Made by a program: the position numbers and the translations under genes
Assembly: GCA_021734075.1 (NCBI GenBank)
Contig: JAIPJW010000021.1
Coordinates: forward strand, 1-35,416
Origin: Cephaloticoccus sp.
GTDB lineage: Bacteria; Verrucomicrobiota; Verrucomicrobiia; Opitutales; Opitutaceae
Length of the DNA: 35,416 nucleotides
Direction: 5' to 3'
Shown here: positions 1 to 35,416 of the stretch, in pieces
Position numbering within the stretch: position 1 is the stretch's first letter
Layout: every line of letters starts with the position of its first letter
The notes under the pieces: generated by a model
The model's database searches: none
What the model was told of the DNA's origin: nothing
What the model saw: the letters and a program-made list of their open reading frames with translations, nothing else

Positions 1-46
1 CAGGAGATTTACAGTCTCCCCTCGTTGGCCACTTGAGTATCCTACC
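1..46 (-). tRNA. tRNA-Tyr (anticodon GTA), 5' part only
   Basis: Read on the minus strand, the sequence folds as the 5' half of a tRNA: acceptor strand GGTAGGA (40-46), D-stem CTC/GAG (35-37 with 21-23) around an AAGTGGCCAAC loop, and a perfect 5-bp anticodon stem GGAGA/TCTCC (15-19 with 3-7). The anticodon loop is CTGTAAA, with anticodon GTA at 10-12, which reads Tyr codons. The variable arm, T-arm and 3' end lie outside the window. Tyr tRNAs normally carry a long variable arm, which would begin just at the edge. Confidence 0.88.
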
Positions 47-156
47 AAACGAAGGGGCGGAAATTCGCGACTCAGCGCGTTAAGTTCAAGGTTTTTTTCG
101 CATGGAGTTGTCTCCCGCCGGTCAGTGGCCTATTCAAGTGCTCCAGACCGAGCCGT

Positions 157-1596
157 ATGAATGACGTGATCGAGCATCCTTTTATCAATGCCGTGCTGCC
201 TCATTTGCTGACGGTGGGCGGCTTCATGCTGGCCTTTTTCCTGATTGCCCGGCTTATGAGCGAAAAACGCCAGCCGGGAAACACGTTCGCCTGGCTGCTG
301 GGCATCGTGCTCATTCCCTACATCGGTGTGCCGCTGTATTTGCTGTTTGGCGGTCGCAAGCTGCGCAAACTGATGGCCAGGAAGAAAAATGTCTTCCCGA
401 CCCTGCCAGGGCCGGAAATCCTGCCCGCCGAGCATGCGCACCGGCCCATCGCGCAGGCGGTCACCGGGGCCGGGGGCTCCCCTCCCGTCGCCGGCAACCA
501 GGTGGAATTGCTGACCAATGGGGAGGAAACCTACCGCATCTGGGAGGAATCAATCTGCAACGCCGTCCACCACATCCACATCACCACCTTTATCCTCAGC
601 AGCGACGAAACCGGCAAACGCATCGTCAAGTTGCTCGCCCGGCGGGCCCGGGAAGGCGTCAAGGTCCGCCTCCTCTTGGATGCGGTCGGTTGCATGTTCA
701 TCAGCCGGAATTTCGTCGCCCCGATCAAAAAAGCCGGGGGTGAAGTGGAATGGTTCATGCCCGTGCTCCCCTTTACCTCACGCGGCTCGGCCAATCTGCG
801 CAATCACCGCAAGATCGCGATTTTCGATCATACCACTGCCATTGTCGGGGGGCACAATCTCGCTACCGAATACATGGGACCGGTGAAAAGGAAAAAACGC
901 TGGGCCGATTTTGGCGCCCGCATCCAGGGTCCGGCCGCCGCCCTGCTCAACGATGTGTTCATGGCCGACTGGTGTTTCGCGAGCCGGCAATCCGCCGAAA
1001 ATATTCGCGCCGAGATTCAGCCCGAAGCCTCGTGTCAGGCCCGCGGGAACGGCGAACTGCAGGTCATCGCAAGCGGACCGGACGTGAACGGTGACCCGTT
1101 ATACGAAGGTCTGCTGGCCATGGTCCAGGCGGCGGAAAAAAGCCTCATCATCATCACGCCCTATTTTATACCGGATGAGGTGCTGCTGCGCTCCTTGATC
1201 GTGAAGGTCCGGTCGGGTTGCGCCATCACCCTGGTGGTGCCCGCCAAGTCGAATCACCGCATCGCGGACTTTGCACGCAAACATTACCTGCGGGAATTGC
1301 GCCACGCCGGGGTGCAGGTGAAACTTTTCGGCCCGGGCATGATGCATTGCAAGGCCACCCTGGCGGATGGCCGGGTGGCATTTTTTGGCTCGGCCAATCT
1401 CGATCTGCGCAGCCTCTTTGTTAATTTCGAAATCGGGGTGATGGTCCACTCGGTTCCGGAAGTGCGTGCGATGACCGAATGGGCCGAAGGCTTGATCGCC
1501 CACTGCACCGACCACCATCCGGCCAAGCCACCACGCTTCAAGCTGCTGGGCGGGTTGGCCGAGGACTTGAGCCGACTGCTGGCACCACTCCTTTAG
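157..1596 (+). CDS. cls: Cardiolipin synthase (phospholipase D family)
   Basis: Joins two phosphatidylglycerol molecules (or PG with another lipid donor) into cardiolipin at the inner membrane. The 479-residue protein has the usual ClsA plan: two N-terminal membrane segments (about 13-33 and 43-64, the PLDc_N region) followed by two PLD catalytic repeats. Both HKD motifs are intact: HRKIAIFD (H217, K219, D224) and HCKATLAD (H397, K399, D404), each followed by the GGHN or GSAN signature. The ATG at 157 places the membrane segments correctly. It runs convergently into the TPR gene, and the two stop codons overlap by 4 bases. Length and motif set are normal, so the family assignment is secure; the exact lipid donor is not visible. 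Confidence 0.93.
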   Translation: MNDVIEHPFINAVLPHLLTVGGFMLAFFLIARLMSEKRQPGNTFAWLLGIVLIPYIGVPLYLLFGGRKLRKLMARKKNVFPTLPGPEILPAEHAHRPIAQAVTGAGGSPPVAGNQVELLTNGEETYRIWEESICNAVHHIHITTFILSSDETGKRIVKLLARRAREGVKVRLLLDAVGCMFISRNFVAPIKKAGGEVEWFMPVLPFTSRGSANLRNHRKIAIFDHTTAIVGGHNLATEYMGPVKRKKRWADFGARIQGPAAALLNDVFMADWCFASRQSAENIRAEIQPEASCQARGNGELQVIASGPDVNGDPLYEGLLAMVQAAEKSLIIITPYFIPDEVLLRSLIVKVRSGCAITLVVPAKSNHRIADFARKHYLRELRHAGVQVKLFGPGMMHCKATLADGRVAFFGSANLDLRSLFVNFEIGVMVHSVPEVRAMTEWAEGLIAHCTDHHPAKPPRFKLLGGLAEDLSRLLAPLL

Positions 1597-3653
1597 CCGC
1601 CCCGCAAATCACGCAACAGTTCCGCCCGATCCAGATTTTCCCGCGCCTCCGGATAATTCGGCCGAATCCGCAGGGCGGCCTGCAATTGCCCCACCGCGTC
1701 CGACCAGCGTTCCATGCGCATAAAGAGCACACCCAGGCCGTTGCGGGCTTCCGCGAAATTGGGCTGCAGACGGATCGCCGCGGAAAATTGATCCACCGCC
1801 TCGGGATAACGCTGCATGCGGGTCAAAAGCAACCCCAGGGTATAGCGCGCGATCATATTGTTGGAATCCAACTCAACGGCTTTCTGCAAGTGTTGAAAAG
1901 CGAGTTCCGTCCGACCCAGGTGAGCCAGTAGCGACCCCATCTCACTGTGGATGGCTGAGTCCTCCGGCGTCAAACGCACCACATGTTCATAGCGTTGCAA
2001 GGCCTCGTCATGCCGGCCGGCATAGACCAGCGCGCTGGCATAACTGTGCAGGGTGATCGGTTGATCGGGGGTGATTTCATCCGCCCTTTGATAATGAACC
2101 AAGGCTTCATCGATCCGGCCGATGCGCAGGAGGCTGTAGGCCAGACCGTAGTGTGCCAGCATGTAGTCCGACTTCAGCTGCACGGCCCGCTCGTAATGCG
2201 TCACGGCCCGGGCAAAGTCATCGATTTTGAAATACACGTTGCCCAGGTTGTATTCGGCTTCGGCATAGTCGGGCTGCACGACCAATGCCCGTTCATAGGT
2301 CGCCACCGCCTCCGCCATGCGATTTTCCTCCACATAGCAACTCGCCAGGTTCACGAGGGCCCGGGCGTTGTCCGGCACCTTTGCCGCGGTGTCGGCCCAG
2401 ATGGACAGTTTGGTGTGATAAGCGGTATTGCGCTTGGCCGTGCCGAATCCGGCCACGACCGCCACCAGGAAGACACCGGGCAGCACCCACCGGCCCCACC
2501 AGCGGTAGAGACCCAACCCCACCAGGATCACCACTCCGGCCAGCGGCAAATACATGCGATGCTCCGCGAGGGTCTGGGTGGTCAGTGGCACGAAGCTGGA
2601 ACTCGGCGCGAGAATCGAAAAGGCCGTGAAAGCAACAAAACCGATCACGGGCCGGCGCACCAGAGCGACCAGTGTCGCCGCCACCAACCCCAGCAGGATC
2701 ACCCCCTGCCACCATACTTCGCGCACGCTGGAGACGACATTTGCCCCGTAGTCCATCACCAGGGGATGGGGCCAAAGGGACAGGCGCAGATACAAAAGAA
2801 TCCCCCGACATTGGGTCAGGGCATAATCCCAGGCACTCATGCCCAGACCAAAGCCCACAATGCCTCCCCGCTTGTCGTTCGAAATCACGAGGAAGACCAG
2901 CAACACCCAGGTGGCGGCCAATCCCAGATAATACCTCCATCGTTCGCGCCATGCCGCTTTGAAGGATCCCGCCGCAAAGGTGCGGTCAAAGAGCAACACG
3001 ATCACGGGAGCAGTCGCCATGATCTCCTTGGCGGCCATGCCCGTCAGACAGGCAATCACACTCAGGCTTAGCCACCAGACAGGGCGGGTTGATTCCAGAC
3101 TGCGCACAAACGTGTAGAGCGTGAGCAGATAAAACAGGCCGCCCAATATTTCCGTGCGTTGGATCACACAAACCACCGATTCGGTCTGCAAGGGATGCAG
3201 GGTCCAGACGAGAGCGATGCCCAGGGCCAAGGGAAGAGCCGACGCGCCGTAAGTCTCGCGCAGGATCGGTCGGCCCAGGGTGCGACGCACCAGGCCAAAA
3301 AGCGCCAAACCCGCCAAGGCATGCAGCACCATATTGAAAAACCGGTAGCTGCGCACATCCAGCCCGCCGATCGCGTAGTTGAACGCCAGGGAAAGATTCA
3401 CAACCGGACGGCCCACTGCACCGGATGCCGTGGGCGGGGCCACGAGGGCATCCGTGAGCGGCCACAACCGCTGGATCGAGGTGTTCTGCACTATGCCTTT
3501 CAAATCATCAAAGACAAAGGGCGACGAAAGGCTGTTCGCATAGGCCAGCAGCACCCCGAGGATGATCACCAGGGCCGAGAGCTGAATCTGCCAACGGGAA
3601 ACATCCCGGGAATCCCGCGCACTCGTTTTACCCTTGGAGGTCGGCACCGGCAT
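1593..3653 (-). CDS. Polytopic membrane protein with C-terminal TPR repeats (TMTC/GT-C-like)
   Basis: A 686-residue protein in two halves. Residues about 22-410 are a series of hydrophobic helices resembling the GT-C/TMTC class of membrane glycosyltransferases. The first loop has an FVFDDLKGI acidic motif, followed by GRPVVNLSLAFNYAIGGLDV, both typical of bacterial TMTC-like proteins. Residues about 425-680 are at least seven tandem TPR units (recurring NLGNVYFKI..A..HYERAV pattern). This suggests a membrane sugar transferase with a protein-binding superhelix, but the donor and target are unknown. It is the last gene of the serA-plsY-hom-lysC-thrC run, only 3 bases after thrC, so it is probably co-transcribed; no metabolic link is evident. 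Fold assignment is fairly confident, function is not. Confidence 0.72.
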   Translation of the reverse strand: MPVPTSKGKTSARDSRDVSRWQIQLSALVIILGVLLAYANSLSSPFVFDDLKGIVQNTSIQRLWPLTDALVAPPTASGAVGRPVVNLSLAFNYAIGGLDVRSYRFFNMVLHALAGLALFGLVRRTLGRPILRETYGASALPLALGIALVWTLHPLQTESVVCVIQRTEILGGLFYLLTLYTFVRSLESTRPVWWLSLSVIACLTGMAAKEIMATAPVIVLLFDRTFAAGSFKAAWRERWRYYLGLAATWVLLVFLVISNDKRGGIVGFGLGMSAWDYALTQCRGILLYLRLSLWPHPLVMDYGANVVSSVREVWWQGVILLGLVAATLVALVRRPVIGFVAFTAFSILAPSSSFVPLTTQTLAEHRMYLPLAGVVILVGLGLYRWWGRWVLPGVFLVAVVAGFGTAKRNTAYHTKLSIWADTAAKVPDNARALVNLASCYVEENRMAEAVATYERALVVQPDYAEAEYNLGNVYFKIDDFARAVTHYERAVQLKSDYMLAHYGLAYSLLRIGRIDEALVHYQRADEITPDQPITLHSYASALVYAGRHDEALQRYEHVVRLTPEDSAIHSEMGSLLAHLGRTELAFQHLQKAVELDSNNMIARYTLGLLLTRMQRYPEAVDQFSAAIRLQPNFAEARNGLGVLFMRMERWSDAVGQLQAALRIRPNYPEARENLDRAELLRDLRGG

Positions 3654-3656
3654 TGG

Positions 3657-5027
3657 TCAGGAGTTCACTTGGACCGCGTGCCCGGTCACAAACCTCGCGA
3701 TCGCGGCCGAGTTCGCATCCACGAGATGTTTGACAATCGGCCGGGTCTTCAGCGCCTCCAGACTTGGGTGGGTCGGTTCGAGGCCTATGGCCGATCGGAT
3801 GGTCTCGGGAAATTTCGCCGGACTGGCAGTCGCCAAAACCACACTGACCCGGTCGGGAGCAAGGCCCTTGAAGGCGCAGGCCGTGTGCGGATCAGCCACG
3901 TAACCAAACTTGTCATGCAGACCCCGGATGATGGCGGGAATTTCCGCATCAGCACAACGGGTGGCCGAAAATATATCGCGATTGAAATCGCCGAACCTTT
4001 GCACGCCGAACTGCTTGAAGTTCACCATGGCCTCCCTCACCCGCGCGGGATCCTGATCGAGACTGTAGTAGAGAAATCGCTCAAAATTGGATGCCACCTG
4101 GATGTCCATCGACGGAGCCAAGCTGGGCCGCACGGACTCCATCCGGTATTCCCCGGTGGTGAAAAGCCGGTAGAGAATATCATTCTGATTGGTTGCCACC
4201 TTGAATGCCGGAATCGGCACCCCCATTTTGTGTAGCAACCAACCCGCCAGCACATTGCCGAAATTCCCGGTGGGCACGACAAACTCCACTTCCTTGCGAA
4301 CCCCCGCCGGCAACCGCAACCACGCATAAAGATAATAAACGCACTGGGCCAACACCCGGGCGAGATTGATGGAGTTGACCGCCGAAAGGCGATGCCTGGT
4401 GCGAAATTCCTGATCGGCGAAAATCTCCTTCAGCGCCGCCTGGGCGTCGTCAAAGGATCCGTTGATCGCCATGGCATATACGTTATCCGCGCCGGTGCAG
4501 GCCATCTGCCGTTCCTGCAACGGCGAGACGCGACCGTCGGGGTAAAGGATGAAGATCGCGGTGCCGGGTTTGCCCAACAGGGCATGAATGGCCGCCGCCC
4601 CGGTGTCACCGGAGGTGGCACCCAGCACGTTGATGGTTTCGCCCTGACGGGCACACTGATAGCCGTAGAGGTTGCCGAGCAGTTGCAGGGCAAAATCCTT
4701 GAAGGCCAGTGTGGGGCCGTGGAACAGCTCCAGCACAAACGTGCGGTCATCCAGTTTGACCAGGGGCGCAATGTCCGGATGCTCAAATTTCGTGTAGGAT
4801 TTCGTCACGATCCCGCGCAAATCGTCCGCCGGAATATCCGTCGCGAACAGGCGCATGAATTCAAAGCACAGGTCCGCGTAACCCAAACCCGCCCACTTGG
4901 ACCATTGGGTCGAAATATCCGGCAGGTTCTCGGGCAGGTAGAGCCCTCCGTCCGGGGCCAGTCCCGTGGCCACTGCGGCGGAAAACCCCAAAGGCGGGGT
5001 CTGGCCTCGCGTGGAGACGAAATTCAT
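3657..5027 (-). CDS. thrC: Threonine synthase
   Basis: PLP enzyme converting O-phospho-L-homoserine to L-threonine, the last step of the pathway. Its 456 residues match the long proteobacterial/yeast-type threonine synthase. The N-terminus has the family pattern STRG (residues 5-8), GLAPDGGLYLP follows, and the PLP lysine is K110 in GPTLAFKDFALQLLGNL. Downstream are ATSGDTGAAAIHALLGK (phosphate/PLP loop) and VPTGNFGNVLAGWLL. It lies 23 bases after lysC and 3 bases before the TPR membrane gene, in an operon that also carries hom and lysC, so the whole aspartate-to-threonine branch after aspartate semialdehyde is nearly complete here (thrB and asd are absent from the window). Confidence 0.96.
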   Translation of the reverse strand: MNFVSTRGQTPPLGFSAAVATGLAPDGGLYLPENLPDISTQWSKWAGLGYADLCFEFMRLFATDIPADDLRGIVTKSYTKFEHPDIAPLVKLDDRTFVLELFHGPTLAFKDFALQLLGNLYGYQCARQGETINVLGATSGDTGAAAIHALLGKPGTAIFILYPDGRVSPLQERQMACTGADNVYAMAINGSFDDAQAALKEIFADQEFRTRHRLSAVNSINLARVLAQCVYYLYAWLRLPAGVRKEVEFVVPTGNFGNVLAGWLLHKMGVPIPAFKVATNQNDILYRLFTTGEYRMESVRPSLAPSMDIQVASNFERFLYYSLDQDPARVREAMVNFKQFGVQRFGDFNRDIFSATRCADAEIPAIIRGLHDKFGYVADPHTACAFKGLAPDRVSVVLATASPAKFPETIRSAIGLEPTHPSLEALKTRPIVKHLVDANSAAIARFVTGHAVQVNS

Positions 5028-5050
5028 GACTGCAACGTCACCCTCCCCAC

Positions 5051-6274
5051 TCAGCCACCAAGTTGATCGAGTTCAAACACCTTGTGTGTGAGGCGCGCGG
5101 CCTCATCGGCCCGGTCCAAATCAATCACAATGGATATCTTGATCTCCGAGGTGCAAATCAGGTCGATATTGATATCCGCGTCAGCCAAGGCCTGGAACAA
5201 GGTCGCAGCCACTCCGGAGTGCGTCTTCATGCCCACACCAACCACGGATAACTTGGCGATGTGCTCGTGGATGGCGACCTGGCCGCCGCCGATATCGTCC
5301 AGCACCGGCTCCAAGGTTTTGAGCGCACGGTGGGAATCACCCAGCGGCACGGTGAAGGTGAGATTGGCAATCCCGTGACGGCCGACGTTTTGCACGATCA
5401 TGTCGACCAGCACATTGGCATCCGCCAGGGCACGAAACACCCGTGCGGCCGAACCCGGTTTGTCGAGGATGTTGCTGACGATGATCTTGGCCTGGTCCTT
5501 GTCGACGGCGACGCCGCGCACGACGACCTTTTCCATGTAGGCGACTTCTTCTTTCACGATGGTTCCTGGGTTGTAGTTGAATGAGGAGCGGACTTCAAAA
5601 ACGACGTTGTATTTCTTGGCGAACTCGACGGAGCGCGACATCATGACCTTCGAGCCGGACGAGGCCAGTTCGAGCATCTCATCATAGGAGATTTCATTGA
5701 GTTTGCAGGCATCGGACACCACCCGCGGATCTGCCGTATAAACCCCGTCGACGTCGGTATAAATCTCGCACTTGTCGGATTGCAATGCCGCGGACAACGC
5801 AATGGCCGTCAGGTCCGAGGCTCCGCGGCCAAAGGTGGTCACATGGCCTTCCTCGTTGATGCCCTGGAAACCGGCCACAATCACGATGCGACCTGCCTCC
5901 AGATCCTTCTCGATCGGCTTGGCGTTGATCGTGGTGATCTTCGCCTTGGTGTGCACCTTGTCGGTAAAGATACCGGCCTGGGCCCCCGTGTAGCTCACCG
6001 CGTCGACCCCGAGGCCGTGCAACGCCATCGCCATCAAGGCGCAGGTTTCCTGCTCACCGATGGCGAGCAGTTGGTCGAGTTCCCGCTCACTGGGATGTGC
6101 GCACACGGATTTCGCCCGGGCGATCAGCTCGTTGGTCACACCCGCCCGCGCGGATACAACCACCACGAGTTGGTTGCCTTGGTCCTGCGCGGACTTGATG
6201 CGCTCGGCGACTTTCTTGATGCGTTCGACGTCACCCACGGAGGTGCCGCCATATTTTTGGACGATGCGTGGCAT
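5051..6274 (-). CDS. lysC: Aspartate kinase, two ACT domains
   Basis: Phosphorylates L-aspartate, the committed step to Lys, Thr and Met. The 407-residue protein begins with the kinase signature QKYGGTSVG and has FGRGASDLTAIALSAAL and YTDVDGVYTADPRVV for substrate and nucleotide binding. Two C-terminal ACT domains follow (about residues 260-330 and 340-405), the usual feedback-inhibition module. Monofunctional, no fused homoserine dehydrogenase. An in-frame ATG at 5536 begins MEKVVVRGVAVDKDQ. This is the same position at which the separately translated beta subunit of Corynebacterium/Bacillus-type alpha2beta2 aspartokinases begins, and it is preceded by a purine-rich AAGAAG, so a nested 161-residue product is possible. 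The gene lies 12 bases after hom, within the operon. Confidence 0.96.
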   Translation of the reverse strand: MPRIVQKYGGTSVGDVERIKKVAERIKSAQDQGNQLVVVVSARAGVTNELIARAKSVCAHPSERELDQLLAIGEQETCALMAMALHGLGVDAVSYTGAQAGIFTDKVHTKAKITTINAKPIEKDLEAGRIVIVAGFQGINEEGHVTTFGRGASDLTAIALSAALQSDKCEIYTDVDGVYTADPRVVSDACKLNEISYDEMLELASSGSKVMMSRSVEFAKKYNVVFEVRSSFNYNPGTIVKEEVAYMEKVVVRGVAVDKDQAKIIVSNILDKPGSAARVFRALADANVLVDMIVQNVGRHGIANLTFTVPLGDSHRALKTLEPVLDDIGGGQVAIHEHIAKLSVVGVGMKTHSGVAATLFQALADADINIDLICTSEIKISIVIDLDRADEAARLTHKVFELDQLGG

Positions 6275-6286
6275 GGTCAGTAAAGA

Positions 6287-7609
6287 TTAGGCTTTGAATT
6301 CACTGATGCGTAAAAGCAGGGGCTTATCCACCACACTGGCGAGCCGGTTGAGCTGGCGCAGGGTGCCGCGCATGGCGCGTTCATGGCTCTCGTGCGTGGT
6401 CAAGACCAGGGACGCGGTATCCGCCACCTCGGACGGGTTCTGGATGACACTGGCTATGCTGACATGGTGCTTCGCCATCACCGAGGCCACCTTGGCCAGC
6501 ACCCCGGGTTCATCCCGCACCGTCAGGCGCAGGTAGTAGCACCCGCGAATGTTTTCCAAGGGGGCCAATTTGAGCCCCCCGGCGGCCGGCAACGGCACCT
6601 CGGAAATCAAGTGCATCCCCTTGCGGTTGCGCAGCAGCGCGACGGCATCGCCAATATCGCTGATGACCGCACTGGCCGTGGCGTCCTGTCCCGCCCCCTT
6701 GCCGATGTAAAGGGTGGTGCCGACCACGTCGCCGGTGACGGAGATCGCGTTGTAGACCCCGCTGACATTGGCAATGACGTTGCCCTCGGGCAGCAAGGTG
6801 GGATGCACACGGACGGAAAGTTCGTTGGAGACAAAATCCCGGGTGATGATGGCCAGCAATTTGATGCCGTAGCCCAGCGTGGCCGCATTTTTGAAATCTG
6901 CAGGGGTGATGCGATCAATTCCCTCGACGATCATCCGATCGGGATGCACCCAGATGCCATGGGCCAGCCAGGCCAGCACCGCGGCCTTGTGCGCGGCATC
7001 CCAACCCTGCACGTCCAAGGCTTCGTCCGCCTCAGCATACCCCAGTTGCTTGGCCTCGGCCAGCACGCTGTCATAGGGTTCGTCGCGCTCCTCCATCTGG
7101 GTGAGGATATAGTTACAGGTGCCGTTGAGGATGCCGTAAATGTGGGGAAATCGATTGGCCACCAAGCCTTCGCGCAGGGCCTTGATGATGGGGACTCCGC
7201 CCGCCACGCTCGCTTCAAAGAAAAAATGTCCGCCGTGTTTGCGGGCGGTCGCGAAAATCTCGGCGCCATGCGCACAGATCAGGGCCTTGTTGGCCGAAAT
7301 GACCACCTTGCCGGCACTTAATGCCGCCAGGGTCACCTTGAGGGCCAGATCCGTGCCGCCCATCAGTTCGCAGACGATTTGAACCTTGGGGTCGGTCGCG
7401 ATGGACATCGCATCCTTGGTCAGCTTGCGGGCAGGAATCTTGACTGTGCGCTTGCGCCGCAAATCCCGGACGGCGACCGCGCTGATCTCGAGGCAGACCC
7501 CCAAGCGCGACTCAAGGTCTGCGCGTGCGCGCATCAAATGCTTCCAGACTCCCTGCCCGACTGTGCCAAATCCACACAGTCCGATATTGATAACAGTTTT
7601 TTTGCTCAT
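6287..7609 (-). CDS. hom: Homoserine dehydrogenase with C-terminal ACT domain
   Basis: Reduces L-aspartate-4-semialdehyde to homoserine with NAD(P)H. At 440 residues it matches the monofunctional Gram-positive/Verrucomicrobial type. The N-terminal Rossmann motif is GLCGFGTVGQGV. The catalytic domain includes SANKALICAHG, ASVAGGVPIIKALREGL and NGTCNYILTQM, with the family's lysine-rich dimer region, then AEADEALDVQGWDAAHKAA. An ACT domain (about residues 357-425, starting LRLTVRDEPGVLAKVASVMA) probably gives threonine feedback control. The start ATG overlaps the plsY stop by 4 bases (ATGA arrangement), indicating translational coupling. Confidence 0.96.
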   Translation of the reverse strand: MSKKTVINIGLCGFGTVGQGVWKHLMRARADLESRLGVCLEISAVAVRDLRRKRTVKIPARKLTKDAMSIATDPKVQIVCELMGGTDLALKVTLAALSAGKVVISANKALICAHGAEIFATARKHGGHFFFEASVAGGVPIIKALREGLVANRFPHIYGILNGTCNYILTQMEERDEPYDSVLAEAKQLGYAEADEALDVQGWDAAHKAAVLAWLAHGIWVHPDRMIVEGIDRITPADFKNAATLGYGIKLLAIITRDFVSNELSVRVHPTLLPEGNVIANVSGVYNAISVTGDVVGTTLYIGKGAGQDATASAVISDIGDAVALLRNRKGMHLISEVPLPAAGGLKLAPLENIRGCYYLRLTVRDEPGVLAKVASVMAKHHVSIASVIQNPSEVADTASLVLTTHESHERAMRGTLRQLNRLASVVDKPLLLRISEFKA

Positions 7610-8235
7610 GCGGGAGTATCAGGCTTCTTCCGACCGGTCTTGTTCTCTGTGCCCGCAAGGAGACGAGAAATGTTGGTCCGATGGCGGATGATGACAAAAA
7701 CCATGACGCCAACACACGCAACCGTAAGTAGTGGAGAAACGTGCTGCACTACTGCGGTTATCGTTAAAGCCACACCCGCTAATATAGAGGCTAATGAGAC
7801 GTAACGCGTGATAGCGACCGTCAAACCCCAGACAATAGCCGCGACCAGTGCACCCTGCGGAAACAACATAAGAAAACCCCCAGCACCCGTAGCAACGCTC
7901 TTGCCACCTCGGAAGTGGGTGAAGCACGAAAAGGCGTGTCCTAATAAAGCACCGATAAATCCTGAGACCATTAGAATACTTGGATCCACTCCCGTCGTGA
8001 TGGTAGGTTGGCAAAATAGTGGCCAACCGGTCGCGACCATGCCTTTAAAAATATCAAGATAAAGAACGAGATTTCCCAAGATAGGACCGAAAACCCGACG
8101 AACGTTGGTTGCACCAGAACTTTTGCTACCGACTTCGAATATATTCACCCCCTTGGCCCGCGCAACGAGGAACCCGAAGGGCAAAGCGCCCAACAGGTAA
8201 CCAATCACGCCGGCAATTAGGAGAAATACGATCAT
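7606..8235 (-). CDS. plsY: Acyl-phosphate:glycerol-3-phosphate acyltransferase
   Basis: Inner-membrane enzyme that transfers an acyl group from acyl-phosphate to glycerol-3-phosphate, giving lysophosphatidate. The 209-residue, mostly hydrophobic sequence carries the three PlsY motifs: EVGSKSSGATNVRR (about 35-47, a variant of GSGNxGATN), GHAFSCFTHFRGGKSVATG (about 99-117) and HRTNISRLLAGTENK near the C-terminus. It sits 8 bases after serA and overlaps hom. My count for 7681-8220 is about 51% G+C against about 63% in flanking genes, and the codons include more TTA, ATA and AAT-type choices, so this gene may have a separate origin from its operon partners. Confidence 0.92.
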   Translation of the reverse strand: MIVFLLIAGVIGYLLGALPFGFLVARAKGVNIFEVGSKSSGATNVRRVFGPILGNLVLYLDIFKGMVATGWPLFCQPTITTGVDPSILMVSGFIGALLGHAFSCFTHFRGGKSVATGAGGFLMLFPQGALVAAIVWGLTVAITRYVSLASILAGVALTITAVVQHVSPLLTVACVGVMVFVIIRHRTNISRLLAGTENKTGRKKPDTPA

Positions 8236-8243
8236 CGGTTGGC

Positions 8244-9833
8244 TCAGAGTTGCACAAATTTTGCCAGCTTGATCGCCCGATGCGACTTTAATTCACTGCG
8301 CACGGCGGCACTGGGCTCGCTGTCGAGATTGATCACCATGAGGGCGGTTTGGCCCGGTTCCTTGCGGCTGAGGGACATGTTGGCGATGTTTACGCCGTCC
8401 TTGCCCAGCAAGGTGCCCACATACCCGATCATGCCGGGCTCGTCGTGGTTTTCAATGGCCAGCAATTTGCCGTGGGCCTCGACTTCCACCTCGCGGTTGT
8501 TGATCTCGACGATGCGGGGTTTGCCGGTCTTGCCCATCAACGTGCCCTTGGCGGCACAGATCGATCCATCGGCGGCGACCGCCTCGACCGAAATCAATTC
8601 GGTGTAGTCCACCTCGTCGGTCGACTTGAGCACATGCGATTTGATGCCCAAGCGCTGCAGGAGGACCGGCGCATTGACATAATTGACCGAGTCACCACTG
8701 ATCTTTTGCAGAAAGCCGCGTTGAATCGCCCGGGTGACCGAGTTGGCATCGAGGTCGACGATACGGCCCCAGTAGGTGATATTGAGCGCATCGATCTGCG
8801 GGGGACCCATTTGCTGGACGAGGGAACCGAGCTTCAAACCGAGATCCAAGTAAGGCCCGAGGATCTTGAGTTGGGCGGCATCGAGTGAAGGCATGTTCAC
8901 GGCATTGCGGATCACCCCACCCTTCAAAACATCGGCAATCTGCTCGGCAATTTCCAGCCCCACACTTTCCTGGGCTTCTGCGGTGGAGGCCCCGAGATGG
9001 GGCGTCAGGCTGACATTGGAAAAATTACGCAGTTCGTGGTCAGCCGACAAGGGCTCCTCCTCGTAAACATCCAGACCGGCGGCGCCCACGTGCCCGGACT
9101 TCAAGGCCTCGACCAGGGCGGATTCCTTGATGATGCCACCGCGCGCGCAATTGAACAGGCGCACTCCCTTTTTGCATTTGGCCAAGGCAGCCTCATCGAT
9201 CAGGTGATGTGTCGTGTCAGTCAGCGGCATGTGCACCGTGATGTAGTCACTCTCCGCCAAAAGCTGATCGAGCGTCACGCCCTCCACCTGCATGGCCTTG
9301 GCCCGGCTGGGCGCCAGATAGGGATCGTAGGCCACAACCCGCATGCCGAAGGCCTGCGCCCGTTTGGCCACCTCGCTGCCGATGCGCCCCAGACCCACCA
9401 CGCCCAGAGTTTTGCGAAAGAGTTCAATGCCGGACAGGGACTTGCGGTCCCACTTGCCCGCCTTCATCGAAGCCGCAGCTTGCGGAACCGGACGGGCACC
9501 ACAAAGAATATGGGTAAAGGTCAGCTCGGCGGTGGCGATGGTGTTACCCGAGGGAGTGTTCATCACGATGATCCCGCGCTCGGTCGCCGCCTCGACGTCG
9601 ACATTGTCCACGCCCACTCCGGCCCGCCCCACGACTTTCAGCAAGGGGGCCGCGGCCATGACCTCCGCCGTGATCTTGGTTTCGCTTCTCACCACAATTG
9701 CCTGAACATCAGCAACAAGGGAAATAATCTGCTCAGGTGTTGATCCATAAGCTTCCACCACCGTCAAACCCGGCTGTTGGCGTAAATATTCAACTCCTTT
9801 GACTGAGACTTTATCGGCGACGAGGACTTTCAT
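8244..9833 (-). CDS. serA: D-3-phosphoglycerate dehydrogenase
   Basis: NAD-dependent oxidation of 3-phosphoglycerate, first step of serine biosynthesis. Its 529 residues fit the long type-1 form: substrate domain, NAD Rossmann domain (LGVVGLGRIGSEVAKRA, about 145-161), catalytic RGGIIKESALVEAL and TPHLGASTAEAQE with the active-site His, then an allosteric substrate-binding domain and a C-terminal ACT domain (about 455-529, ENHDEPGMIGYVGTLLGKDG) for serine regulation. First gene of the six-gene minus-strand operon. A short dyad (TGGAC...GTCCA, 9834-9849) lies just in front of the start codon and could hinder initiation; its role is uncertain. Confidence 0.96.
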   Translation of the reverse strand: MKVLVADKVSVKGVEYLRQQPGLTVVEAYGSTPEQIISLVADVQAIVVRSETKITAEVMAAAPLLKVVGRAGVGVDNVDVEAATERGIIVMNTPSGNTIATAELTFTHILCGARPVPQAAASMKAGKWDRKSLSGIELFRKTLGVVGLGRIGSEVAKRAQAFGMRVVAYDPYLAPSRAKAMQVEGVTLDQLLAESDYITVHMPLTDTTHHLIDEAALAKCKKGVRLFNCARGGIIKESALVEALKSGHVGAAGLDVYEEEPLSADHELRNFSNVSLTPHLGASTAEAQESVGLEIAEQIADVLKGGVIRNAVNMPSLDAAQLKILGPYLDLGLKLGSLVQQMGPPQIDALNITYWGRIVDLDANSVTRAIQRGFLQKISGDSVNYVNAPVLLQRLGIKSHVLKSTDEVDYTELISVEAVAADGSICAAKGTLMGKTGKPRIVEINNREVEVEAHGKLLAIENHDEPGMIGYVGTLLGKDGVNIANMSLSRKEPGQTALMVINLDSEPSAAVRSELKSHRAIKLAKFVQL

Positions 9834-10002
9834 TGGACAAGGAGGTCCAGTGAAAATTCATTGCCTCGAAAAACGCAAAGTAAAATCCCACGGACAAGGC
9901 CTCCCCCCAGAGCTATGACACGATTTCATCGCTCGGTTAATTTCACCCGATTCCCCGGGTATGCGCTCGCCCTGCCCCGACTGCAGGTTTTGGCTTCGCG
10001 CC

Positions 10003-10617
10003 ATGGATACCGCCAATGAACGCCTTGAGAGCCAGATGCGCTTCCTGATTGAAGCGGACAAACTTAAGGAGATCTTTCGCCAAACCATCCTGACCCAGAG
10101 TCGGCGGGCAGAGAACGACGCCGAGCATTCGTGGCATTTCGCGCTCATGATCATCACTTTGGCCGAACATTCTATCCATCAGCCCCTCGACGTGCTGCGC
10201 GTGTTAAAAATGGTGCTGATCCATGACTTGGTCGAGATTGATGCTGGCGACACTTTTGCCTACGACACGAAAAACATGGTCGACCAGCATGCCCGCGAAT
10301 CCGTCGCCGCCGACCGCATTTTCGGTCTATTGCCGCCTGATCAATTTGCGGAATTCCGCGGCCTCTGGGATGAGTTCGAGGCACGGGAAACCCCCGAGGC
10401 CAAATTCGCCGCCGCCTGCGACCGCTTTCATCCGATGCTGTTGAATTGCCTGACCGACGGTCATGCGTGGCAGAAGCATGGCGTCACCCATGACCGGGTC
10501 GTCGCCCGCAATCAACACATCGCCGCCGGTTCCCCCCGACTCTGGACCTATGCCCTGAACATGATCGATGACGCGGTCAACAAGGGGCATTTGCCATCGG
10601 GACCCAGCCTTGGTTAA
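10003..10617 (+). CDS. HD-domain 5'-deoxynucleotidase-like protein (YfbR/HDDC2 type)
   Basis: A small HD-domain metal phosphohydrolase, likely removing phosphate from (deoxy)nucleoside monophosphates. Seen: ENDAEHSWHFALM (first metal His, then the paired His), LIHDLVEIDAGDTFAYD (the HD pair and the following acidic residue), and a C-terminal DRFHPMLLNCLTDG, all in the order of the HD_3/YfbR-HDDC2 family. I chose the ATG at 10003 (204 aa, starting MDTANERLESQMRFLIEADKLK) because family members begin shortly before the RLExQ..F..E.DKLK helix. An upstream ATG at 9961 would add 14 unlikely residues. Neither start has a good ribosome site. It converges on the dGTPase-like gene, with a shared TTAA containing both stops. 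Confidence 0.8.
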   Translation: MDTANERLESQMRFLIEADKLKEIFRQTILTQSRRAENDAEHSWHFALMIITLAEHSIHQPLDVLRVLKMVLIHDLVEIDAGDTFAYDTKNMVDQHARESVAADRIFGLLPPDQFAEFRGLWDEFEARETPEAKFAAACDRFHPMLLNCLTDGHAWQKHGVTHDRVVARNQHIAAGSPRLWTYALNMIDDAVNKGHLPSGPSLG

Positions 10618-11882
10618 CTGAGATCGCGGAACGATCCGAACTCCGGATCGAACAAACGGCGGTAGGTATGCACGATGGTGCCGTCGGTCAGGCCGCAAAG
10701 ATAGTCGCAGATGCGCCTTGCCTTGTCTTGTTGGGTGCGGGCGGTGTTGATCAATCGACCCGCCTGGGGCGGCAGGATGTTGATCACCCGCGGTCCCTTG
10801 ACGACATAGTTGTTCCAGATCGAGGCCCAGAGATCGAAGAGCACCCGCCGCGCCTTGTGCTCCATCTGCTGCAACTGCGGGCTTTCGAAGATGATGTCGT
10901 TGGCCATGGTCTTGAAGAATACGGCTTCGCGCAGGGCAGAGTCGGCGACAACCAGCTCAAAGCGATAACGGTTAGTCCGTTCCGACATGAAGTTTTTTCG
11001 CTCACGCAGGCGACAGGCCTGGATGAAGCCTCCAATGCGGGCGCCAAAGATGCCCTCCAACCGGTCACTGCGCATGGCGTGGAACAGGCGGTCGAGATGC
11101 TGTTGCTCCTCCGGACCAATCGCCTGCGTTCCCGCCCAATCTTCGATGCGTTCGACCGTCAGGAAACCCGCCTTCACACCATCAACAATATCATTGAGGG
11201 AATAGGCGGCATCGTCCGCCCAGTCCATGATCTGGCACTCGATGCTCTTGAAATCATTCAGCGCCTCAGCCTTGTGCAGGACCTTGGGAATTACGGCCCC
11301 ATCGAACACGAAATCACGGACGGGCAACTGGGAATCGTAAATGAAATGGTTGGTGGGAGGCTTCGGATACTCCTTGAACAATTTTTTGTATTTGAGCACC
11401 CCATCAAGCAAGGCCCGGGTGGGACGCATGCCGCGCACCCCGGACTCGTTTTGAAAGATCGTGGCGGTGAGCAGGTGCAGGGTCTGGGCGTTGCCTTCAA
11501 AGCCGCCCCATTTGATCATCAATTCCTGCAGGGTGCGTTCCCCGGAGTGGCCGAAGGGAGGATGTCCCAGATCGTGGGCCAGGCAACTGGCCTCAACCAG
11601 ATCACTGTCGATGAAAAAGTCCGGCTGCAAGGGTCCGTCCTGCGTGCGCAAATAAGCGCAGATCGAGCGGCCGATCTGGGATACTTCGATGGAATGCGTC
11701 AACCGGGTCCGGTAAAAATCATACTCGCCTGAGAGAAATACCTGGGTCTTAGACTGGAGCTTGCGAAAGGCATGCGCGTGAATGATGCGATCACGGTCAG
11801 TCTGGAACGGACTGCGATAGTCCGGTTTGCGGCTGCCGCCAAACGACTCGGCATCGAACGCATTGTAGAACCGGTTTTCCAT
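10614..11882 (-). CDS. dgt: dGTP triphosphohydrolase-like HD protein
   Basis: Member of the dGTPase family, which cuts dNTPs to deoxynucleoside and triphosphate and so adjusts the dNTP pool. Seen: FQTDRDRIIHAHAFRKLQSKTQVF and RTRLTHSIEVSQIGRSI (first metal His), LAHDLGHPPFGHSGERTL (the HD pair with the next His), then DWADDAAYSLNDIVDG (last metal Asp). This is the full HxxxHD...D set. The ATG at 11882 gives 422 residues. A longer reading starts with TTG at 11924 and adds 14 residues, and I cannot exclude it. Nucleotide preference within the family cannot be read from sequence. Its neighbour across the convergent stops is another HD nucleotidase, and ogt is divergent. Confidence 0.88.
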   Translation of the reverse strand: MENRFYNAFDAESFGGSRKPDYRSPFQTDRDRIIHAHAFRKLQSKTQVFLSGEYDFYRTRLTHSIEVSQIGRSICAYLRTQDGPLQPDFFIDSDLVEASCLAHDLGHPPFGHSGERTLQELMIKWGGFEGNAQTLHLLTATIFQNESGVRGMRPTRALLDGVLKYKKLFKEYPKPPTNHFIYDSQLPVRDFVFDGAVIPKVLHKAEALNDFKSIECQIMDWADDAAYSLNDIVDGVKAGFLTVERIEDWAGTQAIGPEEQQHLDRLFHAMRSDRLEGIFGARIGGFIQACRLRERKNFMSERTNRYRFELVVADSALREAVFFKTMANDIIFESPQLQQMEHKARRVLFDLWASIWNNYVVKGPRVINILPPQAGRLINTARTQQDKARRICDYLCGLTDGTIVHTYRRLFDPEFGSFRDLS

Positions 11883-11938
11883 GGGATAGGTTTCGACAGC
11901 AAAGGGAGGTTCGTCAGGATGCAAACCCTATCGATTCC

Positions 11939-12433
11939 ATGTTCACCACCCCTTTTGACACCAATCTGGGCCCGTGCGCGATCAGCTGGGATGAAACCGG
12001 GATCACCGGGTTTCATCTCCTGACGCCAACTCCGGTCGAAATGGGTGCACTGCCGGGCAAGCCAAACGAAAGCGTGAGCGCCGTTATTTCAAGGGTTCAG
12101 GCGCATCTGCAGGGCGTGCTGCAGGATTTCAGCGACGTGGATTATGATTACACCCGCGTGAGCAAATTTCACCGCTCGGTCTATGAGCAGACACTGGCGA
12201 TCAAGGTGGGCCGCACCTGCAGTTATGGTGATATCGCCCGACAACTGGGGCAACCTCCCGGGGCCAGTCGCGCCGTGGGGGCCGCCTCGGGCGCCAATCC
12301 CTGGCCCCTGCTGATTCCCTGTCATCGGGTGGTGGCGGGCTCCGGCAAGATGACCGGATTTTCCGGTGCTGGCGGGATCAAAACCAAACTGCGCCTCCTC
12401 GCGCTCGAAGGGGCACAACTATTTGCCGAATAA
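11939..12433 (+). CDS. ogt: Methylated-DNA--protein-cysteine methyltransferase
   Basis: Suicide repair protein that moves the alkyl group from O6-alkylguanine (and O4-alkylthymine) in DNA onto its own cysteine. 164 residues: a degenerate N-terminal domain, then the DNA-binding domain (FHRSVYEQTLAIKVGRTCSY, the helix-turn-helix, with RAVGAASGANP carrying the Arg finger region) and the active site PCHRVV with acceptor C128. The ending GGIKTKLRLLALEGA is typical. There is no AraC-like Ada domain, so this is the stand-alone Ogt/MGMT type. It is divergent from the dgt-like gene and lies about 100 bases before tdh on the same strand. Confidence 0.93.
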   Translation: MFTTPFDTNLGPCAISWDETGITGFHLLTPTPVEMGALPGKPNESVSAVISRVQAHLQGVLQDFSDVDYDYTRVSKFHRSVYEQTLAIKVGRTCSYGDIARQLGQPPGASRAVGAASGANPWPLLIPCHRVVAGSGKMTGFSGAGGIKTKLRLLALEGAQLFAE

Positions 12434-12532
12434 ATCCAGCCATTAACTGTGCTTAGATTCGGCAGCATACGGGGTTAGGGATTGTTTCGCGCCCCGACGT
12501 GGGCACACTGCCGGGATATGCCAGACAGAACC

Positions 12533-13561
12533 ATGCGTGCCATTGCCAAGCTAAGCGCCGGACCCGGGCTACAAATGACGGAGGTGCCGGTGCCGAAACC
12601 CGGCATCAATGACGTCCTCATCAAGATCAAGCAGACCTCAATCTGTGGCACGGATGTCCATATCTACAATTGGGATTCATGGGCCGAAAAAACCATCAAG
12701 CCACCCATGGTGATCGGGCACGAGTTTGTCGGCACGATCGAGGAAGTCGGGGCCAATGTAATTGGCTACAAGCCGGGCGACCTGGTCGATGGCGAAGGCC
12801 ATATTGTTTGTGGCGTCTGTCGCAACTGTCTCGCCGGTCGCCGTCACCTCTGCAAGGACACCAAGGGGGTCGGTGTAAATCGCGACGGGGCATTTGCCGA
12901 GTATCTCTGCATCCCCGCCAGCAATGCCGTGCACGTGGACCCGGCCATCCCGCTCGACATCCTTTCCTGTTTCGACCCCCTCGGCAACGCCACCCATACC
13001 GCCTTGCAATATGATCTGGTGGGAGAAGACGTGCTCATCACGGGTGCGGGACCCATCGGTTGCATGGCGGTGGCCATTGCCAAGCACTGCGGCGCGCGCA
13101 AGATTGTCGTGACCGACGTAAATCCGGATCGCCTGGCTCTCGCCACCCGGATGGGCGCGACGCGCACCGTCGATGTAACCAAGGAAAAGTTGCCCGACGT
13201 GCAAAAGAGCATCGGCATGCGGGAGGGCTTTGATATCGGCCTGGAGATGTCGGGCAATCCCCAGGCCCTGAATGACATGATCGACAACATGGCCCACGGC
13301 GGTCGGATCGCCTTGCTCGGCATCATGCCGTCATCGGCGGCGGTCGACTGGAACAAGGTCGTTTTCAACATGCTTTCAATCAAGGGCATCTATGGCCGGG
13401 AAATGTATGAAACCTGGTATAAGATGACCTCGATGATCCAGAGTGGTCTCGATATCTCGCCCGTGATCACCCACCGCTTTCATTTCACCGAATTCCAGGA
13501 AGCCTTCGACCTGATGCGTTCCGGCAAAAGCGGGAAAATCGTCCTCAAGTGGGACAACTGA
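12533..13561 (+). CDS. tdh: L-threonine 3-dehydrogenase
   Basis: Zinc medium-chain dehydrogenase oxidising threonine to 2-amino-3-ketobutyrate with NAD+. The start at 12533 ([10 protein letters not shown]) gives 342 residues, almost exactly the length of E. coli Tdh (341) and with the same N-terminus; the in-frame TTG at 12482 and ATG at 12518 would add non-family residues. Seen: catalytic zinc Cys in [13 protein letters not shown], structural-zinc [19 protein letters not shown], Rossmann [20 protein letters not shown] and [14 protein letters not shown]. The product is the substrate of Kbl, encoded 1.5 kb downstream on the same strand; the usual adjacency is broken by the SatD-like pair on the other strand. 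Confidence 0.96.
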
Positions 13562-13581
13562 TTTCCTCCGGCCCGCAGCAG

Positions 13582-14325
13582 TTAGAGGATATATTTGACC
13601 AGCACGCCCAAGCCCATCGCCAAACCCGACGAAAGCAACGTGCCGATCAAAACGTATTCGGCAAAACCGCGGTCCTCCATTTCCTTGAAACGGGTGAACC
13701 CTTTCGCCGCCAAGGTGAATCCGATCGCGCCGAACTGTCCGCTCAACACGAAGGAATAGATCAGGATTCGTTCGAGCAGCCCGATCACCCGGCCCCGGTT
13801 GTATTCGCCGCGATCCAGTGACTTGGGCGTGGACGGACTTTGATTAGGTTTGAGTTGCAAGCCGCCGAGCACGGCCCGGATGGCCAGGTTCGCTTCATTG
13901 GCCGCCAGCAACATGCCAAAACTGATAGTCAGGATGCGCAGATCAAACAAGCCGGTGATCACCGCACCCATCGTGCTCCATGCCGCCAGGCTTTGCGCCA
14001 TCTCCAGTAATTCCGGGCGAAACATCACCCCGGCGGCCGAAGAAAAGCAGATGCTCAGTCCCACCAGCTGCCCCAACCCGATGATCAGGTGCCCGACATT
14101 GCGATCACTCCGTCGCCGGTCCCACAGGCCGCCGGCAAGGTTCATCAACAGCACGATCACGGCCGCCAACCACAGAAATTTCTGCGGGACAAAAAGCATC
14201 AGTCCCAGCAACTCAGCCGCCGTCTTCAATCCCCATGCCTTTGCCCTGGAGGGGGCGTCGGAAAGCAACAACCCCAGGCGCAGAAGCAAAACCAGATTGG
14301 CGTAGAATAGAAATTCAGCGTTCAT
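13582..14325 (-). CDS. Polytopic membrane protein paired with a SatD-like protein
   Basis: 247 residues with about six predicted membrane segments (roughly 5-22, 35-66, 77-102, 113-142, 183-204, 223-246). The most conserved-looking part is the C-terminal third: DRGEYNRGRVIGLLERILIY, then GQFGAIGFTLAAKGFTRFKE and EYVLIGTLLS. I recall this signature from the C-terminus of DUF3307-type proteins that accompany SatD proteins in other phyla; the N-terminus here is not one I recognise as canonical DUF3307. It begins 11 bases inside the satD-like gene, so the two are translationally coupled and probably act together. Function unknown. It converges on tdh 20 bases away. Confidence 0.7.
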   Translation of the reverse strand: MNAEFLFYANLVLLLRLGLLLSDAPSRAKAWGLKTAAELLGLMLFVPQKFLWLAAVIVLLMNLAGGLWDRRRSDRNVGHLIIGLGQLVGLSICFSSAAGVMFRPELLEMAQSLAAWSTMGAVITGLFDLRILTISFGMLLAANEANLAIRAVLGGLQLKPNQSPSTPKSLDRGEYNRGRVIGLLERILIYSFVLSGQFGAIGFTLAAKGFTRFKEMEDRGFAEYVLIGTLLSSGLAMGLGVLVKYIL

Positions 14326-14950
14326 CCTTCAAAGTTGCGTTAAGATTAATCGTCAGTTGTTGGCAGATCCCGACCAGATCGTCGAGGGCGGCAGCCCGGA
14401 TGTTCTTATACACCGCCACGGTTGAAACTGACAAACCCTGTTCGATTTCCCGGACCTTTTTGCCCTGCAGCAACCCGCCCAGCACGAGGAGCCGGTTGCG
14501 TTCCCACCCGTCAATCTGGTGGGAAACCAGATTCAACACATGCCGGCTCAGGCGCCATTCGTCGCCAGCAGGTTCACCGGCGATCCGCAGCAAACGGCCG
14601 TCTTCCTTCAATTCCGACAACGCCGCGCGCGCACAATGAAAAGCAGGCCCGTCCATGCCCAAAGCCTGCTTCCGATTGACCGGCGTGGCCAGCGCACCGA
14701 CGCCCAAGGCAAACCGCACCTGCACCGGATGAATGGCCGCCATGATCGCCACCATATCCGCCCACAATGAGTCCGCCCGACGGTAAACCGCCTGAAACTC
14801 ATCTCCCAGCGTCAAGGTGTAGGGCGACGCCAGATCCTTCGCCTGTGCGTTCACCTGCTTGAGGGCCGTTTCCAACTTTTTTTGCAGCGCCTCGCGATGC
14901 GGCAACGTCTTTGAGGCCACCAAGTCTGCAATCAATGCAATTACTTTCAT
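14315..14950 (-). CDS. SatD-like protein with C-terminal helix-turn-helix
   Basis: 211 residues. The N-terminal domain (1-115) matches the SatD family pattern: IADLVASK with D9, LTLGDEFQAVY with D50-E51, VRFALGVGAL (R79, G83, G85), then MDGPAFHCARAAL (D100, R108). Known: SatD was named from a streptococcal secretion and acid-tolerance locus and its biochemistry is not established. Inference: the order of motifs parallels class III nucleotide cyclases (FaDi, GDgF, RxGihtG, G..Vn.AaRL). Residues 160-195 form a helix-turn-helix (QGKKVREIEQGLSVSTVAVYK) like sigma region 4 or Fis-type DNA binders. First gene of a two-gene operon with the membrane protein; an AT-rich region with dyads precedes it. 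Confidence 0.75.
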   Translation of the reverse strand: MKVIALIADLVASKTLPHREALQKKLETALKQVNAQAKDLASPYTLTLGDEFQAVYRRADSLWADMVAIMAAIHPVQVRFALGVGALATPVNRKQALGMDGPAFHCARAALSELKEDGRLLRIAGEPAGDEWRLSRHVLNLVSHQIDGWERNRLLVLGGLLQGKKVREIEQGLSVSTVAVYKNIRAAALDDLVGICQQLTINLNATLKDER

Positions 14951-14961
14951 AAAGGCACGAA

Positions 14962-15027
14962 TTAACCTAATTAGTTAAATATTCAAGTTTTTAACCATAT
15001 TAGTTTATTTATAAGTTAATTAACCTT
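14962..15027. promoter_or_regulatory. AT-rich divergent control region with repeated near-palindromes
   Basis: Between the satD-like gene and kbl, 14951-15040 is only 22% G+C by my count. It holds two direct copies of a 17-base near-palindrome, TTAACCTAATTAGTTAA (14962-14978) and TTAACCATATTAGTTTA (14991-15007), identical at 14 of 17 positions and spaced 29 bases start to start. A further perfect palindrome GTTAATTAAC lies at 15015-15024. Such spacing suggests binding sites for a dimeric regulator; the helix-turn-helix of the adjacent SatD-like protein is one candidate. Confidence 0.45.
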
Positions 15028-15032
15028 TTTGG

Positions 15033-15038
15033 TATAAT
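15033..15038 (+). promoter_or_regulatory. Candidate -10 element for kbl-cdd
   Basis: A perfect TATAAT lies 66 bases before the kbl ATG. No good -35 box is visible at the usual spacing; the GTTAATTAAC palindrome (15015-15024) occupies that region, as an operator or activator site might. Confidence 0.4.
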
Positions 15039-15104
15039 CTCAATCCAAGCTCCCCTGCATTTTTTCTTAGCCTCAATACCGGCAGCTCGCATAGTCGCGG
15101 CATC

Positions 15105-16295
15105 ATGACATCCGCCTATCAAGCCCATTTGGATAAAACGCTGGCCGAAATCGAGGCCGCCGGACTCTACAAGCGCGAGCGTATCATCACCACGCACCAA
15201 ACGGCGCACATCAGTGTGACCGGGGGGCAGCAGGTGTTGAACATGTGCGCCAATAACTATCTGGGACTGGCGGATAACGCGGAACTGATTGCCGCGGCCC
15301 GCGACGCGCTCGACCGCTGGGGCTACGGTCTGGCGTCCGTGCGTTTCATCTGCGGCACGCAACAACTGCACAAGGATCTGGAGGCCGCCATTTCCAAGTT
15401 CCTCGGCACCGAGGACACCATTCTCTACACCTCTTGTTTTGATGCCAACGGCGGGCTCTTCGAAACGTTGCTGGGTGCCGAGGATGCGGTGATTTCGGAC
15501 GAACTCAATCATGCCTCGATCATCGACGGCGTGCGACTTTGCAAGGCCCAGCGGTATCGCTACAAGAACAGCAATCTCGAGGACCTTGAAGCGAAATTGA
15601 AGGAGGCCGACGCCAACCAGGCCCGCTTCAAGCTCATCGCCACCGACGGGGTCTTTTCCATGGATGGTTTCATCGCGAACCTTGAGGGCATTTGCGATCT
15701 AGCCGATCGCTACGGGGCCCTGGTCATGGTGGACGACAGTCACGCCGTCGGTTTCATGGGCAAGACCGGTCGCGGGACCCATGAGCACTGCGGCGTGATG
15801 GATCGGGTGGATATCATCACCGGCACGCTCGGCAAGGCCCTGGGCGGGGCCAGCGGTGGCTACACCAGTGGACGCAAGTCGATCATTGATCTGCTGCGGC
15901 AACGCTCCCGACCCTATTTATTTTCCAACACGGTGGCCCCGACGATCGCCGCCGCCTCCATCAAGTGCCTGGAAATGCTCAGTCGCTCCACGGCGTTGCG
16001 GGACAAATTGGAGGAGAACACCAGGTTCTTCCGCGCCGGCCTGACGCAGGCCGGTTTGACAATCAAGCCGGGCACCCACCCCATCGTGCCCGTGATGCTC
16101 GGGGATGCCGCGCTGTCTCAGAAATTTGCTACGCGCATGCTGGAGAAAGGCGTCTACGTGGTCGGCTTCTTTTATCCGGTCGTTCCCCAAGGCACGGCGC
16201 GCATTCGCACCCAGGTCTCCGCCGCCCACAGCAAGGAGGATCTCGTCTTTGCGATTGAGAAGTTCGCGGAAGTAAAACAGGAACTGGGACTCTGA
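15105..16295 (+). CDS. kbl: Glycine C-acetyltransferase (2-amino-3-ketobutyrate CoA ligase)
   Basis: PLP enzyme of the alpha-oxoamine synthase family that splits 2-amino-3-ketobutyrate with CoA into glycine and acetyl-CoA, completing threonine breakdown begun by Tdh. 396 residues, close to E. coli Kbl (398). Seen: [49 protein letters not shown], the PLP-binding [11 protein letters not shown] and the Schiff-base lysine K244 in [14 protein letters not shown]. The strong partnership with tdh 1.5 kb upstream favours Kbl over BioF or HemA. The TGA stop overlaps the ATG of cdd by one base (TGATG), so the two are coupled. Confidence 0.95.
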
Positions 16296-16708
16296 TGCCG
16301 ACCACCCCAGCCCAGTTGCAAGCGCTGACCGTCGCTGCCCGCAAGGCGGCCGGACGCGCCTATGCCCCTTATTCAAAATTCAAGGTTGGCGCAGCCATCC
16401 TGACCCCGGCGGGGAAAATATACTCCGGCTGCAATGTGGAAAATGCTTCCTACGGGTTGTGCAATTGTGCCGAACGCTCGGCCATTTTCGGTGCCATCTC
16501 CAACGGCGAAAGGCGACTGAAGATTGCCTGCGTGGTCGTGTTCACTCCGACCGATTCCCCCACCGCCCCCTGTGGAGCCTGCCGGCAGGTCATCTACGAA
16601 TTCGGGCCCACCGCCCGGGTGATCTCCACTTGCCGCAGCCGGGCGCGGTTGGACCATGCCATCACTGATTTACTACCCAACGCTTTTGGGCCGGACAACC
16701 TGATCTAG
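16295..16708 (+). CDS. cdd: Cytidine deaminase
   Basis: Zinc enzyme deaminating cytidine and deoxycytidine to uridine forms, for pyrimidine salvage. 137 residues, the normal size of the homotetrameric short form. The zinc and catalytic motifs are complete: CAE (C58, E60) within NASYGLCNCAERSAIFGAI, and PCGAC (C93, C96) in APCGACRQVIYEF; AYAPYSKFKVGAAI is the usual N-terminal substrate motif. Translation starts at the kbl stop (TGATG). Its 3' end runs 36 bases into the convergent alpha/beta hydrolase gene. Confidence 0.96.
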   Translation: MPTTPAQLQALTVAARKAAGRAYAPYSKFKVGAAILTPAGKIYSGCNVENASYGLCNCAERSAIFGAISNGERRLKIACVVVFTPTDSPTAPCGACRQVIYEFGPTARVISTCRSRARLDHAITDLLPNAFGPDNLI

Positions 16709-17479
16709 GTGGTCGGTGAACTGGTGCAGGACGACCCAGTATTCCGGTCCCGCCCATTGCAGGAAGTCATTGTGACCGGCCAGCTTGATCCAGAATTTTT
16801 CCTTGGGTCCTTTCACGGCTTGGAACAGCGATTCGCCATGATGAAATGGCACCACCCGGTCATCGCCGCCATGCATGACCAGCACGGGACAACGGATAAG
16901 CGGCAGCTTCCCGATATTATCAAATTTGTCGAAGGGCACGATGGGCCAACGCGTCATCACCCGGAAGGCAGTGGTAAAGGTTGATTGCAGCACCAGGCCG
17001 GCCACGGCGTGATGTGCCGCCAATTCGACCGCGGGTCCCCCACCCAAGGAGCGGCCGAGCAGAATGATGCGCTCATTGGGCACACCCAATTGTTGCTGCA
17101 GGTAGACCAGCGCCACCTCGTTGGCTGCGTAGATGGAGTCTTCCGTCGGCTTGCCCGGTGAAAGTCCGTAACCGGGATACTCCACCGCAAAGACCGCATA
17201 GCCGTTGGCGTGCATCTCCCTCAACCACGGTTCAACATCACCCAGGGACTCCGCATTGCCATGGAAAAACCAAATCGTATGCTGGGCCGTCGGGTTCGGC
17301 AGATATACCGCCGTGAGGGGCTCACTCCCCGGCACGGGAATCTTGATGGCGGCCTTGGGCTGGGTCACCGCGCCATATTCAGGATGAAAGATCAGGCGGT
17401 CGGAGGAAAAATATGCCCAACTGGTCAGCAACCCGTAGGCCACCACCGCCATCGCCAGAAGTGAGGCCCAGAAATTCAT
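16673..17479 (-). CDS. Alpha/beta hydrolase, BEM46/ABHD13-like, membrane-anchored
   Basis: 268 residues with a single N-terminal hydrophobic segment (about 3-22) that probably anchors it to the membrane with the hydrolase domain outside the cytoplasm. Catalytic triad visible: S144 in the nucleophile elbow GRSLGGGPA, Asp at 206/207 in MHGGDDRVVPFHHG, and H236 in LAGHNDF; FFHGNAESLGD is the oxyanion loop and YPGYGLSPG the family block. These features match the BEM46/ABHD13/ABHD17 group, serine hydrolases that include depalmitoylases and esterases in eukaryotes; the bacterial substrate is unknown. It ends inside cdd (36-base convergent overlap) and follows hisS by 9 bases, so it may share its transcript. 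Confidence 0.82.
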   Translation of the reverse strand: MNFWASLLAMAVVAYGLLTSWAYFSSDRLIFHPEYGAVTQPKAAIKIPVPGSEPLTAVYLPNPTAQHTIWFFHGNAESLGDVEPWLREMHANGYAVFAVEYPGYGLSPGKPTEDSIYAANEVALVYLQQQLGVPNERIILLGRSLGGGPAVELAAHHAVAGLVLQSTFTTAFRVMTRWPIVPFDKFDNIGKLPLIRCPVLVMHGGDDRVVPFHHGESLFQAVKGPKEKFWIKLAGHNDFLQWAGPEYWVVLHQFTDHLDQVVRPKSVG

Positions 17480-17488
17480 GCTGCGCGC

Positions 17489-18799
17489 CTAACCCTGCAG
17501 GGAATCACGCACTGCAGTTACGACTTCGGCCAGGGGCACTTCGCGTTCGGACCGATCCGCCATGTCACGAATTTTCACCATGCCCTTCGCAAGCTCATCT
17601 CCCCCATAAATCAGGGCCAGACGGGCACCGGCCTCGCTGGCCGCCTTGAACTGTTTGCCGAAAGCGACCTCCCTGAGCGGATACTCAACCCGGTAGCCTG
17701 CGGCGCGCAGCGCCTGAATCGCACCAAACGCAGCGGCGCGTTCCGGGGCACCGCCAATGACACAATAGACATCCACGGCCTGCACAAAGGCAGGCATCAG
17801 TCCGCGTTGTTCGAGCAACAGGGCAAAAGTCATGTCGCCGATGGCAAAGCCAACCGCCGGCAACGTCGGACCACCGAGCTTTTCCACCAAGTCATCGTAA
17901 CGGCCTCCACCGGCGATGGCCCGTAACTCACCCTTGCGGTCAAAGGCCTCGAAGACAAATCCCGTGTAATAAGCCAGACCGCGCACAACTCCGAGATCGA
18001 CCTCGATGTAACGGGTCAAACCCATCGCTGCCAGACCACCCAACAATTTGCGCCAATCCGCCAAACGCTCCGTGATCTTGTCATTATCAACTGACGCGAG
18101 CGTCGCCTCCAAGGCCGCCAGGGATTTGATCTGCAGAAAGGAAAGCACCTTCTGTTTCAGGTCGCTGTCGAGGGAACCAAACTGCTCGATGTAGCCCTTG
18201 AAGGCATCATCACCATATTTTTCAAAGCGATCCACCGCGCCCAGCAGGCTCTTGATCCGGAGCTCATCGAGACCCATGGCACCGAGGTAATAGAACCACA
18301 GATTGCGGTCACTGAGTCGCACATAAAAATCCTGCTCCGTAAGTCCAAAGGCACAGAGGCTTTGCACCAACATGCCGATCAGTTCGATTTCAGCCTCGGG
18401 TCCCGGTTCACCAAACAAATCGGCGTTAAGTTGGCAAAAGGAGCGCCCGCGACCCTTTTGCATCCGCTCGTAGCGATAAAATTCAGCAATACTGAACCAC
18501 TTGATCGGCCGCTTTAGCGCATTGGCCTTGGCCCCGACCAGTCGGCAAACCGTGGGGGTCATTTCCGGACGCAAGGCCACTTCGCGACCACCCTTGTCGG
18601 TGAAACTGAAAAGTTGGGCTTCTATCTCATCGCCCGATTTGGCCTTGTAGAGGTCCAGTGGCTCCAGGACCGGCGCATCGTATTCGGCAAAGCCAAACGC
18701 GGTCGCCGTCTGCCGCCAGAGACGGAAGATGTAATTGCGACGGGCTAATTCGTCGGGATAAAAGTCCCGGAAACCGGGCAAGGACTGAAACGTGGCCAT
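17489..18799 (-). CDS. hisS: Histidine--tRNA ligase
   Basis: Class II aminoacyl-tRNA synthetase charging tRNA-His. I use the ATG at 18799 (436 aa, MATFQSLPGFRDFYPDELARRN), since HisRS proteins begin a few residues before the PGxRDxxP motif; an in-frame start at 18844 would add 15 residues and run close to the upstream terminator. Seen: motif 2 FSIAEFYRYERMQKGRGRSF, HisRS signature GLAYYTGFVFEAFDR (variant of LDYYTGTVFE), motif 3 IAGGGRYDDLVEKLG...AVGFAIGDM, and a C-terminal anticodon-binding domain. HisZ also has this fold, but the intact motif 2 arginines and anticodon domain favour HisRS. Confidence 0.9.
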   Translation of the reverse strand: MATFQSLPGFRDFYPDELARRNYIFRLWRQTATAFGFAEYDAPVLEPLDLYKAKSGDEIEAQLFSFTDKGGREVALRPEMTPTVCRLVGAKANALKRPIKWFSIAEFYRYERMQKGRGRSFCQLNADLFGEPGPEAEIELIGMLVQSLCAFGLTEQDFYVRLSDRNLWFYYLGAMGLDELRIKSLLGAVDRFEKYGDDAFKGYIEQFGSLDSDLKQKVLSFLQIKSLAALEATLASVDNDKITERLADWRKLLGGLAAMGLTRYIEVDLGVVRGLAYYTGFVFEAFDRKGELRAIAGGGRYDDLVEKLGGPTLPAVGFAIGDMTFALLLEQRGLMPAFVQAVDVYCVIGGAPERAAAFGAIQALRAAGYRVEYPLREVAFGKQFKAASEAGARLALIYGGDELAKGMVKIRDMADRSEREVPLAEVVTAVRDSLQG

Positions 18800-18856
18800 G
18801 GAAATGGTGAACTTGCGTTGGGATGGATAGACGCGCCATCCCAAAATTCAGGGCAC

Positions 18857-18881
18857 AAAAAAGCCGGGATAAATCCCGGCC
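18857..18881 (-). terminator. Rho-independent terminator after the IHF/HU gene
   Basis: On the minus strand a perfect 7-bp stem GCCGGGA/TCCCGGC (18863-18869 with 18874-18880) with a 4-base loop is followed by six T. It lies 25 bases after the HU/IHF stop and separates that gene from hisS. Confidence 0.88.
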
Positions 18882-18905
18882 TGCCTGCGAGGTATTGAGC
18901 TTGAA

Positions 18906-19259
18906 TCAAATGCCCGTGTTGGGTTCCTCGGCTACCGGTGCGCTGGGCGCGGACAACTGGGCCAGATCGATTTTCTTAAGCTGCTGCTTGAGAATCTTGC
19001 CGGACTTGAATTTGACCACCGCGCGCTGCGGAATAACCACTTCGGCTTCGGGTTTGTTTGGGTTGCGGCCAATGCGTGACTTACGCACTTGCACCTCCAA
19101 AACTCCAAAATTACGCAACTCGACATTACGTCCCTGCGACAGAGCTTTTTGGATAATATCGAGTGTCAATTGAACCGTATCGACCACTTGCTTTTGGGGA
19201 AAGCCGGTCTTCTTGTAAATATCGAGGACGATTTCTCGCTTCGTCAGATTATTGGACAT
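18906..19259 (-). CDS. HU/IHF-family DNA-binding protein
   Basis: A small histone-like protein that bends DNA. 117 residues; the core (1-95) shows the family landmarks: LTKREIVLDIYKKTGFPQKQVV (helical dimerisation part), VELRNFGVLEVQVRKSRIGRNPNKPEAEVVIP (the beta-arm with the intercalating proline in the RNP motif region) and VVKFKSGKILKQ. A Pro/Ala-rich tail of about 20 residues (QLSAPSAPVAEEPNTGI) is unusual. IHF-like features in the arm suggest IHF more than HU, but alpha or beta identity cannot be set. Good ribosome site (GAAAGGA) 8 bases before the ATG. Single gene unit with its own promoter and terminator. Confidence 0.9.
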   Translation of the reverse strand: MSNNLTKREIVLDIYKKTGFPQKQVVDTVQLTLDIIQKALSQGRNVELRNFGVLEVQVRKSRIGRNPNKPEAEVVIPQRAVVKFKSGKILKQQLKKIDLAQLSAPSAPVAEEPNTGI

Positions 19260-19299
19260 GATTTTTCCTTTCGCTTAATTCAACCCGTGATGACACCCT

Positions 19300-19329
19300 A
19301 AGCTACTAGCAGTTCTATGATTGCGTCAA
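19300..19329 (-). promoter_or_regulatory. Candidate sigma-70 promoter for the HU/IHF gene
   Basis: Minus-strand TTGACG (19324-19329) and TAGCTT (19300-19305) are separated by 18 bases, about 41 bases before the start codon. The -35 fits well, the -10 only partly. Confidence 0.4.
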
Positions 19330-19386
19330 TCAATATGACTCGCCTGTCATCGAAAAAGACGTGAAATTCGGTCGAAACCCAGAGAC

Positions 19387-20088
19387 ATGCCCGATCCCAT
19401 CGCAGTCAATTCCATGTTTGCCCGGATAGCCCGGCGTTATGACCTCGCCAATCGCCTGCTCAGTGGCGGCATTGACTTGTGGTGGCGACGGCGGCTGGTC
19501 GGCGCGGTGGCCCGGCAGAAACCAGGAGATATTCTGGATTTGGCCACCGGAAGTGGCGACGTGGCTTTTGCCATATGTCGCAAGGTGCTATCTGCCAAAA
19601 TGATAACTGGGATGGATTTTTGCCAGCCCATGCTTGATGAGGCGAATATCAAATTGCAGCGGCTCACCCCATCCTCCCATGTAAATGTAAAATTCCAGCA
19701 CGGCGATGGCATGAACCTGCCCCTGCCCGACCATGGTTTTGATGCTGTCACCATCTCGTTCGGCCTGCGCAACATGCCCGATCGCCACCGCTCACTTTGC
19801 GAAATGAGGCGGGTTTTACGCCCGGGGGGCCGGATGTATGTGCTCGAATTTTCGCAGCCTGACCGTTGGTTCAAACCCTTTTACCTGTTTTATCTCAGAC
19901 ATATTCTGCCCTTGATCGCGGGGGTCGTGACCGGTGACCGCGCCGCCTACGTCTATCTGAACGAGAGCATTGAACTCTTTCCCGACCGAGAGGCTCTGGC
20001 TGCGGAAATCAAAGCAGCAGGCTTCGGATCGATTCAGGCCACCGGCCTTACATTTGGTATTGTGGCGCTCCACGAAGCGACGGCCTGA
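19387..20088 (+). CDS. ubiE: Demethylmenaquinone/ubiquinone C-methyltransferase
   Basis: SAM-dependent methyltransferase of the UbiE/MenG family, placing the ring methyl in menaquinone (and in ubiquinone if made). 233 residues. Seen: N-terminal MFARIARRYDLANRLLSGGIDLWWRR (family signature), SAM motif I ILDLATGSGDVAF, motif II DAVTISFGLRNMPDRH and the post-motif LRPGGRMYVLEFSQP. Whether it serves menaquinone alone cannot be read here; in Verrucomicrobiota-like bacteria menaquinone is the expected quinone. Its stop codon abuts that of the convergent Fe-S carrier gene with no intervening base. Confidence 0.93.
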   Translation: MPDPIAVNSMFARIARRYDLANRLLSGGIDLWWRRRLVGAVARQKPGDILDLATGSGDVAFAICRKVLSAKMITGMDFCQPMLDEANIKLQRLTPSSHVNVKFQHGDGMNLPLPDHGFDAVTISFGLRNMPDRHRSLCEMRRVLRPGGRMYVLEFSQPDRWFKPFYLFYLRHILPLIAGVVTGDRAAYVYLNESIELFPDREALAAEIKAAGFGSIQATGLTFGIVALHEATA

Positions 20089-20406
20089 TCAGTTGAACGA
20101 TTTGCCGCAGCCGCAAGTGCTCTGGGCGTTGGGGTTTTGGATTTCAAATCCCTTGCCCTGCAAGCCGTCATCAAAGTCGATGCGACTGTCTTTCATGTAG
20201 GCCAGGCTGGCTGGATCCATGACAATGGGAACCCCCTCGCTCTCCAATTTGACGTCATCCGCCTTGGGCTCGTCAAACGACATGCCATACTGAAAGCCCG
20301 AGCACCCACCCGATTCCACCAGCACGCGCAGAGGTTTTCCCTCTGCTTGGGACTCTTTTTGCATGGCGCGAATCCGCTCCGCGGCACGGGCAGTAAGTGT
20401 GATCAT
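20089..20406 (-). CDS. erpA: A-type iron-sulfur cluster carrier (ErpA/IscA family)
   Basis: Delivers Fe-S clusters to apo-enzymes. 105 residues beginning ITLTARAAERIRAMQ, with the three ligand cysteines in place: C35 in VESGGCSGFQYGM and C98/C100 in STCGCGKSF. The DEP and SLAYMKDSRIDFDDGLQGKGFEIQNPNA blocks are typical of ErpA/HesB/IscA. ErpA is my best choice, because no isc or suf genes are nearby, but IscA/SufA cannot be excluded. Confidence 0.88.
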   Translation of the reverse strand: MITLTARAAERIRAMQKESQAEGKPLRVLVESGGCSGFQYGMSFDEPKADDVKLESEGVPIVMDPASLAYMKDSRIDFDDGLQGKGFEIQNPNAQSTCGCGKSFN

Positions 20407-20445
20407 GCCCGCAACCTAGAAGCCGATAGCCAGCTGTCAAATGCC

Positions 20446-20463
20446 GCTTGGCTTTAGCCAAGC
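20446..20463. promoter_or_regulatory. Perfect palindrome in the ErpA/kinase divergent region
   Basis: An 18-base palindrome, GCTTGGCT-TT-AGCCAAGC, lies between the Fe-S carrier and the kinase gene, about 65 bases before the kinase GTG. On the plus strand it also fits GG-N10-GC (450-451 and 462-463), the skeleton of a sigma-54 promoter, although the TT of the -12 box is AA. No T-tract follows on either strand, so it is not a terminator. Operator or chance sigma-54-like site. Confidence 0.3.
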
Positions 20464-20528
20464 AGGAATCGGGCCGGTTATGTGACAGATTACTTGCCAG
20501 TGGCTAACTTCATTCGTTTGCTCGCGAC

Positions 20529-21503
20529 GTGGCTGCACTTAAAAAACTTTTTAACGAGATCAATTACGAGTTGGTCCACAAATTGGCCGAAGGCGGCATG
20601 GGGCTGGTTTATGAAGCCCACCAGCTCGGCGCGGGCAATTTCAAAAAGGTCGTCGCGGTCAAATTGATCCGGGAGGAATACTCCGCGATACCGGAATTTC
20701 AAAAGAACTTCATCGGGGAAGCCCGCTTGGTCGCGGATTTGATCCATACCAGCATCGTGCAAACCTACCATCTGGGACACGTGGGTGGACAATATTTCAT
20801 GGTCATGGAGTTTGTGCGGGGCGTTAACCTCGAACAATTTATTGAAAAGCATCACGCCCTGGGCCGGTCCATTCCAGTGGATTTGGCCGCTTTCATTGTC
20901 TCCCGGATTGCCCGCGGCCTGAGCTACGCCCATCAAAAATGTGACAGTGAGGGACGACACCTCAACATCGTGCACCGAGATATCGGGCCCAAGAACATCC
21001 TCATGGCCTATGAAGGTGACGTAAAATTGACCGACTTCGGCATCGCGAAGGCCCTCGACCTGATGTATAATGAGGAAGGCAAGGTCATCGCCGGCAAGGA
21101 TGAATACCTGTCGCCGGAACAGGCCAGTTATGCCGTGACCGACGCGCGGGCCGACCTGTTCCCCTTGGGGATCGTGCTGACCGAATTACTGTTGGGGCGA
21201 AACATCTTTCGCGCCATGGATCACGCCGAATCCCGCCGCAACATCCAAACCCTGCCGATCCCGGCCTTCTCCAGTTTGCGGCCGGAAATTGACCCGCCGC
21301 TCGAGGCGATCATTCAAAAAGCCCTGCAGCGTGATCGCGACAAGCGATACCAAAGCGCCCATGAAATGATGAACGATCTGGAGGTCTACCTCTACAGCGA
21401 TCACTACGGACCAACCATTGAGAAATTGGGCGTCTATCTCAAGGAGCTCTACGGCGTCACCGATAACAATTCCCGTCCGCCAATCTATCGCTCCAACCCC
21501 TGA
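20529..21503 (+). CDS. Serine/threonine protein kinase (Hanks type)
   Basis: 324 residues forming one kinase domain with no membrane segment. Seen: glycine loop [10 protein letters not shown] (about 21-30), lysine K45 in VAVKLI, helix-C E64, catalytic [10 protein letters not shown] (D151, N156; Ile-Gly-Pro in place of the common Leu-Lys-Pro), DFG at 169-171, SPEQ (195-198) and [13 protein letters not shown] in subdomain IX. All catalytic residues are present, so an active kinase is expected; targets are unknown. GTG start without a clear ribosome site; no in-frame ATG start in the vicinity gives a full domain. It ends 30 bases before rpoN on the same strand and probably shares its transcript. 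Confidence 0.9.
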
Positions 21504-21533
21504 GCATGCACCATCCGACAAAGGTAATTGCTC

Positions 21534-23003
21534 ATGAGCGGGTCTGGATATAGCCACGAATTACGCCAGCGCCAGACCCAGTCGCTTGTTCTCGCGCCCC
21601 AGCTGCGGCAATCGCTGAAAATCCTGCAAGTCGCGGCTCTGGACCTGCGTTCTGAAATCCAGGAGGAACTGCAGAACAACCCGACCCTGGAAGAATTGCC
21701 CTCGGAGGGAATCAGCTTGGATCAGGAATCCACTGAACCTGAAGAGGTCGATGATGCAGGCCCGGGCAAGGATGAAAAACCCGGGGACGAAATGGATTTC
21801 TCGAAGGAGTTCGAGATCATGGGCAAATTGGATGAGGACTGGCGTGACTACATGAGCCAGGCCGGAGGGGCCCAGCCCTACACCAGCGAGGACGCCGAAA
21901 AACGGCAGCACTTCATGGATTCCTTGGTCAGTGTGCCATCACTGCAGGAACACCTGATGCGGCAGGCTGAAATTGCCGACCTTGATTCCGCCGCGACGGA
22001 AGCCTTGCAGCATCTCATTGGCAGTATCGATGAGCGTGGATTTCTCACCCAGAATCCATCGGATGCCGCCCTGCAGTCCGGGTTGCCCCTGGAAGCAATG
22101 CAGCAAGCCGTGAAGGCCCTGCAAAGTTTCGATCCTCCAGGTATCGGCAGCCAGACTCTGGAAGAGTGTCTGCTCACGCAGTTGACCAGCAAAGACAAGG
22201 GCAACTCGCTGGCGGCCCGGATCGTGCGTGATCACTTCGAACTGCTGTCGCGTCGTCGCATCCCCGAACTGGCCCGTAAATTGGGTGCCAGTGCCGACGA
22301 TATCCAAGGCGCCATCGAGGAGATCGGCAAACTGGACCCCGCCCCCGGCCGGCGTTTCAGTGAAGACACCAACCGGGTGGTCGAACCTGATGTCACCGTC
22401 TTCAAGGACGAGGACGAGTGGAAGATCGTGCTCAACAGCGATTACATCCCCCGGTTGCGCATCTCCAACACCTATCGCGAAATGATCGCCAAGGGCACCC
22501 TTTCGAAGGCCGAACGCGATTACCTGCGCGAAAGAATGCGCTCGGGGAAATTTCTCATCGACTCCATCGAGCAGAGGCAACGCACCATCGAACGGATCAC
22601 GCGCGAAATCCTCAAAGCGCAACTGGATTTCTTCGAGCATGGCGTGGCGCAACTCAAGCCCCTGACCATGACCCAGGTGGCTGAAATCGTGGGCGTGCAT
22701 GAGACCACCGTCAGTCGCGCCATAGCCAACAAGTATATCAAGACCCCGCATGGGGTATTTGACATCAAATATTTTTTTACCACGGGCTATCAGGCCGAAA
22801 GCGGCGCGTCCGTTTCCAACACCAGTGTGAAGGAAATCATCGCCGACCTGATCAATCTCGAGGACCGGTCCTCGCCACTGAGCGATCAGACGATTGTGAG
22901 CAAATTGCAGGACAAGGGCCTGAATATTGCCCGTCGCACCGTGGCGAAATACCGCGAGGAACTCGGCATCCTGCCGAGCAATCTGCGGCGCGATTACACT
23001 TGA
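21534..23003 (+). CDS. rpoN: RNA polymerase sigma-54 factor
   Basis: Alternative sigma factor that needs AAA+ enhancer-binding activators and recognises -24/-12 promoters. The ATG at 21534, 10 bases after AAGG (21521-21524), gives 489 residues; a TTG two codons earlier is the longer reading. Region I is Gln/Leu-rich (LRQRQTQSLVLAPQLRQSLK), an acidic linker follows (about 55-90), then the core-binding region, the helix-turn-helix MTQVAEIVGVHETTVSRAI, and the RpoN box ARRTVAKYREELGI. The upstream kinase gene and the operon arrangement raise the possibility that it regulates the sigma factor or its activators, which is inference only. Overlaps tsaD convergently by 10 bases. Confidence 0.96.
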   Translation: MSGSGYSHELRQRQTQSLVLAPQLRQSLKILQVAALDLRSEIQEELQNNPTLEELPSEGISLDQESTEPEEVDDAGPGKDEKPGDEMDFSKEFEIMGKLDEDWRDYMSQAGGAQPYTSEDAEKRQHFMDSLVSVPSLQEHLMRQAEIADLDSAATEALQHLIGSIDERGFLTQNPSDAALQSGLPLEAMQQAVKALQSFDPPGIGSQTLEECLLTQLTSKDKGNSLAARIVRDHFELLSRRRIPELARKLGASADDIQGAIEEIGKLDPAPGRRFSEDTNRVVEPDVTVFKDEDEWKIVLNSDYIPRLRISNTYREMIAKGTLSKAERDYLRERMRSGKFLIDSIEQRQRTIERITREILKAQLDFFEHGVAQLKPLTMTQVAEIVGVHETTVSRAIANKYIKTPHGVFDIKYFFTTGYQAESGASVSNTSVKEIIADLINLEDRSSPLSDQTIVSKLQDKGLNIARRTVAKYREELGILPSNLRRDYT

Positions 23004-24052
23004 GCCGGATCTGTCGCGGAATTTTCCGGCGTGGCATCCGGGTCAATTTCCATCACCAGACCAGAGGCCCGATCCACCCCGGTTCGATCAAGCCAGGCCG
23101 CAAAAGCAATCATGCCGGCATTGTCTCCCGTATGGCGTGGTTCGGCCAGATAGAGGGGAATCCGCTTGCGGAGCGACAGCGCAGCCATGGCTGAACGGAG
23201 ACGGGAATTGTTGGCCACGCCACCGGACAAACCGATACTGGCGTAGGCGGCGCGCTCGAAGGCGAATTTCATTTTGCGCATCAACGCATCAATCACCGCC
23301 TGTTGATAACTGGCACAGATGTCGGGCAGGCGGGCCTGCACTTCCGGGACGGCCATCTTTTCCAAGCAATAGCGGAGGCTGGTCTTCAATCCCGAAAAAC
23401 TGAAGTCCAGGATATCACGTCCGCCCATCCCGCGGGGAAAATCAAACGCCCGTGGATCACCGGTCAGCGCCAGTTTTTCAACCAAGGGTCCGCCGGGGTA
23501 GCCCAAACCCAGCAACTTCGCCCCCTTGTCCAAAGCCTCGCCGGCTGCATCATCGCGGGTGGTGGAAAGGATCCGGATCTGCAAATCTGCATTCAATTCC
23601 AAAAGCAGTGTGTTGCCGCCCGAAACCACCAATCCCAAATGAGGCAATCGGCCCTGAAACACGGAAGTGAATTTGGCCGGATCTTCGGCATGAAGCTTGA
23701 TGAAAGGTGAAAATATGTGCGCGCGCAGATGATTCACTCCAACCACCGGAACACGCAAGCCAAGGGCCAGGGCCTTCGCTGCGGCAACTCCGATCGCCAG
23801 ACAGGCTGCGAGCCCCGGACCCTGGGTTACGGCCACTTCGGTCACGCTGGAAAATCCGTCATGTGCACGGGCAGAGACCAGCAAGGGAGGAAAATTCCTC
23901 AGGTGTTCCCGCGTGGCCAGATCGGGAACCACCCCGCCGTGTTTTTCGTGGAGGGCGATCTGGCTGTGGATCCACTCCCCGATCATGCCACGGGCCGGAT
24001 CGAAAAGTGCGACAGCCGTTTCATCGCAGGAGCTTTCGAGCGCCAAAATCAT
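22994..24052 (-). CDS. tsaD: tRNA N6-adenosine threonylcarbamoyltransferase
   Basis: Transfers threonylcarbamoyl to A37 of tRNAs reading ANN codons, with TsaB, TsaE and TsaC. 352 residues: N-terminal ILALESSCDETAVALFD, HEKHGGVVPDLATREHLRNF (family signature), VTQGPGLAACLAIGVAAAKALAL, metal-binding VNHLRAHIFSP, VSGGNTLLLEL, KLLGLGYPGGP and LSGGVANNSRLR with a DNAGMIAFA end. The actin-like ATPase fold is complete. Its ATG overlaps the stop of ctpA by 4 bases (ATGA), so translation is coupled to the protease. Confidence 0.96.
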   Translation of the reverse strand: MILALESSCDETAVALFDPARGMIGEWIHSQIALHEKHGGVVPDLATREHLRNFPPLLVSARAHDGFSSVTEVAVTQGPGLAACLAIGVAAAKALALGLRVPVVGVNHLRAHIFSPFIKLHAEDPAKFTSVFQGRLPHLGLVVSGGNTLLLELNADLQIRILSTTRDDAAGEALDKGAKLLGLGYPGGPLVEKLALTGDPRAFDFPRGMGGRDILDFSFSGLKTSLRYCLEKMAVPEVQARLPDICASYQQAVIDALMRKMKFAFERAAYASIGLSGGVANNSRLRSAMAALSLRKRIPLYLAEPRHTGDNAGMIAFAAWLDRTGVDRASGLVMEIDPDATPENSATDPAQV

Positions 24053-25350
24053 GGACGTGGTGGTTGTCGGGTCCCGCTGGGTCCGGCTTGGGTTTGCAGC
24101 AGGGTGACGCCCTTGAGCACGTCAATGGCGGCTTGCAACTGTCGATCCTCTATGGGACTGAAGCCAAAACGCTCCTTGAAGTCCGCCGCATTGGTTACGT
24201 CGTTGCGCATCCGCTGCAGTCGCAGTTTGTTGTCCTCTTCGGGGGTCATGATCACTTCAACATTGGGCGCAATGCCCTTGCCGTGGATGCTTATTCCGCC
24301 CGGGGTGAAATATCGGGCCGTGGTGATGCGCATGCCCTCGCCGTTGCGAAGTTTAAAGATGGTCTGGACTGAACCTTTGCCGAACGAGCGCTCTCCCACG
24401 ATCACCGCCCGATGGGTGTCCTTGAGTGCACCGGTAACGATTTCCGCGGCGCTGGCCGTGCCGGCATTGATGAGCACGGCGATGGGCACTTGCACCGGCT
24501 CGCCAGCCATCTCCGCCAGCAAGTCCTCGCGATCGGCGGCATTGCGACCCTCGGTATAAACCACCAGTTCGCCCTTTTTGAAGAAGGGTTCAGTCACTTC
24601 GACCGCAGCCTCGAGCAAACCACCCGGATTGTTGCGCATGTCAATAATGAGGGCATCGGCACCCTCATGCAAAAGCCCGTCCAACGCGGCCAAAAACTGT
24701 TCGCCAGTGTGAGCGGAAAAATCCACGAGATGAATATAGCCGATGTGATCTTCAATCAGTTGCACTTCACGCACGCTATCGACCTTGATCACCTCGCGCA
24801 TCAGGGTGAATTCCATCTGCTTGTCAGGGTCGGGGCGGTGGATGCCCACGACCACCTGGCTGTGGGGTTTTCCCCGGAGCCACTTGATCGCATCATCCAT
24901 GGGAGCCTTCACCCCCACCGGGCGACCATCCACACTGACGATTTCATCACCCCGCAGAATGCCGGCCCGCTCCGCTGGAGTCCCGGCCATGGGCGCTATA
25001 ATTACAATTTTCTCCCCCCTCAATTCAACCTGCACCCCGATCCCGCAGAAATCACCGTCCAAGTCGTCTTCGAATTCACCGAACTCATTCGCGGCCAAAA
25101 ACTCCGAGTGCGGGTCCAGTGAACTGACCACGCCATGAATCGCTTCATGCGCCAGTTTGTCATAACCCACCGCGGTGGCATCCACGTAGTTTTCATTCAC
25201 CAGTTTGAGCACCTCGCGGACATAATCCGCCGACCGGTTGAGTTCCCGATTCGGCCACAACCCCCATGCCCCGGTCACCCGCAGGGCACCGGCCGCCAGG
25301 AGGAGACCAAGCGCGGTGCCCGCAGCCAGGGTAAGAATGCGTTTGAGCAT
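24049..25350 (-). CDS. ctpA: Carboxyl-terminal processing protease, S41 family
   Basis: Serine protease that trims the C-termini of exported proteins. 433 residues: an N-terminal signal or anchor (about 3-25), a PDZ domain (about 90-175, FCGIGVQVELRGEKIVI... GILRGDEIVSVDGRPV), then the S41 catalytic domain. The nucleophile is the first Ser of NAGTASAAE and the general-base lysine, 25 residues later, is in GERSFGKGSVQT; this Ser-Lys spacing is what I recall for the family. The usual SASE reads SAAE, but the catalytic serine is unaffected. Exported to the periplasm. It may share an operon with tsaD; the divergent neighbour is the MidA-like gene, only 33 bases away. Confidence 0.93.
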   Translation of the reverse strand: MLKRILTLAAGTALGLLLAAGALRVTGAWGLWPNRELNRSADYVREVLKLVNENYVDATAVGYDKLAHEAIHGVVSSLDPHSEFLAANEFGEFEDDLDGDFCGIGVQVELRGEKIVIIAPMAGTPAERAGILRGDEIVSVDGRPVGVKAPMDDAIKWLRGKPHSQVVVGIHRPDPDKQMEFTLMREVIKVDSVREVQLIEDHIGYIHLVDFSAHTGEQFLAALDGLLHEGADALIIDMRNNPGGLLEAAVEVTEPFFKKGELVVYTEGRNAADREDLLAEMAGEPVQVPIAVLINAGTASAAEIVTGALKDTHRAVIVGERSFGKGSVQTIFKLRNGEGMRITTARYFTPGGISIHGKGIAPNVEVIMTPEEDNKLRLQRMRNDVTNAADFKERFGFSPIEDRQLQAAIDVLKGVTLLQTQAGPSGTRQPPRP

Positions 25351-25383
25351 AGCCGCACTGTGTGCATCTGCTTCGCTTTGTAA

Positions 25384-26388
25384 ATGGGATCGTCAACCAA
25401 CTTGTCCGCCGCAGCGCCCTCACCCGAATTCATCAAACGATTTCTCACCCTGGCCAATTCGGATGGGGTGTTGTCCTTTGATGCCTTCATGCGGCTGGCG
25501 CTCTATGACGACAAACTGGGGTATTACCGCCAACCCCACCAACGGGTCGGTTATGAGCCCGGCACGGATTTTTTCACCGCCACATCCACAGGTCCCTTGT
25601 TTGGAGAACTCATGGCATGTGCCGGCGCCCAATTGTTGGGGGCGGCGCAGGCCGCGGAATGCACCTTTGTGGAAATTGGCGTGGAACCAACCGGCGGAAT
25701 CCTGCATCAAGTGGCGCACCACTTCAAATCGGCCCGCACCATCCCCATGGGCGCTCCCTTGGATTTGAACGGTAACTGCGTGATCTTCTCCAACGAACTC
25801 TTCGACGCCCAACCCTGCCGCCGTTTCACCTATCGGGCCGGACATTGGCGGGAACTTGGCGTGGCATGCCGCGAGGGGAATTTGTCGGAGACAGTGATGC
25901 CCCCGGGTGACCTGCCAGATTACCTCCCGGCGAAAGCAACCGAAGGTTACTGCGTCGATGCCCCGGAAGCCGCGACACAGTTGTTGGACGAAATTGCCCG
26001 ACAGCCTTGGCAGGGACTCTTCATCGCATGCGACTACGGGAAAACCTGGCCTGAACTCATCCACGAAACACCCCAGGGAACCGTGCGGGCCTATTTTCGC
26101 CACACCCAGTCCAACGACCTGCTCGCTCACCCGGGAGCACAGGATCTGACGTGCCATGTCTGCTGGGACTGGCTGGTCCAAATATTGCGCCAACACCACT
26201 TTCAGGACCCCGGGCTGCAATCACAGGAAGCATTCCTGATCCATCATGCCGCCCCGCTGCTGGCTGAAATTGCAGCCACGGAGGCGGGTCATCTCAGCGA
26301 TCGCAAGCTGGGTCTGATGCAACTGCTTCACCCTGCTCATCTTGGCCAAAAATTCCAGGTGCTCCACGCCCGACGTCAGTTTACCTGA
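25384..26388 (+). CDS. SAM-dependent methyltransferase, MidA/NDUFAF7-like
   Basis: 334 residues of the MidA (COG1565/DUF185) family, whose mitochondrial member NDUFAF7 methylates an arginine of the complex I subunit NDUFS2. Seen: FDAFMRLALYDDKLGYYRQP (family N-terminus), GTDFFTATSTGPLFGELMA, CTFVEIGVEPTGGIL (SAM-binding loop; Glu-Ile-Gly as in the family), VIFSNELFDAQPCRRF, and ACDYGK followed by GTVRAYFRHTQSNDLLAHPG. The bacterial target is not known, and no nuo genes are in the window. Start ATG 33 bases from the divergent ctpA start. Confidence 0.85.
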   Translation: MGSSTNLSAAAPSPEFIKRFLTLANSDGVLSFDAFMRLALYDDKLGYYRQPHQRVGYEPGTDFFTATSTGPLFGELMACAGAQLLGAAQAAECTFVEIGVEPTGGILHQVAHHFKSARTIPMGAPLDLNGNCVIFSNELFDAQPCRRFTYRAGHWRELGVACREGNLSETVMPPGDLPDYLPAKATEGYCVDAPEAATQLLDEIARQPWQGLFIACDYGKTWPELIHETPQGTVRAYFRHTQSNDLLAHPGAQDLTCHVCWDWLVQILRQHHFQDPGLQSQEAFLIHHAAPLLAEIAATEAGHLSDRKLGLMQLLHPAHLGQKFQVLHARRQFT

Positions 26389-26459
26389 AAGATAGTTGAA
26401 AATGCCCTTGCTTCGGGTCGGGGCAGACCTTTACTCACAACCTTTTAACCACTCGAATC

Positions 26460-26690
26460 ATGGCAAGAATTTGTGCAATCACCGGTAAACGTCCCACCAT
26501 TGGCAGCTCCGTCAATCGCAAGGGACAAAGCAAAAAGAGCGGCGGCATCGGCACGCACGTGACGAGTATTACGTCCCGTAAGTTCCGCCCGAATCTCCAG
26601 CGGATTCGGATCAAGATGCCCAATGGCGGCACGAAGCGCATGCTCGTGTCAGTCAAGGCCATCAAGGCCGGCTTGGTGCAAAAGGCCTAA
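26460..26690 (+). CDS. rpmB: 50S ribosomal protein L28
   Basis: 76 residues of the large-subunit protein L28. Seen: MARICAITGKRPTIGSSVN (the N-terminal CxxTGKxP signature, with one Cys at 5), the basic RKFRPNLQRIRIKM core and a C-terminal MLVSVKAIKAGLVQKA. Zinc-ribbon cysteines of the C+ form are absent, so this is a zinc-independent form. It is monocistronic and ends in a strong terminator. Confidence 0.95.
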   Translation: MARICAITGKRPTIGSSVNRKGQSKKSGGIGTHVTSITSRKFRPNLQRIRIKMPNGGTKRMLVSVKAIKAGLVQKA

Positions 26691-26713
26691 TCCTCCTCCA
26701 GTCTACATCGTTG

Positions 26714-26745
26714 ACCCGCAGCTAGTCGCTGCGGGTTTTCTTTTG
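26714..26745 (+). terminator. Rho-independent terminator after rpmB
   Basis: A perfect 9-bp stem ACCCGCAGC/GCTGCGGGT (26714-26722 with 26728-26736), 5-base loop TAGTC, followed by TTTTCTTTT. It lies 24 bases after rpmB; on the minus strand the stem could also serve fabF, though without a good T-tract. Confidence 0.92.
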
Positions 26746-26804
26746 CCCGGACATAGACTCCGTTTTCGATTCAAGAGATTGATGACCAGCGGCTAAGTCC
26801 TGGT

Positions 26805-28052
26805 TCAAAGCGCACGGAAGATCAGCGAGGCATTTTGTCCCCCAAAACCCAGATTGTTGCTCAAAGCCGTGCGAATTGCGACTTTCCGGGCCTCGTTGGG
26901 CACATAGTCCAAGTCGCATTCGGGATCGGGCTCCACGAGATTTATCGTCGGCGCCACCATGCCGGATTCGATTGTTTTGACACAAACCACCGCTTCGATG
27001 CCACCGGCGGCACCCAGCAGGTGTCCGGTCATGGATTTGGTGGAACTCACGGGTATGCGGTGGGCGTGGTCCCCCAGCACTTTTTTGATGGCGAGCGTCT
27101 CAAACTTGTCGTTGTAGGCCGTTGAAGTCCCATGCGCATTGATATAATCAATGTCGGTCGGTCCCAGGCCACTGCTGGCCAGTGCCCGGGTCATGGACAG
27201 GGACAGCCCCTTGCCGTCGGGATCAGGCTGGGTGATGTGAAAGGCATCACAAGTCGCCGCATAACCTGTCAGTTCACAGTAGATGCGGGCATTGCGGGCC
27301 TGGGCATGTTCCAAAGATTCCAGGATAAGAATACCGGCACCCTCCCCCATAACGAAACCGTTGCGGTTTTTCTCAAAGGGCCGACTGGCTGATTCCGGCG
27401 TGTCATTGCGTGTGCTCATGGCCTTCATGGCACAAAAGCTCGCGTAGGCAAAAGGCGTGATCGCCGCTTCACTGCCACCCGCGATCATAACATCGGCATC
27501 GCCCCGGCGAATCGCATGGGCCGCCTCACCGATGGCGTGCGAACCCGTGGCACAAGCTGAAACCAAGCCAAAATTTGGTCCGCGGGCACCATGTTCGATT
27601 GCCACCAGACCCGCGCACATGTTGCCGATCAAAGCCGGAATGGTAAACGGTGAGACCTTGCGCGGACCGCGTTCGCTGAGCACCTTCAATTGCGTTTCGT
27701 AGGTGTGCATGCCGCCGATACCCGAGCCGATCATCACCCCGATGCGGTCCCCATCTTCCTGCAACACATTCAAACCGGAGTCTTTGACGGCCTGCTTGGC
27801 CGCGACGAAACCAAACTGTGTATAGTGATCGTTGCGGCGCGCATCCTTGGGGTCCATGTGCTGCGTCACGTCCCAATCAAGCACCTCGGCGCCAATTTGA
27901 CTGCCATAGTCCGCCGGATCAAAATGCGTGATGCGTTTGACCCCACTTTTGCCCGCCAGTAACGCGGCCCAAAATTCGGTCACGTCGTGACCAATCGAGG
28001 TCACCACCCCAAGACCAGTAACCACTACCCGGCGTGTTGGCTGAACATCCAT
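26805..28052 (-). CDS. fabF: 3-oxoacyl-ACP synthase II
   Basis: Condensing enzyme of fatty acid elongation, joining malonyl-ACP with acyl-ACP. 415 residues. Catalytic Cys167 sits in LVSACATGSHAIGEAA; the two histidines are in NAHGTST and KSMTGHLLGAAGGIEAV. N-terminal RRVVVTGLGVVTSIG and C-terminal SNNLGFGGQNASLIF are standard KAS II. It is the last gene of the minus-strand fatty-acid operon; its leader holds a terminator-like hairpin (28094-28137), so expression may be lower than that of acpP. Confidence 0.96.
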   Translation of the reverse strand: MDVQPTRRVVVTGLGVVTSIGHDVTEFWAALLAGKSGVKRITHFDPADYGSQIGAEVLDWDVTQHMDPKDARRNDHYTQFGFVAAKQAVKDSGLNVLQEDGDRIGVMIGSGIGGMHTYETQLKVLSERGPRKVSPFTIPALIGNMCAGLVAIEHGARGPNFGLVSACATGSHAIGEAAHAIRRGDADVMIAGGSEAAITPFAYASFCAMKAMSTRNDTPESASRPFEKNRNGFVMGEGAGILILESLEHAQARNARIYCELTGYAATCDAFHITQPDPDGKGLSLSMTRALASSGLGPTDIDYINAHGTSTAYNDKFETLAIKKVLGDHAHRIPVSSTKSMTGHLLGAAGGIEAVVCVKTIESGMVAPTINLVEPDPECDLDYVPNEARKVAIRTALSNNLGFGGQNASLIFRAL

Positions 28053-28083
28053 GGCGCGTCAGATTGATTGATAAATTCGCTGA

Positions 28084-28137
28084 AAACGAAAAAGGCGTCC
28101 TACCGACAATTTCCGTGCAGGAAAGCGGTAGAACGCC
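28084..28137 (-). terminator. Attenuator-like hairpin between acpP and fabF
   Basis: Minus-strand RNA folds into a 12-bp stem (28094-28105 with 28126-28137) in which the only non-Watson-Crick position is a U-G wobble; on the plus strand the same site would be a C-A mismatch, so the structure is meant for the minus strand. A second 5-bp stem TTTCC/GGAAA (28110-28114 with 28120-28124) sits inside the loop. A TTTTTCGTTTT run follows immediately, as in a rho-independent terminator. Located 16 bases after the acpP stop and 32 bases before fabF. Confidence 0.8.
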
Positions 28138-28152
28138 CGAAGGTATGCGGGA

Positions 28153-28416
28153 TTACTGTGCGCCAGCCTTGGCCTTGATGTAGTCGGTCACCTGGCCGAC
28201 CGTCTGAAGTTTTTCGGCATCGGATTCAGGAATTTCTCCCTTGATCTCGTCCTTGAACTCCTCCTCGAAAGCCATGATGAGCTCGACAGTGTCGAGTGAG
28301 TCAGCGCCCAGATCGTCGAGGAAGGAGGCAGTCGGTGTGATCTGCTCCTCATTCACGTTAAGCTGGTTAACGATGATTTCCTTGACGCGTTGTTCTATGG
28401 TTTTTTGGTCAGCCAT
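28153..28416 (-). CDS. acpP: Acyl carrier protein
   Basis: Carries growing acyl chains on a 4'-phosphopantetheine. From the ATG at 28416 it is 87 residues ([20 protein letters not shown]), the usual ACP length; an upstream in-frame start at 28467 would overlap fabG and add 17 alien residues. The attachment serine is S40 in [14 protein letters not shown], the universal DSL motif. Acidic, as expected. Lies 28 bases after fabG; the hairpin that follows probably ends many transcripts, allowing ACP to outnumber FabF. Confidence 0.97.
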
Positions 28417-28444
28417 GTGGTGGATAATACTTGGGTAGCAGGCT

Positions 28445-29197
28445 TCACATCGCCATGCCGCCGTCAACGGTAAAAACTTGGCCCGTAATGTAACCGGCTT
28501 CCTCAGAGCAAAGGTAGGCGGTCATATTGGCTATATCCGCCGCTTCGCCGAACCGTTTGAGTGGAACTGCCTCGAGAATCTTTGCCGATACTTCGGGGTT
28601 GTTTACAAATTCATTGGTCATGTCGGTTTTTATGAAACCCGGGGCCACTACGTTGGACGTGACATTGCGTGAGGCAAATTCACGCGCCAAAGTCTTGGTG
28701 AGGCCGATCATGCCTGCCTTGGCGGCCGAATAATTGGCCTGACCGGCGTTACCCATGATGCCACTGACCGAGGCGATGTTTACAATCCGGCCCCAGCGGG
28801 CGCGCGTCATGGGCCGGGCCAGATGTTTGCACCAGTGAAAGCAACTCGAAAGGTTGGTGGTGATCACATCGTTCCAGTCACTGTCGCTCATCCGGAACAG
28901 CAGCCCGTCACGAGTGATGCCGGCATTGTTGACCAAAATATCGATGACGGGAAACTCGCCCAGCAAAGATTCGGCCGCCTTGGCAATGGCGGCTCCATCG
29001 GCAACATCCACGGCCTTGGCCTTGGCCTTGCCGCCTGCCGCCACAATGGCTTCGGCCACGCCCCCACAAGACTCGGCGGACTTGGAAACACATATGACCG
29101 TCACACCGTGACGCGCCAAAGTTTCGGCAATGGCCCGACCAATGCCACGACCGGCTCCGGTCACGAGCGCAGTGCGATTATTGAATGTATGACTCAT
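28445..29197 (-). CDS. fabG: 3-oxoacyl-ACP reductase
   Basis: NADPH-dependent first reduction in each elongation cycle. 250 residues of the short-chain dehydrogenase family: cofactor loop TGAGRGIG (13-20), NNAG (90-93) in [20 protein letters not shown], and the catalytic S143, Y156, K160 set (IASVSG, YSAAKAG). The LLFRM and family ending [14 protein letters not shown] point to FabG rather than a general SDR, and the adjacency to acpP and fabF supports this. Confidence 0.95.
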
Positions 29198-29209
29198 GTT
29201 TTGTTGGGG

Positions 29210-30373
29210 TTAGTAGACGTCGCGCTGGTAGCGCTTATCCTTTTTCATCTGCTTGATGTAATCCGTGGCGGTCACACTGTCCATGCCACCTTCCACGGCA
29301 ATGATTTCATGCAGGGCGGCGTCCACATCCTTCGCCATGCGTTTGGCATCTCCGCAAACATAAAAATGCGCGCCACCCTTGATCCATGACCAGAGTTCGC
29401 CCGCATTTTCCCGCATCCGATCCTGCACATATATCTTCATCAACTGATCCCGGGACCAGGCATGGTCCAGTCGGTGCAGTTGTTTTCGCGCCAGATAGTC
29501 GGCCCATTCCTCCTCGTAAAGATAGTCGGTGGCCCGTTTTTGGTCGCCAAAAAAAACCCAATTGCGACCCGGGGCATTCAGTGCCACCCGATCCTGCATA
29601 AAGGCCCGAAACGGGGCAATGCCCGTGCCGGGTCCCACCATGATGCAGTCCTTGGTGCTGTCCTCCGGGGGACCGAAATGGGAATGGGACACAAAGACCG
29701 GCACCGGAGTGGCGCTCGGTTCGGTCCGGTCGGAAAGAAACGTGGAACAGACCCCCACCCGGTCACGCTGATTCGTGAAATAGCGCACCACGGCTATGGT
29801 GAGATGGATCTCATTGGGATAAACCCTCGGCGAGGATGCGATCGAATACAAACGCGGCATCAATCGGCGGAGCATGACGGTAAATTCCTGCGGAGTGAAT
29901 ATTGCGCTCGGATATTCAGCCAGAAAATCCACGAAATTACGCTCATGGAGAAACTGATTGAGTTCCTCCTTGGCTTCAGGCGCCAACAGGGCCTCGAGCT
30001 TGGTTTTCTGCGCAGCATCGGTCACTTTGGCGGCGAAAATCTCCACGGTTTTTCGGGTGGGCCCATCCAAATCCAGTCCCGTGGACAGTGCGGAGTGCAG
30101 GGGTATCGGGGTTTCCGATCTTATCGGCGTGACCATCTCCTCACCGGTGGCACCCAATAGTGCCATGATTTCATCAACTTCTGATTGCCGATTGGTGCCA
30201 AAAACACCCAGCGAATCGCCCGTTTTATACGTCAGTCCGCTCCCGGACATATTGATCACAAAATGACGGGTATCCTTGGAGGAACCCGGTTTGCTCAACA
30301 TCCGGGTCTCCGTAACCAATGCCGGGAAAGGATTGTCTTTGGAATAAAGGGAGGCGGCTGGATCAACTGACAT
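29210..30373 (-). CDS. CysJ-like NADPH/FAD flavoprotein reductase, lacking the flavodoxin domain
   Basis: 387 residues corresponding to the FAD and NADPH halves of sulfite reductase alpha subunit or cytochrome P450 reductase. Seen: FAD motif RLYSIASSPRVYP, VGVCSTFLSDR, NADPH pyrophosphate GPGTGIAPFRAFMQDR, WVFFGDQKRATDYLYEEEW and YVCGDAKRM, with the aromatic C-terminal RDVY. There is no FMN flavodoxin domain before it, so it must pair with a separate electron carrier or act on ferredoxin/flavodoxin. No sulfite reductase beta subunit is near; it directly precedes fabG by 12 bases, so the usual assimilatory role is uncertain. Probably first gene of this operon. Confidence 0.85.
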   Translation of the reverse strand: MSVDPAASLYSKDNPFPALVTETRMLSKPGSSKDTRHFVINMSGSGLTYKTGDSLGVFGTNRQSEVDEIMALLGATGEEMVTPIRSETPIPLHSALSTGLDLDGPTRKTVEIFAAKVTDAAQKTKLEALLAPEAKEELNQFLHERNFVDFLAEYPSAIFTPQEFTVMLRRLMPRLYSIASSPRVYPNEIHLTIAVVRYFTNQRDRVGVCSTFLSDRTEPSATPVPVFVSHSHFGPPEDSTKDCIMVGPGTGIAPFRAFMQDRVALNAPGRNWVFFGDQKRATDYLYEEEWADYLARKQLHRLDHAWSRDQLMKIYVQDRMRENAGELWSWIKGGAHFYVCGDAKRMAKDVDAALHEIIAVEGGMDSVTATDYIKQMKKDKRYQRDVY

Positions 30374-30479
30374 GATGGCCGTGAATGAAGGGCGGGGAAA
30401 TTAGCCCGCGCAAGCCTTTGTTGTGTCAGTGATGGCAAGCTTGCTCCCGTGGAGAATTTGCCGCCAACTGTTGGGGTTC

Positions 30480-31265
30480 ATGAGCACATCCGAGTCCCTC
30501 CGCTTGCAAAAATATCTGGCTGACGCCGGCATCTGCTCACGTCGCGCAGCCGAAACCCTCATTGCCGAGGGCGACGTTTGGGTCAATGGAGTGAAAGCCG
30601 TCATCGGCCAAAAGATAAATCCCACGGAGGACAAGGTGACGGTGCAGGGGAAATCGGTCCGCACAAATCAACCGCGCCTGACCCTGGCCATGCACAAGCC
30701 CCGTGGACTGGTGTGCTCCAACGATGATCCGCACAATCCCGAGACCATATTCGACCTGCTGCCGCGCGAGTTTGCCCGCTACCGGTTTTTTTGCGCCGGC
30801 CGGCTCGACAAGGACAGCGAAGGCCTGGTGATCCTGACCACTGACGGTGATTTGGCCAACCGCCTGATGCATCCCTCCAACACCGTCGTCAAACGCTACC
30901 ACGTGGTGCTCAAGCAACCTTACCCGGCGGCCCGCATTCCCCAGTTGCTCCGCGGTGTGATCATCGAAGGCGAACGCCTGAAGGTTGAAAGTGCCGCTTT
31001 GGTCAATCCCGGTCCGGCCAAGACCTCCCTGAGTCTGGACGTGCATATGCATCATGGCAAAAAACGCGAAATCCGCCAGCTGTTCATTGCCCTACGACAC
31101 GACGTCCGGCGCCTCCGTCGCTATCAAATCGGATCCTTTCGCCTCAAGGGAATCCCATTGCGTGCCATGAAACAACTTTCTACCAAAGAAATCTCATTAC
31201 TTTTCAAGACACCCCGGCCGCGTGAAAAAACGGCCGGTCAGAAAACAGCCCAAGACCATGATTAA
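30480..31265 (+). CDS. 23S/16S rRNA pseudouridine synthase, RsuA/RluB family
   Basis: Isomerises a uridine in rRNA. The ATG at 30480 gives 261 residues, beginning at the S4 domain (SLRLQKYLADAGICSRRAAETLIAEGDVWVNG, residues about 5-40); an earlier in-frame start at 30423 adds 19 residues ahead of the S4 domain. The catalytic Asp is in GRLDKDSEGLVILT, followed by DLANRLMHP and KRYHVVL; GKKREIRQLF is the usual C-terminal block. It is RluB-like rather than RluA-like, but the modified base cannot be fixed. The 3' end overlaps the next gene by 8 bases. Confidence 0.9.
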   Translation: MSTSESLRLQKYLADAGICSRRAAETLIAEGDVWVNGVKAVIGQKINPTEDKVTVQGKSVRTNQPRLTLAMHKPRGLVCSNDDPHNPETIFDLLPREFARYRFFCAGRLDKDSEGLVILTTDGDLANRLMHPSNTVVKRYHVVLKQPYPAARIPQLLRGVIIEGERLKVESAALVNPGPAKTSLSLDVHMHHGKKREIRQLFIALRHDVRRLRRYQIGSFRLKGIPLRAMKQLSTKEISLLFKTPRPREKTAGQKTAQDHD

Positions 31266-32091
31266 AATATTTTTCTCCCTCCTGTCCGCCTTCGCCGTTG
31301 CGGTTTCGCTTGGCGCCAGCCCGCTGACCGCACCCACGGCAGTGCATACCCAGCCCTTTGACAATGCGGCGGTGCTCAAGGTTTTGGCTCCCAGCACCAT
31401 ACCTGAAGCCGCGGGCATAAACGTCCAGGCCACCACCCCAGCCGGCTGGATGGCCGTCATGGTCCCGGGTCCATTTGAGGCTTATGTGCAGAACAATGAC
31501 ATCGACAAGGGTCTACACGTCAAAACAGGTTCCGCCCTGCATCTGGAACCAGCGGTGACCTCGGGAAAACTCGGCACCATGGAAGCCGGGGACAAAACCA
31601 CCATCACCGGGTTACACGGGAAGTGGACCCAAATCAATCTGAGCAAGTCGGTGGTGGGCTATATCCGGGTTTCCAACCTGTCGAGCAGTCAAAACAACGC
31701 GCCCCAATTGACCAATATTCCCGCCGCGTCGACCGCAGCCACCCCACAAACCGTGACTCCACCAGCGGTGCAATCCGGTCCCGCACCGCAGCGCGTTGCC
31801 CCGATTGGACCTGCCTCCACCTTCGGCAATGCCGACGGCGCCATCATGCCCCGCTATTTCCAGGGCAAATTGGTCTCCACCCGGCGACCCTTTGCACCCC
31901 GGCGACCCTACGACTGGCAACTCAATGACGCGGCTGGCGTGCGTTATGCCTACCTCGATACTTCCAAGCTGTTGTTGACCGCCCAAATCCTGGATTTCGC
32001 CGATCATGAAGTGGTTGTTTACGGCGCACCCAAGGCCCTGCCGGATGGCAAAAACATCGTGATCCAGGCCGAAAACCTGCGACTCAAATAA
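31258..32091 (+). CDS. Exported protein with an SH3-like domain
   Basis: Function unknown. From the ATG at 31258 it is 277 residues with a signal peptide (MIKIFFSLLSAFAVAVSLGA); a GTG at 31222 would add a basic n-region (MKKRPVRKQPKT), also plausible. Residues about 75-145 look like a bacterial SH3 fold (YVQNNDIDKGLHVKTGSALH ... GYIRVSNL), a Pro/Thr/Ala-rich linker follows (about 150-195), then a small C-terminal domain (about 210-277) with no family I recognise. Such proteins often bind peptidoglycan or envelope partners. It overlaps the pseudouridine synthase gene and may be coupled to it, and folD lies 54 bases downstream. Confidence 0.62.
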   Translation: MIKIFFSLLSAFAVAVSLGASPLTAPTAVHTQPFDNAAVLKVLAPSTIPEAAGINVQATTPAGWMAVMVPGPFEAYVQNNDIDKGLHVKTGSALHLEPAVTSGKLGTMEAGDKTTITGLHGKWTQINLSKSVVGYIRVSNLSSSQNNAPQLTNIPAASTAATPQTVTPPAVQSGPAPQRVAPIGPASTFGNADGAIMPRYFQGKLVSTRRPFAPRRPYDWQLNDAAGVRYAYLDTSKLLLTAQILDFADHEVVVYGAPKALPDGKNIVIQAENLRLK

Positions 32092-32145
32092 GTCGGGAAT
32101 CCCCGACGCCCCCCTCACCCGTAGCTGCTGAACCAGATATCCATC

Positions 32146-33027
32146 ATGAACTTGATCGATGGCAACCAAATCGCCTCCACCATAATTGCCGAACTCAAGG
32201 CCGAAGTGTCCGCCATCAACGGTCGCAAGCCTTGTATTGCCCTCATCCGGGTTGGCGAGGATCCAGCCTCGGTATCGTATGTGCGCAAGAAGGAGAAAAC
32301 CGCCGCGGAGATCGGCATTGAGAGCCGCATCATCCTGCCGCCCGAAACCATCTCCCACGCCGAGCTCACGCGGATCGTCAGCGATTTGAATGCCGACGAT
32401 ACCGTGGATGGAATCTTGATTCAGTCACCCATGCCCAAACAGATTGATGAGTTGCTCATCTTTCGGGGCATCGCACCTGAGAAGGATGTCGATGGCCTTG
32501 GCACCATGAATCTCGGCAAAGTGGCCCAGGATGATGATACGGGGTTTGTCTCCTGCACGCCCGCCGGCATTATGGCATTGCTCGCCCGCAGTCACGTCGA
32601 CTTGAAGGGCAAGCATGTCGTGGTGATTGGCCGCAGCCTGCTCGTGGGCAAACCAATCGCACTCCTGGCCCTGCAAAAAAAAGCCGGCGCCAATGGCACC
32701 GTTACCATCTGCCATTCCGGGACCAGCAATCTTGCGGCCATCACGCGCCAAGCCGATGTATTGATCGCCGCCATCGGGCGGCCGGATTATGTCACTGCTG
32801 ACATGGTCAAACCCGGGGTGGTCATCATCGATGTCGGGGTAAACCGGGTCCCGGACACGACCCGCAAATCAGGTTACCGCCTCACTGGTGATGTGGATTT
32901 TTCCACGGTCTCCAAGCTTGCGAGCCAGATCACACCCGTGCCCGGCGGAGTCGGTCCCATGACCGTGGCGATGTTGATGCGCAACACCGTCAAGGCGCAT
33001 CGGCAGCGCACGGTTAATCCCGGTTGA
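32146..33027 (+). CDS. folD: Methylenetetrahydrofolate dehydrogenase/cyclohydrolase
   Basis: Bifunctional enzyme of C1 metabolism, interconverting 5,10-methylene-THF and 10-formyl-THF with NADP. 293 residues. Seen: [15 protein letters not shown] (catalytic Lys), [29 protein letters not shown], Rossmann [17 protein letters not shown] and [15 protein letters not shown]. Together with the glycine-yielding tdh/kbl route elsewhere in the window it links to one-carbon supply, though they are far apart. Confidence 0.96.
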
Positions 33028-33078
33028 GGCACAAAGCGGGATTGCCTACCCGCACTCCCCACCCTTACCTGTCCAACA

Positions 33079-34215
33079 ATGGCCACACCCAATATTCTGG
33101 TTGTTGATGACCAGCCGATCAACGTTCAGTTGCTCAAGCGCAAACTTGAGCGCGAAGGCATCCGGGTAACCGCTGCATACAATGGCATGGAGGCCCTGCG
33201 GTCGGTGGCCGCAGAAAAACCCGATTTGATTCTACTGGATGTAATGATGCCTGACATGGACGGCATCGAGGTCTGTCAACGTTTGCAGGCGAGCGAGGAA
33301 ACGAGATCCATTCCGGTGATTTTTATCACCGCCCGCACCTCCAAGGAGGGAAAATTGGAAGGTCTAGGCGTTGGCGCCGTGGACTACATCACCAAGCCAA
33401 TCGATTTGGATGAAACTCTGGCCCGGGTGCAAACCCAGCTGAGGTTTGTCAGCATCAACCGCGAGATGGTTGATCTCCAGCGACGATTGGTCGAAGCCCG
33501 TCGTGCTGCCACCATCGGTGCGGTCACTCAGGGCATCGCCCACAACCTCAACAATCTGCTCGGGGTCGTGATCGGCTATCTCGATCTGGTCAAGGCCTAT
33601 TACGACAAGCCCGAACAGGTGAAAAAGAACGCGCAGCACGTGGAGGACGCGGTCCAACGCATTGTCTCGATCATCAAACAGCTCAGTTCTCTGGTCATCA
33701 AGATTCGCCCGCCGCTGTCCCAAGCCGGTTTGCAGAGCCTGCTCGATGGTGGCATTCAACGCTTCAAGGTTGAGTATCGGAAGGATGCGCCAATCACGGT
33801 TACAAATCCACTCGGTGATCTCCTCATTGACAGCAATATCGAGAGCTTTGAGGAAGTGATGGCCAAGGTCATGATCAATGCCTGGGAAAGCTACGACTCC
33901 CCACCAGATGCACCGCGTCCCATTTGGATCACCACCAGTTTGCTGGAAAAACCCAACGAGGGAAAGATGGTCCAGATCATCGTCGAGGATCAGGGCCGGG
34001 GTCTTGATCCTGAAATCCGCGACCACGTGTTCGAGCCTTTCATCAGTTCTAAAAATACGGTCGGGGTCGGCATGGGTTTGACGATCGCCCGGCACGCACT
34101 CCGCAACCTGGGTGGTGAAGCCAATGTTTTGGATCGCCCCGGTGGCGGCACACAAATCATCCTCACTCATCCGGTGGAAAAGCGGGTCCGCAAAAGCACG
34201 AACTTTCATGAGTAA
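33079..34215 (+). CDS. Receiver-histidine kinase fusion protein
   Basis: 378 residues, no membrane segment or sensor domain. The N-terminal receiver (1-120) has VVDDQ, phospho-acceptor D54 in LLDVMMPDMDG and K106 in ITKPID. A short coiled linker leads to a phosphorylation helix with H155 in GIAHNLNNLLGVV, and an ATP-binding domain with N267 (MINAWESYD), DQGRGLDPEI and GVGMGLTIARHAL. Unlike ordinary hybrid kinases, the receiver comes first, so this is a response regulator whose output is a kinase: a step in a phosphorelay. The partner genes are not here. Its stop overlaps the proC start by 8 bases. Confidence 0.87.
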   Translation: MATPNILVVDDQPINVQLLKRKLEREGIRVTAAYNGMEALRSVAAEKPDLILLDVMMPDMDGIEVCQRLQASEETRSIPVIFITARTSKEGKLEGLGVGAVDYITKPIDLDETLARVQTQLRFVSINREMVDLQRRLVEARRAATIGAVTQGIAHNLNNLLGVVIGYLDLVKAYYDKPEQVKKNAQHVEDAVQRIVSIIKQLSSLVIKIRPPLSQAGLQSLLDGGIQRFKVEYRKDAPITVTNPLGDLLIDSNIESFEEVMAKVMINAWESYDSPPDAPRPIWITTSLLEKPNEGKMVQIIVEDQGRGLDPEIRDHVFEPFISSKNTVGVGMGLTIARHALRNLGGEANVLDRPGGGTQIILTHPVEKRVRKSTNFHE

Positions 34216-35014
34216 GGTCGCATTTCTAGGAGCGGGTAACATGGCTTCCGCCATCATTGATGGCTTGCTGGCCAACAAGTCAGCCCTCCCCACCGATCTC
34301 TCCTGTTACACTCCGGGTGGCCGTTCCGCCATGGCTTTGGCCACCCGCACCGGCGTCACCCATGCGAAGTCTCTGCCGGATTTACTGCGGGACTGTGACG
34401 TTTTACTGGTCGCTTTCAAACCCCAGCATTTGGCCCAGGCCGATCCGGCGTTGCAGGAACTGACCGCGGGGAAATTGGTTATATCGGTGCTCTCGGGGAA
34501 AAAGATCTCAAGCCTCCAACGAGTTTTCCCCCTTGCCAGAAACTGGGTTCGGGCCATGCCAAATACTCCCGCCAGAATAGGTGCAGGCATCACTGCGTGG
34601 GTCGCCCAATCCGAGCTTACATCCCATGACCGCTCGACGGTCGAATCGATCTTGGGGGCACTCGGCCGGGCTTTGGAATTACAGGAAAACGACCTCGATG
34701 CGGTGACGGCGGTGAGTGCCAGTGGCGCGGGCTTTGTCTTCGAATTTGCCGGGGCCATGCGCTCCGCTGCTGAAGCCGCGGGTCTTGACCCGGTCACGGC
34801 CAAGCTTCTGGTGGTTGAAACCTTGCTCGGATCGTCCCGGTTGATGGCTCGCACCAATGAGGAGCCCGAATCTCTGCGCGATCAGGTCACCTCTCCCAAC
34901 GGCACCACCTTGGCTGGTTTGAATCGCTTGAAAACAGGCAATTTTCGCGAATTGATTCAAGACGCCGTGCTTGCAGCCAAAGCCCGCGCAGGCGAATTGT
35001 CTCAGGACACATGA
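34208..35014 (+). CDS. proC: Pyrroline-5-carboxylate reductase
   Basis: Last step of proline biosynthesis, reducing pyrroline-5-carboxylate with NAD(P)H. I use the ATG at 34208 (268 aa, MSKVAFLGAGNMASAIIDGL), as family members begin at the Rossmann motif; a start at 34112 would lie deep in the previous gene. Seen: FLGAGNMASAII, VLLVAFKPQ (the VKP motif variant), WVRAMPNTPARIGAGITAW, and the C-terminal DLDAVTAVSASGAGFVF plus VTSPNGTTLAGL. Overlaps the kinase gene by 8 bases and hldD by 4, so the cluster is translationally coupled. Confidence 0.95.
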   Translation: MSKVAFLGAGNMASAIIDGLLANKSALPTDLSCYTPGGRSAMALATRTGVTHAKSLPDLLRDCDVLLVAFKPQHLAQADPALQELTAGKLVISVLSGKKISSLQRVFPLARNWVRAMPNTPARIGAGITAWVAQSELTSHDRSTVESILGALGRALELQENDLDAVTAVSASGAGFVFEFAGAMRSAAEAAGLDPVTAKLLVVETLLGSSRLMARTNEEPESLRDQVTSPNGTTLAGLNRLKTGNFRELIQDAVLAAKARAGELSQDT

Positions 35015-35416
35015 ACAATCTGAACGGACAAATCCTGGTCACAGGCGGAGCCGGATTCATCGGCAGTGCGCTGGTTTGGGCCCTGAACCAACGTGGTTAT
35101 ACGAACATTCTGCTGACCGACTACCTGGGACAGGACGAAAAATGGCGCAATTTGGTGCCCCTGAAATTCAATGATTACATTGAAGCGGATGTCTTGCGCT
35201 CCCGGCTGGCGTCCAAGGGCTCGACCTTTGGCAGATTCTCGGCCGCGTTTCATTTGGGCGCTTGCTCGGCCACCACAGAACGCAATGCCTCCTATCTGAT
35301 CGACAATAATTTTGCCTACACCAAGGAACTGGCCATCTGGGCTCTCGAGCAGGACACGAGGTTTGTTTATGCCTCTTCTGCCGCCACCTATGGCGATGGG
35401 GCCAGGGGTATGGATG
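35011..35416 (+). CDS. hldD: ADP-L-glycero-D-manno-heptose 6-epimerase, N-terminal part (cut by window end)
   Basis: Converts ADP-D-glycero-D-manno-heptose to the L-form used in the inner core of LPS. About 135 residues of roughly 310 are present. Seen: Rossmann loop ILVTGGAGFIGSAL, a HLGACSATTE block (HEGACSSTTE in E. coli), DNNFAYTKELAIWALEQ and FVYASSAATYGDG, the catalytic Ser region of the family. These distinguish it from the general GalE-type epimerases. The start ATG overlaps the proC stop (ATGA). The gene supports an LPS-bearing, Gram-negative host. Confidence 0.92.
   Translation, partial: MNNLNGQILVTGGAGFIGSALVWALNQRGYTNILLTDYLGQDEKWRNLVPLKFNDYIEADVLRSRLASKGSTFGRFSAAFHLGACSATTERNASYLIDNNFAYTKELAIWALEQDTRFVYASSAATYGDGARGMD

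Follow-up and report, generated by a model that had tools for sequence, protein, structure and literature searches.

The window, a stretch of 35,416 nucleotides from Cephaloticoccus sp., carries a two-gene cassette consisting of satD and a gene for a membrane protein, both on the reverse strand. The cassette is flanked by two forward-strand genes which, from their sequences, we take to be kbl and tdh (Table 1). The list of open reading frames confirmed the extents of both cassette genes given in the earlier note, as well as their overlap of 11 bases (14315–14325 in ORF coordinates). Gene overlap is a habit of the SatD family. Among the 136 loci containing both genes, the commonest gap was −4 (35 loci), followed by −11, +2, and −8 (8 loci each), with the first ATG, GTG, or TTG taken as the start. 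Between satD and kbl lie three tandem palindromes, regarded here as putative operators.

Table 1. Coordinates of the satD cassette, its flanking genes, and the putative operators within the window
Feature	Position	Strand	Description	Basis
satD CDS	14315..14950	−	211 aa	ORF; Pfam PF16264, E=1.6e-26
SatD palm domain	14567..14950	−	residues 1–128	AlphaFold2 model, Foldseek/VIA, conservation
Metal-site Asp codons	D9 14924–14926; D50 14801–14803	−		conservation, alignment to cyclases
SatD helix-turn-helix region	14327..14500	−	residues 151–208	model helices, HTH profile matches, operator co-variation
SatD recognition helix	14393–14422	−	residues 177–186; V178 at 14417–14419	
Membrane partner CDS	13582..14325	−	247 aa	ORF, partner profile, model (pLDDT 94.3)
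Conserved C-terminal module of membrane partner	13585..13812	−	about residues 172–247	alignments A2, A5
kbl (glycine C-acetyltransferase-like)	15105..16295	+	divergent neighbour of satD	ORF, synteny
tdh (threonine 3-dehydrogenase-like)	12482..13561	+	other flank of the satD cassette	ORF, synteny
Operator 1	14964..14976		AACCTAATTAGTT; nearest to the satD start	pattern statistics
Operator 2	14993..15005		AACCATATTAGTT; 29 bp from operator 1	
Operator 3	15022..15034		AACCTTTTTGGTA; degenerate; 29 bp from operator 2	looser pattern

The protein encoded by satD belongs to the SatD family (PF16264; 93.7 bits at a cut-off of 29). Its AlphaFold2 model, for which an alignment of 135 SatD proteins was the input, had a pLDDT of 96.5 and a pTM of 0.92. 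The model contained a beta-alpha-beta-beta-alpha-beta palm (residues 1–128) followed by helices, including those of a helix-turn-helix (151–161, 166–173, and 177–186). The top PDB matches in a Foldseek search were class III cyclases (5nby, E=3.3e-5; 1ybt/1ybu, 8.1e-5), and GGDEF domains, GTP cyclohydrolase III, and the PucR-type structures 3onq and 9f80 were found further down the list. Superposition with VIA-align gave Z scores of 10.4 for GTP cyclohydrolase III, 10.0 for Cas10, 9.6 for a bacterial adenylyl cyclase, and 9.1 for the mCpol protein of Panoptes. The cyclase-like palm proposed in the earlier note was thus recovered by the fold search, with class III cyclases on top and the palms of GGDEF, Cas10, and mCpol proteins also aligning. 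The helix-turn-helix placed behind it was borne out both by the model helices and by matches to the HTH_23 profile in 69 of the 135 family members at E≤10 (best 5.3e-7). Judging by the model, SatD appears to combine a palm of the class III nucleotidyl-cyclase type with a helix-turn-helix.

At the level of sequence, the likeness of SatD to class III cyclases appeared weak, yet in register. A PDB sequence search with the single protein gave nothing at E≤1. Since the full SatD profile drew mainly helix-turn-helix proteins, a palm-only profile was used. The top 5 of its 14 PDB matches were class III cyclase chains (E 0.027–0.26), which stem from just two proteins: Rv1900c and Ma1120, the latter in four versions. 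When the palm was aligned in hhalign with 27 class III cyclases from the phylum of the window, the score was 22.3 and the probability 17% (30.8 and 49% with the settings native to the tool). None of 50 column-shuffled controls scored above 8.4, and the reversed alignment scored 4.8.

All the SatD residues named earlier were found at the positions given for them. Of the 135 homologues, D9 was kept in 133, D50 in all, and E51 in 129. Both the fold and the near-invariance of the two aspartates thus agree with the earlier reading, which another fold or poor conservation would have refuted. Other palm residues were also widely kept: S13 in 134, G49 in 135, Q53 in 133, R79 in 124, G85 in 132, D100 in 113, G101 in 135, and R108 in 123 proteins. 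D9 and D50 align with D12 and D56 of the class III cyclases in alignment A7, and the pair of metal-binding aspartates is therefore present at the sequence level. Position 105, corresponding to the transition-state Asn of cyclases, is occupied by His (68 of 135), Tyr (40), or Thr (13), and R108 is one residue nearer than the Arg of the VNxAaR motif, so that the Asn/Arg pair of class III enzymes is not reproduced. The base-specifying Lys before the GD motif is also absent: Lys52 of A7 aligns with Leu46 of SatD, and the majority residue at this position is Ile. PF00211 did not match the window protein at E≤10, the SatD family being the only one found (HMMER filters drop most matches above 0.1). 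Of the proposed parallel with class III cyclases (PF00211, PycC), the palm fold, both metal aspartates, and the order and register of the motifs stood; unlike these enzymes, SatD has His or Tyr in place of the Asn, a different Arg spacing, no base-specifying Lys, and a fused helix-turn-helix. It is the metal-site acids that appear conserved in the alignment, whereas the parts serving substrate choice and transition-state stabilization differ. Because the base-specifying Lys is absent, we do not call SatD a class III cyclase, and describe it, on the basis of the model, as built on a cyclase-type scaffold.

Tandem palindromes AACC-N5-GGTT with a period of 28–29 bp were found upstream of satD. 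The pattern AACY-N5-RGTT had 174 matches in 154 satD upstream regions, against 2.5 expected from dinucleotide shuffles; 74 regions contained at least one match and 58 at least two, the spacing being mostly 28 or 29 bp. When all 4-bp palindromes were counted with no prior choice, AACC-N5-GGTT ranked first, with 91 occurrences in the 90 regions of group A and a maximum of 8 in 20 mononucleotide shuffles. A motif-free repeat scan identified a lag of 28/29 as the best one in about 68 of the 90 group A regions and in 16 of the 19 regions of group B, in which the partner is short. Group B has different palindromes (TTTCA-N7-TGAAA, TGTGCA-N7-TGCACA, and relatives) with the same 29-bp period; these types were seen before satD at loci L142–L157, L005, L006, and L008. 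For the Bacillota-type group, in which the partners are mostly of the DUF3307 kind, 45 regions were examined; no palindrome exceeded the shuffles (6 versus a maximum of 6), and the lag of 28–29 bp was in weak excess (11 of 45). Since this group has no clear operator, the operator claim is restricted to groups A and B. The best 80 of 493 relatives were taken for the relatives scan, which favours group A.

In the 58 regions with at least two sites, the sequence TTGA, resembling a −35 element, occurs 19 times at a distance of 10 or 11 bases ahead of the last site, and in some loci (L035, L049) the last operator ends just before the satD start codon; this placement suggests repression. In the window, TATAAT at 15033–15038 overlaps operator 3, faces kbl, and may act as a promoter element for this gene. 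A sigma-70 scan of the satD–kbl region of the window found no full promoter. With a candidate DNA target at hand, the earlier idea of a regulator with its own helix-turn-helix has support beyond the evidence on which it had been put forward.

The base preceding AACC varies among loci and may be T, A, C, or G. Across 68 loci, its mutual information with residue 178 of SatD, the second position of the recognition helix (Val in the window), corresponded to z=14.7; the next SatD column had z=5.6, and the maximum in 1000 permutations, which ignore kinship, was 7.9. Arg178 was accompanied by G in 42 of 42 half-sites from 10 loci, including records titled Verrucomicrobia, Halospina, Melioribacteraceae, and Spirochaetales, while G was found in 5 of 260 half-sites of proteins with other residues. 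T is the usual flank of proteins with Val or Pro at this position, which account for 16 of 17 T loci, yet also for 5 of 14 A loci; Lys goes with C, and Gln with A or C. Left out of this comparison were the duplicates L128, L133, L136, L138, and L094, the fragment L073, which has no residue 178, and loci L118 and L122 with one distant match each. The last two have Ala178 with a G flank, counter to the exclusive pairing of Arg and G, and counting them raises G without Arg to 9 of 264 half-sites. The rule fitted 37 of 40 half-sites in 18 held-out loci; it was coded after the held-out list was known, these loci are related to others, and Gln allows two bases.

Co-variation is inflated by relatedness. 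On the 41 loci scorable for both proteins, z was 7.3 for residue 178 and 6.1 for the highest-scoring position in the membrane partner. Among protein pairs at least 50% identical, residue 178 differed in 33% of the 43 pairs with different bases versus 0% of the 49 pairs with the same base, and Q77 showed an equal contrast (88% versus 55%). The pairing of Arg with G in distant lineages is the support on which we rely most in proposing that SatD reads the operator. As far as sequences can tell, SatD very probably regulates its own operon: the array before its gene co-varies with its own recognition helix.

The membrane partner in the window had no match to any Pfam family at E≤1, DUF3307 (PF11750) included. 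Its model was all-helical save for one or two bridge residues. A fold search against the PDB gave no match at E≤0.001, and VIA Z scores of up to 7.2 were in the range of common helical arrangements. An ORF matching the partner profile was present in 136 of the 155 SatD loci, always on the same strand as satD; the profile was used at E≤0.1, and a few weak matches may be false, and the 155 loci include duplicate places (e.g., L094 = L070, L128 = L022, L138 = L028). The distance from satD to the start of a following partner is between −100 and 300 bases in 126 of the 136 loci, and six of the other 10 have the partner ahead of satD. The partner is missing in 19 loci, eight of which end within 750 bases of satD; the other 11 do not and represent 10 distinct places, each with at least 1.1 kb of DNA after satD. 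The earlier description of SatD as membrane-linked holds genetically, at the level of gene pairing only.

The C-terminal module is the constant part of the partner, common to long, short, and DUF3307-type proteins. G178, G182, E185, R186, and G228 were invariant in 76 proteins, and K208, R212, E223, and Y224 were present in at least 90% of them. The N-terminal half is represented by DUF3307 in one class, is different in the class to which the window protein belongs, and is missing in the class of 112–122 aa. DUF3307 matched the N-terminal half of the partners in L007, L010, L011, L085, L087, and L091, and no Pfam model scored above the cut-off over the C-terminal module in the 12 partners scanned. 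The DUF3307 half of the L011 partner (648–1379, reverse strand) also matched phrog_2470 (E=4e-13), a phage family annotated as membrane protein in the moron/host takeover class.

In the window's family, five genomes have the cassette at the same conserved position. Two of the 22 kbl loci read in this family (30 were returned) carry SatD and operators, and operators were present only where SatD is. Among the 20 SatD-less loci, 19 showed no operator within 300 bp; in the remaining one, L226, no DNA precedes kbl. In 14 of these loci, tdh is on the strand of kbl and stops 3–137 bases short of it (449 bases in one more), and four had no tdh match. The cassette therefore sits in reverse orientation inside a tdh–kbl operon and has been gained or lost among relatives. 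In L220, a membrane gene (2756–3595) is located between tdh and kbl; it is intact and stands without SatD and without operators, and some residues of its conserved module seem to differ, R212 reading as Asn.

We considered kbl as a regulated target, since the array separates it from satD and operator 3 shares bases with the TATAAT directed at it, but kbl adjoins satD in only 5 of 91 loci tested, all from the window's family by title or kinship, and control of kbl could therefore only be local. In the window's lineage, SatD may control kbl too. In 17 genomes, the 29-bp tandem pattern (up to 2 mismatches) had 49 forward matches compared with 20 in the reversed control. Of these, 24 were at satD, including all four perfect ones, and the 25 matches elsewhere, not clearly above the 20 of the control, revealed no larger regulon by this pattern. 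In L009, SatD (1396–2058, reverse strand) has a degraded palm without the metal motif and retains the helix-turn-helix, Arg178, and G-flanked operators, and the membrane neighbour is outside the partner profile. The loss of the palm and the usual partner with retention of the helix-turn-helix and operators fits a split of roles. A phage origin of SatD received no support: none of 71 candidate stretches in viral contigs was confirmed, the phage records searched contained no match to a SatD relative, and neither protein of the window pair matched PHROGs at E≤1.

Genes for PycTM (PF18967) adjoin satD on the same strand in four of the 155 loci. In L070, PycTM (957–1532) stands where the usual partner would be, 64 bp downstream of satD; it scored 32.9 bits in Pfam (cut-off 27.2) and 4.2e-31 for the 2TM effector of PADLOC, and two CAACT-N5-GGTAG palindromes were read by eye upstream of this satD. 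In the remaining loci PycTM directly precedes satD: L028 (4456–4980, gap of 14 bp, 63.2 bits), L091 (4459–5001, −1 bp, 36.3 bits), and L092 (951–1478, 19 bp, 28.5 bits). PycTM is an addition in these three loci since they also carry the usual partner, split over two ORFs in L028. In none of them did AACY-N5-RGTT occur ahead of satD or in the 200 bp preceding PycTM. Because L091 and L092 are close relatives, the links to PycTM amount to about three independent cases. The profile for the all-ORF PycTM search was built from these four proteins.

According to the available text of the respective papers, the cyclase of Pycsar works with PycTM, a membrane-disrupting protein (PMC11224242), and Panoptes joins the mCpol palm to a 2TM effector (PMC12657218). 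In both, as with SatD, a small palm protein shares a two-gene operon with a membrane protein, and PycTM beside SatD in four loci is a feature shared with Pycsar. Unlike them, SatD has a helix-turn-helix and operators, and PADLOC, which gave no match for SatD or its usual partner, does not recognize the latter as a known 2TM effector; the window partner had no match in Pfam or PADLOC at E≤1. The combination of a cyclase with PycTM or PycTIR that defines Pycsar was not found in the window pair. By analogy with these systems, a nucleotide signal between SatD and the membrane protein is plausible.

With moderate confidence, we propose that SatD is a one-component self-regulating switch with a likely nucleotide site in its palm and a membrane protein as its probable output. 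Its C-terminal helix-turn-helix would bind at least two phased AACC-N5-GGTT palindromes (28–29 bp) before its own operon, and this binding would determine how much SatD, and how much of the co-translated membrane protein, is made. Most probably the promoter of the operon is thus kept under the control of SatD itself, presumably through repression rather than activation. The palm would most likely bind a metal–nucleotide complex and may turn it over, and the nucleotide state, together with a presumed contact with the C-terminal module of the partner, would change DNA binding. The partner would either receive SatD, as SdpI does SdpR, or be the output; a limited search having turned up no larger regulon, the membrane protein itself is the more probable output. 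The fold class, residue conservation, operator array, co-variation at residue 178, and gene pairing were obtained by computation; repression, nucleotide binding, contact with the membrane protein, and the stimulus of the switch are inferred.

Several other readings of the same data were weighed. SatD could be part of a Pycsar-like system in which the palm is an active cyclase, the partner or PycTM is a nucleotide-gated effector, and the helix-turn-helix only keeps expression low. The near-invariant metal aspartates agree with this, as do the PycTM genes next to satD, one of which replaces the usual partner in L070, and the L009 locus, where operators persist beside a degraded palm and an unrelated-by-profile membrane neighbour. 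We nevertheless find it rather unlikely, since the class III base-specifying Lys and transition-state Asn are absent, PADLOC recognizes neither SatD nor the usual partner, and PycTM occurs in just 4 of 155 loci, two of them closely related, being extra to the usual partner in three loci devoid of AACY-N5-RGTT operators. Moreover, most defence genes do not sit in one conserved place, whereas the cassette does so in the five genomes of the window's family. The layout of an autorepressor and a membrane protein in one operon is shared with SdpR/SdpI of Bacillus subtilis, as described in the available text of PMC1626106, and SatD could likewise be an autorepressor sequestered by a membrane receptor, its palm serving only as a protein–protein or ligand-binding domain. 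The constancy of the partner's C-terminal module beside a variable N-terminal half (DUF3307, other, or absent) is in line with such a role, but the near-invariance of D9, D50, and E51 would be left unexplained, and we hold this possibility to be just as unlikely. To our knowledge, SdpR has no cyclase palm.

The palm could also be an inactive cyclase fold that serves for ligand binding or dimerization beside the helix-turn-helix, as in PucR/CdaR-type regulators, which share with the SatD model a palm-like domain next to a helix-turn-helix. The structures 3onq and 9f80 matched SatD in Foldseek with E of 7e-4 to 3e-3 and poor superposition (rmsd about 15), and MabR, in the available text of PMC11617747, has a GGDEF-like fold without catalytic motifs beside its helix-turn-helix. 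This explanation is improbable given that SatD keeps the metal-site acids that MabR, in the same text, lacks, has a regular membrane partner, and gave no match at E≤1 to the PucR families of Pfam (PF17853 and PF13556). That the operator array belongs to another, unlinked regulator, with SatD as a bystander, is most improbable. Every region was chosen because of SatD, the operators are putative, and part of the co-variation reflects relatedness, but residue 178 tracks the flanking base across several phyla, operators are absent without SatD in the kbl loci, and the site sequence changes with the type of helix-turn-helix while the 29-bp period stays. Beyond the proposed switch, it is conceivable, if doubtful, that SatD is both an enzyme and a repressor, which makes a nucleotide signal, senses it via the same palm, and releases the array if the pool is disturbed. 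If so, the membrane effector would be made or opened upon array release, and SatD would be a self-guarding nucleotide alarm uniting one-component control with membrane signalling of the Pycsar/Panoptes type.

The name SatD refers to secretion and acid tolerance in Streptococcus mutans (available text of PMC10326533 and PMC12077213). No study of SatD biochemistry was found in the literature searched by title and abstract, and "SatD" as a whole word had unrelated uses among the matches listed; there is hardly any coverage of the family in the literature searched. New here are the predicted fold of SatD, the candidate operator code, and the partner module. The fold, the likely metal–nucleotide site, the one-residue DNA code, and the partner module lacking a Pfam family make the SatD family directly testable. 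SatD would be a rare case in which a nucleotidyl-cyclase palm whose metal site is intact is linked to the direct control of a promoter, and the PycTM genes beside it hint at a possible branch of signalling by cyclic nucleotides.

Eight other genomes of the same genus lacked SatD, three of them being less than 90% complete, and among the 57 relatives of the window's genome, this genome counted, SatD was found in four. It is rare in the window's phylum (10 of 387 genomes) and in the phylum of the L070 genome (6 of 350). SatD genes were present in 63 of 348 genomes of the phylum to which the L085 genome belongs and in 74 of 345 genomes of the phylum of the L022 genome.
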